Below the pieces are notes generated by a model that had not been told where the DNA came from, ran no database searches, and was given only the letters and a program-made list of their open reading frames with translations. The position numbers were made by a program, and so were the translations under genes. Below, one piece after another: positions 1-53,136 of a DNA stretch of 53,136 nt. This DNA comes from Kiloniellaceae bacterium. Lineage in GTDB: Bacteria; Pseudomonadota; Alphaproteobacteria; Kiloniellales; J153. The DNA is taken from the NCBI GenBank assembly GCA_021776115.1, contig JAJFGN010000008.1, positions 1 to 53,136 of the forward strand, in the 5' to 3' direction. Each line of letters begins with the position of its first letter. Within the stretch, counting starts at the first letter, position 1.

Positions 1-280
1 CCGCGTACCGCCGCCGGAGGCGCCGGCAACGGCGCCCGACGGGTCGTTTTTGCGGTCCTCTGGAGGGCGTCACCGCCGCTTGACGATGCTCTTCGCAACG
101 CCGGCACGACGCTTCCTACCCAGAGGGCCGCAAAAACGATCCTAGACGCCACCAATTTCTGTTCCACCACACTAGTTTGTGAAGCGCTACCGATTGTGAT
201 AAATCGCCCTGCCCGCGACAAGCCGGACGTGGCCGTGGCCGCGCGCCGACCCAAACCGCAAACAACGGGATACCACGACG
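1..280. other. Upstream region of tyrS without a confident gene
   Basis: I find no convincing coding sequence here. Frame +1 happens to be open from the left edge to about position 291, but its translation has no recognisable motif, and the minus-strand frames match no family I know. I looked for the start of anmK, which lies divergent to tyrS in many alphaproteobacteria, and did not find its characteristic N-terminal glycine/serine-rich nucleotide-binding motif. The stretch holds a long imperfect inverted repeat (41-142) and a weak promoter-like pair, TTGTGA at 177-182 with TAAATC 17 bases later, that could serve tyrS. Confidence 0.4.
41..142. repeat. Imperfect inverted repeat with 23-base arms
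   Basis: Arm 41-63 and the reverse complement of arm 120-142 match at 21 of 23 positions; both contain GTTTTTGCGG. The arms are separated by 56 bases. Transcribed, this would give a long stem with a large loop; alternatively it is a scar of an inverted duplication. It lies about 140 bases upstream of the tyrS start. Its function is unknown. Confidence 0.6.
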
Positions 281-1534
281 ATGGAGCCTAGCTCCGATTT
301 TTTGCGCGAGATGACGTGGCGCGGCTTTATCCACCAGTGCACGGACCTGGAGACGCTGGACGCCCGGATGTCGGCGGGACCCATCGTCGCCTACATCGGC
401 TTCGACTGCACGGCGGACTCGCTGCATGTCGGCAGCATGGTGCCCATCATGATGCTGCGCTGGTTACAAAAGAGTGGGCATAAGCCGATCGTCCTGATGG
501 GGGGCGGCACTACAAAGGTCGGCGATCCCTCGTTCCGCGACGAAGCCCGAAAGCTTTTGAGCGTCGAGGAAATTGCCCGCAACATGTCGGGGATCAAGCG
601 CGTCTTTTCGCAGTTTCTGACCTTCGGCGATGGCCCGTGCGACGCCCTCATGGTCGACAACGCGGCGTGGCTGGACGAACTCAACTACATGAGTTTCCTG
701 CGCGATTACGGCCGTCATTTCTCGGTCAACCGCATGCTCAGCTTTGAGTCGGTCAAGCTGCGTCTGGAACGCGAGCAGCCACTGACTTTCCTGGAATTCA
801 ATTACATGATCCTCCAGGCCTATGACTTCGTGGAGCTGAGCCGCCGCCACAGCTGCAGCCTGCAGATGGGCGGGTCGGACCAGTGGGGCAATATCGTCAA
901 CGGCGTGGAACTGGGCCGGCGCACCGACCAAGCCAGTCTGTTCGGCTTGACCACACCGCTCATCACCACCTCCTCGGGCGCCAAGATGGGCAAGACCGCG
1001 GCCGGCGCACTGTGGCTCAACGAGGATCGCGTTTCGCCCTACGACTATTGGCAATACTGGCGCAACACAGACGATGCGGATGTCGGACGGTTCCTGCGCC
1101 TCTTCACGGAGTTACCGCAAGACGAGATCGCGCGTTTGGAAAACCTGAAGGACGCCGAGATCAACGATGCCAAGAAGGTCTTGGCGGACGAGGCGACCAA
1201 GATGTGCCATGGCGCCACCGCCGCCGAGGCGGCGGCGGAGACCGCCCGCGAAACCTTCGAGGAAGGCCGTTTGGGCGCCGAGTTGCCGAGCATCGAGATT
1301 GCCCGCGCGCGCCTGGTGGAAGGGATCCCGGCCTATGAGTTGCTGCGCGCCGCCGGCCTGGCGGCCAGCAACGGCGAGGCCCGGCGCTTGATCAAGGGTG
1401 GCGGCGCGCGCCTTAACGATGTCGCGATCAAAAACGAATCCCAAACGGTGGGGTTAGCGGATCTTTCGAGCGAAGGCGCGATCAAGCTGTCCGCCGGTAA
1501 GAAGCGGCACGCCCTGGTCCGGGTACAATCCTAG
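281..1534 (+). CDS. tyrS: Tyrosyl-tRNA synthetase
   Basis: Class I aminoacyl-tRNA synthetase that charges tRNA-Tyr with tyrosine in the cytoplasm. The 417-residue length is normal for the bacterial TyrS family. The Rossmann catalytic domain carries the HIGH-type motif as HVGS at residues 49-52 and the KMSKS-type loop as KMGKT at 235-239. The tyrosine-recognition region around residues 176-203 includes LQAYDF and MGGSDQWGN. An S4 RNA-binding domain occupies roughly the last 70 residues ([13 protein letters not shown]). I kept the ATG at 281 because the segment right after it (FLREM, then [10 protein letters not shown]) is the usual TyrS N-terminus; the ribosome-binding site is weak. Its stop codon overlaps the stop of the convergent downstream gene. 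Confidence 0.97.
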
Positions 1535-4500
1535 GGATCCATGCGTTCCGGCAGGGCGGCCGCCGCATCGTCGTCTACGCTGCTGCCGCTAAATAGACTG
1601 CGCAGGAAGCCCGGGGCCAGGGCGGCCAGGGTATTGACGCTAACTTGGGGATCGTCGACCGGGCCCGTCATTTTGTAAGTGGCGGCGAAAACGCCCTCGC
1701 CCTCGCCGCCCGTCAGCAAGGGTCCGAGCAAGGGTATCTCGCCGAGGATTCGGTTGACCGTGTACGCCGGCACGATAGTGCCTTGAAGCGCCGTCTCATC
1801 GCGGTCGAAGTCGATCGTCCCTTTTGCGGTCAAACCGAGGGCGGGACCGTAGGCGCGCATCAGGTCGGTACGCATAACGCCATCTTCCAAGGTGAACTCG
1901 CCGATAAAGCGCTGGAAACCGATCCCTTCGCCATTGAGCACGTCGGCGATGCCGGTCAAGGAGGCGACGCTGAGCAAGCGCGCCATGTTCGGCGCGCCGA
2001 CCAAGACATAATCGTGCCCCTCTATCCGCCCGTTCAGCTTAGAAGCCGGCAGAGGCCCGGCACTCGATCCGACAATCTCCAACCGCCCGCCGTTAACGGT
2101 GTCGGCGATATCGAGGGCACGCAGCACCGCGCCCATGTCCTCGGACGTAATCAGCAGACGCTTGCCACCGTCGCTCGCCGGGCCGTAGTCGAGCATGATC
2201 GTCTTAGGGGCGTCACCCGACAGATCGGCCCCGCTTTTCCCTTTTTGCGAATGCCATAGCGACTTCGGTACGGACCCGCTCATCGAGGCCTTTTCCCAGC
2301 CGAGTGCGCTGCGCTCAAGGTCGATGCTTACCTGCTCCAGATAGCGGTCGGGACCGAAAATCACGGCATCGAGGCTCGGCGCTAAAAACCGCAAAGGCGT
2401 GAGCGGCGGCTCGCTGGGCGCGGCCGCACCGGAAGCGGCTAGGTCCTTCGACTCTGGTTCATCCGCGAGCCAGGGCCTGACGTCCAACACGCCGCCTTGA
2501 ATTTGCAACCCAAGAGTGTTTCCCGTCAGGTCAAGCTCGACGCCGGTTAACGCGGTCGCGTCGAGCGCCAGATCGCTGAACGATATTCTGTCGAGACCGG
2601 TGCCGGCTTCACCGAAACTCGCTGAGCCTTTTGCCCGTAAGTCGCCGGTATCGATGTCGAACTTGCTGATCCGCCGGGGACGGTCATCGGAGAACTCCAA
2701 AGTCAGCTTGGCGGAACCCTCCGCCCCGGCCGGCTTTTCCCAGAGCACGGGCGTCACCTCAATGCGCGCGTCGCGCAGGTTGAGTGCCGCGTCGATAACC
2801 GTGTTCTTCTGGCCATCGCGACTCGCGATGACATGCGCGGACAAAGGACCCGTCAAGTAGGGGTCCAGTTCTATTCCCAAGGCGGCGCGGCCCTTCCCAT
2901 CGACTCGCTCCGCCAAAACCTCGATCCGCGTCTGCTCCGCCGCTTCCTCTGTGAAAGCCTCCGACCAGTTCACATCCATGCCGATGCCGGCGAAGATAAC
3001 CGGGCCGCTTAGATGCATGCCGGCCTTATCGAGCGCCAACTTCAACTGACCGTCGACCACGTCTTGACCAAACAGCACACGCTTGGCGGTAACTTGAGCC
3101 AAGTTCGCCGCGGCCGAGACTTCAATGTCGTCGAAGCCCAAATCCTTAAGCAGCGGAAAATTGAAACCGACCCGCGCCGCTATCAATCCTTGGATGGTGT
3201 CCGCCTCGATATCGAGTTTACGGATCAGCTTCAGGCGATCGTGATCGAGCAGCTTCAAGGTATCCTGCAAGGGACCTACCGCCGCGATATCTATCGTCAT
3301 GATCTCATTCGCGGGCTTCAAGCCGGTGATTTCGATCGATGCTTCTTTGATCTCAAGCTCTCCCAAACGGCCGCCGTTGGGGCGGAAGGTAATACGGTCA
3401 TCGTCGAAGTCGGCGCTACCCGAGATACCGGTCACCGGCGGCATGGGGCGCAGGAAATGAACGGCGATATCGGCGTAGTCGAGGGTGCCGCCAAGCTTAT
3501 GCAAGTCGGCGGCTTCGAAGTCTCCGCCAGGCGCGGTGAAGGAGATATTTAATGTCGCCTTCCGCGCCGTTCCCCGGTCGACATTCTCGAGCACCCAGTC
3601 GCGCGGACTAGCGGCAACATCGAGCGGCCAGTAACGTCCCAAGTCCGCCATGGCGATATCTTCGGCCACGGCCAGGGCGTTAACTTCCAGGTCGCCGCGA
3701 AATCCTTCGGTGGCGCTGGTCATATCCCCCGACAAGGTCACGTGCGGGCCAGGCGCGCCGTCGCGGCCAAGCTCAATGACAGCACTTTCCAAGGTCATAC
3801 GCCGGTCCGACGCCGTCACCGAGCCCGTCGCCCGAAGCGACTTGACCGGCACCGGCGAGGCAAACAGATCTTCATAACCGAATTGGCCCGCGCTGCCGCG
3901 AATATCGAAATCCAGCGCGCTCAAGACGCCGTCCGCGCTCAGCGACGCCGAAACCGATCCCGCCAAGGGCATGGTCAGGCCGCCAACCGCGGTAAGGCCG
4001 GGCAACAGGGAGACAACCGCTTCCGGCACCACATCCGAGAACCTGGCGGTCAGGGCTATTTGTTTCGCCGCCTCGGAATAGTTGAGTAGAGCGAATATGT
4101 TGGCTTGACGTTCCCCAAGATCGACTTTCAGGGCAAGCTCACCGGACAAGCCGTCCTCGTCCCGGCGCAACTCGATATCGGCATAGGGCGCGGTCCAGAC
4201 AGATCCAAGTTTTTGGTCGTTCACCGACACGCGGCCACCGGCGATTCGCAGCACGCGCAGAAAACTCAGCGGGTCGTCGGGTGTCGGCGCCGCCAGCAGC
4301 CGCGCGATGGCCTCGGGCAGCAAGCGTGAGAAGTCCCCTTCCGGCACCTCCTCGCTGGTTTCCCTTCCCCCGGTTTCTTCCCAGGGGCCGAACTGAAAAC
4401 TTCCGTCTTGGCGCCGCAAGACGCTCACCCGCGCGCCGAAGATTTCCACCAGGGTTGGCGCTATGGTCCCTTGAACGAGGGCGCGCAGGCTGAGCCGAAG

Positions 4501-4794
4501 CACAATATCCGGCAGAGCGGCCAGGACCGCGCCATCGTTGCCGAACACACGCACTTGGCGCGCATGCAAGTCGACGGTCCGATTCAATTCTCCCCATGTC
4601 AGTTGGGTCCGGCCGACGCGTACCTCGATACCCTTGCCCGGATCGGACAACGCGCTTTCGATCTCCGGGGTCAGAAAGTCCAGATCGACGGGCCCGGTGG
4701 TAAGGCGCCAAACCGCTAAACCTGTCAGCAAGGCCACGACGGCCACCAGCCCGATGACGACCTCTGTGGCAATGACGGCGCTTCTACGGATCAT
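1531..4794 (-). CDS. YhdP/AsmA-like envelope protein (DUF3971 and AsmA-like C-terminal domain)
   Basis: Large protein of 1087 residues with one N-terminal membrane anchor (about residues 8-30, hydrophobic from [12 protein letters not shown]) followed by a very long, beta-rich periplasmic region. Architecture and length match the AsmA-like/YhdP group, whose members are thought to form bridges carrying phospholipids between inner and outer membrane. The C-terminal quarter carries the AsmA-like signature of this group (residues about 880-1060, including [21 protein letters not shown] and [12 protein letters not shown]). It is transcribed away from glnE with a 94 bp gap, and its TAG stop overlaps the tyrS stop within a shared CTAG. 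Assignment to the family is firm; which paralogue it is and its cargo are inferred. The gene may lack close matches in its middle because these repeats diverge fast. Confidence 0.85.
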
Positions 4795-4888
4795 GGCGCG
4801 CCGCCCAGTCTAGTGAGACCCGGCCCCTCGGTGCCCTTGACCGCAACGCAGCCCTCTCGCAGTGTGCCGGGAAATAGAGTGAGCCGGG

Positions 4889-7800
4889 ATGACGGATCTG
4901 TATTTTCGCGCTTCAAAAGAAAACCTGCCGGCCGCCGGCGACCCACAGCGTACCGAACGCAGCCTGAGCGAATGGCGCGAGAAAGCGAGCCGGATACCGG
5001 CGCCCGATCTGGCTGCCGCCGCCAAATCTCTGGCCTGCGATCCGGACGGCCGGCGTCTTCTCGAAGCAATTTTCGGCCACAGCCCATTCCTGACTCACTG
5101 CGCCCTGAGCGATCTTGAGTATAGCGTGCGCCTCCTCACCTTGGGCCCGAGCGAGGTCCTAGGCGAAGTCGCCAAACACCTCAAGCAGGAACTGGCAAAG
5201 GAAGGCGATCGCGATCGGATCATGGCCGGGCTGCGCCGCGCGCGCCAGCAGGCCGCCTTGGCCATCGCGGTCGCCGATCTTTCGGGATATTGGCCTCTGT
5301 CCCGGCAGTTAACCGCCTTATCGGACTTCGCGGACCAGGCGGTTTCGGCGGCCCTCGCCCATCTGCTGCGCCAGGCGGCGGCGCACGGCGACCTCGAACT
5401 GGCGCAGGCGGACGACCCAGAGCGCGACTGCGGCTTCGTCGTCCTAGGCATGGGCAAACTGGGCGCCAAAGAGCTCAACTATTCCTCCGATATCGATCTC
5501 ATCGTCCTCTACGACCCCGGCAAGACGCGCTACCTAGGGGGACGGGGCGCGCCGGAAGGCTTTGTCCGCCTAACCCGGGATTTGGTCCGTATTCTGGAGG
5601 ATCGAACGGCCGAGGGCTACGTCTTCCGCACCGATCTGCGTTTGCGGCCCGATCCCGGGGCGATGCCGATCGCGCTCTCCTTCAATGCCGCCATGACCTA
5701 CTACGAAAGCCTGGGCCAGAACTGGGAGCGCGCCGCCATGATCAAGGCCCGCCCGGTCGCCGGCGATCTGGATCTGGGCCAAGAGTTCCTGGCCGAATTG
5801 CGGCCCTTCATCTGGCGCAAGAATCTGGATTTCTGGGCCATCCAGGACCTTCATTCGATCAAGCGCCCGATCCACGCCCACCGCGGCGGTGCCAAGATCG
5901 CGGTCCTAGGGCACAACATCAAGCTGGGCCGCGGCGGTATCCGGGAAATCGAGCTCTACGCCCAAACGCAGCAACTGATCTGGGGCGGGCGCGACCCGTC
6001 CTTGCGCAAAGCACGCACCGAGGACGCGCTGGACGCCCTGGCGGCCAGCGGCCATGTCCCACCGCAAACCGCGGAGGACCTGAAGACCGCCTATCGGTAT
6101 CTGCGCAAGCTGGAACACCGATTGCAGATGGTCGAGGACCAGCAGACCCAAAGCTTGCCGAAGGACGAACCGGGCCTGGCGCGGGTGGCCGCCTTTATGG
6201 GGCGTGAAAATACCCAGGCATTTCGCGAAGACCTTTTGGCGGCGCTGGGCACGGTCGAGGATCACTACGCCGAATTGTTCGAGGAAGCTCCCGGCCTATC
6301 ACCGACCGGCAATTTGGTCTTCACCGGGGGCGAGCCGGAGCCGGGCACCCTGGACACCCTCGCGGCCATGGGTTTTCAGGATGGCGGCAAGGTCTTCAAC
6401 CTGGTGCGCGCCTGGCATCACGGGCGGCACCGGGCAACACGCTCAACCCGCAGCCGGCAACTGCTAACCGAGTTGATGCCGACCCTGTTGCAAGCGCTGG
6501 CTCACACCACGCAGCCCGACAATGCCCTGATCAAGTTCGATGAGTTCCTGGCCGGATTGCCTGCCGGCGTGCAACTGTTCTCCATGCTCCACGCCAACCC
6601 CGGTCTGCTCGACATGTTGGCGGAAATCATGGGTGGAGCGCCGAAGCTGGCCGAGCGTCTCAGCCGCAATCCAGCGCTACTCGAAGCCGTTCTCTCGCCC
6701 AATTTCTTCGATCCAATCCCGCAGCGCCCGGAGCTGGCGAGCGATTTCTCGGTAACGCTCAGTCAAGCGCGGGACTTCCAGGATGTGCTCGACCTAACGC
6801 GCCGCTGGACCAATGACCGGCGCTTTCAAGCCGGCGTTCATATCCTGCGCCATATTAGCGACATCGACGAATCCGGACGCGCACTGAGCGATATCGCGGA
6901 CACGGTGTTGCGCGGTCTCTTCGACCCTGTGCGGCAAGAATTCTCGCGCCTTCATGGCCAAATAGAGGGACCGGGCTTGGCCGTGGTCGCGATGGGCAAG
7001 CTGGGTGCGCGCGAGATGACCGTGGCCTCCGACCTCGATCTGGTTTTTATATACGAAGCAGCGGAAGACGCGGCAAGGTCGGACGGCCCCAAGCCGCTCG
7101 ATCCAACGCAATTTCACGGCCGCTTGTCGCAGCGCTTCATCGGGGCGCTGAGCGCGCTGACACCGGAGGGCCGGCTTTACGAGATCGATATGCGGCTGCG
7201 GCCTTCCGGAAGCAAAGGACCGGTCGCCTCCACGCTGACCGGTTGGCGGCGCTACTACGACCAGGACGCTTGGACCTGGGAGCACATGGCGCTGACGCGC
7301 GCCCGCGTCGTGACCGGCGATCCGAGCTTACGCGCCCGCATCGAAGCGGCGATTCAAGACATACTCCGGAGCCCTCGCGACTACGACGCCCTGCTGCGCG
7401 ATGTCGCGCAAATGCGCGCACGTATCGCAAAGGAGCATCCGGCCGATAGCCTTTGGAGCGTGAAGTACCTGCGCGGCGGCTTGATGGACCTGGAATTTCT
7501 GGCGGAGTATCTGATCCTGCGTCACGCGCAGGACCGCCCCGACATTATAGACGGATCGACTCAGGGCGCTTTTGCCAAGCTGGCGGCGGCGGGCCTGCTC
7601 GACCCGGCCCGGGCCAAGGTATTGATCGAGGCGACCCGGCTTATGCGTCAGGTCCAAGGCATGTTGCGCCTGGTCGCGGCACCGGCTTTCGACGCCGACA
7701 CCGGCACCCCCGCCTTGCAAACTTCCCTCGCACGTGCCGCCGGCATGACGGACTTCGCTTGCCTGCGCGAGGGCCTGGAGTCGACGGCGCGGAATGTCCA

Positions 7801-7900
7801 CGCGATTTTCTCCGAGATGATCGAGGAACCGGCGCGGGCGCTCCCTCCGGCAACTCCGGACGGCGGCGCTCCCTGTGCGGGCGTATCCGATGCACGCTGA
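4889..7900 (+). CDS. glnE: Bifunctional glutamine synthetase adenylyltransferase/deadenylase
   Basis: GlnE attaches and removes AMP on glutamine synthetase in response to PII signalling, so it controls ammonium assimilation. At 1003 residues it has the usual two-copy nucleotidyltransferase layout. The N-terminal deadenylylase half has GMGKLGAKELN followed by SSDIDLIVLYD (near residue 187); the C-terminal adenylylase half has AMGKLGAREM followed by ASDLDLVFIYE (near residue 700). Both aspartate pairs that bind metal are intact, so both activities should be present. The ATG at 4889 begins a typical N-terminus. It diverges from the YhdP-like gene and its end overlaps the start of the cyclase gene by 11 bases, indicating co-transcription with that gene. 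Confidence 0.96.
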   Translation: MTDLYFRASKENLPAAGDPQRTERSLSEWREKASRIPAPDLAAAAKSLACDPDGRRLLEAIFGHSPFLTHCALSDLEYSVRLLTLGPSEVLGEVAKHLKQELAKEGDRDRIMAGLRRARQQAALAIAVADLSGYWPLSRQLTALSDFADQAVSAALAHLLRQAAAHGDLELAQADDPERDCGFVVLGMGKLGAKELNYSSDIDLIVLYDPGKTRYLGGRGAPEGFVRLTRDLVRILEDRTAEGYVFRTDLRLRPDPGAMPIALSFNAAMTYYESLGQNWERAAMIKARPVAGDLDLGQEFLAELRPFIWRKNLDFWAIQDLHSIKRPIHAHRGGAKIAVLGHNIKLGRGGIREIELYAQTQQLIWGGRDPSLRKARTEDALDALAASGHVPPQTAEDLKTAYRYLRKLEHRLQMVEDQQTQSLPKDEPGLARVAAFMGRENTQAFREDLLAALGTVEDHYAELFEEAPGLSPTGNLVFTGGEPEPGTLDTLAAMGFQDGGKVFNLVRAWHHGRHRATRSTRSRQLLTELMPTLLQALAHTTQPDNALIKFDEFLAGLPAGVQLFSMLHANPGLLDMLAEIMGGAPKLAERLSRNPALLEAVLSPNFFDPIPQRPELASDFSVTLSQARDFQDVLDLTRRWTNDRRFQAGVHILRHISDIDESGRALSDIADTVLRGLFDPVRQEFSRLHGQIEGPGLAVVAMGKLGAREMTVASDLDLVFIYEAAEDAARSDGPKPLDPTQFHGRLSQRFIGALSALTPEGRLYEIDMRLRPSGSKGPVASTLTGWRRYYDQDAWTWEHMALTRARVVTGDPSLRARIEAAIQDILRSPRDYDALLRDVAQMRARIAKEHPADSLWSVKYLRGGLMDLEFLAEYLILRHAQDRPDIIDGSTQGAFAKLAAAGLLDPARAKVLIEATRLMRQVQGMLRLVAAPAFDADTGTPALQTSLARAAGMTDFACLREGLESTARNVHAIFSEMIEEPARALPPATPDGGAPCAGVSDAR

Positions 7901-9215
7901 GACCGCACGCTTGGTCGGCGCGGCGGAGGTTAAGGCGGAACGCCTGGTCGCCGCGATCCGCATGCTCGTTGCCTTGGCTCTGGGCATCGTCTTCGTGCTC
8001 CAAGTCCTGCCCAACCTAGCCGTTGTGAGCGAGTTGCTGCGCGCCCGGATTATTTTCGCGGCCCTGTCGATCGTTTTTTACTTCCTCCTCGGCGCGGTCT
8101 CGTACCGTCTGGCCGGCAGCCCCGGATACCGGGCATGGATGTCCTGGGTCTTCGCCGGGCTGGATGTCGGCTTCATCCTGTTCAGCCTGAATCACAGCCT
8201 GCAGACCACCGGACTGCCGGCGGACTACCTGCCCGCTTTCGTCGCCATTTGGCTGGCACCGCTGATTCTGGCTTTCGGCGCCCTGCGCTATAGCCCCTAT
8301 CTGCAGGCTTTCGTGACCCTGAGCCTGCTAGGCGGCATCGTCTATTTGACGATCGCCACGGGCATCGGTTCCGAGTTCCCGCCGGAGCAGCCGCCCGAGG
8401 ACCTGACCGATCTTTTCGCCGTGCCGCCGAACGCGATCCGCCTGACCATGCTGGGGCTTGTCGGGCTGGTCTTAGTCATCGCGGCGGTACGCACGCGCAC
8501 CCTGTTACGCTCCGCGTTCGAGGAAAGCCGGCGGCGCGCCAACCTGACCCGCTATCTGCCGCCGCAGATCGCGGCTTGGCTGTCCGACACCGGCCTCGAC
8601 GATATCCAAGGCGGCCAGCACCAAGCGGTCGCCATCCTATTCGCCGACATTCGGGGCTTCACCGGCCGCGCCCACGACATGCGGGCCAGCGAGTTGACCC
8701 ATTTCGTCGGCGAGTTCCGCGCCTGCGTCACCGCGGCAGCCGAGGCGCATCACGGCGTGATCGACAAGTTCGTCGGCGATTCGGCCATGGTGATCTTCGG
8801 CGTGCCGGAGCCGGGCCGACGCGATGCCCGCCACGCGCTGGATTGCGCCCACGCGATCCTCGAGAACCTCGCGGCCTGGAACGCCCGTTTGGCGGAGCGG
8901 GGCCAAGAGCCGGTCGAGGTTGGGATCGGCGTGCACTGCGGCGAGGTTTTCTGCGGCGCGGTCGGCGACGCGGCGCGCTTGGAGTTCACCGTCCTGGGCG
9001 ACGCGGTCAATGTCGCGGCGCGGATCGAGCAGCAAACCAAGGCCGCCGGCTATCCCCTGCTGGTGTCGCGCGCCTTGATCGAGGCGGCCGGCGTCGATCC
9101 GGAACAGGAGTCCTGGCACGCCCTGCCTCAACAAAGCTTGCGCGGACGCAACGAAACGATCGATCTTTTCGGCGCCACACCGCAGGTCCAACCCGGCGGC
9201 GTGGCGCGGGCGTAG
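7890..9215 (+). CDS. Membrane class III adenylate/guanylate cyclase
   Basis: Protein of 441 residues from the ATG at 7890; a GTG at 7875 in the same frame is an alternative start. The N-terminal half is a membrane sensor region with several hydrophobic segments (for example LVALALGIVFVLQV and LLGAVSY), about residues 25-200. A class III cyclase catalytic domain follows from about residue 245. Metal-binding aspartates lie in FADIRGFT and in KFVGDSAMVIFG, and the transition-state pair lies in NVAAR, so it should be active. It probably makes cAMP, but substrate choice cannot be fixed from the sequence alone. The start lies inside the glnE 3' end, so it is probably translationally coupled to glnE. 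The membrane domain is not one I can name. Confidence 0.9.
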   Translation: MHAETARLVGAAEVKAERLVAAIRMLVALALGIVFVLQVLPNLAVVSELLRARIIFAALSIVFYFLLGAVSYRLAGSPGYRAWMSWVFAGLDVGFILFSLNHSLQTTGLPADYLPAFVAIWLAPLILAFGALRYSPYLQAFVTLSLLGGIVYLTIATGIGSEFPPEQPPEDLTDLFAVPPNAIRLTMLGLVGLVLVIAAVRTRTLLRSAFEESRRRANLTRYLPPQIAAWLSDTGLDDIQGGQHQAVAILFADIRGFTGRAHDMRASELTHFVGEFRACVTAAAEAHHGVIDKFVGDSAMVIFGVPEPGRRDARHALDCAHAILENLAAWNARLAERGQEPVEVGIGVHCGEVFCGAVGDAARLEFTVLGDAVNVAARIEQQTKAAGYPLLVSRALIEAAGVDPEQESWHALPQQSLRGRNETIDLFGATPQVQPGGVARA

Positions 9216-9529
9216 GCCTTCCCGGTTCAAACCATCGGGAGGCCGCAAGAAACGCATGGCGATAGAGATTTACTCATACCCATTGCGCCGTCATCCCGGA
9301 CTCGACTTTCCTCCAAGCCTTTGGCTTGGCCAGGAAAGTCAGTGATCCGGGATCCATCGCGCCGCAATCCGGGCGTCGGACAAGCGGATACATGGATCCC
9401 GGATCGTAAGGCTCGCCCCCCGGAAATCGGCTGATTTCCGGGCTCGCCTAACGTCCGGGATGACAATTTTCTCTTTATGAGCCGGTGACCTAGCGTGGCG
9501 GCGCTCAGTCTGCACTTTGCCGCCGCCCG
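9216..9529. other. Intergenic region filled by repeat copy 1
   Basis: This 314-base gap lies between the end of the cyclase gene and the end of the cupin gene, which face each other. Almost all of it is the compound palindromic repeat described at 9273-9493. No open frame in it looks coding. Confidence 0.7.
9273..9493. repeat. Compound palindromic repeat, copy 1
   Basis: The core runs from GTCATCCCGGAC (9290-9301) to its exact reverse complement GTCCGGGATGAC (9453-9464), 175 bases. Inside lie further hairpins: GACTTTCCT and AGGAAAGTC enclose CCAAGCC-TTT-GGCTTGG, there are paired ATCCGGGATC-type arms, and CGGAAAT and ATTTCCG form another stem. Similarity to copy 2 at 13052-13264 continues outside the core (CCATT on the left, TTATGAG and CGGTGACCTA on the right). 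It lies between two convergent genes, where it could act as a two-way transcription terminator. It resembles the short CGTCATCCCGG palindromes dispersed in many alphaproteobacteria, but is longer and composite. Confidence 0.85.
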
Positions 9530-9912
9530 CTATTTCACCTTTGGGTTTGTTTGCGGGTCCGAGATCTTTACCTCGACCTCTATGACCCGAACGAAGGTCT
9601 TGCCAACATTGCGCAGCCGATGGGTCGCGGCCGGCAGCCAGAGCGTCTGTCCCGCCGTCAACTTTATGCGCTTTGGCTCGGCGTTCTCGATCAGCGATAG
9701 CGTGCCGTCGTCGGACCTGGTACCGGGCAGAATTTCCAGGACTCCACCGGCTTCGATGTAGAGCACACGGTGCGGATACTCATGCGTGTGCAGCGGTGTG
9801 ACGGAACCAGGCTCATAGCGCAAATCCAGGACTTGAACTTCCTCGTTTTCAAACAGGACGGTCCGCCTGAATAGCGGTGCTTCCTCCGCCGCCGCAGCTG
9901 AGAACCACGCGT
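9530..9912 (-). pseudogene. Cupin-domain protein, 5' end lost at an IS21-like scar
   Basis: The frame encodes a small cupin: the first motif (G-X5-HTHEYPH) and the second (PAATHRLRN) supply the histidines of the metal site. The only start inside the intact part is a TTG at 9821-9823, giving 97 residues, but the same frame continues upstream to about 9912 with protein-like sequence (AAEEAPLF and then VLFENEEVQVL), including what looks like the end of a signal peptide. That frame ends abruptly at the TGTCAATCGG terminus of an IS21-like remnant. The most likely reading is a secreted or periplasmic cupin protein whose start and promoter were removed. A shortened but working product from the TTG cannot be excluded. 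Confidence 0.6.
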
Positions 9913-9965
9913 GTCAATCGGCGCGCAATGTTGACCCCCTATCGGCGACCAATATTGACCCCCCG
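9913..9965. mobile_element. IS21-like terminal remnant
   Basis: The segment starts with TGTCAATCGGCGCGCAAT and contains two near-identical tandem units, ATCGGCGNNCAATRTTGACCCCC, at about 9918-9940 and 9941-9963. A TGT terminus followed by repeated ...TTGACCCC blocks is typical of IS21-family ends, where they are transposase-binding sites. No istA or istB is present, so only one end survives. On its left the cupin gene is cut; on its right, within about 70 bases, begins a glutathione transferase lacking its N-terminus. The family name rests on the pattern of the terminus, not on a transposase. Confidence 0.55.
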
Positions 9966-10026
9966 GTGGCGGTGCTCGGGCGGATCGTCCAGGTAGTGCA
10001 TAGGAGAGCCCCGCGCGCATCGCGCC

Positions 10027-10527
10027 GTGCCTTCACGAGCGACGGAGCTCAAAGCGGTCAACCCCCTCAACAAGATCCCGTGCCTAAAACTCGACGACGG
10101 AACCGCGCTCTACGACAGCCCGGTCATCGCCGAGTACCTCGACAGCCTCGATCCTGCCAGCCGATTGATCCCGGGCGATGGCGCGGCCCGTTGGCAGGTC
10201 TTGCGGCAACAAGCCCTCGGCGACGGCATTCTGGACGCGGCCTTCGCCCTGGTCGTGGAAAGCCGCCGTCCCGAGGTGCAGCAATCGCCATCTTGGAACG
10301 AGCGCTGGAACTCGGCCATTGACCGCGGTCTCGATGTCTTGGAAGCGGAGGCCGACTCGCTCGCGCAACAGCCAAGCCTGGCGCACATCGCCTATGGGTG
10401 TGCGCTTGGATATCTGGATTTCCGGTTATCTCATCTCGCGTGGCGCGCGAAGCACCCGAAAACGGCGACCTGGTTCGAAACCTTTTCCCAACGCCCTTCC
10501 ATGGCGGCAACGCAACCCGAAGCCTGA
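10027..10527 (+). pseudogene. Glutathione S-transferase, N-terminal part missing
   Basis: The readable frame (166 residues from a GTG at 10027) begins in the middle of the thioredoxin-like domain: AVNPLNKIPCL and DSPVIAEYLDSL are the glutathione-binding region that normally lies at residues 45-75 of a cytosolic GST. An in-frame stop at 9994-9996 leaves no room for the first beta-alpha-beta unit and its catalytic Ser/Tyr/Cys. The alpha-helical C-terminal domain is complete to the stop at 10527. The missing part coincides with the IS21-like scar just upstream, so I infer truncation by insertion followed by deletion. A shortened protein may still be made, but GST catalysis is unlikely. Confidence 0.7.
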
Positions 10528-10536
10528 GCTTCGGGT
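10515..10536. terminator. Hairpin overlapping the GST stop codon
   Basis: ACCCGAAGC (10515-10523), loop CTGA, GCTTCGGGT (10528-10536): a perfect 9-base stem that includes the TGA of the GST frame. There is no T-run on either side, so it is not a classical intrinsic terminator. It sits between the convergent GST and PilZ genes and could serve both directions. Confidence 0.4.
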
Positions 10537-10557
10537 GCACCAGCCGGCGGCCGCGTA

Positions 10558-10953
10558 TCAAATCCTCGTCTTGTCGAGCAGCACCGTTTCGACAATGCGG
10601 GCGGAACGCCGGGTATCTTCATCGAACTCGATGCCAAGATCTTCGGCTTGGCTCCACACGACACGGCCTTTCAAAAAAACCGTGAAGGGGAATTTGAGCG
10701 AAACGAGTGCCCCCACCGGCGGTGGGCCTTGCATGGAAACCTTGGCGCCGGTGGCCGAAAACGTCCGCACCGTGCATTGCGCGCCGCTGTCACCGACATA
10801 GACCGCGGCCGCCCAGGACGCCGGCCAGCGCAGGACCGCATCTTCTTGCGGCGACGGTGGACCCAAGTCCTCTAGGGAAGCCGGCGGGCGGCGATCGTGC
10901 TCGACGCGATCGGCTGGACTCGGCTCGGGTTGAAAAGCGTGCGCACTTCGCAT
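10558..10953 (-). CDS. PilZ-domain protein
   Basis: Small cytoplasmic protein of 131 residues when started at the ATG at 10953, which has AAGGAG six bases upstream; a GTG at 10980 gives a longer but less well supported version. The C-terminal 80 residues look like a PilZ domain: the FSATGAKV segment corresponds to the D/N-x-S-x-x-G motif and is followed by GALVSLKFP and GRVVWSQAEDLGIEF. The first half of the cyclic-di-GMP site (RxxxR) is not clear; EHDRRP in the disordered N-terminus is a candidate. The aspartate of the second motif is replaced by phenylalanine, so nucleotide binding is uncertain. It lies 34 bases downstream of a second PilZ gene on the same strand, so the two are probably one transcript. 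Confidence 0.75.
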   Translation of the reverse strand: MRSAHAFQPEPSPADRVEHDRRPPASLEDLGPPSPQEDAVLRWPASWAAAVYVGDSGAQCTVRTFSATGAKVSMQGPPPVGALVSLKFPFTVFLKGRVVWSQAEDLGIEFDEDTRRSARIVETVLLDKTRI

Positions 10954-10987
10954 GAAGCTCTCCTTCGCTATTCGCGCCACGGCGCCG

Positions 10988-11530
10988 TTAATACGCTCCG
11001 GCAGTCGCGGGCTGGGGCAACAGGCCGCGCATTTGGCTCACCACCGTCTCCGGCGTCAGGTCGAACTTGAGCCCAAGTTCCTCGCCATTGCGCCAAACGA
11101 CGCGCGCCGGAAAAAACCCGAAGTGGCGCAAGCCAAGCGTAATGCGTGAGATTTCGGCCATGGGGTCGACCAGCCGGACGCGCGCCCCACCGGCCGAGAA
11201 ATCGACTACGTCGCACAGGTTGTCGACCTGTGTATCCTCCGCAATATGAAGCGATCCCATGAGGCAGGTGGGCAGGCGCTTCTGCGCGCGCCGCCTTTGC
11301 TTTGCGGGGCTCGGCTCGATCCGCGGGGGCGTCGCTCGCCCCAGCAGACGGAAACGCCGCAGCAAGATGGCCACACCCGGAAAGACACCTTTACGAGACA
11401 GAATTCGCCGCTTGAGGTGCTCCCCAGCGGCTTGTGCCACCAGGACCGAAACCGGGATTGCCACGCTCACGACCATAAGAACGACGGTTGCGGCGGCCAG
11501 AACCCCTGACAGGTGCGGTTGAAAATCCAT
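10988..11530 (-). CDS. Membrane-anchored PilZ-domain protein
   Basis: Protein of 180 residues from the ATG at 11530, chosen because AGGAGG stands six bases before it; the reading frame extends further up without such support. Residues about 8-35 form one membrane helix (VLAAATVVLMVVSVAIPVSV). A basic linker (RRRAQKR) leads to a C-terminal PilZ-like domain with VVDFSAGGARVRL, matching the D-x-S-x-x-G motif, and ARVVWRNGEELGLKF. Arginines in the basic linker may provide the RxxxR half of a cyclic-di-GMP site. It probably tethers a second-messenger sensor to the inner membrane. First gene of a two-PilZ unit; the upstream region is the AT-rich gap. Confidence 0.75.
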   Translation of the reverse strand: MDFQPHLSGVLAAATVVLMVVSVAIPVSVLVAQAAGEHLKRRILSRKGVFPGVAILLRRFRLLGRATPPRIEPSPAKQRRRAQKRLPTCLMGSLHIAEDTQVDNLCDVVDFSAGGARVRLVDPMAEISRITLGLRHFGFFPARVVWRNGEELGLKFDLTPETVVSQMRGLLPQPATAGAY

Positions 11531-11845
11531 AGTCGACCTCCTGAGACCTGGGGTGTTGCGGCTAGGCGACCGCTCCGGAAAGCGGTAACCTCGGGGGTCT
11601 CGAACGTGCAAAGACAAGGCCCCACACCATCACGAATAGCAATAATATAATTTGCGGCCATTTATAAATTACTAAGCCTCAAATATTAATCAAGCACACG
11701 TTAAATATGATCTTTAACCTTAATTTGATCGTCGAATATCTATACTTATAGCATGTTTAGTTATAATTTTATATATTTCTTGTGTGCATAAACATAACCT
11801 TTATCTTGACGCCGGGTTCCAAAACAGGGCGCTCGAATTTTCCTC
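11531..11845. other. AT-rich divergent intergenic region
   Basis: 315 bases separate the two PilZ genes (leftward) from the DUF455 gene (rightward). Positions about 11640-11810 are strikingly AT-rich compared with the surrounding GC-rich sequence, with runs such as TTATAATTTTATATATTTC. No frame looks coding. Several promoter-like pairs exist (for example TTGATC at 11728 with ATAGCA 17 bases later), but in such AT-rich DNA they are expected by chance, so I do not call one. It may be a shared control region or a nucleoid-protein binding site. Confidence 0.6.
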
Positions 11846-12679
11846 ATGCAAATAAACCGATCGAGAGACCTTGGCTTGGCCGAGGCCGCCGCCGCGATCC
11901 TGGCGACGCCGGACCCCTGGGAAAAGGCGGCGCTCAGCGCGCGGACAGCCCAGGCCTGGGCGGCCGGCCATCTCAATGAGCGGGCGCTTGTCAGCCCGCC
12001 CCCAGAGCGCCCGGCGCGTCCCGAGGCGCCGGCGCTTCGGCCGCCGCGCGAGGTGCCCCGGCGCCGGATTGGGCCCAGTCCCGGGGGCCGGGTCGCCTTG
12101 CTGCACGCCCTGGCCCATATCGAGCTGAACGCCATCGATCTGGCCTGGGATATCCTGGCCCGTTTTTCCCACGATCCCCTGCCGCGCGCCTTTAAGGACG
12201 ACTGGGTGCGGGTCGCGGCCGAAGAGGCCCAGCACTTCCTGCTCCTGAGTGAGCGGCTGACGGCCTTGGACGCGGCCTACGGAGACTTCCCCGCGCACGA
12301 CGGCCTGTGGGAAGCCGCGGAGGCAACGGCCGGCGACCTGCTCGCCCGCTTGGCCGTGGTGCCCTTGGTCCTGGAAGCCCGGGGACTGGATGTGACGCCA
12401 CCCATGATCGAGCGGCTGAGCGCCGTGGGAGATAGCCAAAGCGCGGACATCCTGCGCCGCATCTATGCCGATGAAATCGGCCATGTGGCGATCGGCAAGC
12501 GCTGGTTCGACTTTGTCTGCGCCCAGCGTGCGCTAACCCCGGGCGAAACCTGGCGCCGGCTAGTCCGCACGCACTTCAAGGGGGTCGTCAAACCGCCCTT
12601 CAATGAACCGGCGCGCCGCCAGGCCGGCATGGAGGCCGGGTTTTATGAGCCGCTGGAACCGCCCTCGCTCACGTCTTAA
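11846..12679 (+). CDS. DUF455 family ferritin-like protein
   Basis: 277-residue protein of the DUF455/COG2833 family, helical proteins related to ferritins and to MiaE-like di-iron enzymes. The metal-ligand pattern is visible: a glutamate in HALAHIELNAIDLAWD, EEAQHF about 50 residues later, and DEIGHVAIG, giving E, ExxH and ExxH ligands of a di-iron four-helix bundle. The first 70 residues contain a proline-rich linker. The reaction it catalyses is not known. The start follows the AT-rich gap; no good ribosome-binding site precedes the ATG. The MmcQ-like gene follows 18 bases downstream in the same direction, so they are probably co-transcribed. Confidence 0.85.
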   Translation: MQINRSRDLGLAEAAAAILATPDPWEKAALSARTAQAWAAGHLNERALVSPPPERPARPEAPALRPPREVPRRRIGPSPGGRVALLHALAHIELNAIDLAWDILARFSHDPLPRAFKDDWVRVAAEEAQHFLLLSERLTALDAAYGDFPAHDGLWEAAEATAGDLLARLAVVPLVLEARGLDVTPPMIERLSAVGDSQSADILRRIYADEIGHVAIGKRWFDFVCAQRALTPGETWRRLVRTHFKGVVKPPFNEPARRQAGMEAGFYEPLEPPSLTS

Positions 12680-12697
12680 TACCAAGGAGCGTTGCGA

Positions 12698-13051
12698 ATG
12701 ACCCGAGATGAGTTCAACGCCTACTGCGGCGGCCTGAAGGCCGTCACCCACGTGATTCAGTGGGGCAACGCGTCGGTTTGGAAAGTCGGCGGCAAGATCT
12801 TTGCCATCTGTTCGAAATGGGGCGCGGGCGACGGACAGAAAATCGGCTTCAAGTGCAGCGATATGTCCTATGCCCTCTTGTGCGAGCAGAAAGACATCGT
12901 CCCCGCGCCCTATCTGGCGCGGGCGAAGTGGGTGCAGGTGGAAACCCCCGAGGCCATGAGCGACGAAGACATCAAGCTCTATATCCAGCAGGCGTACACC
13001 ATCGTCGCCGGCAAACTCACCAAGGCGCGGCGCGCCGAACTCGGCCTTTAG
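12698..13051 (+). CDS. MmcQ/YjbR family protein
   Basis: Small protein of 117 residues of the MmcQ/YjbR-like fold. Family features are visible: an N-terminal helix (TRDEFNAYCGGL), VIQWGNASVWKVGGKIFAI and GFKCSDMSYALL near the middle, and LYIQQAYTIVAGKLTK at the C-terminus. Members have a CyaY-like fold and some have been annotated as DNA-binding, without a defined role. I start at the ATG 12698, which has AAGGAG eight bases upstream, rather than the TTG six bases earlier. It follows the DUF455 gene, and its end faces prfB across repeat copy 2. Confidence 0.88.
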   Translation: MTRDEFNAYCGGLKAVTHVIQWGNASVWKVGGKIFAICSKWGAGDGQKIGFKCSDMSYALLCEQKDIVPAPYLARAKWVQVETPEAMSDEDIKLYIQQAYTIVAGKLTKARRAELGL

Positions 13052-13264
13052 TCATATATCCATTACCTCGTCATCCCGGACTCGACTTTCCTCCAAGCCT
13101 CTGGCTTGGCCAGGAAAGTCAGTGATCCGGGATCTTCGGTGGGGGCCGGGCTCGGACCGCCCGAAGATCCCGGATCGCAAGGCTCGCGTACCGGAAATCG
13201 ATTGATTTCCGGGCTCGCCTAACGTCCGGGATGACGATTTTCCGTTTATGAGTCGGTGACCTAA
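13052..13264. repeat. Compound palindromic repeat, copy 2
   Basis: Second copy of the element at 9273-9493. The 166-base core runs from GTCATCCCGGAC (13070-13081) to GTCCGGGATGAC (13224-13235). The inner hairpin (CCAAGCC and GGCTTGG inside GACTTTCCT and AGGAAAGTC) is kept, with one base changed in the loop, and the CGGAAAT/ATTTCCG stem is intact. The middle differs from copy 1 but has its own compensating stem (GATCTTCGG and CCGAAGATC), which argues that folding is selected. Like copy 1 it lies between convergent genes (MmcQ-like and prfB). Confidence 0.85.
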
Positions 13265-13270
13265 CCCCCG

Positions 13271-14402
13271 CTAGCCCCCCGCCTCTTCCCCCTCTTCAAC
13301 GTCACCCCCCAGGCGGGCGGCGAGGGAGGCTTCGAGGAAGGCGTCGATATCGCCGTCGAGCACGGCCTGAACGTTTCCGGTCTCGACGCCGGTGCGCAGA
13401 TCCTTGACCATCTGATAGGGCTGTAGAACGTAGGAGCGGATCTGGTGGCCCCAGCCGATATCGGTCTTGGCGTCGGCCTCGGCCTGGGCGGCTTCCTCGC
13501 GCTTGCGCAGCTCGAACTGGTAGAGCCGGGCGCGCAGCATCTTCATCGCCTCGGCCCGGTTCTTGTGCTGTGAGCGATCATTCTGGCACTGCACCACGAT
13601 ACCGGTCGGCAGGTGGGTCATGCGCACCGCGCTATCGGTCTTGTTGACGTGCTGCCCGCCGGCGCCGGAGGCGCGGTAGGTATCGATCCGCAGGTCCTTG
13701 TCCAGAATCTCGACCTCGATCGTGTCGTCGACGACGGGATAGACCCAGGCCGAGGCGAAGCTGGTATGGCGGCGCGACTGCGAATCGAAGGGCGAGATGC
13801 GCACCAGCCGGTGCACGCCCGATTCGGTCTTCATCCAGCCATAGGCGTTGTGCCCCTTGATGCGCAGGGTCGCCGACTTGACGCCCGCCTCGTCGCCCGC
13901 GCTTTCCTCCAGCCACTCGACCTTGTTGCCATGGGCTTCGGCCCAGCGGGTGTACATGCGCAGAAGGATCTCGGCCCAATCCTGGGCCTCGGTGCCGCCG
14001 GCGCCGGCGTGCACCTCCAGATAGCAGTCGTTGGCATCGGCCTCGCCGGAGAGCAGGCTTTCCAGTTGCCGCTTGGCGGCCTCGTCGCGCAGGGCGCGCA
14101 AGTCCTTTTCGGCGTCGGCGACGGTGGCGGCGTCATCCTCCGCCTCGCCCAACTCGATCAAGGTCACGGCATCGTCGAGGCGCTGCTCAAAGCCGCGATA
14201 GTCGGTAATGGAGGTATCCAGAAGGGTCCGCTCGCGCATCAGCGCCTGGGCCGCCTCCTGGTCGTTCCACAGGTTCGGGTCCTCGGCGCGGACGTTCAAC
14301 TCCTCCAGGCGCCGGAGCGCGCGCTCCCAGTCAAAGATGCCTCCTTAGCAGCGCCAAGGACTGCTTTATTTCCTCGACAATCGCTTCAATCTCGGCCCGC
14401 AC
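13271..14402 (-). CDS. prfB: Peptide chain release factor 2, made by programmed +1 frameshift
   Basis: RF2 recognises UGA and UAA stop codons and releases the peptide. The gene starts at a GTG (14402) with 23 codons of frame 0 (VRAEIEAI...RRHL), meets TGA at 14331-14333, and continues in the +1 frame for 353 codons, about 376 residues in total. The release motif [12 protein letters not shown] and the stop-codon-reading tripeptide SPF (RISPFDSQ) are both present. The frame-shifting site is listed separately. Without the shift only a 23-residue peptide is made, so an automated start at the internal TTG (14299) would be wrong. It lies downstream of the RND efflux gene on the same strand. Confidence 0.96.
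14330..14345 (-). promoter_or_regulatory. prfB: prfB autoregulatory +1 frameshift site
   Basis: Read on the minus strand: AGG AGG CAT CTT TGA C. The internal Shine-Dalgarno-like AGGAGG (14340-14345) lies just before the slippery CTT codon (14334-14336), followed by the in-frame TGA (14331-14333) with a 3' C. This is the classical RF2 autoregulation site: when RF2 is scarce the ribosome pauses at TGA and slips to GAC. After the shift the reading continues as [14 protein letters not shown], the usual RF2 sequence. Confidence 0.96.
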
Positions 14403-14439
14403 GCGCTATCCCTCCGGCAAAAACAAAAACGCGGCCCCA

Positions 14440-14490
14440 CTCCGGCCCGCGCCTATAGATATACGCCCACCCCGCGCCCTGTCCATCCGC
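14440..14490. repeat. 51 bp imperfect direct repeat, left of the RND operon
   Basis: Aligned without gaps to 18801-18851 it matches at about 40 of 51 positions. The best kept parts are CTATAGATATA-type sequence in the middle and CCCTGTCCATCCGC at the right end. It lies between the stop of the RND gene and the start of prfB, so it is also the prfB leader. Together with the second copy it brackets the efflux operon. Confidence 0.65.
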
Positions 14491-17400
14491 TAGGTGGGCG
14501 CTTCGGGTGCCGATCGCACCGGCGTATCGCCGCGCAAGACCGTGTAGATCGCGGGTATGACGAGCACTGTCAGCAAAGTGGAAGACGCCAGCCCGAACAG
14601 CAGCGAAATGGCGAGGCCTTGAAAGATTGGATCGAGCAGGATGGTCGCGGCGCCGATCATCGCGGCGAGCGCGGTCAACAGGATCGGCTTAAAGCGAACG
14701 GCGCCTGCTTCCAGCAGGGTCTCGCGCAGCGGCTTGCCCGCACCCGCGCCATGACGAATGAAATCGACAAGCAGGATCGAGTTGCGCACGATGATGCCGG
14801 CGAGCGCGATAAATCCGATCATGGACGTTGCCGTAAACGGCGCGCCCAGCAACCAATGCCCAAGCACGATCCCGATCAGCGTGAGCGGGACCGGCGTCAG
14901 GATGACCAGAGGCAGCAGGAAGCTGCCGAACTGCGCGACCACGAGTACGTAGATGCCAAGGATGGCGACTGCAAATGCAGCGCCCATGTCGCGGAACGTG
15001 ACATAAGTGACCTCCCACTCGCCATCCCAAAGCAGCGTCGGCATCGACTCGTCTTCGGGCTGCCCGTGAAGACGGATGACGGGCTTTGGTAAAGCGCCCC
15101 AGTCATGGGCGTCAACACGCCGTGCAATTTCAAGCATGCCGTAGATCGGCGCTTCGTAGGCGCCGGCCAGATCGGCCATGATCATGTCGGCGAAGCGCCC
15201 GTTGTGGCGGAAGATGTTCGGGGAGCCGGCTTCCTTGGCGATGCGCACGACCTCGCCGAGTTCGACCACTGTTTTGTTGCCGGGCAAGGTGTTGGCCGGG
15301 ACCGGCGTCGAGGCAAGCGCCTCAGTCCAAACCAGATCGCGTTTGGGAAGGCGTACGACGATCTCGATCGGGTTGCGCCCTTCTCCGCGGTGCGAATAAC
15401 CGACCGCCACGCCGCCGAGCAACGCCTGGATGGTGTCGTAGACGTCGCGTTGCTCCACGCCGAAGAACTCCAGCCGGTCCTGGTCGATCGAAACCCGCAG
15501 ACGTGGCCGCGGCAAGCCAATCGAGTCATCGACATCGACGATGAAAGGAACCGAGGCGAAGATTTTCTTCAGTTCGGCAACCACCGCCCGGCGGGTCGCC
15601 GGGTCGGGACCATAAATCTCCCCCAAAAGAGTCGCGAGCACCGGCGGTCCCGGCGGCACTTCGACGACCTTAATCGCCGTACCGTCTGAGGGCTTCAGGG
15701 CCTTCAGCCGCTCGCGCAGGTCGAGCGCAATCGCGTGGCTCGTGCGGTCGCGTTCGGAGCGCGGGGCCAGATTGACTTGCAGTTCGCCGAGCTCAGGCGA
15801 CTCCCGAACATAGTAGTGGCGAACGAGCCCGTTGAAGTTGAACGGCGCGGGCGTGCCAGCGTAGGTCTGGATCGAGCGCACCTCCGGCAATCCGCGTACA
15901 ATCTCCGCGGCTGCGAACAGCGTTCGCTCGGTGTCCTCAAGGCTTGCTCCTTCGGGCAGATCGACGACGACCGCGAGCTCCGATTTGTTGTCGAATGGCA
16001 GCAGCTTGACCGTGACGGTCTTAGTTGCGAATAAGGCACTGGCCGCAAGCGTCACCACGCCGACCGCAATAAGAAACATCCAAGCCGATCGCTTCGAACG
16101 GATGACGGGTGCGGCGATCCGGCGATAGAGCCTGCCAAGTCCTCCCCCGTCTGCGTTGTGCCCCTTGCCCTCATTTCGATGGCCGCGCGGGGCCAGCCGC
16201 AGCATGAGCCATGGCGCGACCGACACGGCAACAAAGAACGAAAACAGCATCGCCGCCGACGCGTTGGCCGGGATCGGCGCCATGTATGGGCCCATGAGCC
16301 CAGAGACAAACATCATCGGCAATAAGGCAACGATAACCGTCAGCGTCGCGACGACGGTCGGATTGCCGACCTCCGCGACGGCCTCGATCGCCGCTTGCAG
16401 GCGGGTGCGAGCGTCCTTCATCGCCCAATGCCGGGCGATGTTCTCGACCATAACGATCGCGTCGTCGACTAGAATGCCGATCGAGAAGATGAGCGCGAAC
16501 AGGCTGACCCGGTTGATGGTGTAGCCCATCAGGTTTGCGGCGAAAAGCGTGAGCAGAATGGTAGTCGGTATGACGACGAGAGTAACGACCGCTTCCCGCC
16601 ATCCGATGGCGATCGCGATCAGCAACACGATCGACAGCGTCGCGAGCCCCAGATGGAACAGCAACTCGTTTGCCTTCTCGTTCGCGGTCTCGCCATAGTT
16701 CCGGGTTATCGTTGCGGTCACGTCCGCGGGGATCAGGCGTTCCTTGAGGGTCTCAAAGCGGGCGAGCAATTGTTCCGCGACGACGACTGCGTTGGCGCCG
16801 GCGCGTTTGGCGAGGGCGAGGCTGACCGCCGGCGTGCGCGTCCATGCGCCGCCGCCGTCTGGCGCATCGGTCCACACGCGATGCTCCAGCGGGCTCGGTC
16901 CAATCGCAACGCTTGCCACATCACGGACATAGACCGGGCGGCCGTCGCGCGTGGTAACGAGGAGCAGGCCGGTATCGGGAATGCCAGCGAGCGTTTGCCC
17001 GGCGGCCACCGTGCGCATGGTGCCGGCGTCACGCACCTGACCGGCCTGGAACGAGCGGTTGGCGTCGCGGACCTTGGCGACAAGCTGTTGCAGGGTGACC
17101 CCATAGAGCGCGAGCTTTTCCGGGTCCGGCTCAATGCGGATTTGTTGGGGACTGCCGCCGGAGATGTAGCTCAAACCCAAGTTGTCGACCTTGATGAGTT
17201 CGGCGCGCAACTCATCGGCGAGTTGATAGAGATCCTTATCGGTCCAGCGGGCGGCCGCCTCCGGCTTGGGCGAAAGTGTCAGCACCACGATCGCAACGTC
17301 GTTGATGCCGCGTCCAACAATTAGGGGTTCCGGAATACCGACGGGAATCCGATCGAAATTCGCCCGTATTTTTTCATGGACGCGCAGAATCGCGTCATCC

Positions 17401-17717
17401 GCCTTCGTGCCGACGAGAAACCGGGCGGTCACCATGACACGGTCGTCTTGCGTCTGGCTGTAGACATGCTCGACGCCGTCAATGCTTTTGACGATGGTCT
17501 CAAGCGGCTTGGTGACGAGTTGGACCGCATCCGGCGCCTTGAGCCCATCGGCCCGCACCATAATGTCGACCATCGGAACGCTGATCTGGGGTTCCTCCTC
17601 GCGCGGAATGACGAGCAGTGCGATCAGCCCGACCGCGAGCGCAGCGAGCAGGAATAACGGCGTGAGCGGCGATCGGATCGTCGCCTGCGTCAAGCGTCCG
17701 GAAAGTCCGAGGTTCAC
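14490..17717 (-). CDS. RND-family efflux permease (inner-membrane pump)
   Basis: Protein of 1075 residues with the AcrB-type layout: N-terminal membrane helix (PLTPLFLLAALAVGLIALLV), two large periplasmic loops, and two sets of five to six helices. The proton-relay aspartate pair of helix 4 is present in GILVDDAIVMVENIAR. The N-terminal IPREEEPQISVPMVDI is typical of the COG0841 group. It would pump small molecules or lipids outward using the proton gradient, as a trimer with the adaptor encoded upstream. Its start overlaps the adaptor stop by four bases (ATGA), so the two are translated together. No TolC-like outer-membrane gene is adjacent, so one from elsewhere would be needed. The substrate cannot be told from the sequence. 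Confidence 0.93.
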   Translation of the reverse strand: MNLGLSGRLTQATIRSPLTPLFLLAALAVGLIALLVIPREEEPQISVPMVDIMVRADGLKAPDAVQLVTKPLETIVKSIDGVEHVYSQTQDDRVMVTARFLVGTKADDAILRVHEKIRANFDRIPVGIPEPLIVGRGINDVAIVVLTLSPKPEAAARWTDKDLYQLADELRAELIKVDNLGLSYISGGSPQQIRIEPDPEKLALYGVTLQQLVAKVRDANRSFQAGQVRDAGTMRTVAAGQTLAGIPDTGLLLVTTRDGRPVYVRDVASVAIGPSPLEHRVWTDAPDGGGAWTRTPAVSLALAKRAGANAVVVAEQLLARFETLKERLIPADVTATITRNYGETANEKANELLFHLGLATLSIVLLIAIAIGWREAVVTLVVIPTTILLTLFAANLMGYTINRVSLFALIFSIGILVDDAIVMVENIARHWAMKDARTRLQAAIEAVAEVGNPTVVATLTVIVALLPMMFVSGLMGPYMAPIPANASAAMLFSFFVAVSVAPWLMLRLAPRGHRNEGKGHNADGGGLGRLYRRIAAPVIRSKRSAWMFLIAVGVVTLAASALFATKTVTVKLLPFDNKSELAVVVDLPEGASLEDTERTLFAAAEIVRGLPEVRSIQTYAGTPAPFNFNGLVRHYYVRESPELGELQVNLAPRSERDRTSHAIALDLRERLKALKPSDGTAIKVVEVPPGPPVLATLLGEIYGPDPATRRAVVAELKKIFASVPFIVDVDDSIGLPRPRLRVSIDQDRLEFFGVEQRDVYDTIQALLGGVAVGYSHRGEGRNPIEIVVRLPKRDLVWTEALASTPVPANTLPGNKTVVELGEVVRIAKEAGSPNIFRHNGRFADMIMADLAGAYEAPIYGMLEIARRVDAHDWGALPKPVIRLHGQPEDESMPTLLWDGEWEVTYVTFRDMGAAFAVAILGIYVLVVAQFGSFLLPLVILTPVPLTLIGIVLGHWLLGAPFTATSMIGFIALAGIIVRNSILLVDFIRHGAGAGKPLRETLLEAGAVRFKPILLTALAAMIGAATILLDPIFQGLAISLLFGLASSTLLTVLVIPAIYTVLRGDTPVRSAPEAPT

Positions 17718-18712
17718 AGTCGTTCCAGCTGGTCGCCGATTATTAGCCCTGACAGGATCTCAAGCCCGTCCGGCATATCGGGCCGGGGCAGATCGCGGCC
17801 GCGCTGGACGGGAACGTCAACTACAGTGCGCTCGTCTTTGCGAAGTCTTACGTAGTCGACGCCGAAGCGGGTGGTAACGAAGCTCGCGGGAATGATAAAG
17901 GCCAAGCGCTCGCCGCCGGATATCCAGACCCGAATGCGCTCGCCGACGAAATAGTCCCCCAGGCCCTCGACGGCCGCATCAGCGACCACCCGGCCATCTT
18001 CGATCTGGGGATATACAAGGCGGATCGTGCCGAACCGAGGTCCCGATTGACCGAGTTCCTCGCCGTCGAGCCGAATCGAATCCCCCACTTTAAGAAAGCG
18101 CGCGTGACGTTCAGGGACTCTCAGGCGCAGGACGAAATTTCCCTCGGCAATCGTGGCAAGGGGCTCGCCGGGGAGCAATACCGTCCCGATCGTAACCGGC
18201 ACTTTCAGGACAAGACCATCCGTGGGGGCTAAAATCTGACCTTCTTTGAGCTGCTGCTGCACAACCGACCGTTCCGCAACCCGCGAACGGTGTGCGTTCT
18301 GCGCGACGTCGAGGGCGGTGCGGGCCGCCTCGAGCCGGGTTCGCGGAAGCGTGCCACGTTCAACCAGTCCCTCAACGCGCGTGAAATCTGTCTGAGCCTG
18401 CGCGGCCTGGGCGCTGAGCCCCGCAATCTGCGCATCGAGCGACCTCAGTTGCAACGCAAGCTTCTCGTCGCCAATTGTCGCTAAAACCTGGCCACGTTCA
18501 ACCCGGTCCCCGTCCTTCACCGCGAGTTCCGCCACGGTGCCGCCGATGCGCGCCCGCGCTGGGACGATTCTCGCGCTTTCAACGGTTGCGAAGACAGCCT
18601 TTTCATCCGCAATCACGATGGGTTCCACGGTGAAGCTTTCGGCGCCGTACGCCAAAGGCACGAATGCCGTAATCATCCCGACGCAGCCGAATGCAACCAG
18701 CGAGGCTCGCAT
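17714..18712 (-). CDS. RND efflux periplasmic adaptor (HlyD/AcrA family)
   Basis: 332 residues with an N-terminal signal peptide (hydrophobic GCVGMITAFVPLAYGA). The split lipoyl/barrel-sandwich domain is visible in GGTVAELAVKDGDRVERGQVLATI and again near DGLVLKVPVTIGTVLLPGEPL. An alpha-helical hairpin lies between (about residues 85-150, DAQIAGLSAQAAQAQTDF), followed by beta-barrel and membrane-proximal domains. It links the inner-membrane pump to an outer-membrane channel. First gene of the pair; it overlaps the pump gene by four bases. The 166 bases before it contain the second 51 bp repeat. Confidence 0.92.
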   Translation of the reverse strand: MRASLVAFGCVGMITAFVPLAYGAESFTVEPIVIADEKAVFATVESARIVPARARIGGTVAELAVKDGDRVERGQVLATIGDEKLALQLRSLDAQIAGLSAQAAQAQTDFTRVEGLVERGTLPRTRLEAARTALDVAQNAHRSRVAERSVVQQQLKEGQILAPTDGLVLKVPVTIGTVLLPGEPLATIAEGNFVLRLRVPERHARFLKVGDSIRLDGEELGQSGPRFGTIRLVYPQIEDGRVVADAAVEGLGDYFVGERIRVWISGGERLAFIIPASFVTTRFGVDYVRLRKDERTVVDVPVQRGRDLPRPDMPDGLEILSGLIIGDQLERL

Positions 18713-18800
18713 ATCAATTTCCTCTATCGTGCTATTGCCATACGGCTAGATAATCGGCCCGGGCGATCGAATTCTTCATGCGAACAAGCGCGCGGGCCCG

Positions 18801-18851
18801 TCTCGGCTCGCGCTTATAGATATAGGCTCGTCCGGCACCCTGTCCATCCGC
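18801..18851. repeat. 51 bp imperfect direct repeat, right of the RND operon
   Basis: Partner of 14440-14490 in the same orientation, about 40 of 51 positions identical, with TATAGATATA and CCCTGTCCATCCGC kept. It lies upstream of the adaptor gene and downstream of the maleate-isomerase-like gene. The two copies are 4.36 kb apart and enclose exactly the two efflux genes. Confidence 0.65.
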
Positions 18852-18878
18852 CAAATTGGCCCAAGTACACCTACGCCC

Positions 18879-19631
18879 TCACGGGGAGGTTTCCATAAGC
18901 CGGCCGAATTCGGCGCCGGGCCCGCCGATGCCGGCACGGCGCAGCATGTGCCAGGCGAGGGCCTGGTTGCTGGTGATGATCGGTTTTTTGAGTTGGGCCT
19001 CGGCCGGCGCGATGATGTCCAGCGTGCGCAGGTTGGTACAGGAAATGAAGACCGCATCGCACGCCGCGGTGCCGCCGACTTGCACGGCCGCATCGAGAAT
19101 CGAGCTTGGATCGATGCGCGCCACGGCGCTGTCTTCGACCTGCTCGAACGAGCCGAAGGCCGCGACCTCGAGGCCGTGTTCTTCCAACGCCGCGCGCATG
19201 GCGGCCGACACCTCCGCCACATAGGGCGTGACAAAGCCGAGCCGCCTGACCCCCAACGCGCCGCAGGCGACGACCACGGCCTTGAGCGGGTCGGTCACGC
19301 TCTCCACCTCGACCGCGGAGCGGACTATCCGCGCCACGTTGTCCGAGCCGATGAAGGTCGCGCCGGAGGTGCAGGCATATCCGATCGCATCGAAAGCCAA
19401 CGACGTGGGGAACAGGCCAACCGCCGCCGGCAAGGCCACCTCCATCGCCGACAGCGTTTCGGGGGTCACGGTTTTCCCGCTGGGGATGCGGGTGGCGTAA
19501 AGCGCGACGCCGGGCTCGCGGATCAGGCGTTTGAATTCGGGTTCGATCGTCTCGTCGGTTTGCAGGACGACGAGGCCGAGAGTCGCGCGGTATCCAATCG
19601 CTTCGGTCGTTGAGAATTTCAGGCGGGTCAC
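18879..19631 (-). CDS. Maleate isomerase/arylmalonate decarboxylase-like protein (Asp/Glu racemase superfamily)
   Basis: 250 residues. The two catalytic cysteines of this superfamily are visible: the first in FDAIGYACTSGAT (about residue 88) and the second in FISCTNLRTLD (about residue 199). That arrangement is typical of maleate cis-trans isomerases, EutA-like proteins and arylmalonate decarboxylases rather than of amino-acid racemases. The true substrate cannot be read from the sequence. It starts nine bases after the end of an M24 peptidase gene on the same strand, so the two form an operon, pointing to a shared catabolic route in which an amide or peptide-like bond is cut and the product is isomerised or decarboxylated. 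Confidence 0.85.
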   Translation of the reverse strand: MTRLKFSTTEAIGYRATLGLVVLQTDETIEPEFKRLIREPGVALYATRIPSGKTVTPETLSAMEVALPAAVGLFPTSLAFDAIGYACTSGATFIGSDNVARIVRSAVEVESVTDPLKAVVVACGALGVRRLGFVTPYVAEVSAAMRAALEEHGLEVAAFGSFEQVEDSAVARIDPSSILDAAVQVGGTAACDAVFISCTNLRTLDIIAPAEAQLKKPIITSNQALAWHMLRRAGIGGPGAEFGRLMETSP

Positions 19632-19640
19632 GATGCCTTC

Positions 19641-20807
19641 TCAGTCCAGGACCGGCAGCTCGGGCGGCGCCCGGCGCGACAGAAGTTCGGGCCCATTCTC
19701 GCGGATGACGATGTTTTCCTCATGCACCATGATGCGCCCCGGTGCGATCTCCAGGCTGGGCTCGAGGGTCAGGACCATGCCCGGTTCCAACACCGTAGCG
19801 TCGGTGGCAATCAACGACGGCCATTCGGTCAGCCTCATGCCAAGACCATGACCGAGACGGCCGGCTTCAGCGTCGGCGCCACCGAATGTGGCGATGACCC
19901 GATGCATCGCCCGATAGAGATCGGCGCAGGTCGCGCCTGGCTTAGCGGCGGTCAGTCCCGCCTCCGTCGCCGCATACAGCGTGCGATAGGCGCGCCGCGC
20001 CTCGTCGTCGGCACGGCCGATCGCGTAGTTGCGGTCGAAGTCGCAGAAGTAGCCGTCATGGACCGCGCCGGTATCCAGCATCAGAACATCGCCCGCCTGC
20101 AACGGCCGATCCGTCGGCAGCGAGATGACGTCGCCATAGCCGCCCGGCCCCGCGCCCCCGGCAAGATACGGCACCCAGTCCGCGCCAGCCGCAAGCAAGG
20201 CGATCTGAAAATCGCGGAAGACGTCTGTGAGCGGCGTTCCCGTTCGCGCAATCGCCGCCATATCGTCGAAGACACGCCCCGCGATACCGCACATATGCGC
20301 GATCTTTGCGATCTCGGATTCGGATTTCACCCGGTTTAAGCTTTGCACGATGTCCGTGGCATCGACAAATTCCAGCGGCTCCACCGCCGCGCGCACGCGG
20401 GCGAAATCCGCCAGCGGCATCCGCAGGCTCGTCTCATGCCCCATCGGCACGCCGACCCGTCCCTTGGACCCCGCAACTTCGCGCAGCGTATCGGCCAGAA
20501 GGGTAACGCCATCGTCCTCTGGGCACGGCGCGCTCCACGTCCGGATATCCTCCAGCCAGGTCTTGGACATCAGATCGGCGCCGATGGTCGGGATCGCGGC
20601 GGCGGGTTTCCCAGCGGCCGGAACGATCAGAAACCAAGGCCGCGTGGGGCTTTCCCAGAACCGGGTCAGAAAGCCGCTGAAATACCGCACCTCGGGCTCC
20701 GTGGTCAGCAGCATGGCGTCCAGATCGTTTGCCGCCATCAGTTGCTGCGCCCGCGCCGTCCGGCGCTGAAACTCCTCAGCGGAAAATCCCGTCGGCGGTG
20801 GTGTCAT
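19641..20807 (-). CDS. M24-family metallopeptidase (Xaa-Pro peptidase/creatinase-like)
   Basis: 388 residues from the ATG at 20807; a longer in-frame start upstream gives a Gly/Arg-rich stretch that does not look like protein. The N-terminal creatinase-like domain (residues about 8-145) precedes the pita-bread catalytic domain. All five metal ligands can be placed: Asp in MLDTGAVHDGYFCDFDRNY (two), His in GHGLGMRLTEW, Glu in LTLEPSLEI and Glu in MVHEENIVI. Members cut X-Pro peptides or related amides such as creatine or ectoine. The downstream maleate-isomerase-like gene is in the same operon. The pair resembles part of the ectoine-use gene set, but the other genes of that set are absent here, so I leave the substrate open. 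Confidence 0.9.
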   Translation of the reverse strand: MTPPPTGFSAEEFQRRTARAQQLMAANDLDAMLLTTEPEVRYFSGFLTRFWESPTRPWFLIVPAAGKPAAAIPTIGADLMSKTWLEDIRTWSAPCPEDDGVTLLADTLREVAGSKGRVGVPMGHETSLRMPLADFARVRAAVEPLEFVDATDIVQSLNRVKSESEIAKIAHMCGIAGRVFDDMAAIARTGTPLTDVFRDFQIALLAAGADWVPYLAGGAGPGGYGDVISLPTDRPLQAGDVLMLDTGAVHDGYFCDFDRNYAIGRADDEARRAYRTLYAATEAGLTAAKPGATCADLYRAMHRVIATFGGADAEAGRLGHGLGMRLTEWPSLIATDATVLEPGMVLTLEPSLEIAPGRIMVHEENIVIRENGPELLSRRAPPELPVLD

Positions 20808-20932
20808 CCCTAGGCGCCCTCCCCCGGCCCCTCCGCCGGAAACGCAAGACCGCGACTCTCGGCCAAGAACGGAAGCGTGGCAAGGTCCGCGCCAAACTTG
20901 CAAGCGCAACACGCTGGCAATAGCGTGGCTGA

Positions 20933-21679
20933 ATGTTCGATACCCTCACCCTCCTCGTCATTGTTGGAACCTTCCTGATCGCCGGCACCGTGAAAGGCGT
21001 TATTGGTCTCGGTCTTCCAACAATCAGCCTCGCCCTTCTGACGGTAGCGATCGATTTGCCGCACGCGATGGCCCTCTTATTGGTCCCATCGTTCGTCACC
21101 AACCTCTGGCAAGCCGTCGCCGGCGGCAGTGGCAGAGCCATTTTGCGCCGGATTTGGCCCTTCCTCCTGATGGCCACGGTAACGGTTTGGCTTGGAACCA
21201 CCGCGCTAACGCGTGTCGATCTGTCCTTGCTGTCGGCACTCCTTGGCGCACTTCTGGTCGTCTACTCAACGATCAATCTCGCCGGTCTTCGTTTCACGAT
21301 CACCCTGCCTCAGGAAGTGTGGGTTGGCCCGCTGGTTGGCTCGGCGAACGGTATACTGACAGGGATGACGGGGTCGTTTGTCGTACCGGGCGTCATGTTC
21401 CTTCAGGCGATCGGGCTTTCACGAGACATGCTCATTCAGGCAATGGGCATGCTGTTTACGGTGTCCACATTGGCCCTTGCCGTCGCATTGCAGGGAAACG
21501 ATCTGCTGACAATCGAACTTGGGAAACTATCCGCCGCCGCATTACTCCCAGCAATTGTCGGCATGGTCCTCGGTCAGCGGATTCGGCGAAGCTTGTCGGA
21601 ACAACTATTCCGACGGGTATTCTTCATCTCTCTCTTGATTTTAGGCGCCTACATCATCGCCAACGCATTTGGTGGCTAG
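20933..21679 (+). CDS. TauE/SafE family membrane permease
   Basis: 248 residues with about eight membrane helices and the two-fold repeated layout of the TauE/SafE family: a GTVKGVIGLGLPTIS motif near residue 20 and GSANGILTGMTGSFVVPG near residue 140. Members export sulfite, sulfoacetate or other small organic anions; the substrate here is unknown. It is divergent from the M24/maleate-isomerase operon with 125 bases between starts, so it may move the substrate or product of that pair, but this rests on position only. No strong ribosome-binding site precedes the ATG. Confidence 0.9.
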   Translation: MFDTLTLLVIVGTFLIAGTVKGVIGLGLPTISLALLTVAIDLPHAMALLLVPSFVTNLWQAVAGGSGRAILRRIWPFLLMATVTVWLGTTALTRVDLSLLSALLGALLVVYSTINLAGLRFTITLPQEVWVGPLVGSANGILTGMTGSFVVPGVMFLQAIGLSRDMLIQAMGMLFTVSTLALAVALQGNDLLTIELGKLSAAALLPAIVGMVLGQRIRRSLSEQLFRRVFFISLLILGAYIIANAFGG

Positions 21680-21796
21680 TTGCTACGCTTGAAAGCGATC
21701 CGGGCGCTGGTCGATCTAGGGTATCTCTGATATCCTAATTTGCAATCGCGAGTCGCGGGGCCTCCACCCTTTAAAAACCGAACGGAGTGAAATTAA

Positions 21797-22177
21797 GTGT
21801 CTGGTCAAACCACCACAGGCAAGCGAATTGAAGTGGCTCGAAACCAACTCGGCCTCGATCTTCCGCAGTTGGCGCGCCGAATCGGCGTCAAGCGCAAGAC
21901 ACTGGAGAATTGGGAGACCGACCGAAGCGAGCCTCGTGCCGATAGACTCGTGAAGCTGGCGGGGGTCCTTCAAGTGCCGCTGGTCTGGCTGCTCACGGGC
22001 GATACGCCCCAAGACTCGGATCGGAACCCCTTAGCCCCAGAAACAGCCAAGATCGCGCAAAAGCTCGAGCGCGCGTTGGCTATGCAGCAGGACCTAGCCG
22101 CGCTTCTCATGGGACTCTCCGCGGATGTCACGCGGCTGCAGCGGGAACTGGATAAAGACCAAGATCTAGCTGCGTGA
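21797..22177 (+). CDS. XRE-family helix-turn-helix regulator
   Basis: 126 residues from a GTG, with GGAG nine bases upstream. The N-terminal 65 residues form a Cro/CI-type helix-turn-helix (RIEVARNQLGLDLPQLARRI, then KTLENWETDRSEPR). The rest (about 75-126) is charged and helical (AKIAQKLERALAMQQDLAAL and DVTRLQRELDKD), probably a coiled-coil dimerisation segment. No ligand or protease domain is attached. It stands 117 bases after the TauE gene in the same direction and its end faces DUF2207. Its target is unknown; the neighbouring operons are the first candidates. Confidence 0.85.
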   Translation: MSGQTTTGKRIEVARNQLGLDLPQLARRIGVKRKTLENWETDRSEPRADRLVKLAGVLQVPLVWLLTGDTPQDSDRNPLAPETAKIAQKLERALAMQQDLAALLMGLSADVTRLQRELDKDQDLAA

Positions 22178-22201
22178 GCGGTTGCTAGGAATCGCTGCGC
22201 C

Positions 22202-24139
22202 CTACCAACCGCCACCACCGCCGCCACCGCCACCGCCGCCGGACGAGCCGCCGCCACCGGAGCCCGAGCCGCCGCCGGAACCGGGCGCCGTCGAGGCCGA
22301 TGTCACGGCGCCCGAGAGGCCGCCCAGGCTGGAGCTGAATTCGCCGAAGCCGCCCTGCCAACTATTGCCGGAGTACCAACTCGGGCTGTAGTCGTGCCCT
22401 GAGCGGCCTCCCGCCGCACCGGCGCGGACGAGCACGCCCGCAAACTGCTCGCTCCAGGCTTGTTCGACGCCGAGGGCCAGGGCGTAGGGCAGGAAGCGCT
22501 CGAACAGCTCCGGTGTGCGCTCCGGCGGGTTCAGGAAGTTCATGCGGTCTTTCTCGGCGACCGAGAGATAGTCGGCAAAGCCCGCGATCCGATCCATAAG
22601 TCGCCGGCCGAGCAAGGTTGGCGACTTCATGAGATGATAGAAAAGAAGGTTGAGGCCCTGGAGGGCGACCAAGAAGAACGCCCCCTCGGTGGAGGCCGCG
22701 TCGGCAAAGGCATCGAGGCCGAAAAGCTCGCCGACGAAGAAGGGGATCGCGAAGAGAGTCGAACCGATTGCCGCGAGCACACCGCGCCCACCGCCGGTCA
22801 GAGCCGCTTGCCAGGCGCGCCAAACCTGACGGCCGAGAAAATAGATGGCGACGGTCCAGCCGGTGAGCCAAAGGCAAAGGAAAAGCGCGTCGTAGGGCTG
22901 TTTGCCAGTTGCCGCCAGGACCAGAACCGCGATAACCGAAAGGGCCAAGCCGGGGTAGAAGTAGCGTCCGTTGCGGACGAAGTAGAGCGCCTCGAATTCG
23001 GTGCGCAACCATTCCTGCAGGGCAACCTTGGCGGACTGCAGCCTCTCGTGGTTGTCCTGTTTCAGTTCGATCCGCTTGTGACCGCCAGAGAAGAGTTTGC
23101 GGACGATGGCCCGCTCACCGGGCGAGAGGTCGGCTTTACGGCCCGTCAGATCGAGCGCGTAGGTTTTCTTCTCGTCCTCTTGGATCGTGAGATAACCCTT
23201 CACGGCCAGGCTGACGGTGGCCGCGGCGAAGACTTTGTCGTCATAGCCCATGCGGGCGATATAGCGCGCCGCCGCCGGCGAGAAGCCCTTGGGTGGGCTG
23301 TAGCGTGGCACAACGATGCCGGCCTTAGGGTCGCGGCCGGCCAAGACCCAGACGATGAGGTAGTAGAGGGCCAGCACCGCGAAGCTGAGCGATCCCACGA
23401 TTAGCTGCCTGTAGTCGCGCAGGACGTAGGTCATCCTGTCGGTTTCGCTGGGCCGGGTGACGATGCCCGCCGGCCAGGAGACGGCGACGGTCAAGCCCTG
23501 GCGGGGAAGAAGCGGACGAGTGGTCTCGAAGGTGATGCCGCCATCGTTCCCGAGAACGTATGTGGCATCGCTCTTCTGTTCGCCCTGATAGCCTGTATAG
23601 ACGGCTTGCTCGATGCTGCGGGCGCCTTCGGGCAGGTGAACGCGCGCCCGGGCGCGCAGGATCTCGAAAGCCCAGCCGTTGCCGGTCACGTTCCAATAGA
23701 GCTCGTCCCGGTCCTCGAAGAAGCCGAGCTGGCGATCGGTGCGGTAGGTAATCTCATAGACATGGTGGCCGGCCGGGATGATAACGTCTTTCCGACCGAT
23801 GTAGAGCCGGACGCCGTTGTCCCGGGGCTCGGTGCGATAGGGCTCCGGCTGGCCGTCGCGGCGAACCTCGTCAACTTCGAACCCGACCCGGACGCGTCGG
23901 CCCGAGGGATCGCGGTAGTCGGTCGGGAAATCACGGTAGATACCGCGCTTGATCTGCTTTCGGGCGCTGTCGACGGTTATCGTCTCGACAATCCTCAGGC
24001 TGGCGTCGGCGCGGACCCAGATTTCGCTGTCGAAGGCGACGATGCGCTCTTCGGCCACCGCCGGGCCAGCGTCAAAAAGAAGCGCCAACAGCAAGCCGGC
24101 GAGACCATACCGAAGGCTGCGGGCGAGGCCCTTCACCAC
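22202..24139 (-). CDS. DUF2207 family membrane protein with a poly-glycine tail
   Basis: 645 residues. A signal peptide (LRYGLAGLLLALLFDAGPAVA) leads into the DUF2207 extracytoplasmic domain, marked by RIVAFDSEIWVRADASLRIVE near the start and KQIKRGIYRDFPT near residue 65. A membrane helix follows near residue 245 (LIVGSLSFAVLALYYLIVWVL), then a cytoplasmic region and further helices (about 400-520). The last 28 residues are almost only glycine and serine, ending in tryptophan. Such Gly/Ser tails are common in this family. It begins immediately after lemA, a frequent partner, and the two are one transcript. The role of the pair is unclear; LemA and DUF2207 are linked to envelope functions. 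Confidence 0.9.
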   Translation of the reverse strand: MVKGLARSLRYGLAGLLLALLFDAGPAVAEERIVAFDSEIWVRADASLRIVETITVDSARKQIKRGIYRDFPTDYRDPSGRRVRVGFEVDEVRRDGQPEPYRTEPRDNGVRLYIGRKDVIIPAGHHVYEITYRTDRQLGFFEDRDELYWNVTGNGWAFEILRARARVHLPEGARSIEQAVYTGYQGEQKSDATYVLGNDGGITFETTRPLLPRQGLTVAVSWPAGIVTRPSETDRMTYVLRDYRQLIVGSLSFAVLALYYLIVWVLAGRDPKAGIVVPRYSPPKGFSPAAARYIARMGYDDKVFAAATVSLAVKGYLTIQEDEKKTYALDLTGRKADLSPGERAIVRKLFSGGHKRIELKQDNHERLQSAKVALQEWLRTEFEALYFVRNGRYFYPGLALSVIAVLVLAATGKQPYDALFLCLWLTGWTVAIYFLGRQVWRAWQAALTGGGRGVLAAIGSTLFAIPFFVGELFGLDAFADAASTEGAFFLVALQGLNLLFYHLMKSPTLLGRRLMDRIAGFADYLSVAEKDRMNFLNPPERTPELFERFLPYALALGVEQAWSEQFAGVLVRAGAAGGRSGHDYSPSWYSGNSWQGGFGEFSSSLGGLSGAVTSASTAPGSGGGSGSGGGGSSGGGGGGGGGGGW

Positions 24140-24140
24140 C

Positions 24141-24707
24141 CTAGCCGAAGTCCACTTCGACCGGCTGGCGGGCGGCGGCCTCGGCTTCCTCGATCTCGAA
24201 GAACTCGGCCTTGACGAAGTTGAAGGCGTTGGCCACCAGGTTGCCGGGGAACTGATCGATCGTCGTGTTGTTCTCGCGCACCGAGCCGTTGTAGTAGCGC
24301 CGGGCCGCTTGGATCTTGTTCTCGACCTCGGCGAGATCGCTCTGCAGACTGAGAAAGTTTTCGTTGGCCTTGAGGTCCGGATAACCTTCGGAGAGCGCGA
24401 AAAGGGACTTGAGCGCGCCGCTCAGAATATTCTCGCTCTGGGCCTGGGCCTGCGGGTTTCCTTGGTTGGCCAAGGCCTCCGAGCGCGCCTGGACGACCTT
24501 CTCCAGGGTCCCGGCCTCGTGCTTGGCGTAACCCTTGACCGTCTCCACCAAGTTGGGGATCAGGTTGTAGCGCCGCTTCATCTGCACCTCGATGTCGCTC
24601 CAGGCCTCGCGGACCTTGACGCGCAGACGCACCAGACCGTTGTAGGCGTAGATGACATAGAAGACAGTGGCGGCGGCAACGCCGAGCACCGTGTAGAGGA
24701 AAATCAT
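24141..24707 (-). CDS. lemA: LemA family protein
   Basis: 188 residues. One N-terminal membrane helix (YTVLGVAAATVFYVIYAYN) is followed by a long helical bundle outside the membrane. Family signatures are VREAWSDIEVQMKRRYNLIPNL (quoted here only by its ends, residues about 31-52), YYNGSVRENNT and FPGNLVA. The function is not settled; LemA proteins are widespread and usually found beside DUF2207 or TPM-domain genes, as here. It is the first gene of a two-gene unit. It diverges from ubiT with 187 bases between the starts, which contain the FNR-type box described separately. Confidence 0.93.
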   Translation of the reverse strand: MIFLYTVLGVAAATVFYVIYAYNGLVRLRVKVREAWSDIEVQMKRRYNLIPNLVETVKGYAKHEAGTLEKVVQARSEALANQGNPQAQAQSENILSGALKSLFALSEGYPDLKANENFLSLQSDLAEVENKIQAARRYYNGSVRENNTTIDQFPGNLVANAFNFVKAEFFEIEEAEAAARQPVEVDFG

Positions 24708-24846
24708 AATCTCATCCCAGGACGCATAAATAGAGGCTGCCAGCCTATGTCCGGGGCCGTCAACGCTTCGTTAACCGAGATTTCCCGGAAAGCACCTTCA
24801 AGTGGTCGACATCGGTTGTCGGCCGCGCCTCGTTCGTGACCCCGAC

Positions 24847-24888
24847 TTGATCTCAATCAAGGATACCGGGCCCGTCGTTGGGTATCGC
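24847..24888 (+). promoter_or_regulatory. FNR-type box and -10 element of ubiTUV
   Basis: TTGATCTCAATCAA at 24847-24860 is an exact match to the FNR/FnrL consensus TTGAT-N4-ATCAA. A -10-like TATCGC lies at 24883-24888. If the box is centred at -41.5, as in class II FNR promoters, transcription would start at about 24895, the A of the ubiT ATG. This predicts activation under low oxygen, as known for E. coli ubiTUV. The site also lies 140 bases before the divergent lemA, but the -10 supports only ubiT. Confidence 0.8.
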
Positions 24889-24894
24889 TCGATC

Positions 24895-25449
24895 ATGACG
24901 TCTCGCGCCTCCCTCATTCCCCGGTTTCCACGGGCGGGTGCGCAGTTGCTCGCGCCGCTGCCGTCGGGCCCCTTGTCGTTGCTGCTTGGACGCGCTGCCC
25001 GTGGTATGGCGGAGCGCCATCCGGGCCTGCTCACGCGATTGGGCCCGCATGCGGAAAAGCGCTTCCTGATCGACCCGACGGATCTGCCGCTTTCCTTTCT
25101 GATCCACCCACAAGCGGCCCGACCCCGCATCGAGGCGCTGAGCGCTTCGGCATCTCCCGCTTGGGACTGCAGGATCGCCGGGCCACTGGCGGCGCTCATC
25201 GGCATGATCCATGGGGCCTATGACGGGGATGCGCTGTTCTTCTCGCGTGACATCGTCATCGAAGGCGACACCGAGGCGGCCCTCGCCTTGCGCAACGCGC
25301 TCGACGACGCCGAGATCGATTTGTTCGAAGAGGCGGCGGAAAGCCTCGGTGCGCCCGGACGTATGGCGGGCCGGCGGTTGCGTCCACTTGCGCGAACCGC
25401 GAGCCGGATCACCGGGGTCGCGCTGACGCGAGCGGAGGAGCTTCTGTGA
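24895..25449 (+). CDS. ubiT: SCP2-domain protein UbiT of oxygen-independent ubiquinone synthesis
   Basis: 184 residues from the ATG at 24895. UbiT carries an SCP2 sterol-carrier fold that is thought to bind hydrophobic quinone precursors and acts with UbiU and UbiV, which hydroxylate the ring without oxygen. Visible features are the hydrophobic N-terminal segment (LLAPLPSGPLSLLLGRAARG) and the SCP2 core (AGPLAALIGMIHG, DALFFSRDIVIEGDTEAALALRNAL). I reject the upstream GTG at 24802 because it would place the FNR box inside the gene. There is no Shine-Dalgarno before the ATG, consistent with a leaderless mRNA. Its TGA overlaps the ubiU GTG by four bases. Confidence 0.9.
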   Translation: MTSRASLIPRFPRAGAQLLAPLPSGPLSLLLGRAARGMAERHPGLLTRLGPHAEKRFLIDPTDLPLSFLIHPQAARPRIEALSASASPAWDCRIAGPLAALIGMIHGAYDGDALFFSRDIVIEGDTEAALALRNALDDAEIDLFEEAAESLGAPGRMAGRRLRPLARTASRITGVALTRAEELL

Positions 25450-26438
25450 ACGTGCCCGAACTGGAGCTCGTCTGTCCAGCGGGAACGCCAGCGGCCCTGC
25501 GGGCGGCCGTGGACGCTGGAGCGCATACCGTCTATTGCGGCTTCGCGGACGAGACCAATGCCCGCAATTTCCCCGGGCTGAACTTTTCACGCGACGAGAT
25601 GGCCGCCGGCGCCGCCTATGCCCACGGGGCGGGCTCCAAGCTGCTGGTTGCTATCAACACCTTCCCGCGCGCTGGGGCCGAGGAGATCTGGCACCGCGCC
25701 GTGGATGATGCCCAAGCCGCGGGCGCCGATGCGGTAATCTTGGCCGATCTGGGGCTGTTGGCTTATGCGGCCGAGCACCGGCCTGGCCTCAGGCGCCACC
25801 TCTCGGTGCAAGCGGCGGCGGCGAATGCCGATGCGATCACGTTCTATGCCGAGACCTTCGGCGTGAAGCGGGTGGTGCTGCCCCGGGTATTGAGTGTCGA
25901 GGAGATCACGGCCATCAACCGCGATATCGACGTCGAGACCGAGGTCTTCGTCTTTGGCGGGCTCTGCGTGATGGCCGAGGGGCGCTGTTCGCTTTCCTCC
26001 TATGCCACCGGGCGTTCGCCTAACATGAGCGGCGCCTGCTCACCCGCCAGCCATGTGGTCTATACCGAGGAACAGGGTGAACTGGTCTCGCGCCTGGGTA
26101 ACTTCACCATCCACAAGGTGCCAAGGGATGCGCCGGCGCCCTATCCGACGCTATGCAAGGGTTGTTTCTCGGCCGGCGGACAGACTGGCCACGTGTTCGA
26201 GGACCCGATGAGCCTCGACGCCGCCGAGCTGATCCCGAGGCTGGCCGAGGCCGGGGTAACGGCACTGAAGATCGAGGGGCGCCAGCGCAGCCGTGCTTAT
26301 GTCTCGGCCGTGGTGAAAAGCTTCCGCCGGGCCACCGACGCGATTGCCGCCGGGCGCCCGGTGCCGGTCAGCGAGCTGGCACATCTGACCGAGGGGCAGT
26401 CGAGCACGCTCGGCGCTTATCGAAAGAACTGGCGCTAA
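25446..26438 (+). CDS. ubiU: U32 peptidase-like protein UbiU
   Basis: 330 residues starting at a GTG that overlaps the ubiT stop. UbiU forms a heterodimer with UbiV that hydroxylates ubiquinone precursors without oxygen; each holds a [4Fe-4S] cluster. The U32 start ELVCPAGTPAALRAAVDAGA and the cluster cysteines in the pattern C-x6-C-x16-C are present (CVMAEGRC, then SGACSPASH), with the fourth ligand in the LCKGC segment. The spacing matches the known E. coli ligands. The rest has the U32 TIM-barrel-like body. It is the middle gene of the ubiTUV operon, followed by ubiV after 29 bases. Confidence 0.95.
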   Translation: MNVPELELVCPAGTPAALRAAVDAGAHTVYCGFADETNARNFPGLNFSRDEMAAGAAYAHGAGSKLLVAINTFPRAGAEEIWHRAVDDAQAAGADAVILADLGLLAYAAEHRPGLRRHLSVQAAAANADAITFYAETFGVKRVVLPRVLSVEEITAINRDIDVETEVFVFGGLCVMAEGRCSLSSYATGRSPNMSGACSPASHVVYTEEQGELVSRLGNFTIHKVPRDAPAPYPTLCKGCFSAGGQTGHVFEDPMSLDAAELIPRLAEAGVTALKIEGRQRSRAYVSAVVKSFRRATDAIAAGRPVPVSELAHLTEGQSSTLGAYRKNWR

Positions 26439-26467
26439 CCAAGCGCCGCGAGCAAGGGAGTGGGACG

Positions 26468-27361
26468 TTGCGCCTGACACTAGGCCCGGTGTTCTATAAT
26501 TGGCCTGCGGATCAATGGTCCGACTTTTATGCCGGGATCGCCGACGAGGCCCCGGTGGACCGCGTGGTGATTGGCGAGGTCGTTTGTTCGAAACGTCTGC
26601 CCTTCTACCAAGACCACATCCCGAAAGCGGTCGAACGGCTCCAGCGCGGTGGGAAGGAGGTTGTGCTCGCCTCGCTGGGCTTAGTCACCCTGCCACGTGA
26701 ACGCAAGATGCTGTCCGATCTAGCCGAGTCCGGATTGCCGGTCGAGGTGAACGATCTGACGATGCTGCGTCACTTGAAGCCAGGCACGCGATTCACGGTC
26801 GGCCCGCTGGTCAATGTCTATAACGAAGGAACGCTGGGCTTGCTAGCAGGCCGTGGAGCAACAACGGTCTGCCTGCCGCCCGAACTGGGCTTTGCATCCG
26901 TTGCGGCACTGACTGCCGAGGGGCTGCGGCTTGGCGCCGAGATCGAGATCTGGGCATTCGGGCGCCTGCCGCTGGCGATTTCTGGGCGCTGTTATCACGC
27001 TCGCCTTGCGGGTCTAACCAAGGACTCTTGCCAGTTCGTCTGCGATGCGGACCCGGACGGGCTCGCCGTCGAAACCTTGGACGGCCAGCCCTTTCTCGCG
27101 GTCAACGGGGTCCAGACGGTCTCGGAATGCTGGGCTAACCTCGTGGGCGACCTGACGCGGCTGGCCGAGGTGGGGGTCGGCTCGCTGCGCCTCTCACCCC
27201 ATACCGGTGACATGACCGAAGTAGCGCGCCTGTTCCGGTCGGCAGCCGATTCCCGGATCGGCCCGGACGAGGCGATTGCCGGGCTTGCCGCACTGGCGCC
27301 GGAAAGACGTTTTTCAAACGGGTTCCTGTTCGGTCAATTCGGCGCAGAGTGGACCCATTGA
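26468..27361 (+). CDS. ubiV: U32 peptidase-like protein UbiV
   Basis: 297 residues from a TTG at 26468, with AAGGGAG at 26454-26460 upstream. The sequence from there (LTLGPVFYNWPADQWSDFY) is the normal UbiV N-terminus; the same frame is open much further up but that part overlaps ubiU and is not real. Four cluster cysteines are placed: one in GEVVCSKR (about residue 39) and three in CYHARLAGLTKDSCQFVC, spaced C-x12-C-x3-C as in E. coli UbiV. It pairs with UbiU. Last gene of the FNR-controlled operon. Confidence 0.93.
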   Translation: MRLTLGPVFYNWPADQWSDFYAGIADEAPVDRVVIGEVVCSKRLPFYQDHIPKAVERLQRGGKEVVLASLGLVTLPRERKMLSDLAESGLPVEVNDLTMLRHLKPGTRFTVGPLVNVYNEGTLGLLAGRGATTVCLPPELGFASVAALTAEGLRLGAEIEIWAFGRLPLAISGRCYHARLAGLTKDSCQFVCDADPDGLAVETLDGQPFLAVNGVQTVSECWANLVGDLTRLAEVGVGSLRLSPHTGDMTEVARLFRSAADSRIGPDEAIAGLAALAPERRFSNGFLFGQFGAEWTH

Positions 27362-27461
27362 GCCCAGCGTTCGAACGACGGCTCCCGGCCGATTTTACGA
27401 ACTAAGAAACCTGACTGAGAGACGGCCGGCCGGTCGGCGTCGTAACCGGTTGCGGGCACGC

Positions 27462-29885
27462 TTAATACAGGCCGCTGGTGCCGCTGGGCGCTTCGCCGGT
27501 CAGGGGGTTGTAGCCGCCGTCGATGACGAGTTGCTCGCCGCTTGGCACCGTGCCGGGCTTGAAGGCCTCCAGGATCACCTTCTTGTCGCCGGGCCGCGCG
27601 AGGCGCCCGGTATCCACATTGAGGCGCACCAAACGCAGGCCCTCGGGAATGCGGAACGGCACGGCCGGGTGATTCTCCAGCGCGCCGGCCATGAAGTCGC
27701 GGAACACCGGCGCGGATACCGAAGAGCCGGTTTCCTTGCGGCCCAGGCTGATCGGATCGTCGAAGCCGATGAAAACCCCAACCGCCAAATCGGGCGAGAA
27801 ACCCATGAACCAGGTATCGGTACTGTTATTGGTGGTCCCGGTTTTGCCGGCCAGCGGCTTACCGACGGAGCGGATGCGGCGCCCGGTACCGCGCTCGACG
27901 ACGCCCTGCAGCATGGAGACAACTTGGTAGGTGCTGCCCGGATCGGCCACCTGTTCGCGCTCGTCGGGCAACTCCGGCGTGGCCTGACCGGCCCAGAAGG
28001 TCGGCAGGCAGTCGGGGCATGCCCGCTTGTCGTGGCGGTACACCGTCGCTCCCAGGCGATCTTGAATCCGGTCGATCATGGTCGGCTGGATTCGCCGGCC
28101 GCCGTTAACCAGCATCGCATAGGCGGTCGTCAGCCTTAGCAGCGTCGTTTCGCCCGCGCCCAGGGCCATGGAGAGCAGCGGCGGCATGTCGTCGATAACG
28201 CCGAAGCGCTGGGCATAGTCAACGACCTTCTCCATCCCGATGGTCTGCGCCAGGCGCACCGTCATCAGGTTGCGCGAGCGCTCGATGCCGATCCGCATGG
28301 GCGTCGGGCCATAAAATTTCTTGGTATAGTTGGCCGGCTTCCACTTGCCCAATCCCGCGCCCTGATCGACCACGAAGGGCGCGTCGAGAATGATGGTGGC
28401 GGGCGTGAAACCACTGTCCAGCCCGGCCAGATAGACGAAAGGTTTGAACGCGGAGCCCGGTTGCCGGTAGGCCTGAGTCGCCCGGTTAAATTGGCTTTGT
28501 TCGAAAGAAAATCCGCCGCTCATCGCCAGAATCCGGCCGGTGTGCGGGTCGAGCGCAACTAAGGCGCCGTTAATGTCGGGTATCTGGCGAAGGCCATAAG
28601 CGTCTGGCTCATAGGGTTTCTCTTTGTCCGCGCTGATAACCGGCTCGACCATCACCACATCGCCCGGCGCCAGGACATCGCCCGGTTGCTTCGGTTTCTC
28701 GCCGACCTTCTGGCCTTTCAGCCACGGCCGCGCCCAGGCTAACTCGGCCATCGGAATATGGGCCTCGCGGCCATCTGCGAGACCGATCGCGGCCTGGGCC
28801 TCATCGAGCGAAAGCACAACTGCCAGCGACCAGGGCGACATCCCGCCCGGCGGCTCTACCCCCGCCAAGGCCTCGCGCCAAAACCCCGGCTCGCCTTCAG
28901 GATCGGACATGTCCAGGGTGGTGACCGGGCCACGCCAGCCATGGCGCCGGTCATACGCGACCAGTCCGTCGCGCAAAGTGCGTTCCGCGATCTTTTGCAG
29001 GCGGGGGTCCAGGGTCGTGCGCACCGACAGCCCGCCTTGATACAAGGCGGCATCGCCGTAGACCTGCGCCAGTTCGCGGCGCACCTCCTCGACAAAATAG
29101 TCGGCTTGCACAATCTCGGTCGGGTCGCTCTGGTGGACCTCGAGGGGGGTCGCCCAGGCGGCCTCCGCGTCTTCCGCCGAGATTCGGCCGTCCTCCAACA
29201 TCCGGCCGATGACCCAGTTGCGCCGCGCAATCGCCGCTTCGGACCGCCGGATCGGATGATAGTTATTCGGCGCCTTGGGCAAGGCGGCCAGGTACGCGGC
29301 CTCGGCTATGGTCAGTTCGTCGAGCGACTTATTGAAATAATTCAGCGCCGCCGCGGCCACGCCATAAGACCCGAAGCCCAAATAAATTTCGTTCAAATAT
29401 AGATCGAGAATCCGCTCTTTGGTGAAGGCATGCTCTATGCGCAGAGCCAGGATCGCTTCCTTGATCTTGCGCTCGATCGAGACTTCGTTGGTCAGAAGGA
29501 AGTTCTTCGCGACCTGCTGGGTAATGGTCGAAGCGCCGACCGGCCGGCGCGATTTGCCCAGATTGGCCAAGTTGGTCACCATCGCCCGCGCGACGGAGAG
29601 CGGATCGATACCCGCGTGCTGGTAGAAATTCTTGTCCTCGGCCGAGAGGAAGGCGTGAAGGATTCGAAGCGGGATCGCCTGGATTGGCACATAGACGCGC
29701 TTTTCCGTCGCATATTCGGCCAGAAGGCGGCCATCCCCGGCATGCACGCGCGTGACCGTTGGCGGATCGTAGTTGGCCAGTTGCGTATAATCGGGAAGGT
29801 CGCGGCCATAGTAGCTGAAGACGTACAGCACACCTGCGCCGCCCAAGACAGCGACGATCAGGATTAGGCCGAAAATGGAGGCCAA
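27462..29885 (-). CDS. mrcA: Penicillin-binding protein 1A, bifunctional transglycosylase/transpeptidase
   Basis: Class A PBP of 807 residues that builds and crosslinks peptidoglycan. After an N-terminal membrane helix (LILIVAVLGGAGVLYVF) comes the GT51 domain with its catalytic glutamate in SAEDKNFYQHAGID and the GASTITQQVAKN motif. The transpeptidase domain has the SxxK box as SAFK (about residue 478), SxN as SRN, and KTGTT (about residue 679). The start is uncertain: no in-frame ATG or GTG precedes the helix, and the candidates are TTG (29885) or a CTG nine bases upstream (29894), which has GGAGG five bases before it. It follows amiC on the same strand; prfB, its usual downstream neighbour, is 13 kb away. 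Confidence 0.95.
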   Translation of the reverse strand: MASIFGLILIVAVLGGAGVLYVFSYYGRDLPDYTQLANYDPPTVTRVHAGDGRLLAEYATEKRVYVPIQAIPLRILHAFLSAEDKNFYQHAGIDPLSVARAMVTNLANLGKSRRPVGASTITQQVAKNFLLTNEVSIERKIKEAILALRIEHAFTKERILDLYLNEIYLGFGSYGVAAAALNYFNKSLDELTIAEAAYLAALPKAPNNYHPIRRSEAAIARRNWVIGRMLEDGRISAEDAEAAWATPLEVHQSDPTEIVQADYFVEEVRRELAQVYGDAALYQGGLSVRTTLDPRLQKIAERTLRDGLVAYDRRHGWRGPVTTLDMSDPEGEPGFWREALAGVEPPGGMSPWSLAVVLSLDEAQAAIGLADGREAHIPMAELAWARPWLKGQKVGEKPKQPGDVLAPGDVVMVEPVISADKEKPYEPDAYGLRQIPDINGALVALDPHTGRILAMSGGFSFEQSQFNRATQAYRQPGSAFKPFVYLAGLDSGFTPATIILDAPFVVDQGAGLGKWKPANYTKKFYGPTPMRIGIERSRNLMTVRLAQTIGMEKVVDYAQRFGVIDDMPPLLSMALGAGETTLLRLTTAYAMLVNGGRRIQPTMIDRIQDRLGATVYRHDKRACPDCLPTFWAGQATPELPDEREQVADPGSTYQVVSMLQGVVERGTGRRIRSVGKPLAGKTGTTNNSTDTWFMGFSPDLAVGVFIGFDDPISLGRKETGSSVSAPVFRDFMAGALENHPAVPFRIPEGLRLVRLNVDTGRLARPGDKKVILEAFKPGTVPSGEQLVIDGGYNPLTGEAPSGTSGLY

Positions 29886-30104
29886 AAGTCTCAGGGCATC
29901 CTCCGATGGGGCTATGCTCGGCGCTCTAAAGCGCCCAAGACCGGATACGGGCGCATTTGCGCCGGCAGGCTACTCGGAAAGCCGTTACCTTTCGGTAACC
30001 ATACAGATAAAACCCGCCATATTCAGCGGCCCCGGCAAGCAACGCCTGACCGCAAATCCCAAAACCTTAACCGTTCTTGTGTGTATCGCACCAATATGGC
30101 GAGG

Positions 30105-31349
30105 TCATGTCTTATTCAGGGCCTTTTGCCAACTGAAATATCCGTCGATTGCCCGCAGGGTGGCCCCTACGACGGACTGCCTGTGTTTGGCCGAGCGCAG
30201 CAGGCGTTCTTCGGCCCGATTGGACAGATAGCCGACCTCAACCAGGACCGACGGCACAACCGGTGATTTCAGCACCGCAAAACCGGCGAATCGGTGGGTG
30301 TTGCGCAGCAGTTTCGTAACTCGGCCTAAGTCCGTAACCAGCGTATTAGCGAAGCGCTTGGACAGATTCATGGTTTCGCGCTGGACCAGATCCCGCAAGA
30401 TGTCGCCGACGACTTCGGACTGACCGGCCAGATCGATGCCGGCCACGATGTCCGCTTTGTTTTCCTTCGCCGCGACGGATTTTGCCTCCGCGTCCGAGGC
30501 GCTTTCCGAAAGGGTGTAGACCGAGGCGCCTCGAATCTTCTTGGATTTATGGTTGTTGGCGTGGACAGAGAGGAACAAAGCGGCCCCGTTTTGTTGCGCG
30601 ATTTCCCTTCGGTTGCTAAGGCTGATGAAGATATCCTTGTCGCGGGTCATGACCACCCGATAGCGCCCGGTCGCGGTCAAACGCCGCCGCAACTCAAGGG
30701 CATACGCCAGTGCGATATCCTTTTCGTCGGCGCCGGTTATGCTGGTCGCGCCGGGATCGACACCGCCATGGCCAGGATCGATCACAATGACCGGCCGGTC
30801 GTCGGTCCTGGGCTTAGGGACCACAAGCGCGGCGGCGCGCGGCGGCGCCAAGGGCGGCGACGACAAAAGCGGCGCCGAGCGCCCCCCGGCGAAAAATGCC
30901 TCCCTGCCGATCGGCGCGATATCGATAACCAAGCGGTGCGGATAATTGCCGTTCGGTGGAATAACAAAAAGCTTCTTGATGCGGACCGGGCCCCGCATGT
31001 CCAGAACCACGCGGCTAGTACCGGGCGCGAACAGCCCAAATCTCATGGCGGTGATCAGGGCGTCGTCGCGGCCACCGGGCAAATCCTTGCCGGGCCGCCA
31101 CTCCAGTTCCGGCAGGTCGATGACCACACGGAACGGATCGGGCAGCGTGAACACCCGGTAGCGGGGCGCCTCGGTCAGCTCCATGACAAAGCGGACCTTA
31201 TCTGGGTGCTCGCCCACCCGTACACCGGTCACCGACGCCTGCGCCCAGGCCAAGGACAGTGTGAAAAGGCAAAGACAGCAAGTCAGAGCGAGACGAAACA
31301 AGGAAAAAAGCACTCCCACATCTTGTGTGGCTAGGAATAGCCTCCACAT
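30105..31349 (-). CDS. amiC: N-acetylmuramoyl-L-alanine amidase with AMIN domain
   Basis: 414 residues from the ATG at 31349. The N-terminal hydrophobic segment (FRLALTCCLCLFTLSLAWA) is a signal peptide, then an AMIN domain (about residues 45-150) that targets the septal wall, and an Amidase_3 zinc domain. Zinc and catalytic residues are visible: VIDPGHGGVDPGA, FLSVHANNH, and LVEVGYLSNRAEE with its glutamate. It cleaves stem peptides from glycan strands during cell separation. The promoter-like pair at 31377-31405 puts the transcript start about 20 bases before this ATG. It lies between rne (divergent) and mrcA, the usual alphaproteobacterial order. The symbol follows the family; the exact paralogue is inferred. 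Confidence 0.93.
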   Translation of the reverse strand: MWRLFLATQDVGVLFSLFRLALTCCLCLFTLSLAWAQASVTGVRVGEHPDKVRFVMELTEAPRYRVFTLPDPFRVVIDLPELEWRPGKDLPGGRDDALITAMRFGLFAPGTSRVVLDMRGPVRIKKLFVIPPNGNYPHRLVIDIAPIGREAFFAGGRSAPLLSSPPLAPPRAAALVVPKPRTDDRPVIVIDPGHGGVDPGATSITGADEKDIALAYALELRRRLTATGRYRVVMTRDKDIFISLSNRREIAQQNGAALFLSVHANNHKSKKIRGASVYTLSESASDAEAKSVAAKENKADIVAGIDLAGQSEVVGDILRDLVQRETMNLSKRFANTLVTDLGRVTKLLRNTHRFAGFAVLKSPVVPSVLVEVGYLSNRAEERLLRSAKHRQSVVGATLRAIDGYFSWQKALNKT

Positions 31350-31376
31350 AAATACACGGCCTTTACAACGCAAGCT

Positions 31377-31405
31377 GGGATATTCTTTTCGCGGAATCTT
31401 GCCAA
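31377..31405 (-). promoter_or_regulatory. amiC: Putative amiC promoter
   Basis: On the minus strand TTGGCA (31400-31405) is followed after exactly 17 bases by TATCCC (31377-31382). The -35 matches the sigma-70 consensus at 5 of 6 positions and the -10 is weaker. The predicted start near 31370 leaves a 20-base leader to the ATG at 31349. Confidence 0.4.
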
Positions 31406-31439
31406 AATATAAAGAGCCATAACCCAAGCCTGACGCGCA

Positions 31440-31468
31440 TTGTCAATGCCGATAATCGAGTGTAGAAC
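31440..31468 (+). promoter_or_regulatory. rne: Putative rne promoter
   Basis: TTGTCA (31440-31445) and TAGAAC (31463-31468) separated by 17 bases. The match is 5 of 6 in the -35 and 4 of 6 in the -10. It would start an mRNA near 31475, giving a leader of about 415 bases, long as in E. coli rne. Confidence 0.35.
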
Positions 31469-31732
31469 CGGCCACGCCAAGCTGGTAATATTGCAAGGCG
31501 AATCGCTCGGCGACCGGACCTGGGCTGTAACGGCCTTGGGTATCGGGGGGTCTAAATATCGGGCTGGGCGGTCTTGCCGGTTTCTTCCGAAAGGGACAGG
31601 CAACGGTTTCCAGGCGCCGACTGGATAAATTATCGGTCGGCGTCGCGTCGCTCGGCCGCGCCCGGACTAGGGTGGGCCGGACCACGCAATTCACCGCCGG
31701 TTGGCGCTTTGGGCGCCGATCGGTCCCGCAAT

Positions 31733-31772
31733 GTGCGCGGCGCTGCCAGCGTTTTGGCAGCGAACGGCGCAC
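31733..31772 (+). promoter_or_regulatory. rne: Hairpin in the rne leader
   Basis: Outer stem GTGCGC (31733-31738) with GCGCAC (31767-31772); inner stem GCTGCCA (31742-31748) with TGGCAGC (31755-31761) and loop GCGTTT. In E. coli, hairpins in the rne 5' leader let RNase E regulate its own mRNA; this could be a counterpart. The shape is seen in the sequence; the role is inferred. Confidence 0.5.
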
Positions 31773-31889
31773 AACGGATGCTTGAAATCATGGACGCTCG
31801 ACGCAAGATCGAACGTTTTTCTGAGAATATCGCGCCGCGCACCGCCCTGATGGCCGGTGTTGCCGGACGCGTTCTGGAGTCCCCTTTGA

Positions 31890-34520
31890 ATGACAAAAAG
31901 AATGTTGATCGACGCCTCGCACCCGGAAGAGACACGGGTCGTGGTGATCAGTGGCAATCGTCTCGAAGATTTTGATTACGAAAGTACGTCAAGAAAGCAG
32001 CTCAAAGGTAACATATATCTCGCTAAAGTAACGAGGGTCGAGCCGTCGCTTCAGGCCGCCTTCGTTGAGTATGGCGGCAACCGTCACGGCTTCCTGCCGT
32101 TCAGCGAGATCCACCCCGACTACTACCGCATCCCGATCGCCGACCGCGAAGCCCTGCTCGCGGCTGAGGCGGAAGTCGAGATCGAGTCGGTCGAAGTCCC
32201 GGATGAGCCGGCCGAAGCCCCGGACGACTCGGACTCCACGGCGGAGCCCGAGGCCGATAGCGAGGAACCGACCGGGGGAGACTCGCCGGAAGGCGACGAA
32301 ACCGAATCCCCGGCCGCTGAGCTTGCAGGCGCCGAGGGTCCGGACGTCGAAGAAACGCTCGACGCCGTGAACGGCGCGGTCGAGGAGATTCCGGTCGAAC
32401 CCAGCGTCGACACCCTAGGCGGCGACGACGACGAAGACGCGGCCCGCCGGCGCGCCAATTTGATGCGTCGGTACAAGATCCAAGAGGTCATCAAACGCCG
32501 CCAAGTCATCCTGATTCAGGTGACCAAGGAGGAGCGCGGCAATAAGGGCGCCGCGCTCACGACCTACCTATCCCTGGCGGGCCGTTACTGCGTCCTCATG
32601 CCCAACACCGCCAAGGGCGGCGGCATCAGCCGCAAGATCGCCAGCGCCCAAGACCGGCGGCGTCTAAAAGGCATTCTGGAAGAATTGAGCATCCCGGAAG
32701 GTATCGCGGTGATCGTGCGAACCGCGGGCAGCGAGCGGACCAAGGCGGAAATCCGCCGGGACTATGAGTTCCTACTGCGTCTTTGGGACGAAATCCGGTC
32801 GACGACATTGGAATCCACCGCGCCGGCGCTGATCTACGAAGAAGCCAACCTGATTAAACGCGCGATTCGCGACGTCTATCAAAGCGATTCCGACGAGATC
32901 CTGGTCGAGGGCGATGAGGGCTACAAGGCGGCCAAGGCTTTCATGAAGTCCTTGACCCCCAGTCATGCGCGCAAGGTCAAACAGTACAAGGATCCGGCGA
33001 TTCCGCTGTTTTACCGTCACCAGGTCGAAAGTCAGATCGACGCCATGCACAATCCCGTGGTGCAACTGCGCTCGGGCGGCTACATCGTCTTACACATGAC
33101 CGAGGCGCTGGTTGCGATCGACGTGAACTCGGGCAAGGCCACGCGTGAACGCCACATTGAGGAAACCGCCTACAAGACCAACCTGGAAGCGGCGGAAGAA
33201 GTCGCGCGTCAATTGCGGCTGCGCGACATGGCGGGTCTGGTCGTCATCGATTTTATCGACATGGACGAATCCCGCCATAATCGCAGCGTTGAACGCAAGC
33301 TCAAGGAGGCCATGCGGCAAGACCGGGCGCGTATCCAGCTCGGCCGCATCAGCCCCTTTGGCCTTCTGGAATTGTCACGCCAACGGCTTCGGCCCAGCCT
33401 CCTCGAGAGCTCCACCGAGCCTTGCCATTATTGTGACGCCAGCGGTTACGTCAGAACAATTCAGTCGGTCGCGCTGCATGTCCTGCGCGGGCTGGAGGAA
33501 GAAGGCATTCGACGGGGCGGCGGCGAAATCGTTGCAACGGCCCCGCGCGACGCCGCTCTCCACCTGCTAAATCAGATGCGCGATCGCCTGGTCGGAATAG
33601 AGCAGCGCTATGGCCTAAGCATCCAGATTATTTCGGACGACGCTTTAATCCCGCCCAACTACTCGTTGCAGCGGAGTAGCTCCACCACCGCGGAAACCTC
33701 GGTGGCGCCGGAACGGCCCCGTATTGAGGCGGCGAGCGAAGAAGAAGATCGCCCCGACCGCAAGCGCGGTAGAGGCCGGCGTAATCGCAAGAGAAGCGCC
33801 GACACACCGTCTGAAGACGCGATCGAAGCCGTGGCGGAGCGCGAGCCGGACGAAAGTGGCGCTGTCGCCAACGCCAGCGCCGAGGAAACCACCGAAGAGT
33901 CGGGAGACGAAAAACCCCGCCGCCGCCGCCGTGGAAAGCGGGGCGGCCGCCGCCGCACCCGCCGCGGCGCGGAGGACGGCGGCACCGCCCCTGCGGACGA
34001 TTCCGGCGAGCCGGCGAATGGCGACGCTCCACAGGACGAGCACGCCGGGGCCGAACAGACCGGCGAGGAGGCCGCGGTTGAGGTGGACGCCGCAGCGGTC
34101 TCCGAATCGCCGTCAGCTTCGGAAGGCCGGGCAGAGGGCGAGGAAGGCGCAGAGACAAACGGCGCCGCCAAGCGCCCGCGCAGCCGGCGCCGGCGCAGCC
34201 CCCGTGGCAACCGCGCGCCCGCGTTGGCGGAAGCCGAGGCGCGCGCCGTCGCGGCCGAAGACCGCGCCGGGGGCGAAGAGCAGGTCGGAAGCGATGAGCA
34301 AACGGATGCTCCGGAGCCAAAACCACGCAGAAGAAGCCGAAAGCCGCGCGAGACTGGAAGCACTACCGCCTTGGAACAGCCCCAGGCTGACATCGCGGCG
34401 GCGGACCTACCGGCGGACCTAATCGCGGATAGCGCTGGCCCGGGCCCGGACGGCGGGGAAGGGGACGCGGTTGTCGAGGCGGGGCCGAAGCGCCGTGGCT
34501 GGTGGAACCGCTGGACCTAG
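31890..34520 (+). CDS. rne: Ribonuclease E
   Basis: 876 residues; the main endoribonuclease of mRNA decay and rRNA processing and scaffold of the degradosome at the inner membrane. The S1 domain (from GNIYLAKVTRVEPSLQAAFV) is split by an acidic insertion of about 95 residues (positions about 90-185), as in other alphaproteobacteria. The catalytic aspartates lie in VAIDVNSGKATRERH and VVIDFIDMDE, and the zinc-link cysteines in CHYC (E. coli has CPRC). The C-terminal 270 residues are disordered, rich in Glu, Ala and Arg, with basic runs (RRRRRGKRGGRRRTRRG) that bind RNA, and end in RGWWNRW. It is divergent from amiC. Confidence 0.96.
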   Translation: MTKRMLIDASHPEETRVVVISGNRLEDFDYESTSRKQLKGNIYLAKVTRVEPSLQAAFVEYGGNRHGFLPFSEIHPDYYRIPIADREALLAAEAEVEIESVEVPDEPAEAPDDSDSTAEPEADSEEPTGGDSPEGDETESPAAELAGAEGPDVEETLDAVNGAVEEIPVEPSVDTLGGDDDEDAARRRANLMRRYKIQEVIKRRQVILIQVTKEERGNKGAALTTYLSLAGRYCVLMPNTAKGGGISRKIASAQDRRRLKGILEELSIPEGIAVIVRTAGSERTKAEIRRDYEFLLRLWDEIRSTTLESTAPALIYEEANLIKRAIRDVYQSDSDEILVEGDEGYKAAKAFMKSLTPSHARKVKQYKDPAIPLFYRHQVESQIDAMHNPVVQLRSGGYIVLHMTEALVAIDVNSGKATRERHIEETAYKTNLEAAEEVARQLRLRDMAGLVVIDFIDMDESRHNRSVERKLKEAMRQDRARIQLGRISPFGLLELSRQRLRPSLLESSTEPCHYCDASGYVRTIQSVALHVLRGLEEEGIRRGGGEIVATAPRDAALHLLNQMRDRLVGIEQRYGLSIQIISDDALIPPNYSLQRSSSTTAETSVAPERPRIEAASEEEDRPDRKRGRGRRNRKRSADTPSEDAIEAVAEREPDESGAVANASAEETTEESGDEKPRRRRRGKRGGRRRTRRGAEDGGTAPADDSGEPANGDAPQDEHAGAEQTGEEAAVEVDAAAVSESPSASEGRAEGEEGAETNGAAKRPRSRRRRSPRGNRAPALAEAEARAVAAEDRAGGEEQVGSDEQTDAPEPKPRRRSRKPRETGSTTALEQPQADIAAADLPADLIADSAGPGPDGGEGDAVVEAGPKRRGWWNRWT

Positions 34521-34547
34521 CTAACGGCATGCCGCCGCGGTAGCGGC

Positions 34548-35693
34548 TCAGTGCCAGTCGCGAAGGCGGCTCAAGGCCTGGACAATGTCGGCCTCGGGGC
34601 CGGCGAAGGAAAATCTGACGAAGCGGCCCCCGCGTCGGGGATCGAAGTCAGTGCCCGGCGCCGCGGCGACACCGGTTTCCGCCAGCATGCGCTTGCAAAA
34701 CGCCTCGCTGTCGTTGGTCCGCCGCGTGACGTCGGCATAGATGTAAAAGGCCCCGTCTGCCGGCGCCAAGCGGTCGAACCCGGCGTCGGGAAGCTCCTTA
34801 AGCAATAACGCGCGATTGCGCCCATAGGCGGCCACGTATTTGTCCAGGTCTTCCCGGCAATCGAAGGCCGCCTCTCCCGCCACCTGAGACAATGTAGGCG
34901 CCGAGATAAAGAGGTTCTGGGTCAGACACTCCACCGATCGCGTGAGCGCTTCAGGCACGACCATCCAACCGAGGCGCCATCCGGTCATCGAAAAGTACTT
35001 TGAAAAGCTGTTGATCACGATCGCGTCGCCGGTCAGTTCCAGGGCGGAGACCGCAGGCGCGCCGTAGGTAATGCCGTGATAGATCTCATCGGAGATCAGC
35101 CGGATACCGCGATCCCCGCAATAGGCGACCAATTCGGAAAGCTCCGCGTGGCCCAACATGGTCCCGGTCGGATTGGAAGGACTGGCGACGATCAATCCAT
35201 CGAGCCGCCCGGTCACAGCATCCAACAATTCGGGGGTCGGCTGAAAGCGATGGGCCATTTCGGTCTCAAGCAGCACCGGCTCAACACTCAAGGCCGTGAG
35301 GATATTGCGGTAAGCGGGATAGCCGGGCGCCGCCAGGGCAACCCTGTCCCCGGGATCGAAGCACGACAGAAAGCTCAGCAGAAAGCCACCGGAGGATCCG
35401 GTCGTGACCGCGATCCGCGCGGGATCGATTTCCACCCCCACGGTCTCGCTATAGTGACGTGCGATCCGGGCGCGCAAGGATGGCAGACCGGCCGCGTCGG
35501 TGTAACCGATCCGGTCACCCTCGAGGGCCGCCCGCGCGGCATCGAGAACCGGGCGCGGCGCCGAGGTGCCGGGCTGCCCGACTTCCAAATGCAGGACGTC
35601 TTCGCCGCGGGCGGCGCGCTGGTTCGCGGCGCGCAATACATCCATGACAATAAAAGGGGGCACGCCCCCCCGAGACGAGACTTTCAATGCCAT
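34548..35693 (-). CDS. PLP-dependent aminotransferase, class I/II
   Basis: 381 residues of the aspartate/aromatic aminotransferase fold type I. The cofactor lysine lies in INSFSKYFSMTGWRLGW; the substrate-binding arginine region is at the C-terminus (GGRFVRFSFAG), and SPSNPTGTML is the usual PLP-contact Asn/Pro motif. The amino donor is not clear; broad-specificity L-amino acid:2-oxoacid transaminases share these features. It starts eight bases after the stop of the gamma-glutamyltransferase-like gene on the same strand, so it is probably co-transcribed as the second gene. It is convergent with rne, 27 bases between stops. Confidence 0.92.
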   Translation of the reverse strand: MALKVSSRGGVPPFIVMDVLRAANQRAARGEDVLHLEVGQPGTSAPRPVLDAARAALEGDRIGYTDAAGLPSLRARIARHYSETVGVEIDPARIAVTTGSSGGFLLSFLSCFDPGDRVALAAPGYPAYRNILTALSVEPVLLETEMAHRFQPTPELLDAVTGRLDGLIVASPSNPTGTMLGHAELSELVAYCGDRGIRLISDEIYHGITYGAPAVSALELTGDAIVINSFSKYFSMTGWRLGWMVVPEALTRSVECLTQNLFISAPTLSQVAGEAAFDCREDLDKYVAAYGRNRALLLKELPDAGFDRLAPADGAFYIYADVTRRTNDSEAFCKRMLAETGVAAAPGTDFDPRRGGRFVRFSFAGPEADIVQALSRLRDWH

Positions 35694-35701
35694 GACTGGG
35701 C

Positions 35702-37324
35702 TTACCGCGCCATCTGCGCCAGGCCGTAACCGCGCGGGTCGCTAGACACCTCGCATGTCTCGCCGCGGTCCTTGAGGCCCAGCGCGCAATAAAAGGCGTT
35801 TACGTGTCCGAGGGCTGAAACCACACGCAGGGTATGGCCCCGGCGGGTCAAAGCATCGCGCGCCGGTTTCGCCATGGTGACCTCGTGGAACACCGCGTCC
35901 GGCGCCCCGTCGGTGTGCACGCGCGGCTTCAACATGACTTGGTTCAGGGACTCCTCGCCCGCGACGGTGTCCAGCATGACCCGGGTCAGCGCCGTTGTTC
36001 CGACCGGCCCACCGCCGCCAATCCCGGCGAAGCGCACGTCGCCCGTAGCCGTATTGCCAACGATCACGGCCGCCAACGAGGTCGAGCCGTCGTTCTTCGA
36101 TTGGGGCGGCGCGGCCAGGATGATCCCAGTCCCAACCGCGACCCGACCGGCCCCAAATAGCCGGTTCATGGTGAAGTTGCAGGCGACCGCATTGCTATAC
36201 TGGTCGCCGACCACGAACCCGGCCGAATAGGCCTGGGTCGATATTTCCTCGGGCGGCGGCGTAAACCCGGCGGCCGGTGTGTGCCTTTCCGCGTCGTAAT
36301 CCGCCATCATCCGATCCAGGCGGCCGGCATCTGCCAGGGCCTCAAGGGGCTCGGCGCTGGAACCGTCGGGTTGCATCCACTTGGATCGCTCCGCATAGGC
36401 CCGCAGCGCTGCTTCCACAAAGAGGTGATCCCGCTCATCCTCTCCCGCCCCGGCATAGTCACGCGCCCCGGTCAGCTGGCCCCAGATTTGGGTGCCGACC
36501 ACGCCCGCGGCGGCGCGCGGCGGGGCGAAATAGGCGACGTCGCGCTGGTTCGCGGGGATGGCTATCGCCTCGGCGAGGCGTGGCACGTTGCGCCGCACAT
36601 CCTCGGCGGTCAGCGGCAAGCCGGCGGCGCTCGAGGCTTCGGCTAGGCGCGCCGCGAAGGGGCCACCATGCAGGTAGGGGGCGCCTTGGCGCCGAATGCC
36701 GCCGAGAACCCCGGAAAGTTCCGGTTGTACGATCTTGTCGCCCGTTTTCGCCAAGCGCCCGTCGCGGGCCGCGAACAGGCGGCTGAGATCCGGGCTGGCC
36801 GCGATAAATTCGGCGGCGGCGGCCAAATCCTGTGCGAAAGCCCGGCTGACTGGATGACCGAAGCGGGCCATGCTTTCGGCCGGCGCCAGAAGTTGCTCCC
36901 AGCGCATGGTGCCGTTACGGGCGTGCATGGCCGCCATGGCACGCATATTGGAGGGAACCATACCGCCGGACGGTGCGGATCGGGGCAGGAACTCGATCGC
37001 CTCGCCCCGCTTTTTCTTACCGCCCCACATGACACAAACCCCGCCGCCCCCAAGGCCCACGCGCGAGGGTAAAGTGACCGCCATGGTGAAATACATGGCC
37101 ACGGCCGCGTCGATCGCGGTGCCCCCGTTGCCCAGGATCTCGCGGCCGACAACGGTGGCGCGTGGCTCGTCGGCCGCCACGACCCCGGCAAAGCCTTCGA
37201 CCAGGCCAATTTTCCCCGAGGCGCCATCCTCGGCGCAAGCGCCAAGAAGGAGTGTCGAGGCCAAACCCAAGGCCGGCAAGACGCGCGGCAGGGCCGGACC
37301 AATCCAAATGCGTTGAAACGTCAC
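35702..37324 (-). CDS. Gamma-glutamyltransferase-like lipoprotein
   Basis: 540 residues starting at the GTG 37324, which gives a lipoprotein signal (LGLASTLLLGAC, lipobox LLGAC at about residues 22-26), so it is likely anchored in the periplasm. The frame extends upstream but would run into the divergent M48 gene. The GGT fold is visible in AADEPRATVVGREILGNGG and, for the small subunit, STQAYSAGFVVGDQYSNAV, whose threonine would be the autocatalytic nucleophile. Sequence around GAGRVAVGTGIIL and GIGGGGPVGTTAL is also of this family. It could degrade glutathione or gamma-glutamyl peptides. The aminotransferase downstream may handle the freed amino acids. Divergent family member; activity is inferred. 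Confidence 0.85.
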   Translation of the reverse strand: MTFQRIWIGPALPRVLPALGLASTLLLGACAEDGASGKIGLVEGFAGVVAADEPRATVVGREILGNGGTAIDAAVAMYFTMAVTLPSRVGLGGGGVCVMWGGKKKRGEAIEFLPRSAPSGGMVPSNMRAMAAMHARNGTMRWEQLLAPAESMARFGHPVSRAFAQDLAAAAEFIAASPDLSRLFAARDGRLAKTGDKIVQPELSGVLGGIRRQGAPYLHGGPFAARLAEASSAAGLPLTAEDVRRNVPRLAEAIAIPANQRDVAYFAPPRAAAGVVGTQIWGQLTGARDYAGAGEDERDHLFVEAALRAYAERSKWMQPDGSSAEPLEALADAGRLDRMMADYDAERHTPAAGFTPPPEEISTQAYSAGFVVGDQYSNAVACNFTMNRLFGAGRVAVGTGIILAAPPQSKNDGSTSLAAVIVGNTATGDVRFAGIGGGGPVGTTALTRVMLDTVAGEESLNQVMLKPRVHTDGAPDAVFHEVTMAKPARDALTRRGHTLRVVSALGHVNAFYCALGLKDRGETCEVSSDPRGYGLAQMAR

Positions 37325-37392
37325 GGTACGGTTGTTACCTGTAAGTGAACTGGGATAGAGAACAAGTGCGGCGAATTCATCTAACTTCCCCC

Positions 37393-38748
37393 ATGGCCCG
37401 CTTGGCCGCGATTCCACTGGCGCTTCTTATAGCGACTGTCCCCGTGCGCGCCCAAGCCCAGAATTTGCCGCTTATTCGCGACGCGGAAATCGAAAATATC
37501 ATCCGAACTTACGCGACGCCACTGTTCCAGGCGTCCGGCTTCAGCCCCCAGGCAATCGATGTCTTTCTAGTCCGGGACTCATCCTTGAACGCCTTCGCGA
37601 CCTCGGGCCTAAGAATGTTTCTTCATACCGGCTTGTTGATGAAGGCTGAGGATCCGCTGGAGGTTATCGGCGTGATCGCCCATGAAACCGGGCACTTGGC
37701 CGCTGGTCACACGGTCACGCGTCCCGATGCGGCGCGCACCGCCACCACCGCGGTGATCGCATCCTATGTTCTGGGTCTGGCGGCGGCCTTGGCGACCGGG
37801 CGAGGCGAGATTGCGAATGCCGCCATTGCCGGCGGCCAGGACATCGCGATCAAGGGCCTGCTCCGTTATAGCCGCAGTCAGGAATCCGCCGCTGATCAAT
37901 TCGCGGTCAAGGTACTGAACGGTACCGAACAATCCCCTCGCGGTTTGCTCGATTTCTTGCGTCTCGTGGGAGGACAGGAAACCCTGTTTAGCGACAGACA
38001 AGATCCGTATCTGCGCACGCATCCGGTAACGGCTGAGCGGATCACCTTCATGGAAAACCAGGTCAGGCGTTCGCCCTACGGGCAGAAACCGGCCCCGCCT
38101 AACCTGATCGAGATGCACGCCCGTATGCGCGCGAAGTTATTCGGCTTCCTTGAAGCGCCGGAGCAAGTTCTGCGCCGTTATCCGGAGAGCGATACCAGCC
38201 TGGCGGCCCGTTATGCGCGCGCAACGGCCCACTACCAGGCGGGGCGGGTCGAGAAATCGCTAACCCTGATGAACGCCTTGATCGCCGATTATCCGGACGA
38301 TCCCTATTTCCGGGAACTGAAAGGCCAAATCCTATTCGACAACGGCCGGGTCGCGGAGGCTTTGCCCGAGTACGAGGCCGCCTCCCGTCTCCTGCCCGGA
38401 TCAGCGCAGATTCATCTGGCGGCGGCCCAGGCCCGCTTAGAACTGAATGACCCGGATCAGAACGCGGCGGCCCTGGATCATCTGACTAAAACGCTGCAAG
38501 ACGAACCGGGCAATTCCTTCGCTTGGCGTTTGAACGCAATCGCTCATGGCCGCCTGGGCGATGTCGGCATGACCGCCTTGTCTCTGGCCGAAAGCGCCAT
38601 AGCAAGGGGCAATGCCAAGGAGGCTCTGGATCAATCGAAGCGCGCGCAACGTATTCTTTCAGAGGGTAGCCCCGCCTGGCTACGCGCACGCGATCTGGAG
38701 CAATTGTCGCAAAGAAGGGTCGACAAGGCGGCCAGAAACTCAAACTGA
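37393..38748 (+). CDS. M48 family metalloprotease with TPR repeats (BepA-like)
   Basis: 451 residues from the ATG 37393, which opens a clean signal peptide (MARLAAIPLALLIATVPVRAQA); a GTG at 37345 is an alternative that adds 16 charged residues. The zinc motif HETGH (residue about 97) stands in VIGVIAHETGHLAAGH, and a second glutamate ligand in ESAADQFAVKVL. From about residue 270 there are tetratricopeptide-like helices (AARYARATAHYQAGRVEKSL, VAEALPEYEAASRL). This is the layout of BepA/YfgC, a periplasmic protease-chaperone of outer-membrane protein assembly. It diverges from the GGT-like gene (68 bases between starts) and precedes the DsbA-like gene. Confidence 0.92.
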   Translation: MARLAAIPLALLIATVPVRAQAQNLPLIRDAEIENIIRTYATPLFQASGFSPQAIDVFLVRDSSLNAFATSGLRMFLHTGLLMKAEDPLEVIGVIAHETGHLAAGHTVTRPDAARTATTAVIASYVLGLAAALATGRGEIANAAIAGGQDIAIKGLLRYSRSQESAADQFAVKVLNGTEQSPRGLLDFLRLVGGQETLFSDRQDPYLRTHPVTAERITFMENQVRRSPYGQKPAPPNLIEMHARMRAKLFGFLEAPEQVLRRYPESDTSLAARYARATAHYQAGRVEKSLTLMNALIADYPDDPYFRELKGQILFDNGRVAEALPEYEAASRLLPGSAQIHLAAAQARLELNDPDQNAAALDHLTKTLQDEPGNSFAWRLNAIAHGRLGDVGMTALSLAESAIARGNAKEALDQSKRAQRILSEGSPAWLRARDLEQLSQRRVDKAARNSN

Positions 38749-38877
38749 CCTCGAATTGCCGAGCCAGCAGGAAAACGCTAAGGTAATCCAAGTACTTTCA
38801 TGCGGTTTTCTAAGAATTCACCTGCGCTGACCGCACCTTCCCCGCGGTCGAACGGCGCAACCAAGGAGGGTGTAACA

Positions 38878-39699
38878 ATGATTAGCCTACCGCGAAATGG
38901 AGGACGCCACGCGATCCGGCGGGGCGCATTCGGATCGGGGCCGGTCGTGGCGGGCGCCCTCGCCTTGCTCTTAGCCGGGTTTCTCACCCTCAGCCCCCCC
39001 TCCCAGGCCCAACAAAGCGTGCCGGGAGAATTCACGCCCGAACAGGTACAGGGGATGGAGCACATTATCCGGCAGTACCTGCTGGAAAATCCCGAGGTGG
39101 TGGTCGATGCGCTGAACACCATCCGGCAGCGCCAGCGTTTGGCACAGGAGAAGCAGCAGCAGCAGGCTGTCCAAGCGCACATCGCCGCCCTGAAGGACGA
39201 CGCCGACAGCCCCGTGATCGGAAACGAAGATGGGGACGTCGTCATTGTCGAGTTCTTCGATTATCGCTGCGGCTATTGCCGGCGCGTGGTCAAGGATCTG
39301 AAAAACCTCGTCGAGGAAGACGGCAACATACGCCTGGTCATGAAGGAGTTTCCGATCCTGGGGCCAGCCTCCATGCGGGCCGCCCAGGCGGCGCTCGCGG
39401 CGGCCAAGCAGGGCAAGTACGAGGTCTACCACTTCGCCCTCATGATCCAACCGGGCGACATGAGCGATCCCCACCTCATGCAGGTCGCACGCGAAGTGGG
39501 CTTGGATGTCGAGCGATTGAAGGTCGACATGGAGTCCGAAGAAATCGAAGCGATGATCCGACGGAATCACGACTTGGCCCAAAAACTGGGCATAAAAGGG
39601 ACGCCGGCTTTCGTGTTCGGCAATACCTTGGTGCCCGGCGCGATCGATGCCGAGACTATGCAATTGCTCGTCGCAGAGGCCCGCGATAAGGCAAGCTGA
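38878..39699 (+). CDS. DsbA-family thiol:disulfide oxidoreductase
   Basis: 273 residues from the ATG 38878, which has AAGGAGG eight bases upstream; the frame extends further up without support. After a membrane segment or signal peptide (VVAGALALLLAGFLTLSPPSQA) comes an N-terminal helical region with a glutamine-rich stretch (about residues 75-105), then a thioredoxin-like DsbA domain. The active site is CGYC (first Cys at about 131), and the cis-proline is in GIKGTPAFVFGN. This layout resembles ScsC/Com1 proteins, which use the N-terminal helix for oligomerisation and may isomerise or oxidise disulfides in the periplasm. It follows the M48 protease gene, both serving periplasmic protein quality. 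Confidence 0.9.
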   Translation: MISLPRNGGRHAIRRGAFGSGPVVAGALALLLAGFLTLSPPSQAQQSVPGEFTPEQVQGMEHIIRQYLLENPEVVVDALNTIRQRQRLAQEKQQQQAVQAHIAALKDDADSPVIGNEDGDVVIVEFFDYRCGYCRRVVKDLKNLVEEDGNIRLVMKEFPILGPASMRAAQAALAAAKQGKYEVYHFALMIQPGDMSDPHLMQVAREVGLDVERLKVDMESEEIEAMIRRNHDLAQKLGIKGTPAFVFGNTLVPGAIDAETMQLLVAEARDKAS

Positions 39700-39842
39700 C
39701 CGCGTTGGCGCGGCGGACTCGCGGGCATTTTGCCGGTCGCCGGTTGCAGTTTGGGGGCGGGCTACGCCTGGGCGCTTGGCGTTGCACCCTCGCCGGACGG
39801 TATGTTAACGCTTGCCCAGCCTCAAGTTGACGGAGTCGCGAC

Positions 39843-40301
39843 TTGGCGAAGACGCCGGAAATACTGCTTTTGAACGGCCCTAACCTCAATATGCTGGGGA
39901 CGAGGCAGCCCGAGGTGTATGGGCGCGCGACCCTGGCCGATGTCGAGGCCATGTGCCAAGCGCGGGCGAAGGAACTGGGGCTCGCGCTGGACTGCCGGCA
40001 ATCGAACAGCGAAGGCGAGATCGTCGGCTGGGTTCAAGCCGTGCGCGGTAAGTGCGCGGGAATCGTGATCAACCCAGGCGCCTACTCGCACACCTCGGTC
40101 GCCATCTTAGACGCCTTGCTCGCCGTCGACGCGCCGGTCGTCGAAGTCCACCTTTCGAATATTCACAGGCGCGAGGCGTTCCGCCACCACTCTTACGTTT
40201 CCCAGGCGGCGCACGGCGTAATTTGCGGCTTCGGCGCTGAAGGATATCTTATGGCGCTCGACGGACTCGCCCAGTTGATCGACACCGGAAAGAAAGTGTG
40301 A
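39843..40301 (+). CDS. aroQ: 3-dehydroquinate dehydratase, type II
   Basis: 152 residues from a TTG with GGAG nine bases upstream. It converts 3-dehydroquinate to 3-dehydroshikimate in the shikimate pathway, normally as a dodecamer. Signatures: [19 protein letters not shown] at the start with the catalytic tyrosine and asparagine, [22 protein letters not shown], and [18 protein letters not shown] with the substrate-binding histidine and arginine. It is first in the row aroQ-accB-accC-aat; its TGA shares a base with the accB ATG. Confidence 0.97.
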
Positions 40302-40732
40302 TGGCCAAACTAGAACCGGATGACAAGCTGATACGCAAGCTTGCCGCCCTGCTCGATGAGACCGGCTTGAGCGAGATCGAATACGAGGCAGAGGGCCAGC
40401 GCATCCGTGTCGGCCGCGCCGCCGCACATGTTCTCTCTGCGCCCGCCCCGGCCCTAACAGGGGCGCCGGCCGGCCCTGTCGCGGCGGACACGGTTCCTCA
40501 AGGCGCCATTGTTTCGCCCATGGTCGGCACCGTCTATGTCGCCGCCGAGCCGGGTGAACCTCCCTTCGTCAAGGTTGGCGATGAGGTCAAAGAGGGTCAG
40601 ACCCTGCTGATCATCGAGGCCATGAAAGTCATGAACCCCCTGACCAGCCCACGGGCCGGTAAGGTCACGCGAATATTCGCCAGCGACGGTCAGCCGGTTG
40701 AATTTGGCGAACCCCTGATCATCGTCGAGTAG
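40301..40732 (+). CDS. accB: Acetyl-CoA carboxylase biotin carboxyl carrier protein
   Basis: 143 residues. Carries the biotin for acetyl-CoA carboxylase, the first step of fatty-acid synthesis. The biotinylated lysine is in EAMKVMNPL (residue about 109) inside the C-terminal biotinyl domain, with the preceding ISPMVGTVY-like strand read here as IVSPMVGTVYVAAEPGE. The N-terminal part ends in an Ala/Pro-rich linker. I start at the ATG 40301, which overlaps the aroQ stop (TGATG). It is 25 bases ahead of accC. Confidence 0.97.
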   Translation: MAKLEPDDKLIRKLAALLDETGLSEIEYEAEGQRIRVGRAAAHVLSAPAPALTGAPAGPVAADTVPQGAIVSPMVGTVYVAAEPGEPPFVKVGDEVKEGQTLLIIEAMKVMNPLTSPRAGKVTRIFASDGQPVEFGEPLIIVE

Positions 40733-40757
40733 CGGCTAAACGGCGGCGCAAGGGCCC

Positions 40758-42113
40758 ATGTTCGAAAAAGTTCTTATCGCGAACCGGGGCGAGATCGCGC
40801 TCCGCATTCATCGCGCATGCCGCGAGATGGGGATCGAGACGGTCGCGGTCCATTCGACCGCCGACGCCGACGCCATGCACGTGCGCCTGGCGGACGAAAG
40901 CGTCTGCATCGGACCGCCGGCCAGCAAAGACAGTTACCTTAATATGTCCGCGATTTTGTCCGCCGCCACGATCACCGGCGCGGACGCCATCCATCCCGGC
41001 GTTGGGTTCCTCTCCGAGAATGCCGACTTCGCTGCCATGGTAGAAGAGCACGGCTTCGTTTTTATCGGCCCTGAGCCCGAGCATATAAGCCTGATGGGCG
41101 ACAAGGTCGCCGCTAAACAGGCGGCCGGCCGTTTGGGTATCCCCCTGGTTCCCGGCTCAGACGGCGCTGTCACCACCGATGAAGAGGCGATGGAAGTCGC
41201 CAAGAAGGTCGGTTATCCAATTCTTATCAAGGCCGCGGCCGGCGGCGGCGGGCGCGGCATGAAGGTCGCCCATGGTGAGGAAGAGTTGTTGCCGGCGTTG
41301 CGTATGGCTAAAGCCGAAGCCAAAGCGGCCTTCGGATACGATGTGGTCTACATGGAGCGTTATCTGAGCCGGCCCCGCCATATCGAGGTGCAGTTACTCG
41401 CCGACGGTCAGGGTAACGTGATTCATCTGGGCGAGCGCGACTGCTCGCTCCAGCGCCGGCATCAGAAGCTGCTGGAGGAAGCCCCCTCCCCGGCTCTCAA
41501 CGCAAGCGGGCGCGCGGCCATCGGCGAACGCGTCACCGCGGCCATGAAAAAGCTCGGCTACCGCAGCGCCGGGACGATCGAATTCCTGTACGAGAACGGC
41601 GAGTTCTTCTTCATCGAGATGAATACGCGCCTACAGGTCGAACACCCGATCTCTGAGGCGATCACCGGCATCGACCTAGTGCGCGAGCAAATCCGGATCG
41701 CGGCCGGAACTCCGCTCAGCCTTCAACAATCCGACGTCACCTTTTCCGGTCATGCCATCGAATGCCGCGTCAATGCGGAGAATCCCGACACCTTCATGCC
41801 GTCGCCCGGCTTGGTGACCGACTACCACGCGCCCGGCGGGTTGGGCGTGCGCGTCGATTCCGGCCTATACAGCGGCTACCGGGTGCCCTCGCACTACGAC
41901 AGCCTGATCGCGAAGCTGATCGTGCATGGCCAAACCCGCAACGAATGCCTCATGCGGCTGCGCCGGGCCCTGGAGGAATTCGTCATCGAAGGCGTCTCGA
42001 CAACCATTCCGCTCCACCAAAGATTGATTCAAGCGAGCGATTTCATTAACGGCGAATATGATATCCATTGGCTGGAACGCTTCGTCGAGACGACGGGCGG
42101 GGAGACCAAATAG
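40758..42113 (+). CDS. accC: Acetyl-CoA carboxylase biotin carboxylase subunit
   Basis: 451 residues. Carboxylates biotin on AccB using ATP and bicarbonate. Standard motifs are present: FEKVLIANRGEIALRI at the N-terminus, the glycine-rich ATP loop KAAAGGGGRGM, MERYLSRPRHIEVQ, HLGERDCSLQRRHQKLLEEAP and FFIEMNTRLQVEHP with the metal-binding glutamates and asparagine. An AAGGG sequence precedes the ATG. It is preceded by accB and followed by aat 19 bases later. Confidence 0.98.
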   Translation: MFEKVLIANRGEIALRIHRACREMGIETVAVHSTADADAMHVRLADESVCIGPPASKDSYLNMSAILSAATITGADAIHPGVGFLSENADFAAMVEEHGFVFIGPEPEHISLMGDKVAAKQAAGRLGIPLVPGSDGAVTTDEEAMEVAKKVGYPILIKAAAGGGGRGMKVAHGEEELLPALRMAKAEAKAAFGYDVVYMERYLSRPRHIEVQLLADGQGNVIHLGERDCSLQRRHQKLLEEAPSPALNASGRAAIGERVTAAMKKLGYRSAGTIEFLYENGEFFFIEMNTRLQVEHPISEAITGIDLVREQIRIAAGTPLSLQQSDVTFSGHAIECRVNAENPDTFMPSPGLVTDYHAPGGLGVRVDSGLYSGYRVPSHYDSLIAKLIVHGQTRNECLMRLRRALEEFVIEGVSTTIPLHQRLIQASDFINGEYDIHWLERFVETTGGETK

Positions 42114-42132
42114 TTTGAGCTAAACGGACGGC

Positions 42133-42774
42133 ATGCAACTCACCCCAGATGTCCTGCTAAGAGCTTATGCGATCGGCGTCTTTCCCATGGCCGAGGGCCG
42201 TGCGCATACCGATCTGCATTGGATCGACCCCGAACAGCGCGGCGTTCTCCCTCTCGACGATTTTCATGTATCGCGCAAGCTGCGCCGCAAGGTGCGCCGT
42301 GGCGACTTTGAGGTCCGATGCGATAGCGCCTTCGACAAGGTCATACGCGCCTGTGCCGAGCCCAGTGAAAGCCGGCGCGATACCTGGATAAATCCGGCGA
42401 TCGAGACACTGTACGGCGATCTCTTCAGGGCCGGCTTCGCCCACACGGTCGAATGTTGGCAGGATGGCGAGCTGGTCGGCGGCCTGTACGGCGTATCCTT
42501 GGGCGCCGCTTTTTTCGGCGAGAGCATGTTCAGCCGCGCGACCGATGCCAGTAAGGTAGCGCTGGTCCATCTCGCGCTGCGGCTGCGTATGGGTGGCTAC
42601 CAACTCCTCGACACGCAGTTCGTCACCGAACATCTTCCCCGCTTCGGGGCCACGGAGATTCCCAGGGAGCAATACCGGACCCTTCTGGCCAAGGCGATTA
42701 CCACTGCGGCGCATTTCCCGCCGAAGGTCAGCCAAAAGGATATCGAGGAATTTCTAAACGGCGGCGCGGCATAA
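42133..42774 (+). CDS. aat: Leucyl/phenylalanyl-tRNA-protein transferase
   Basis: 213 residues. Adds Leu or Phe to proteins with N-terminal Lys or Arg, marking them for ClpS/ClpAP (N-degron pathway). Family signatures: [14 protein letters not shown] at the start, [46 protein letters not shown] quoted in part, and [21 protein letters not shown]. The ending [19 protein letters not shown] is complete. It follows accC, as in many alphaproteobacteria, and ends convergent with crcB. Confidence 0.97.
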
Positions 42775-42807
42775 CGGCCCGAAGACGATGAATTCCAGAA
42801 AGTTGGC

Positions 42808-43197
42808 CTAGATTGCCGGCGTGAGAATGCGTCTGAAGACCCACATGCCAAAGAACAAAGCCCCGATCGAACACACGACGGAGGCGCCGACGTAAAGCGC
42901 GCAGAGAAGCAACCGGCCGCGCTCATACAAAACAACGAAATCCAGAGAAAACGTAGAGAATGTGGTGAAGGCGCCCAGGAAGCCGACCACCAGGAACAAC
43001 CGGGTCTGGGTCGAGGCCGACCAGACCAGTGCCATGATCTCCGTCAGCGCCCCCATCGCGAAAGATCCGGCAATGTTTACGATCAAGGTGCCGTAGGGAA
43101 AGGCGGCGCCCAGGAAATGACCCGCCGCAATGAAGACGAGGTATCGCGCAGTCGCACCCAGGGCGCCACCGCCCGCCACGGCAAGTAGCGCCTTCAT
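42808..43197 (-). CDS. crcB: Fluoride channel Fluc/CrcB
   Basis: 129 residues from the ATG 43197; the longer frame upstream has no membrane character. Four membrane helices, with GGALGATARYL in the first, GTLIVNIAGSFAMGAL in the second (the conserved asparagine), and GFLGAFTTFSTFSLD in the third with the polar phenylalanine/threonine track. These line the dual pore that removes fluoride from the cytoplasm. I found no fluoride riboswitch upstream. It stands between aat (convergent) and the orphan gene on the same strand. Confidence 0.95.
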   Translation of the reverse strand: MKALLAVAGGGALGATARYLVFIAAGHFLGAAFPYGTLIVNIAGSFAMGALTEIMALVWSASTQTRLFLVVGFLGAFTTFSTFSLDFVVLYERGRLLLCALYVGASVVCSIGALFFGMWVFRRILTPAI

Positions 43198-43326
43198 GGG
43201 CGCTCGGGCGAAAAGCTTGGAGCGTGACGGATCATGAACCTGTGCCGAGACTTGGTATTCGTCGCATCGACACTGTAATGGAGTCGGCCGGCGTTTACAC
43301 CCGCCCATAGGCGCCGCGGCGCCTTC

Positions 43327-43869
43327 TTAGGCGTTGAGAATGTCGTCGATTTCCGACTGATCCACGGTCACTTCGTCGCCATGGATAATCGCACTGGCCA
43401 CATCGACGAATTTGCGCAAATTGCTGGTCGAAATCGCGGCGGTATCGGCGATCAAGTCCTCGTTTCCGGTCTCCAAGGCCGCCACGATCTTTTCTAAGCC
43501 CCGGGCGACCAGCGCATTCATGGTCTCGACGGCGCTATCGAAGGGTTCGCGGAAACGGGCCGGCGCGTTCTCATAGGCCAGAATCGCCAAATCGCGGTCC
43601 GAGAAGGCGCTATCTTGAAAGTGATCCGCGTAACTTTTGGGCCGCCAGGCTTGGGCATCCTCCAAGCAATCCGGCATACCTGGAATCATCTCGAGTATCA
43701 TGATGATTTCGTTGAAATGATTTAGGTAGTCGGTGGCCAGAAGACTGGTTTCGTTGATGTTCTTGCCGCGCACCAAGCGCGCCAAGGTGCGCGAATGGCT
43801 AGGCGCAGCCGCTTGCGCGGCCCCCTCCTCCGCTTCTTGCTTTGCTTCAGCTTGATCGCTCAAAATCAA
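43327..43869 (-). CDS. Protein of unknown function with a C-terminal EIDDIL peptide
   Basis: 180 residues, soluble and mostly helical; I do not recognise the family. The first 25 residues are charged and alanine-rich; a structured core (residues about 28-165) includes VRGKNINETSLLATDYLNHFN, WRPKSYADHF and YENAPARFREPF. It ends with VDQSEIDDILNA, which looks like the CheY-binding peptide at the FliM N-terminus (SQxEIDALL) and the CheZ C-terminus. The strong codon structure and uniform composition make a real gene likely. It lies 129 bases ahead of crcB on the same strand and after a 263-base gap from DUF2155. A link to chemotaxis is speculative; no other motility gene is in this window. Confidence 0.75.
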   Translation of the reverse strand: MILSDQAEAKQEAEEGAAQAAAPSHSRTLARLVRGKNINETSLLATDYLNHFNEIIMILEMIPGMPDCLEDAQAWRPKSYADHFQDSAFSDRDLAILAYENAPARFREPFDSAVETMNALVARGLEKIVAALETGNEDLIADTAAISTSNLRKFVDVASAIIHGDEVTVDQSEIDDILNA

Positions 43870-44132
43870 CCGTCCCCGTACTTCGGCAAATCGAGGCTTG
43901 AATCGCCCGCCCGGTGTCCAAACGACACTGGCATGGGGCCAGGCGGTACCCGCGCTGTCATTGTGGGTTTCCGATCCGCCAACACCAATAGAGCCTGAAA
44001 ACCCTAATTTTCGGTAATAGTAGCAATAAATGATGCACGCATAAGTTGTCTACGGCGAATATGTTACGCGGAATGCGCAGGTATGCGCGGGGCCGGAGCC
44101 GGCGCCGCCGGGCGCGGCTTACTGAGTGCGGT
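43870..44132. other. Intergenic region between the orphan gene and DUF2155
   Basis: 263 bases on the DUF2155 downstream side and the upstream side of the orphan gene. A fairly AT-rich part (about 43995-44060) could contain the orphan gene's promoter on the minus strand, but no pair of elements with good spacing stands out. No coding frame is convincing. Confidence 0.4.
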
Positions 44133-44795
44133 TTACTGGGAAGCAGGCGATTCCTGGTCCGCCGGCGCTTCCCCCTCCTGGCTTACGGGCAGCTCCGCCG
44201 TGTCGCCACCCAGCTCGCCCGCCTCCATCGCGGAAGTACCCCTGCCCTGGATGCAGTCGATGACCCAGACATCGTAGACCGGATGCTCCAGCGCCGAGAT
44301 CGCGGGCGAGGAGGCGAACATCCAGCCGGAGAATATCGCGACCGAGGGCGAATCCGGCCGGACATCGACGATCTCGAGAAAGGCCGTACTTTCAGGCGGT
44401 TCGGTTGGCGGCTTCTTTTCACAAGCGCGCGCTGTAATCTCCAGGGTGCCGAACCTGGCCACGGCGCCGATGGGGGCCTCGACCGTGGAGACCCGCGCCG
44501 TGGTCTTGTTCAAGCCCTGGAGTATGGCGGCCGGACGGGGCCCAGCGGGAACCTGCTCAGTCTCCAGGTCTTGGTCGGGAATCTGATCGAGGATCGTCTC
44601 CAACGTCGGCGGGCCTGCTTGTGCGGGAGGCTGAAGTTGGGGCGGCGTCCCGGCCTGGGCAAACGCCTCGCCAAGCGGGACGGCAGCCAGGGCCACGACG
44701 GCAAGCGCGGCAAAAACCCCCGCGACGCCACGCGCCGCTAGACACGGCTTCACGGTCAAGCGCCCCTCACCCAAGCCAATTCGTCTCCCATCCAT
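44133..44795 (-). CDS. DUF2155 domain-containing periplasmic protein
   Basis: 220 residues from the ATG 44795, or 206 from a GTG at 44753 that has a better ribosome-binding site and opens directly on the signal peptide (GVFAALAVVALAAVPLGEAFA). The DUF2155 core follows: LNKTTARVSTVEAPIGAVARFGTLEI quoted in part, ARACEKKPPTEPPESTAF, then FSGWMFASSPAISALEHPVYDVWVIDC quoted in part. Two conserved cysteines could form a disulfide. Function unknown; the gene is widespread in alphaproteobacteria next to mlaD/NDUFA12 and accBC-aat, as here. A low-complexity acidic tail ends the protein. Confidence 0.9.
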   Translation of the reverse strand: MDGRRIGLGEGRLTVKPCLAARGVAGVFAALAVVALAAVPLGEAFAQAGTPPQLQPPAQAGPPTLETILDQIPDQDLETEQVPAGPRPAAILQGLNKTTARVSTVEAPIGAVARFGTLEITARACEKKPPTEPPESTAFLEIVDVRPDSPSVAIFSGWMFASSPAISALEHPVYDVWVIDCIQGRGTSAMEAGELGGDTAELPVSQEGEAPADQESPASQ

Positions 44796-44895
44796 TTATA
44801 GCCGATAGCAGGAATTCGTAATGGATGACTTAAAGGCGCCCACGCCAAGTTAGCCAGAGGCCGGCCGGTGCCTATCGGCCGGGCCCTTGGGGTGG

Positions 44896-45360
44896 CTACT
44901 GGTCCGACTTTGTGGCGGTCTCGGCGGCGCTGAAGATAAAGCGGCCCAGCAAGTCGACGACGTTGATGGAGCCCTGGGTAAAGGTTATCTGCTCGCCGGC
45001 CTTTAGATTTTCCGTATCGCCGCCCGGCTCCAACGACACGAAGTTGGATCCCAGCAGTCCGTCGGCCAGGATGCGCGCCGAGGTATCGCGCGGCAACAGG
45101 ATCGTATCGTCGATGCTCATGGTGACGACCGCGAAGAAAGTTTTGGGGTCCAGCGTCTGTGTCTTAACAATCCCGATCTTAACGCCCGACATACGCACCT
45201 CCGCGCCCGGCGCGAGCCCCGAGGCGTTGTCGAACTCGGCGGTCAAAGGATAGCCACTGCCGCTCTGGACTGTACCGCTTTGAAATGCCAGGAAGACGAA
45301 GCCGGCAGCGACCAGCAGGACCACGCCGCCAATCAAGGTTTCGATCACACTACGATTCAT
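44896..45360 (-). CDS. mlaD: MlaD-type MCE-domain protein
   Basis: 154 residues. One N-terminal membrane helix (LIGGVVLLVAAGFVFLAF) and one MCE domain in the periplasm (about residues 36-115: GLAPGAEVRMSGVKIG, ADGLLGSNFVSLEPGG). MlaD forms a hexameric ring that passes phospholipids between outer and inner membrane together with MlaFEB. The mlaE/F/B genes are not here, so it either joins a distant set or works with a different transporter. It is transcribed after NDUFA12 and before DUF2155, the common alphaproteobacterial order. Confidence 0.95.
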   Translation of the reverse strand: MNRSVIETLIGGVVLLVAAGFVFLAFQSGTVQSGSGYPLTAEFDNASGLAPGAEVRMSGVKIGIVKTQTLDPKTFFAVVTMSIDDTILLPRDTSARILADGLLGSNFVSLEPGGDTENLKAGEQITFTQGSINVVDLLGRFIFSAAETATKSDQ

Positions 45361-45437
45361 GGAGTCGTTTCCTTACTGCGGTCCTGCATTCACCGATCCA
45401 ACCTCCGCGGCAAACCCGCGCGGCGCCAGTTCACCTG

Positions 45438-45818
45438 TTATTCGGGGCGCCAAGCCTTGTAATCGCCGGTGCCCTTGGCGCGGGTGCCAGCCGCCAGCGT
45501 GTGGCCGGGCGGACGGTAGGCCTCGGCCGTCCCGGTCGCGTTCGGCTTGTGCTCCTTCTGCCAGGGCTTCCGGGGCGCGCCGCCGGCGGGAGGCGCGGCC
45601 TCAACGGTGTGGTGCAGCCAGGCATGCCAATCCGGGGGCACGCGGCTGGCCTCGACTTCGCCGTTATAAATCACCCAGCGCCGCTCCTTGCGCAGCGAAT
45701 CGCGGTGCACGTGCCCGCCGCCCTTTTCGCGGTAATAGATATTGCCGAATTGGTCGCGCCCGACCTCCTTGCCGCGAAGCCAAGTATAAAGCCGCGTTCC
45801 GATATTCGCACTGGACAT
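45438..45818 (-). CDS. NADH:ubiquinone oxidoreductase NDUFA12 (B17.2) family subunit
   Basis: 126 residues. Homologue of the mitochondrial complex I accessory subunit NDUFA12, present in alphaproteobacterial complex I where it is thought to stabilise the peripheral arm. Signatures: WLRGKEVGRDQFGNIYY, ERRWVIYNGEVEASRVP, PPDWHAWLHHTVE, and a basic proline-rich tail (KPWQKEHKPN). The nuo genes are elsewhere. It begins the leftward group NDUFA12-mlaD-DUF2155. A perfect hairpin lies 40 bases upstream. Confidence 0.95.
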   Translation of the reverse strand: MSSANIGTRLYTWLRGKEVGRDQFGNIYYREKGGGHVHRDSLRKERRWVIYNGEVEASRVPPDWHAWLHHTVEAAPPAGGAPRKPWQKEHKPNATGTAEAYRPPGHTLAAGTRAKGTGDYKAWRPE

Positions 45819-46133
45819 TGTTTCGGCGGCCGCCCAATCGGCTGTAAGGAACCCCGCGCCGAATCAGCCAGATTCGGCGGCGCGACTATTGCACCTCGCG
45901 CCGCCCGCGTCCAGAGGCTGGGGACCGAGTGGGGAGGAAGGAGGCTGGACTGGCCCCGGGAAACGGGTGCGGAGTTGAGCCGAATCAATGCGGTCCTAGT
46001 GAATTTGTGCCCTATTCTCAAATCGAGACGCCTCCTACCAGGAAAATACCGGCTGCTGGTCTCCGCTGCCGGTGATTCGGCGGCCGCGAGACCGGGTGCC
46101 GGGTATACTGGCCATAGCCGATGGAGGTTCAAA
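45819..46133. other. Divergent intergenic region with a perfect hairpin
   Basis: 315 bases between the NDUFA12 gene (leftward) and the CBS gene (rightward). A perfect inverted repeat GCCGAATC (45858-45865), loop AGCCA, GATTCGGC (45871-45878) lies 40 bases upstream of NDUFA12; it could be an operator or a leader hairpin. The longest open frame running from 45285 into the CBS gene has no protein-like part before 46134. No other feature stands out. Confidence 0.5.
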
Positions 46134-46562
46134 ATGACAACCTTGCAGCAACTGCTCAATATGAAGAGCCGTGACGTCTGCCGCTGTCATCCCGATGACA
46201 CCGTGCTCGATGCCCTCAAGACAATGGCGGATCGCGATGTCGGCTCGGTGCTGGTCATGGACGACGATCGACTTTTGGGCGTGTTCACCGAACGCCATTA
46301 CTCCCGGAAGGTATTCCTGAAAGGCAGATCGTCGCCCAACACGCCGATCCGCGAGGTCATGGCGACCGGGGTCGTCAGCGTCGGACCCGAGCGAACCGTC
46401 GAGGAGTGCATGGCGCTCATGACCGAAAAACGCGTCCGACACCTTCCGGTCATGCGCGGCGAAGAGGTGATCGGCGTCATATCGATCGGTGACCTGGTGA
46501 AAAGCATCATCGCCGATCAACTCTTCACCATCGAGCAGCTCGAGCACTTCATACACGGCTAA
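46134..46562 (+). CDS. CBS-domain-pair protein
   Basis: 142 residues from the ATG 46134 (GGAGG six bases upstream). It consists of two CBS motifs: residues about 10-65 (VCRCHPDDTVLDALKTMADR, then GVFTERHYSRKV) and about 75-130 (EVMATGVVSVGPERTVEECM, then VIGVISIGDLV). Such stand-alone pairs bind adenosine nucleotides and often modulate another protein. No effector domain is attached. The upstream part of the same open frame, back to 45285, is rejected as non-coding. Confidence 0.92.
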   Translation: MTTLQQLLNMKSRDVCRCHPDDTVLDALKTMADRDVGSVLVMDDDRLLGVFTERHYSRKVFLKGRSSPNTPIREVMATGVVSVGPERTVEECMALMTEKRVRHLPVMRGEEVIGVISIGDLVKSIIADQLFTIEQLEHFIHG

Positions 46563-46591
46563 CCAGGACCGGACCGGAGCCGTGGGAGATT

Positions 46592-46756
46592 ATGGTGGCG
46601 GACGCGCTCGTTCTGCGCCGGGAATGGCAGGAGGATTTCGTCAACCAGGTCCGTGACCTCAGCACCGCCCTGGCGGTGGGGCTCGAAGCGGGGATATTCT
46701 GGGGCGAGCGCGGCACAACTGTGAGCCGCGCTAAGAACAGGGGGTTTCGACCATGA
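46592..46756 (+). CDS. Possible small protein coupled to a cupin gene
   Basis: A 54-residue frame (from ATG at 46592) that reads like protein: VADALVLRREWQEDFVNQV, then STALAVGLEAGIFWGERG. Its TGA overlaps the ATG of the following cupin gene (ATGA), the same arrangement that joins the cupin to the racemase. GGGAG lies just upstream, slightly close. I do not recognise the family. It may be a leader peptide for translational coupling, a real small protein or the tail of a degraded gene. Confidence 0.4.
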   Translation: MVADALVLRREWQEDFVNQVRDLSTALAVGLEAGIFWGERGTTVSRAKNRGFRP

Positions 46757-47139
46757 CCGCGCCCAAGGACCTGCCCTACACCATCGCGGACCGGGAGTTT
46801 GTCGCCGAGGCCGACGGCTTGCGCGTGCAGATCCTCACCCTGGCGGCGGGCGAGTGCGTGCCCTGGCACTATCACAGCGAGGTCGCGGATATCTTCGTCG
46901 GCCTGGAAGGCACGACGGTGGTCGAGACCCGCGCCCCGCGCGCCCGCCACCTTCTAGGCCCCGGCGAGCACTGCACCGTCCCGGCCATGACCGCGCACGA
47001 GGTCACCGGCCTGGAGGGAAAACCCTGCCGCTTCACCATCGTTCAAGGCGTCGGCGCGCACGACTTCAATATCGTGGGCGGAGATAGGGCGGGAGACGGT
47101 TCTCCCGCACCGCATCGACATGGAACTCGCCCGGCATGA
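46753..47139 (+). CDS. Cupin-domain protein
   Basis: 128 residues. The cupin barrel is clear: motif 1 is WHYHSEVADIFVGLEG (two histidines and a glutamate replaced by aspartate), motif 2 is GEHCTVPAMTAHEVTGLEG with the last histidine. Such proteins bind a metal and act as dioxygenases, isomerases or sugar binders; the substrate is unknown. The start overlaps the tiny ORF stop and the stop overlaps the racemase start (both ATGA). The last 25 residues run in the shared region and are low-complexity, so the true domain ends near residue 105. It is probably in one operon with the racemase. Confidence 0.88.
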   Translation: MTAPKDLPYTIADREFVAEADGLRVQILTLAAGECVPWHYHSEVADIFVGLEGTTVVETRAPRARHLLGPGEHCTVPAMTAHEVTGLEGKPCRFTIVQGVGAHDFNIVGGDRAGDGSPAPHRHGTRPA

Positions 47140-47843
47140 CCCAGCACATCGGTATTGTTGCCTGCTCCGCCGAAGGTGCCGCTCTTTGTTATCGGACAAT
47201 CTGCGCGGAAGGCGCGCAGCTCCTCGGCCCGCACGCCCATCCCGAAGTCTCCATGCATACGCCCTCGCTCGACGAGTACGTGAAATGCCTCGAGCGAGAC
47301 GACTGGCGCGGCGTGGGTGAGTTGATGCTCGCTTCCGCGAACAAGCTCGCGAAGATCGGTGCCGATTTTTTGATCTGTCCGGACAACACCATCCACCAGG
47401 CATACCCTTACGTTGAATCGCGATCGCCGCTGCCCTGGCTGCACATCGCCGAAGTCGTCGCCATACAGGCCATTGAGCGCGGGTTCCGATGCCTCGGCCT
47501 GACCGGAACTCGTTGGCTCGTCGATGGTGAGGTCTATCCGGAAAAGCTTACAGCGCGCGGGCTGAAGTATCTGCGCCCGAACGCCGCCGAGCGCGAGGAA
47601 ATCGATCGCATCATCATGGACGAGTTGGTTTGCGGCGTCTTCAAGCCTGAGGCGGCCGCTTACTTTCAGCGGGTCTTTGGACGGATGAAAGACGAGGGCT
47701 GCGACGCTGTCGTGCTCGGGTGCACCGAGATCCCCTTGATCGTGAACGACTCGAATTCTCCGCTGCCGACGCTCGATTCCACACGCCTGCTCGCGCGGGC
47801 GGCGCTGCGCCGGGCGGTGCAGGGCACGGAAGCGCCAGCCTAG
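47136..47843 (+). CDS. Aspartate/glutamate racemase-family protein
   Basis: 235 residues. The two catalytic cysteines of the cofactor-independent racemase family are in FLICPDNTIHQ (about residue 80) and VVLGCTEIPLIV (about residue 190). It begins IGIVACSAEGAALCYRTI, the usual N-terminal strand and loop. It would interconvert D and L forms of an acidic amino acid or isomerise a related compound. Four-base overlap with the cupin suggests a cooperating pair. Unlike the maleate-isomerase-like gene at 18.9 kb it belongs to the classical aspartate racemase branch. Confidence 0.9.
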   Translation: MTQHIGIVACSAEGAALCYRTICAEGAQLLGPHAHPEVSMHTPSLDEYVKCLERDDWRGVGELMLASANKLAKIGADFLICPDNTIHQAYPYVESRSPLPWLHIAEVVAIQAIERGFRCLGLTGTRWLVDGEVYPEKLTARGLKYLRPNAAEREEIDRIIMDELVCGVFKPEAAAYFQRVFGRMKDEGCDAVVLGCTEIPLIVNDSNSPLPTLDSTRLLARAALRRAVQGTEAPA

Positions 47844-47898
47844 GCGAAATTCCAGGCACCCTTGCTCCCTCCCGCCTCCACCCCTATAGACACCGGCC

Positions 47899-48933
47899 AT
47901 GCCTGATTTCTGGCGCGACTCTGGATACCACTTGCTGACCCGCGATCCGCGCGGCCACCTGGCCGTAAGCGACGACTTTCTGCGCGCGTATTTCCAGCGG
48001 CCCGAGGTGCATCCGGTCGAGGAGTCTTGCGAGGCGGAGCGGGCCTTGCATACGGCGCTGCTGAAAAACCCGCACGAGGCGGTGTCGGAGGCGCGGCTGG
48101 GCGAGCTGGCCGACCCGGACGCGGGCGACAACTACCGCGTGGTACTCGGCTTCCGCGACCGCTTGGTCGCCGCCGGTACGCTCGAGGAATGCTACCTGCG
48201 GCTGTTCCTTTCCGGCGAAGACGCGAGCGCGGAGCGAAGCATCCCCGTGCCGCCGCTGTTCATCGACCAGATGGCCCATGTCATCGCGCGCAGCGTACTG
48301 GAGGGCTGCGAGGACGGTCTGCGCGCCCGCGCCGGAGAGCTTTTGTTCCGCGAGCAGAAGGTCACCATCGACGACGGCACGATCATGGTTGCCGACGCGG
48401 AGACGGTGGAGATGCACGCCACCACGGGCGGCTTCGGCTCCCTAGGCCGCCTGATCGCGGAGGCCCAGACACCGCTGCGCACGGTTGAACTGGACGTGCT
48501 GAGCGAGGCCAACGCCGGGCTTTATTGGACCCGTGACCAGGCACACGACACGGTGCTCGACCTTTCCTTCGCGGGCGCTGGGTTGGACGCCCTGGCGCGC
48601 CTGCTGGAGTCCTGGATCCGCCATTTCCTGGATGTCGAGGTCTCGATTCAGCCGGTCCAGCAAATTGCAGACGAGAAATGGGTCTGGCATATCGGTCTCG
48701 ATGCCGAGGGCAGCGCGCTGCTCAACGATCTCTATAACGGAGTCGAGGTTGGTGAAGAGCGCTTGGCCCGCCTGCTGTCGCTGTTCCGCCTGGACTTCGC
48801 CGAACCCAGCGTCATGCCCGCCGCCATCGCCGGCCGCCCGGTCTACCTCGCCATGGCCATGACGGCGGAGGGAACCCTGCGCGTGAAGCCGCAGAACCTG
48901 CTGGTCAACCTGCCCCTCGCCGAGCGCGCCTAG
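47899..48933 (+). CDS. DUF6352 family protein
   Basis: 344 residues, cytoplasmic, without membrane segment. Start MPDFWRDSGYHLL and the segment LAVSDDFLRAYFQRPE are typical of a conserved family in alpha- and betaproteobacteria known as DUF6352. The body is acidic and mostly helical with a second conserved part near VPPLFIDQMAHVIARSVLE. Function unknown. It follows the racemase gene by 55 bases on the same strand and precedes nrdJ by 265 bases. Confidence 0.8.
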   Translation: MPDFWRDSGYHLLTRDPRGHLAVSDDFLRAYFQRPEVHPVEESCEAERALHTALLKNPHEAVSEARLGELADPDAGDNYRVVLGFRDRLVAAGTLEECYLRLFLSGEDASAERSIPVPPLFIDQMAHVIARSVLEGCEDGLRARAGELLFREQKVTIDDGTIMVADAETVEMHATTGGFGSLGRLIAEAQTPLRTVELDVLSEANAGLYWTRDQAHDTVLDLSFAGAGLDALARLLESWIRHFLDVEVSIQPVQQIADEKWVWHIGLDAEGSALLNDLYNGVEVGEERLARLLSLFRLDFAEPSVMPAAIAGRPVYLAMAMTAEGTLRVKPQNLLVNLPLAERA

Positions 48934-49198
48934 GACACCAAACCCAGGTACCAGCGGAAAACTCACGGTCTGGCCCTCATCCACCGGATTTTTGAATCTT
49001 CTTCTGGCAGGCTACAGCATCTTGTGTTTTAATCTGCGCCGACCACAACACTTGCGCTTCTAGCTTTGGGGAGCAGTGGCCAGGGGGCGGTCGGCCAGTG
49101 GCCCCACGGGGCCGGTTCGGGAACGAACCGGCGGATTCCGAACGGGTATTGGCGCGGGGGCGGTATCCACAAATCCTAACCGAGGGGCACCTAGAAGC
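48934..49198. other. nrdJ upstream region with mutually exclusive hairpins
   Basis: 265 bases. GGCCCC-AC-GGGGCC (49100-49113) and GCCGGTTCG-GGAA-CGAACCGGC (49111-49132) are both perfect and overlap in 49111-49113, so only one can fully form at a time. I searched for a cobalamin riboswitch box and found none that fits, and no clear NrdR box. The overlap of two stems is the kind of switch seen in attenuators. Without a known ligand site I leave it as a leader structure. Confidence 0.45.
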
Positions 49199-52100
49199 AT
49201 GCGGATCGAGCGCCGTTTCACCGAAGCCGGGCAAGACGTTTACGCGGGAATCGAGTTTCGCCGGACCACCAGCGAAATCAAGAATCCGGACGGATCGGTC
49301 GTGTTCCAGGCCAGCGACATCATGGTCCCGGCATCCTGGAGCCAAGTCGCTTGCGACATCCTGGCGCAGAAGTATTTCCGCAAGCGCGGCGTTCCCAAGG
49401 TTTGTAAACGACTCGAGGAGAACACCGTTCCGTCATGGCTGTGGCGCTCCGTGCCCGACCAGGACGCCCTGGCCGAGTTGCCGGAGGACGAGCGCTATGA
49501 GGGTGAGCGCGACGCGCGCCAGGTCTTCGATCGCCTGGCCGGGGCCTGGACCTACTGGGGCTGGAAGGGCGGCTATTTTGACGCCGAGGAGGACGCCCAA
49601 GCCTATCTCGACGAGCTGCGCTACATGCTGGCGCGCCAGATGGCGGCGCCTAACTCGCCGCAATGGTTCAACACCGGCTTGCACTGGGCCTACGGCATCG
49701 ACGGGCCGAGCCAGGGTCACTTCTTCGTCGACCACGCCACCGGCGATGTCGTGCGCTCGACCTCCGCCTACGAGCGGCCGCAGCCGCACGCCTGCTTCAT
49801 TCAGTCGGTCAACGACGACCTGGTGAATGAAAACGGCATCATGGATCTTTGGGTGCGCGAGGCGCGCCTGTTCAAGTACGGGTCCGGCACGGGCACCAAC
49901 TTCTCGCGCCTGCGCGGGGAGAGCGAGTCGCTGTCGGGCGGCGGCAAATCCTCCGGCCTGATGAGCTTCCTCAAAATCGGCGACCGCGCGGCCGGGGCGA
50001 TCAAGTCCGGCGGCACCACGCGGCGCGCGGCCAAGATGGTGTCGGTCGATATCGACCACCCGGACATCGAGGACTATATCAACTGGAAGGTCGTCGAGGA
50101 GCAGAAGGTCGCCGCCATGGTGACCGGCTCCAAACTGTGTCAGCGCCATCTGAACGCGATCATGCAGGCCTGCCACGCGCAGGGCGCCGGTCCCGGCGAA
50201 GCCGCCTTCGACCCCAAGCTCAACCGGGCCTTGAAGCTGGCGATCCGGGCCGCCCGCAAGGCAGAGGTTTCGGAAAATTACGTCCAGCGCGTCGTTCACT
50301 TCGCACGCCAGGGTTTCGAGAAGATCGACTTTCGCACCTACGACACCGATTGGGATTCCGATGCCTATCTGACGGTCTCCGGGCAGAACTCCAACAACTC
50401 GGTGCGGGTGACCAACGACTTTGTTGAAGCCGTGCAAAAAGACGGCGATTGGACGCTGATCCGGCGCACCGACGGCAAGCCGCAGAAGACCCTGAAGGCA
50501 CGCGAGCTCTGGGATCAGATCGGCTATGCGGCCTGGGCCTGCGCCGATCCGGGTGTCCAGTACGACAGCACCATCAACGATTGGCATACCTGCCCGGAAA
50601 GCGGCCGCATCAACGCCTCGAACCCCTGTTCCGAGTATATGTTCCTGGACGATACCGCCTGCAACCTGGCCTCGCTCAACCTCATGGCCTTGCGCAAGGA
50701 AGACGGGGTCGTAGACATCGAGGCTTTGGAGCATGCCGCGCGCCTGTGGACCGTGGTGCTGGAAATCTCGGTGCTGATGGCCCAGTTCCCGTCCAAGGAG
50801 ATCGCGCGGTTGTCTTACGAGTACCGCACGCTCGGCCTCGGCTACGCCAACATCGGCGGCCTGCTGATGGCCGCCGGCCTACCTTACGATTCCGACCAGG
50901 GCCGCGCGGTCTGCGCCGCGATCAGCGCCATCCTGACCGGTGTCGCCTACGCCACCTCGGCCGAGATGGCGGCCGAGCTTGGCGCCTTCGCCGGCCACGG
51001 GCCCAACCGCGAGGCCATGCTGCGTGTGGTGCGCAACCACCGCCGCGCGGCACGCGGCGAGTCCGAAGGCTATGAGTCTCTCTCCGTTCGCCCGGTGCCC
51101 TTGGACCGCGCCGCCTGCCCGGACCCGGAGCTGGCGCCCGCGGCGAAGCGGGCTTGGGACCGCGCCCTGGCCTTGGGCGAAGCGCATGGCTTCCGCAACG
51201 CCCAGGCCAGCGTGATCGCGCCCACCGGCACCATCGGCCTGGTCATGGACTGCGACACCACCGGGATCGAGCCCGATTTCGCCCTGGTCAAGTTCAAGAA
51301 ACTGGCCGGTGGCGGTTACTTCAAGATCATCAACCGCACGGTGCCGGAGGCCTTGCGCACGCTCGGCTACGAAGAAACTCAGATCGGCGAGATCGTCCGC
51401 TACGCCGTCGGGCATGGCACGCTGGAGGACGCGCCCGGAGTCAACCACGAGCGCCTACGCGAGAAGGGCTTCACCGACACCGCCCTGCAACTGCTGGAGG
51501 CCGGCCTGGCCAGCGCCTTCGATATCAAGTTCGCGCTCTCCAAGTGGTCGCTGGGCGAGGACTTCTGCACCAAGGCGCTGGGCCTGAACGCGGCGCAGCT
51601 TAACGACGTCTCCTTCGACATGCTGGCCGCGCTCGGCTTCACGCACAGGGAGATCGAAGCCGCCAACACCTATTGCTGCGGCGCCATGACCCTGGAGGGC
51701 GCACCGCACCTGATGGAGCGGCATTTACCGGTTTTCGATTGCGCGACGCCCTGCGGGCGCAAAGGCACCCGCTCGCTAAGTGCGGAAAGTCACATCCGCA
51801 TGATGGCGGCGGCGCAGCCCTTCATCTCCGGCGCCATCTCCAAGACCGTCAATATGCCGGGCGACGCCTCGGTCGAGGACTGCAAGGACGCCTACATGCT
51901 GTCCTGGCGCTTGGGGCTCAAGGCGAACGCGCTCTATCGCGACGGCTCCAAGCTGTCGCAGCCGCTCGCCTCCAGCCTGCTCGACGGGATCGAGGACGAC
52001 GACGAAGATGCGGAAGAGACCTTCAGCGAGCGCGTGGCCGCGGCCCCGGCGCAAGCGCGCGCGGGAATCGTCGCCGAGCGCGTGATCGAACGCATCGTCG

Positions 52101-52957
52101 AACGCCAGGTGCAGCGCAAGCGCCTGCCGCTGCGGCGCAAGGGCTATACCCAGAAGGCGGTGGTCGGCGGGCACAAGGTTTACCTGCGCACCGGCGAGTA
52201 CGAAGACGGCGCGATCGGCGAGATCTTCATCGACATGCACAAGGAGGGCGCCGCCTTCCGCAGCTTGATGAACAACTTCGCGATCGCGATTTCGATCGGC
52301 CTGCAATACGGCGTGCCGCTGGAGGAATACGTCGAGGCCTTCACCTTCACGCGCTTCGAGCCTTCGGGCATGGTCGAGGGCAACGACACCATCAAGATGG
52401 CGACCTCCATCATCGACTACCTGTTCCGGGAGCTGGCGATCTCCTACCTGGGGCGGACCGACCTCGCGCACGCGGAGCCGGGCGACATGCTGCCCGACAG
52501 CATCGGGCGCGGCGAAGCCCAGGGCGAGTTGCCCGAGACCGAGCGCGACGCCGTGGTCGAGACGGTCCGGCGCATGGCCTCAACCGGCTACATGCGCAAT
52601 CAGTTCGTGGTTTTGAACGGCGGGATCGGCGCGGGCGTTTCCGGCGCGGGCACATCGGGCAAGGGGGTGCCGGGCAAGGGGGCGTCGAGCCGGGGCACCT
52701 CGAGCTTGGGCGTGACCGCCACCGCGAGCCAAGCCGCGGCCGTCACCGCCGGCGCCGCCGGGGTTCTCGTGAGCGAATCGGTCACTGTCGAATCCGTGGT
52801 TACCGAACGCGCCGGCGTCCACCTGGAACGCATCCGCGAAGCGCGCATGAAAGGCTACGAAGGCGACTCCTGCGACGAATGCGGCAACTTCACCCTGGTC
52901 CGCAACGGCACCTGCCTAAAGTGCGACTCCTGCGGCGGCACCAGCGGCTGTTCATGA
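49199..52957 (+). CDS. nrdJ: Vitamin B12-dependent (class II) ribonucleoside-diphosphate reductase
   Basis: 1252 residues from the ATG 49199; the frame is open upstream but unlike the family. NrdJ reduces ribonucleotides with an adenosylcobalamin radical, with or without oxygen. Motifs: [55 protein letters not shown] quoted up to 20 (radical cysteine at about 477), and the ending CDECGNF with CLKCDSCGG, a zinc-ribbon/redox cysteine tail. A Gly/Ser/Ala-rich stretch (about residues 1140-1190) separates the body from the tail. A long leader with overlapping hairpins precedes it. It ends shortly before a REP-like element and an IS110 fragment. Confidence 0.95.
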
Positions 52958-52962
52958 ACCTG

Positions 52963-53002
52963 CCCTCTCCCGGCGGGAGAGGGAGGGTCCCGCGAAGCGG
53001 GA
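52963..53002. repeat. REP-like double hairpin after nrdJ
   Basis: CCCTCTCCC-GGC-GGGAGAGGG (52963-52983) followed by TCCCGC-GAA-GCGGGA (52988-53002), then GGGTGAG. Such CCCTCTCCC...GGGAGAGGG palindromes are dispersed in many bacterial genomes. It can act as a terminator for nrdJ, and IS110-family elements often insert at REP sequences, which fits the transposase fragment that follows. Confidence 0.65.
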
Positions 53003-53024
53003 GGGTGAGCATCTGTGTTTCGTG

Positions 53025-53136
53025 TCAAGAGCGAAGACTGACCCACAATCGGTCTTCTTTGAGCAGTGTGTTGGCGAGGACGACGAGCTTTCGCATGACG
53101 GCGGTGAGGGCGACCTTGGCTTTTTTGCCGCTGTCA
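53025..53136 (-). mobile_element. IS110-family transposase, C-terminal end, cut by the window
   Basis: The minus strand encodes 36 residues up to a TGA (53025-53027): GKKAKVALTAVMRKLVVLAN followed by TLLKEDRLW. This is the conserved C-terminal ending of IS110/IS116/IS902 transposases (a basic patch, then ALTAxMRKLLxxxNxxL). The gene continues beyond the right edge, so I cannot tell if it is intact. Its 3' end lies 22 bases after the REP-like hairpin. Confidence 0.8.

Follow-up and report, generated by a model that had tools for sequence, protein, structure and literature searches.

A putative FNR-type promoter that would begin ubiT mRNA at its own start codon, with a similar spacing at hemN in alphaproteobacteria

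The closest known systems are as follows. In Escherichia coli, FNR activates the oxygen-independent ubiquinone genes from the ubiT promoter P2 and from the ubiUV promoter, and its sites F1 and F2 lie 36 and 33 nt upstream of the transcription start sites of ubiUV and ubiTp2, respectively (PMC10470549). Across the Pseudomonadota, 1001 of 1566 ubiT genes have predicted FNR sites upstream, with the median spacings to the start codon also reported (PMC11707229). Sphingopyxis granuli TFA has class II FNR boxes at -40.5 (ubiT) and -42.5 (hemN2) from the transcription start sites, with the consensus TTGAc/t-N4-g/aTCAA; according to the methods, box positions were inspected against transcription starts or start codons, so the reference point of these single values is uncertain (PMC7713065). 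In alphaproteobacteria, it is quite usual for a minority of mRNAs to be leaderless: in Bradyrhizobium japonicum, 192 transcription starts lie exactly at start codons, with an extended -10 element (TGnTA) upstream (PMC4842269), and in Magnetospirillum leaderless mRNAs account for about 5% of 5'-UTRs (PMC9549626).

The stretch of DNA that we analysed (the window) is 53,136 nt long and comes from a Kiloniellaceae bacterium (assembly GCA_021776115.1, contig JAJFGN010000008.1). It encodes UbiT, UbiU, and UbiV, all above curated NCBIfam cut-offs, so genes of the oxygen-independent ubiquinone pathway are present (Table 1). An earlier note, made from the sequence alone, had claimed that the centre of a perfect FNR-type box lies 41.5 nt ahead of the ubiT ATG, that TATCGC follows at the -10 position, and that ubiT lacks a Shine-Dalgarno sequence (SD). 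All three claims were borne out. The ATG occupies 24895-24897, and 24895 - 24853.5 is indeed 41.5 nt. TATCGC matches TATAAT at 3 of 6 positions, which makes it a weak -10 element, correctly placed for a start at the ATG; a sigma-70 scan found no promoter. The SD pairing energies are -3.8 kcal/mol for ubiT, -9.5 for ubiU (whose SD lies 6 nt upstream of the GTG), and -8.9 for ubiV. Values of -4.0 and -5.9 were obtained for two other genes in the window, which we take to be lemA-like and rne-like, so ubiT is not alone in having a weak SD.

Table 1. The ubiTUV operon, its putative promoter, and the divergent neighbour in the window
Feature	Position	Strand	Remarks
Divergent neighbour, presumably LemA-like	24141-24707	-	Outside the conserved unit; no conservation with the sister upstream of the box
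Conserved block (FNR-type box and putative core promoter)	24842-24894	+	-53 to -1; matches the same-genus sister at 45 of 53 bases
FNR-type box TTGATCTCAATCAA	24847-24860	+	Perfect TTGAT-N4-ATCAA; centre 24853.5, which is -41.5 relative to the ubiT ATG
-10 hexamer TATCGC	24883-24888	+	-12 to -7; preceded by G at both -14 and -15
Predicted transcription start (A of the ubiT ATG)	24895	+	From geometry; 24894-24896 by analogy with published promoters (PMC7713065)
ubiT (SCP2-domain accessory factor)	24895-25449	+	No clear SD; NCBIfam NF047962, 77.4 bits, cut-off 46.9
ubiU	25446-26438	+	GTG start overlapping the ubiT stop; SD GGAGGA at 25434-25439; NF047963, 505.4 bits, cut-off 440
ubiV	26468-27361	+	TTG start; SD AAGGGAG at 26454-26460; NF047965, 349.8 bits, cut-off 275

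We think it likely that the conserved block is a class II promoter activated by a regulator of the FNR family, and that the ubiT mRNA is leaderless. A dimer of the regulator would bind at -41.5 and contact RNA polymerase at the weak -10 element, and the first transcribed base of ubiTUV would be the A of the ubiT ATG, give or take 1 nt. The AUG of ubiT would then be read without an SD; further along this mRNA, ubiU and ubiV would use their ordinary ones. If there were a leader with an SD, the distance from the box to the start codon would be free. A class II site should set the start of transcription about 41.5 nt downstream, however, so if the start codon is also the transcription start, then an insertion or deletion between the box and the ATG should harm expression. 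The distance could not drift, and it should be nearly frozen, as we find in a broad set of ubiT genes and again at hemN.

The window by itself says little about this. Its only perfect FNR box is the one before ubiT, and it has 15 sites with up to two mismatches, as compared to 8.65 expected (6 of 100 shuffles reach 15). On the other strand, an ATG also lies 41.5 nt from the ubiT box, and elsewhere in the genome one further box has an ATG at 41.5. Because ATGs occur at this distance by chance, a single genome proves little, and the weight must come from relatives.

The earlier note had called for a comparison of the upstream regions of related ubiT genes, and the same spacing is present both in a same-genus sister and in a wider set of loci. 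The sister (G003) has a UbiT that is 85% identical, a box (TTGATCTCCATCAA) at 41.5, and then the same TATCGC. Identity between the two genomes falls to 39 of 147 bases between -200 and -54, so the conserved block starts 5 nt before the box, and the DNA upstream of it is unrelated. Of the other members of the genus, G001 has no ubiT match, and G002 has a ubiT that is 48% identical to that of the window, without a box. The expectation that close relatives with ubiT would keep the box thus held for the sister but not for G002, whose ubiT apparently belongs to a different lineage.

The coding sequence raises the question of whether transcription begins at 24895 but translation begins later, from an in-frame codon such as the TTG at codon 18, with the intervening RNA as a leader. 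The sister has an ATG at codon 18, and the first 54 coding bases match the sister at 38 positions, as compared to 132 of the next 146. On the other hand, four of five rows of the UbiT alignment align from the ATG with a gap of at most one residue, and a later start would leave the nearly fixed distance from dyad to ATG unexplained. We consider a later start to be very unlikely.

The operon and its promoter may have a shared history. In a quick tree of UbiT, from which G002 was left out, the window groups with the sister, three Aurantimonas, and one metagenome-assembled genome (SH-aLRT 99), far from the UbiT of its own family (G005, G007, and G008). This grouping suggests that the ubiTUV operon (24895-27361) was transferred horizontally together with its promoter.

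The 4.3-Mb genome contains 13 perfect boxes and no match to the reversed pattern. Perfect boxes precede ccoN and hemN (whose identities were confirmed by profile matches), which are usual targets of FNR. They also precede genes that we take to be SCO1/SenC-like and transhydrogenase-like. It is hardly credible that the ubiT box is a functionless chance match: the ATG on the other strand did come to lie at 41.5 by chance, but the sister retains the box, inside a conserved block with a sharp edge, and other boxes of the genome precede the usual targets. As a separate observation, one perfect box (L007) lies ahead of a gene that is presumably ribosome-hibernation-factor-like.

Which regulator would bind? 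HTH_Crp_2 has nine matches in the genome, six of them over the cut-off. Six loci were translated, and two of these have the FNR-type recognition helix. PMC7713065 describes what the conserved glutamate, serine, and arginine in this helix do. One of the two proteins (L042, FnrL-like) contains CSACNVRHLTLC, that is, CxxCxxxxxxxC, with a further cysteine later, and has the helix TTETVSR (E..SR). The other (L043, FixK-like) has CRAC (CxxC) at its N-terminus, lacks a third N-terminal cysteine, and has the helix TTETTSR. The best NCBIfam match of both is FnrL, at 179 and 157 bits, which falls short of the cut-off of 300. So the search for an fnr or fnrL gene that the earlier note had proposed did yield an FNR-type regulator, identified by its cysteine pattern and helix. 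This gene and the spacing in relatives support the class II FNR promoter of that note, with its predicted start at the ATG.

The activator of ubiT is most likely the FnrL-like protein, although it could be the FixK-like one. In that variant, which is compatible with our main explanation, the geometry and the leaderless mRNA would be the same, but the activator would lack the full set of Fe-S cysteines and the oxygen signal would reach it indirectly. The genome does encode such a protein, both regulators match the same models below cut-off, and both FnrN and FixK are functional in S. granuli (PMC7713065). As an oxygen sensor, the protein with all of the cysteines is the simpler choice, and the sequence of the box cannot tell the two regulators apart. 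We consider the FixK-like variant to be rather less likely.

A wider test of the proposed promoter is the distance between dyad and start codon across ubiT loci. We scored 79 of 80 named loci with one start-codon rule that prefers ATG (L109, a fragment, was left out, and L067 has too little upstream DNA to score). Within the compared stretch, L051 duplicates the sister (L015), L102 duplicates G040 (L017), and L162 duplicates L075. The loci were split by hand from record titles, with the distances already known, into a Rhodobacterales group of 38 and the remaining 41. Three loci that are not titled Rhodobacterales (L087, L122 from Maritalea, and L127) were placed in that group, and L081, which is titled Rhodovulum and has its dyad at 44.5, was placed in the remainder; the tree agrees with these placements.

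Among the remaining 41 loci, 31 have one TTG-N8-CAA dyad each within 15-150 nt, and 10 have none. The dyad lies within 41.5-45.5 nt of the start codon in 25 of the 41: at 41.5 in 15 loci, 42.5 in four, 43.5 in one, 44.5 in four, and 45.5 in one (and elsewhere in six). By comparison, eight control motifs or spacings gave 0-4 matches each, with at most three at any one distance (AAC-N8-GTT at 133.5). The Rhodobacterales group has 38 dyads in 36 loci, none of them within 41.5-45.5 and 35 of them at 54-113; these genes mostly combine longer distances with stronger SDs. Both patterns, a fixed distance and a variable distance with a stronger SD, match what the proposed mechanism leads us to expect.

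The start codons and SDs of all these loci point the same way, with a caveat. The start is ATG in 23 of 25 near loci (41.5-45.5) versus 19 of 40 far loci, and the median SD pairing is weaker in the near ones (-3.1 versus -5.75); the near exceptions are L059 and L068, with GTG. But the Rhodobacterales group supplies 35 of the 40 far loci, which confounds both contrasts with kinship.

What varies among the near loci is the sequence, far more than the distance. The half-site is TTGAT in Kiloniellaceae and Aurantimonas, TTGAC in Rhodoblastus and its kin, and TTGAG in Rhabdaerophilum. Four loci have TTGCG-N4-CGCAA with the geometry kept: G044 (L016), Pelagibius (L102), Mesorhizobium sp. RMAD-H1 (L092), and Nitratireductor (L107). 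As the recognition sequence has changed and the spacing has not, another regulator of the FNR family may have taken over in these bacteria. Across the 16 loci that were picked for a distance of 41.5 (15 named loci and the window), mean pairwise identity is 37% in the 34-nt spacer, 67% in the box, and 38% in the flank above the box (26% is expected by chance). These 16 loci share the motif T(-15)G(-14)nT(-12), which 12, 14, and 13 of them match at -15, -14, and -12, respectively; the window matches at -14 and -12, but lacks the T at -15.

Could ubiT instead have a short ordinary leader from some other promoter, with the spacing of 41.5 inherited rather than constrained? What speaks for this is the weakness of the core promoter and the kinship of the loci: near rows fall within one part of the tree, with 43 rows (support 83), which also contains 16 far rows. 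However, with spacers at 37% identity, the equal length is not explained by scant change, and ubiT has no clear SD for a leader to use. Furthermore, a similar distance recurs at the unrelated gene hemN, while the distances at ccoN and at ubiT of the Rhodobacterales group vary. We consider an ordinary leader improbable.

Some loci without the near dyad are informative. Two Rhodoblastus loci that lack a dyad keep a decayed version of it, TTGACCGGAGTTAA at 41.5 and TTAACCATTGTTAA at 40.5. In two strains of Rhodoblastus acidophilus (L082 and L084), the box lies 105 nt further off, with additional DNA, palindromic in part, separating the -10 region from the ubiT ATG; if the proposed promoter is correct, this insert is a natural loss of the leaderless arrangement. 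We also noticed that two metagenome-assembled genomes of Robiginitomaculum (L058 and L069) carry a shorter dyad upstream of ubiT, namely TTGA-N4-TCAA, with its centre 39.5 nt from the ATG and with TAGGAT shortly before the ATG. This is perhaps a third version of the design.

The near geometry is not universal. In a sample of 41 of the 386 genomes of the class, with 29 ubiT loci besides the window, the near loci are L162 (41.5) and L179 (42.5), and many of the others have longer distances or no box, so for ubiT the design is limited to one part of the family. It was not seen in most ubiT genes of the order relatives, in the Rhizobiaceae that we tried, or in the Rhodobacterales group. The ubiT genes from a plasmid search have distances of 72.5 (Ensifer), 54.5 (Chelatococcus), 86.5 (S. 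chiapasense), and 79.5 (S. meliloti). On the Ensifer and Chelatococcus plasmids (L316 and L317), ubiTUV is divergent from genes of the UbiD and UbiX families, with nirK and genes of the NnrS or NnrU families nearby. In 31 stretches from genomes of the class, we recognised no neighbourhood like that of Sphingopyxis, with ubiTUV beside a fixK-like gene.

The second gene is hemN, which encodes the oxygen-independent coproporphyrinogen oxidase. Among relatives in the order (30 loci scored, out of 53 matches listed), the dyad lies 41.5-45.5 nt before the start in 24: at 41.5 in nine loci, 42.5 in eight, 43.5 in three, and 45.5 in four. Three others are at 35.5, and each of these has a second ATG 6 nt on, at 41.5; in two loci the dyad is elsewhere, and in one it is absent. 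(By our rule, the starts in L216 and L226 precede the projected ones, by 21 and 57 nt.) The hemN of our genome (L004, box at 1501-1514) is at 45.5, as are those of the other three members of the genus, with an SD-like pairing of -5.6. Of 27 further hemN loci from the class, 11 are at 40.5-43.5, five have dyads only elsewhere, and 11 have none. Overall, 17 distinct frames of at least 300 codons in the hemN loci have a dyad exactly 41.5 nt before an ATG (two of them via a second ATG, and in L291 the ATG differs from the scored hemN start). Position -12 is T in 12 of these frames, -11 is A in 11, -7 is T in 15, and -1 is C in 12.

As a contrast, consider ccoN, which is another FNR target in the same genomes. 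Using 27 of 30 loci (in L268-L270, the match begins far inside the protein), we found none in the near range, and two have no dyad. The difference in near counts between hemN and ccoN has a Fisher P of 1.5e-10 if kinship is ignored. The median SD pairing is -3.05 for hemN in the order and -4.7 for ccoN.

A gene that is presumably DUF2189-like is divergent from the hemN box, and in our genome its ATG is at 42.5. We considered whether it has a second leaderless mRNA from that box and rejected this: at the nearest long frame in three members of the genus, the distances are 40.5, 48.5, and 49.5. Since the distance is not constant, we do not claim divergent leaderless use.

Across 58 relatives, perfect boxes with an ATG at 38.5-45.5 show a modest excess at 41.5, with 29 among the 150 matches listed (the other seven distances have 9, 16, 21, 14, 14, 21, and 26). 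Of these 29, we inspected 20: 12 begin reading frames of under 25 codons, five are hemN, and the other three have 65, 139, and at least 323 codons. The longest is, we assume, citrate-synthase-like, and it has GGAGG before its start.

Taken together, the comparisons at ubiT and hemN indicate that the distance from promoter to start codon is under constraint. At ubiT, we infer protein binding, an oxygen response, the 5' end, and leaderless translation. A broader and more tentative idea, which we would call doubtful in its full extent, is that alphaproteobacteria have a recurrent design in which FNR-family sites are fused to start codons, giving leaderless mRNAs for genes that replace oxygen-using enzymes (at least ubiT and hemN). 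Low oxygen would then set both transcription and SD-independent initiation, and the design would survive changes of half-site and travel with an operon. We can only speculate that low oxygen favours leaderless translation.

If the idea is true, then the physiological trigger for a set of leaderless mRNAs would be known, namely low oxygen via FNR-type regulators. The distance from box to ATG would be a purely computational test for leaderless mRNAs, gene by gene and in any genome. Also, the oxygen-independent routes to ubiquinone and heme would be linked by their mode of translation as well as by their regulator, and there would be a concrete system for asking if cells at low oxygen favour SD-independent initiation.

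One described case counts against the leaderless reading: in the gonococcus, an anaerobically induced RNA that begins with AUG was untranslated in a fusion test (PMC3032703). In the literature that we searched, which mostly excluded subscription journals, we found no link between FNR-type promoters and leaderless mRNAs of ubiT or hemN. The accessible text of PMC11707229 is silent on leaderless mRNA, on hemN, and on any fixed distance to the start codon. The accessible passages of the S. granuli study do not give the distance from box to start codon, and the word "leaderless" is absent from its main text (PMC7713065), as it is from the main text on E. coli (PMC10470549).

The arrangement in E. 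coli differs from that in the window: there, ubiT is transcribed from two starts, ubiUV has a promoter of its own within the one intergenic region that they share, and the half-sites are imperfect (PMC10470549). The leaderless mRNAs of B. japonicum and Magnetospirillum are not linked to FNR or FixK promoters in the accessible portions of those papers (PMC4842269, PMC9549626). The TGnTA of B. japonicum resembles the T(-15)G(-14)nT(-12) of the ubiT loci at 41.5. Thus, FNR control of ubiTUV and leaderless mRNAs in alphaproteobacteria were both already known. What appears to be new, judging from the literature that we searched, is the joining of the two at ubiT and at hemN, and the parallel at hemN makes this more than a finding about a single promoter.
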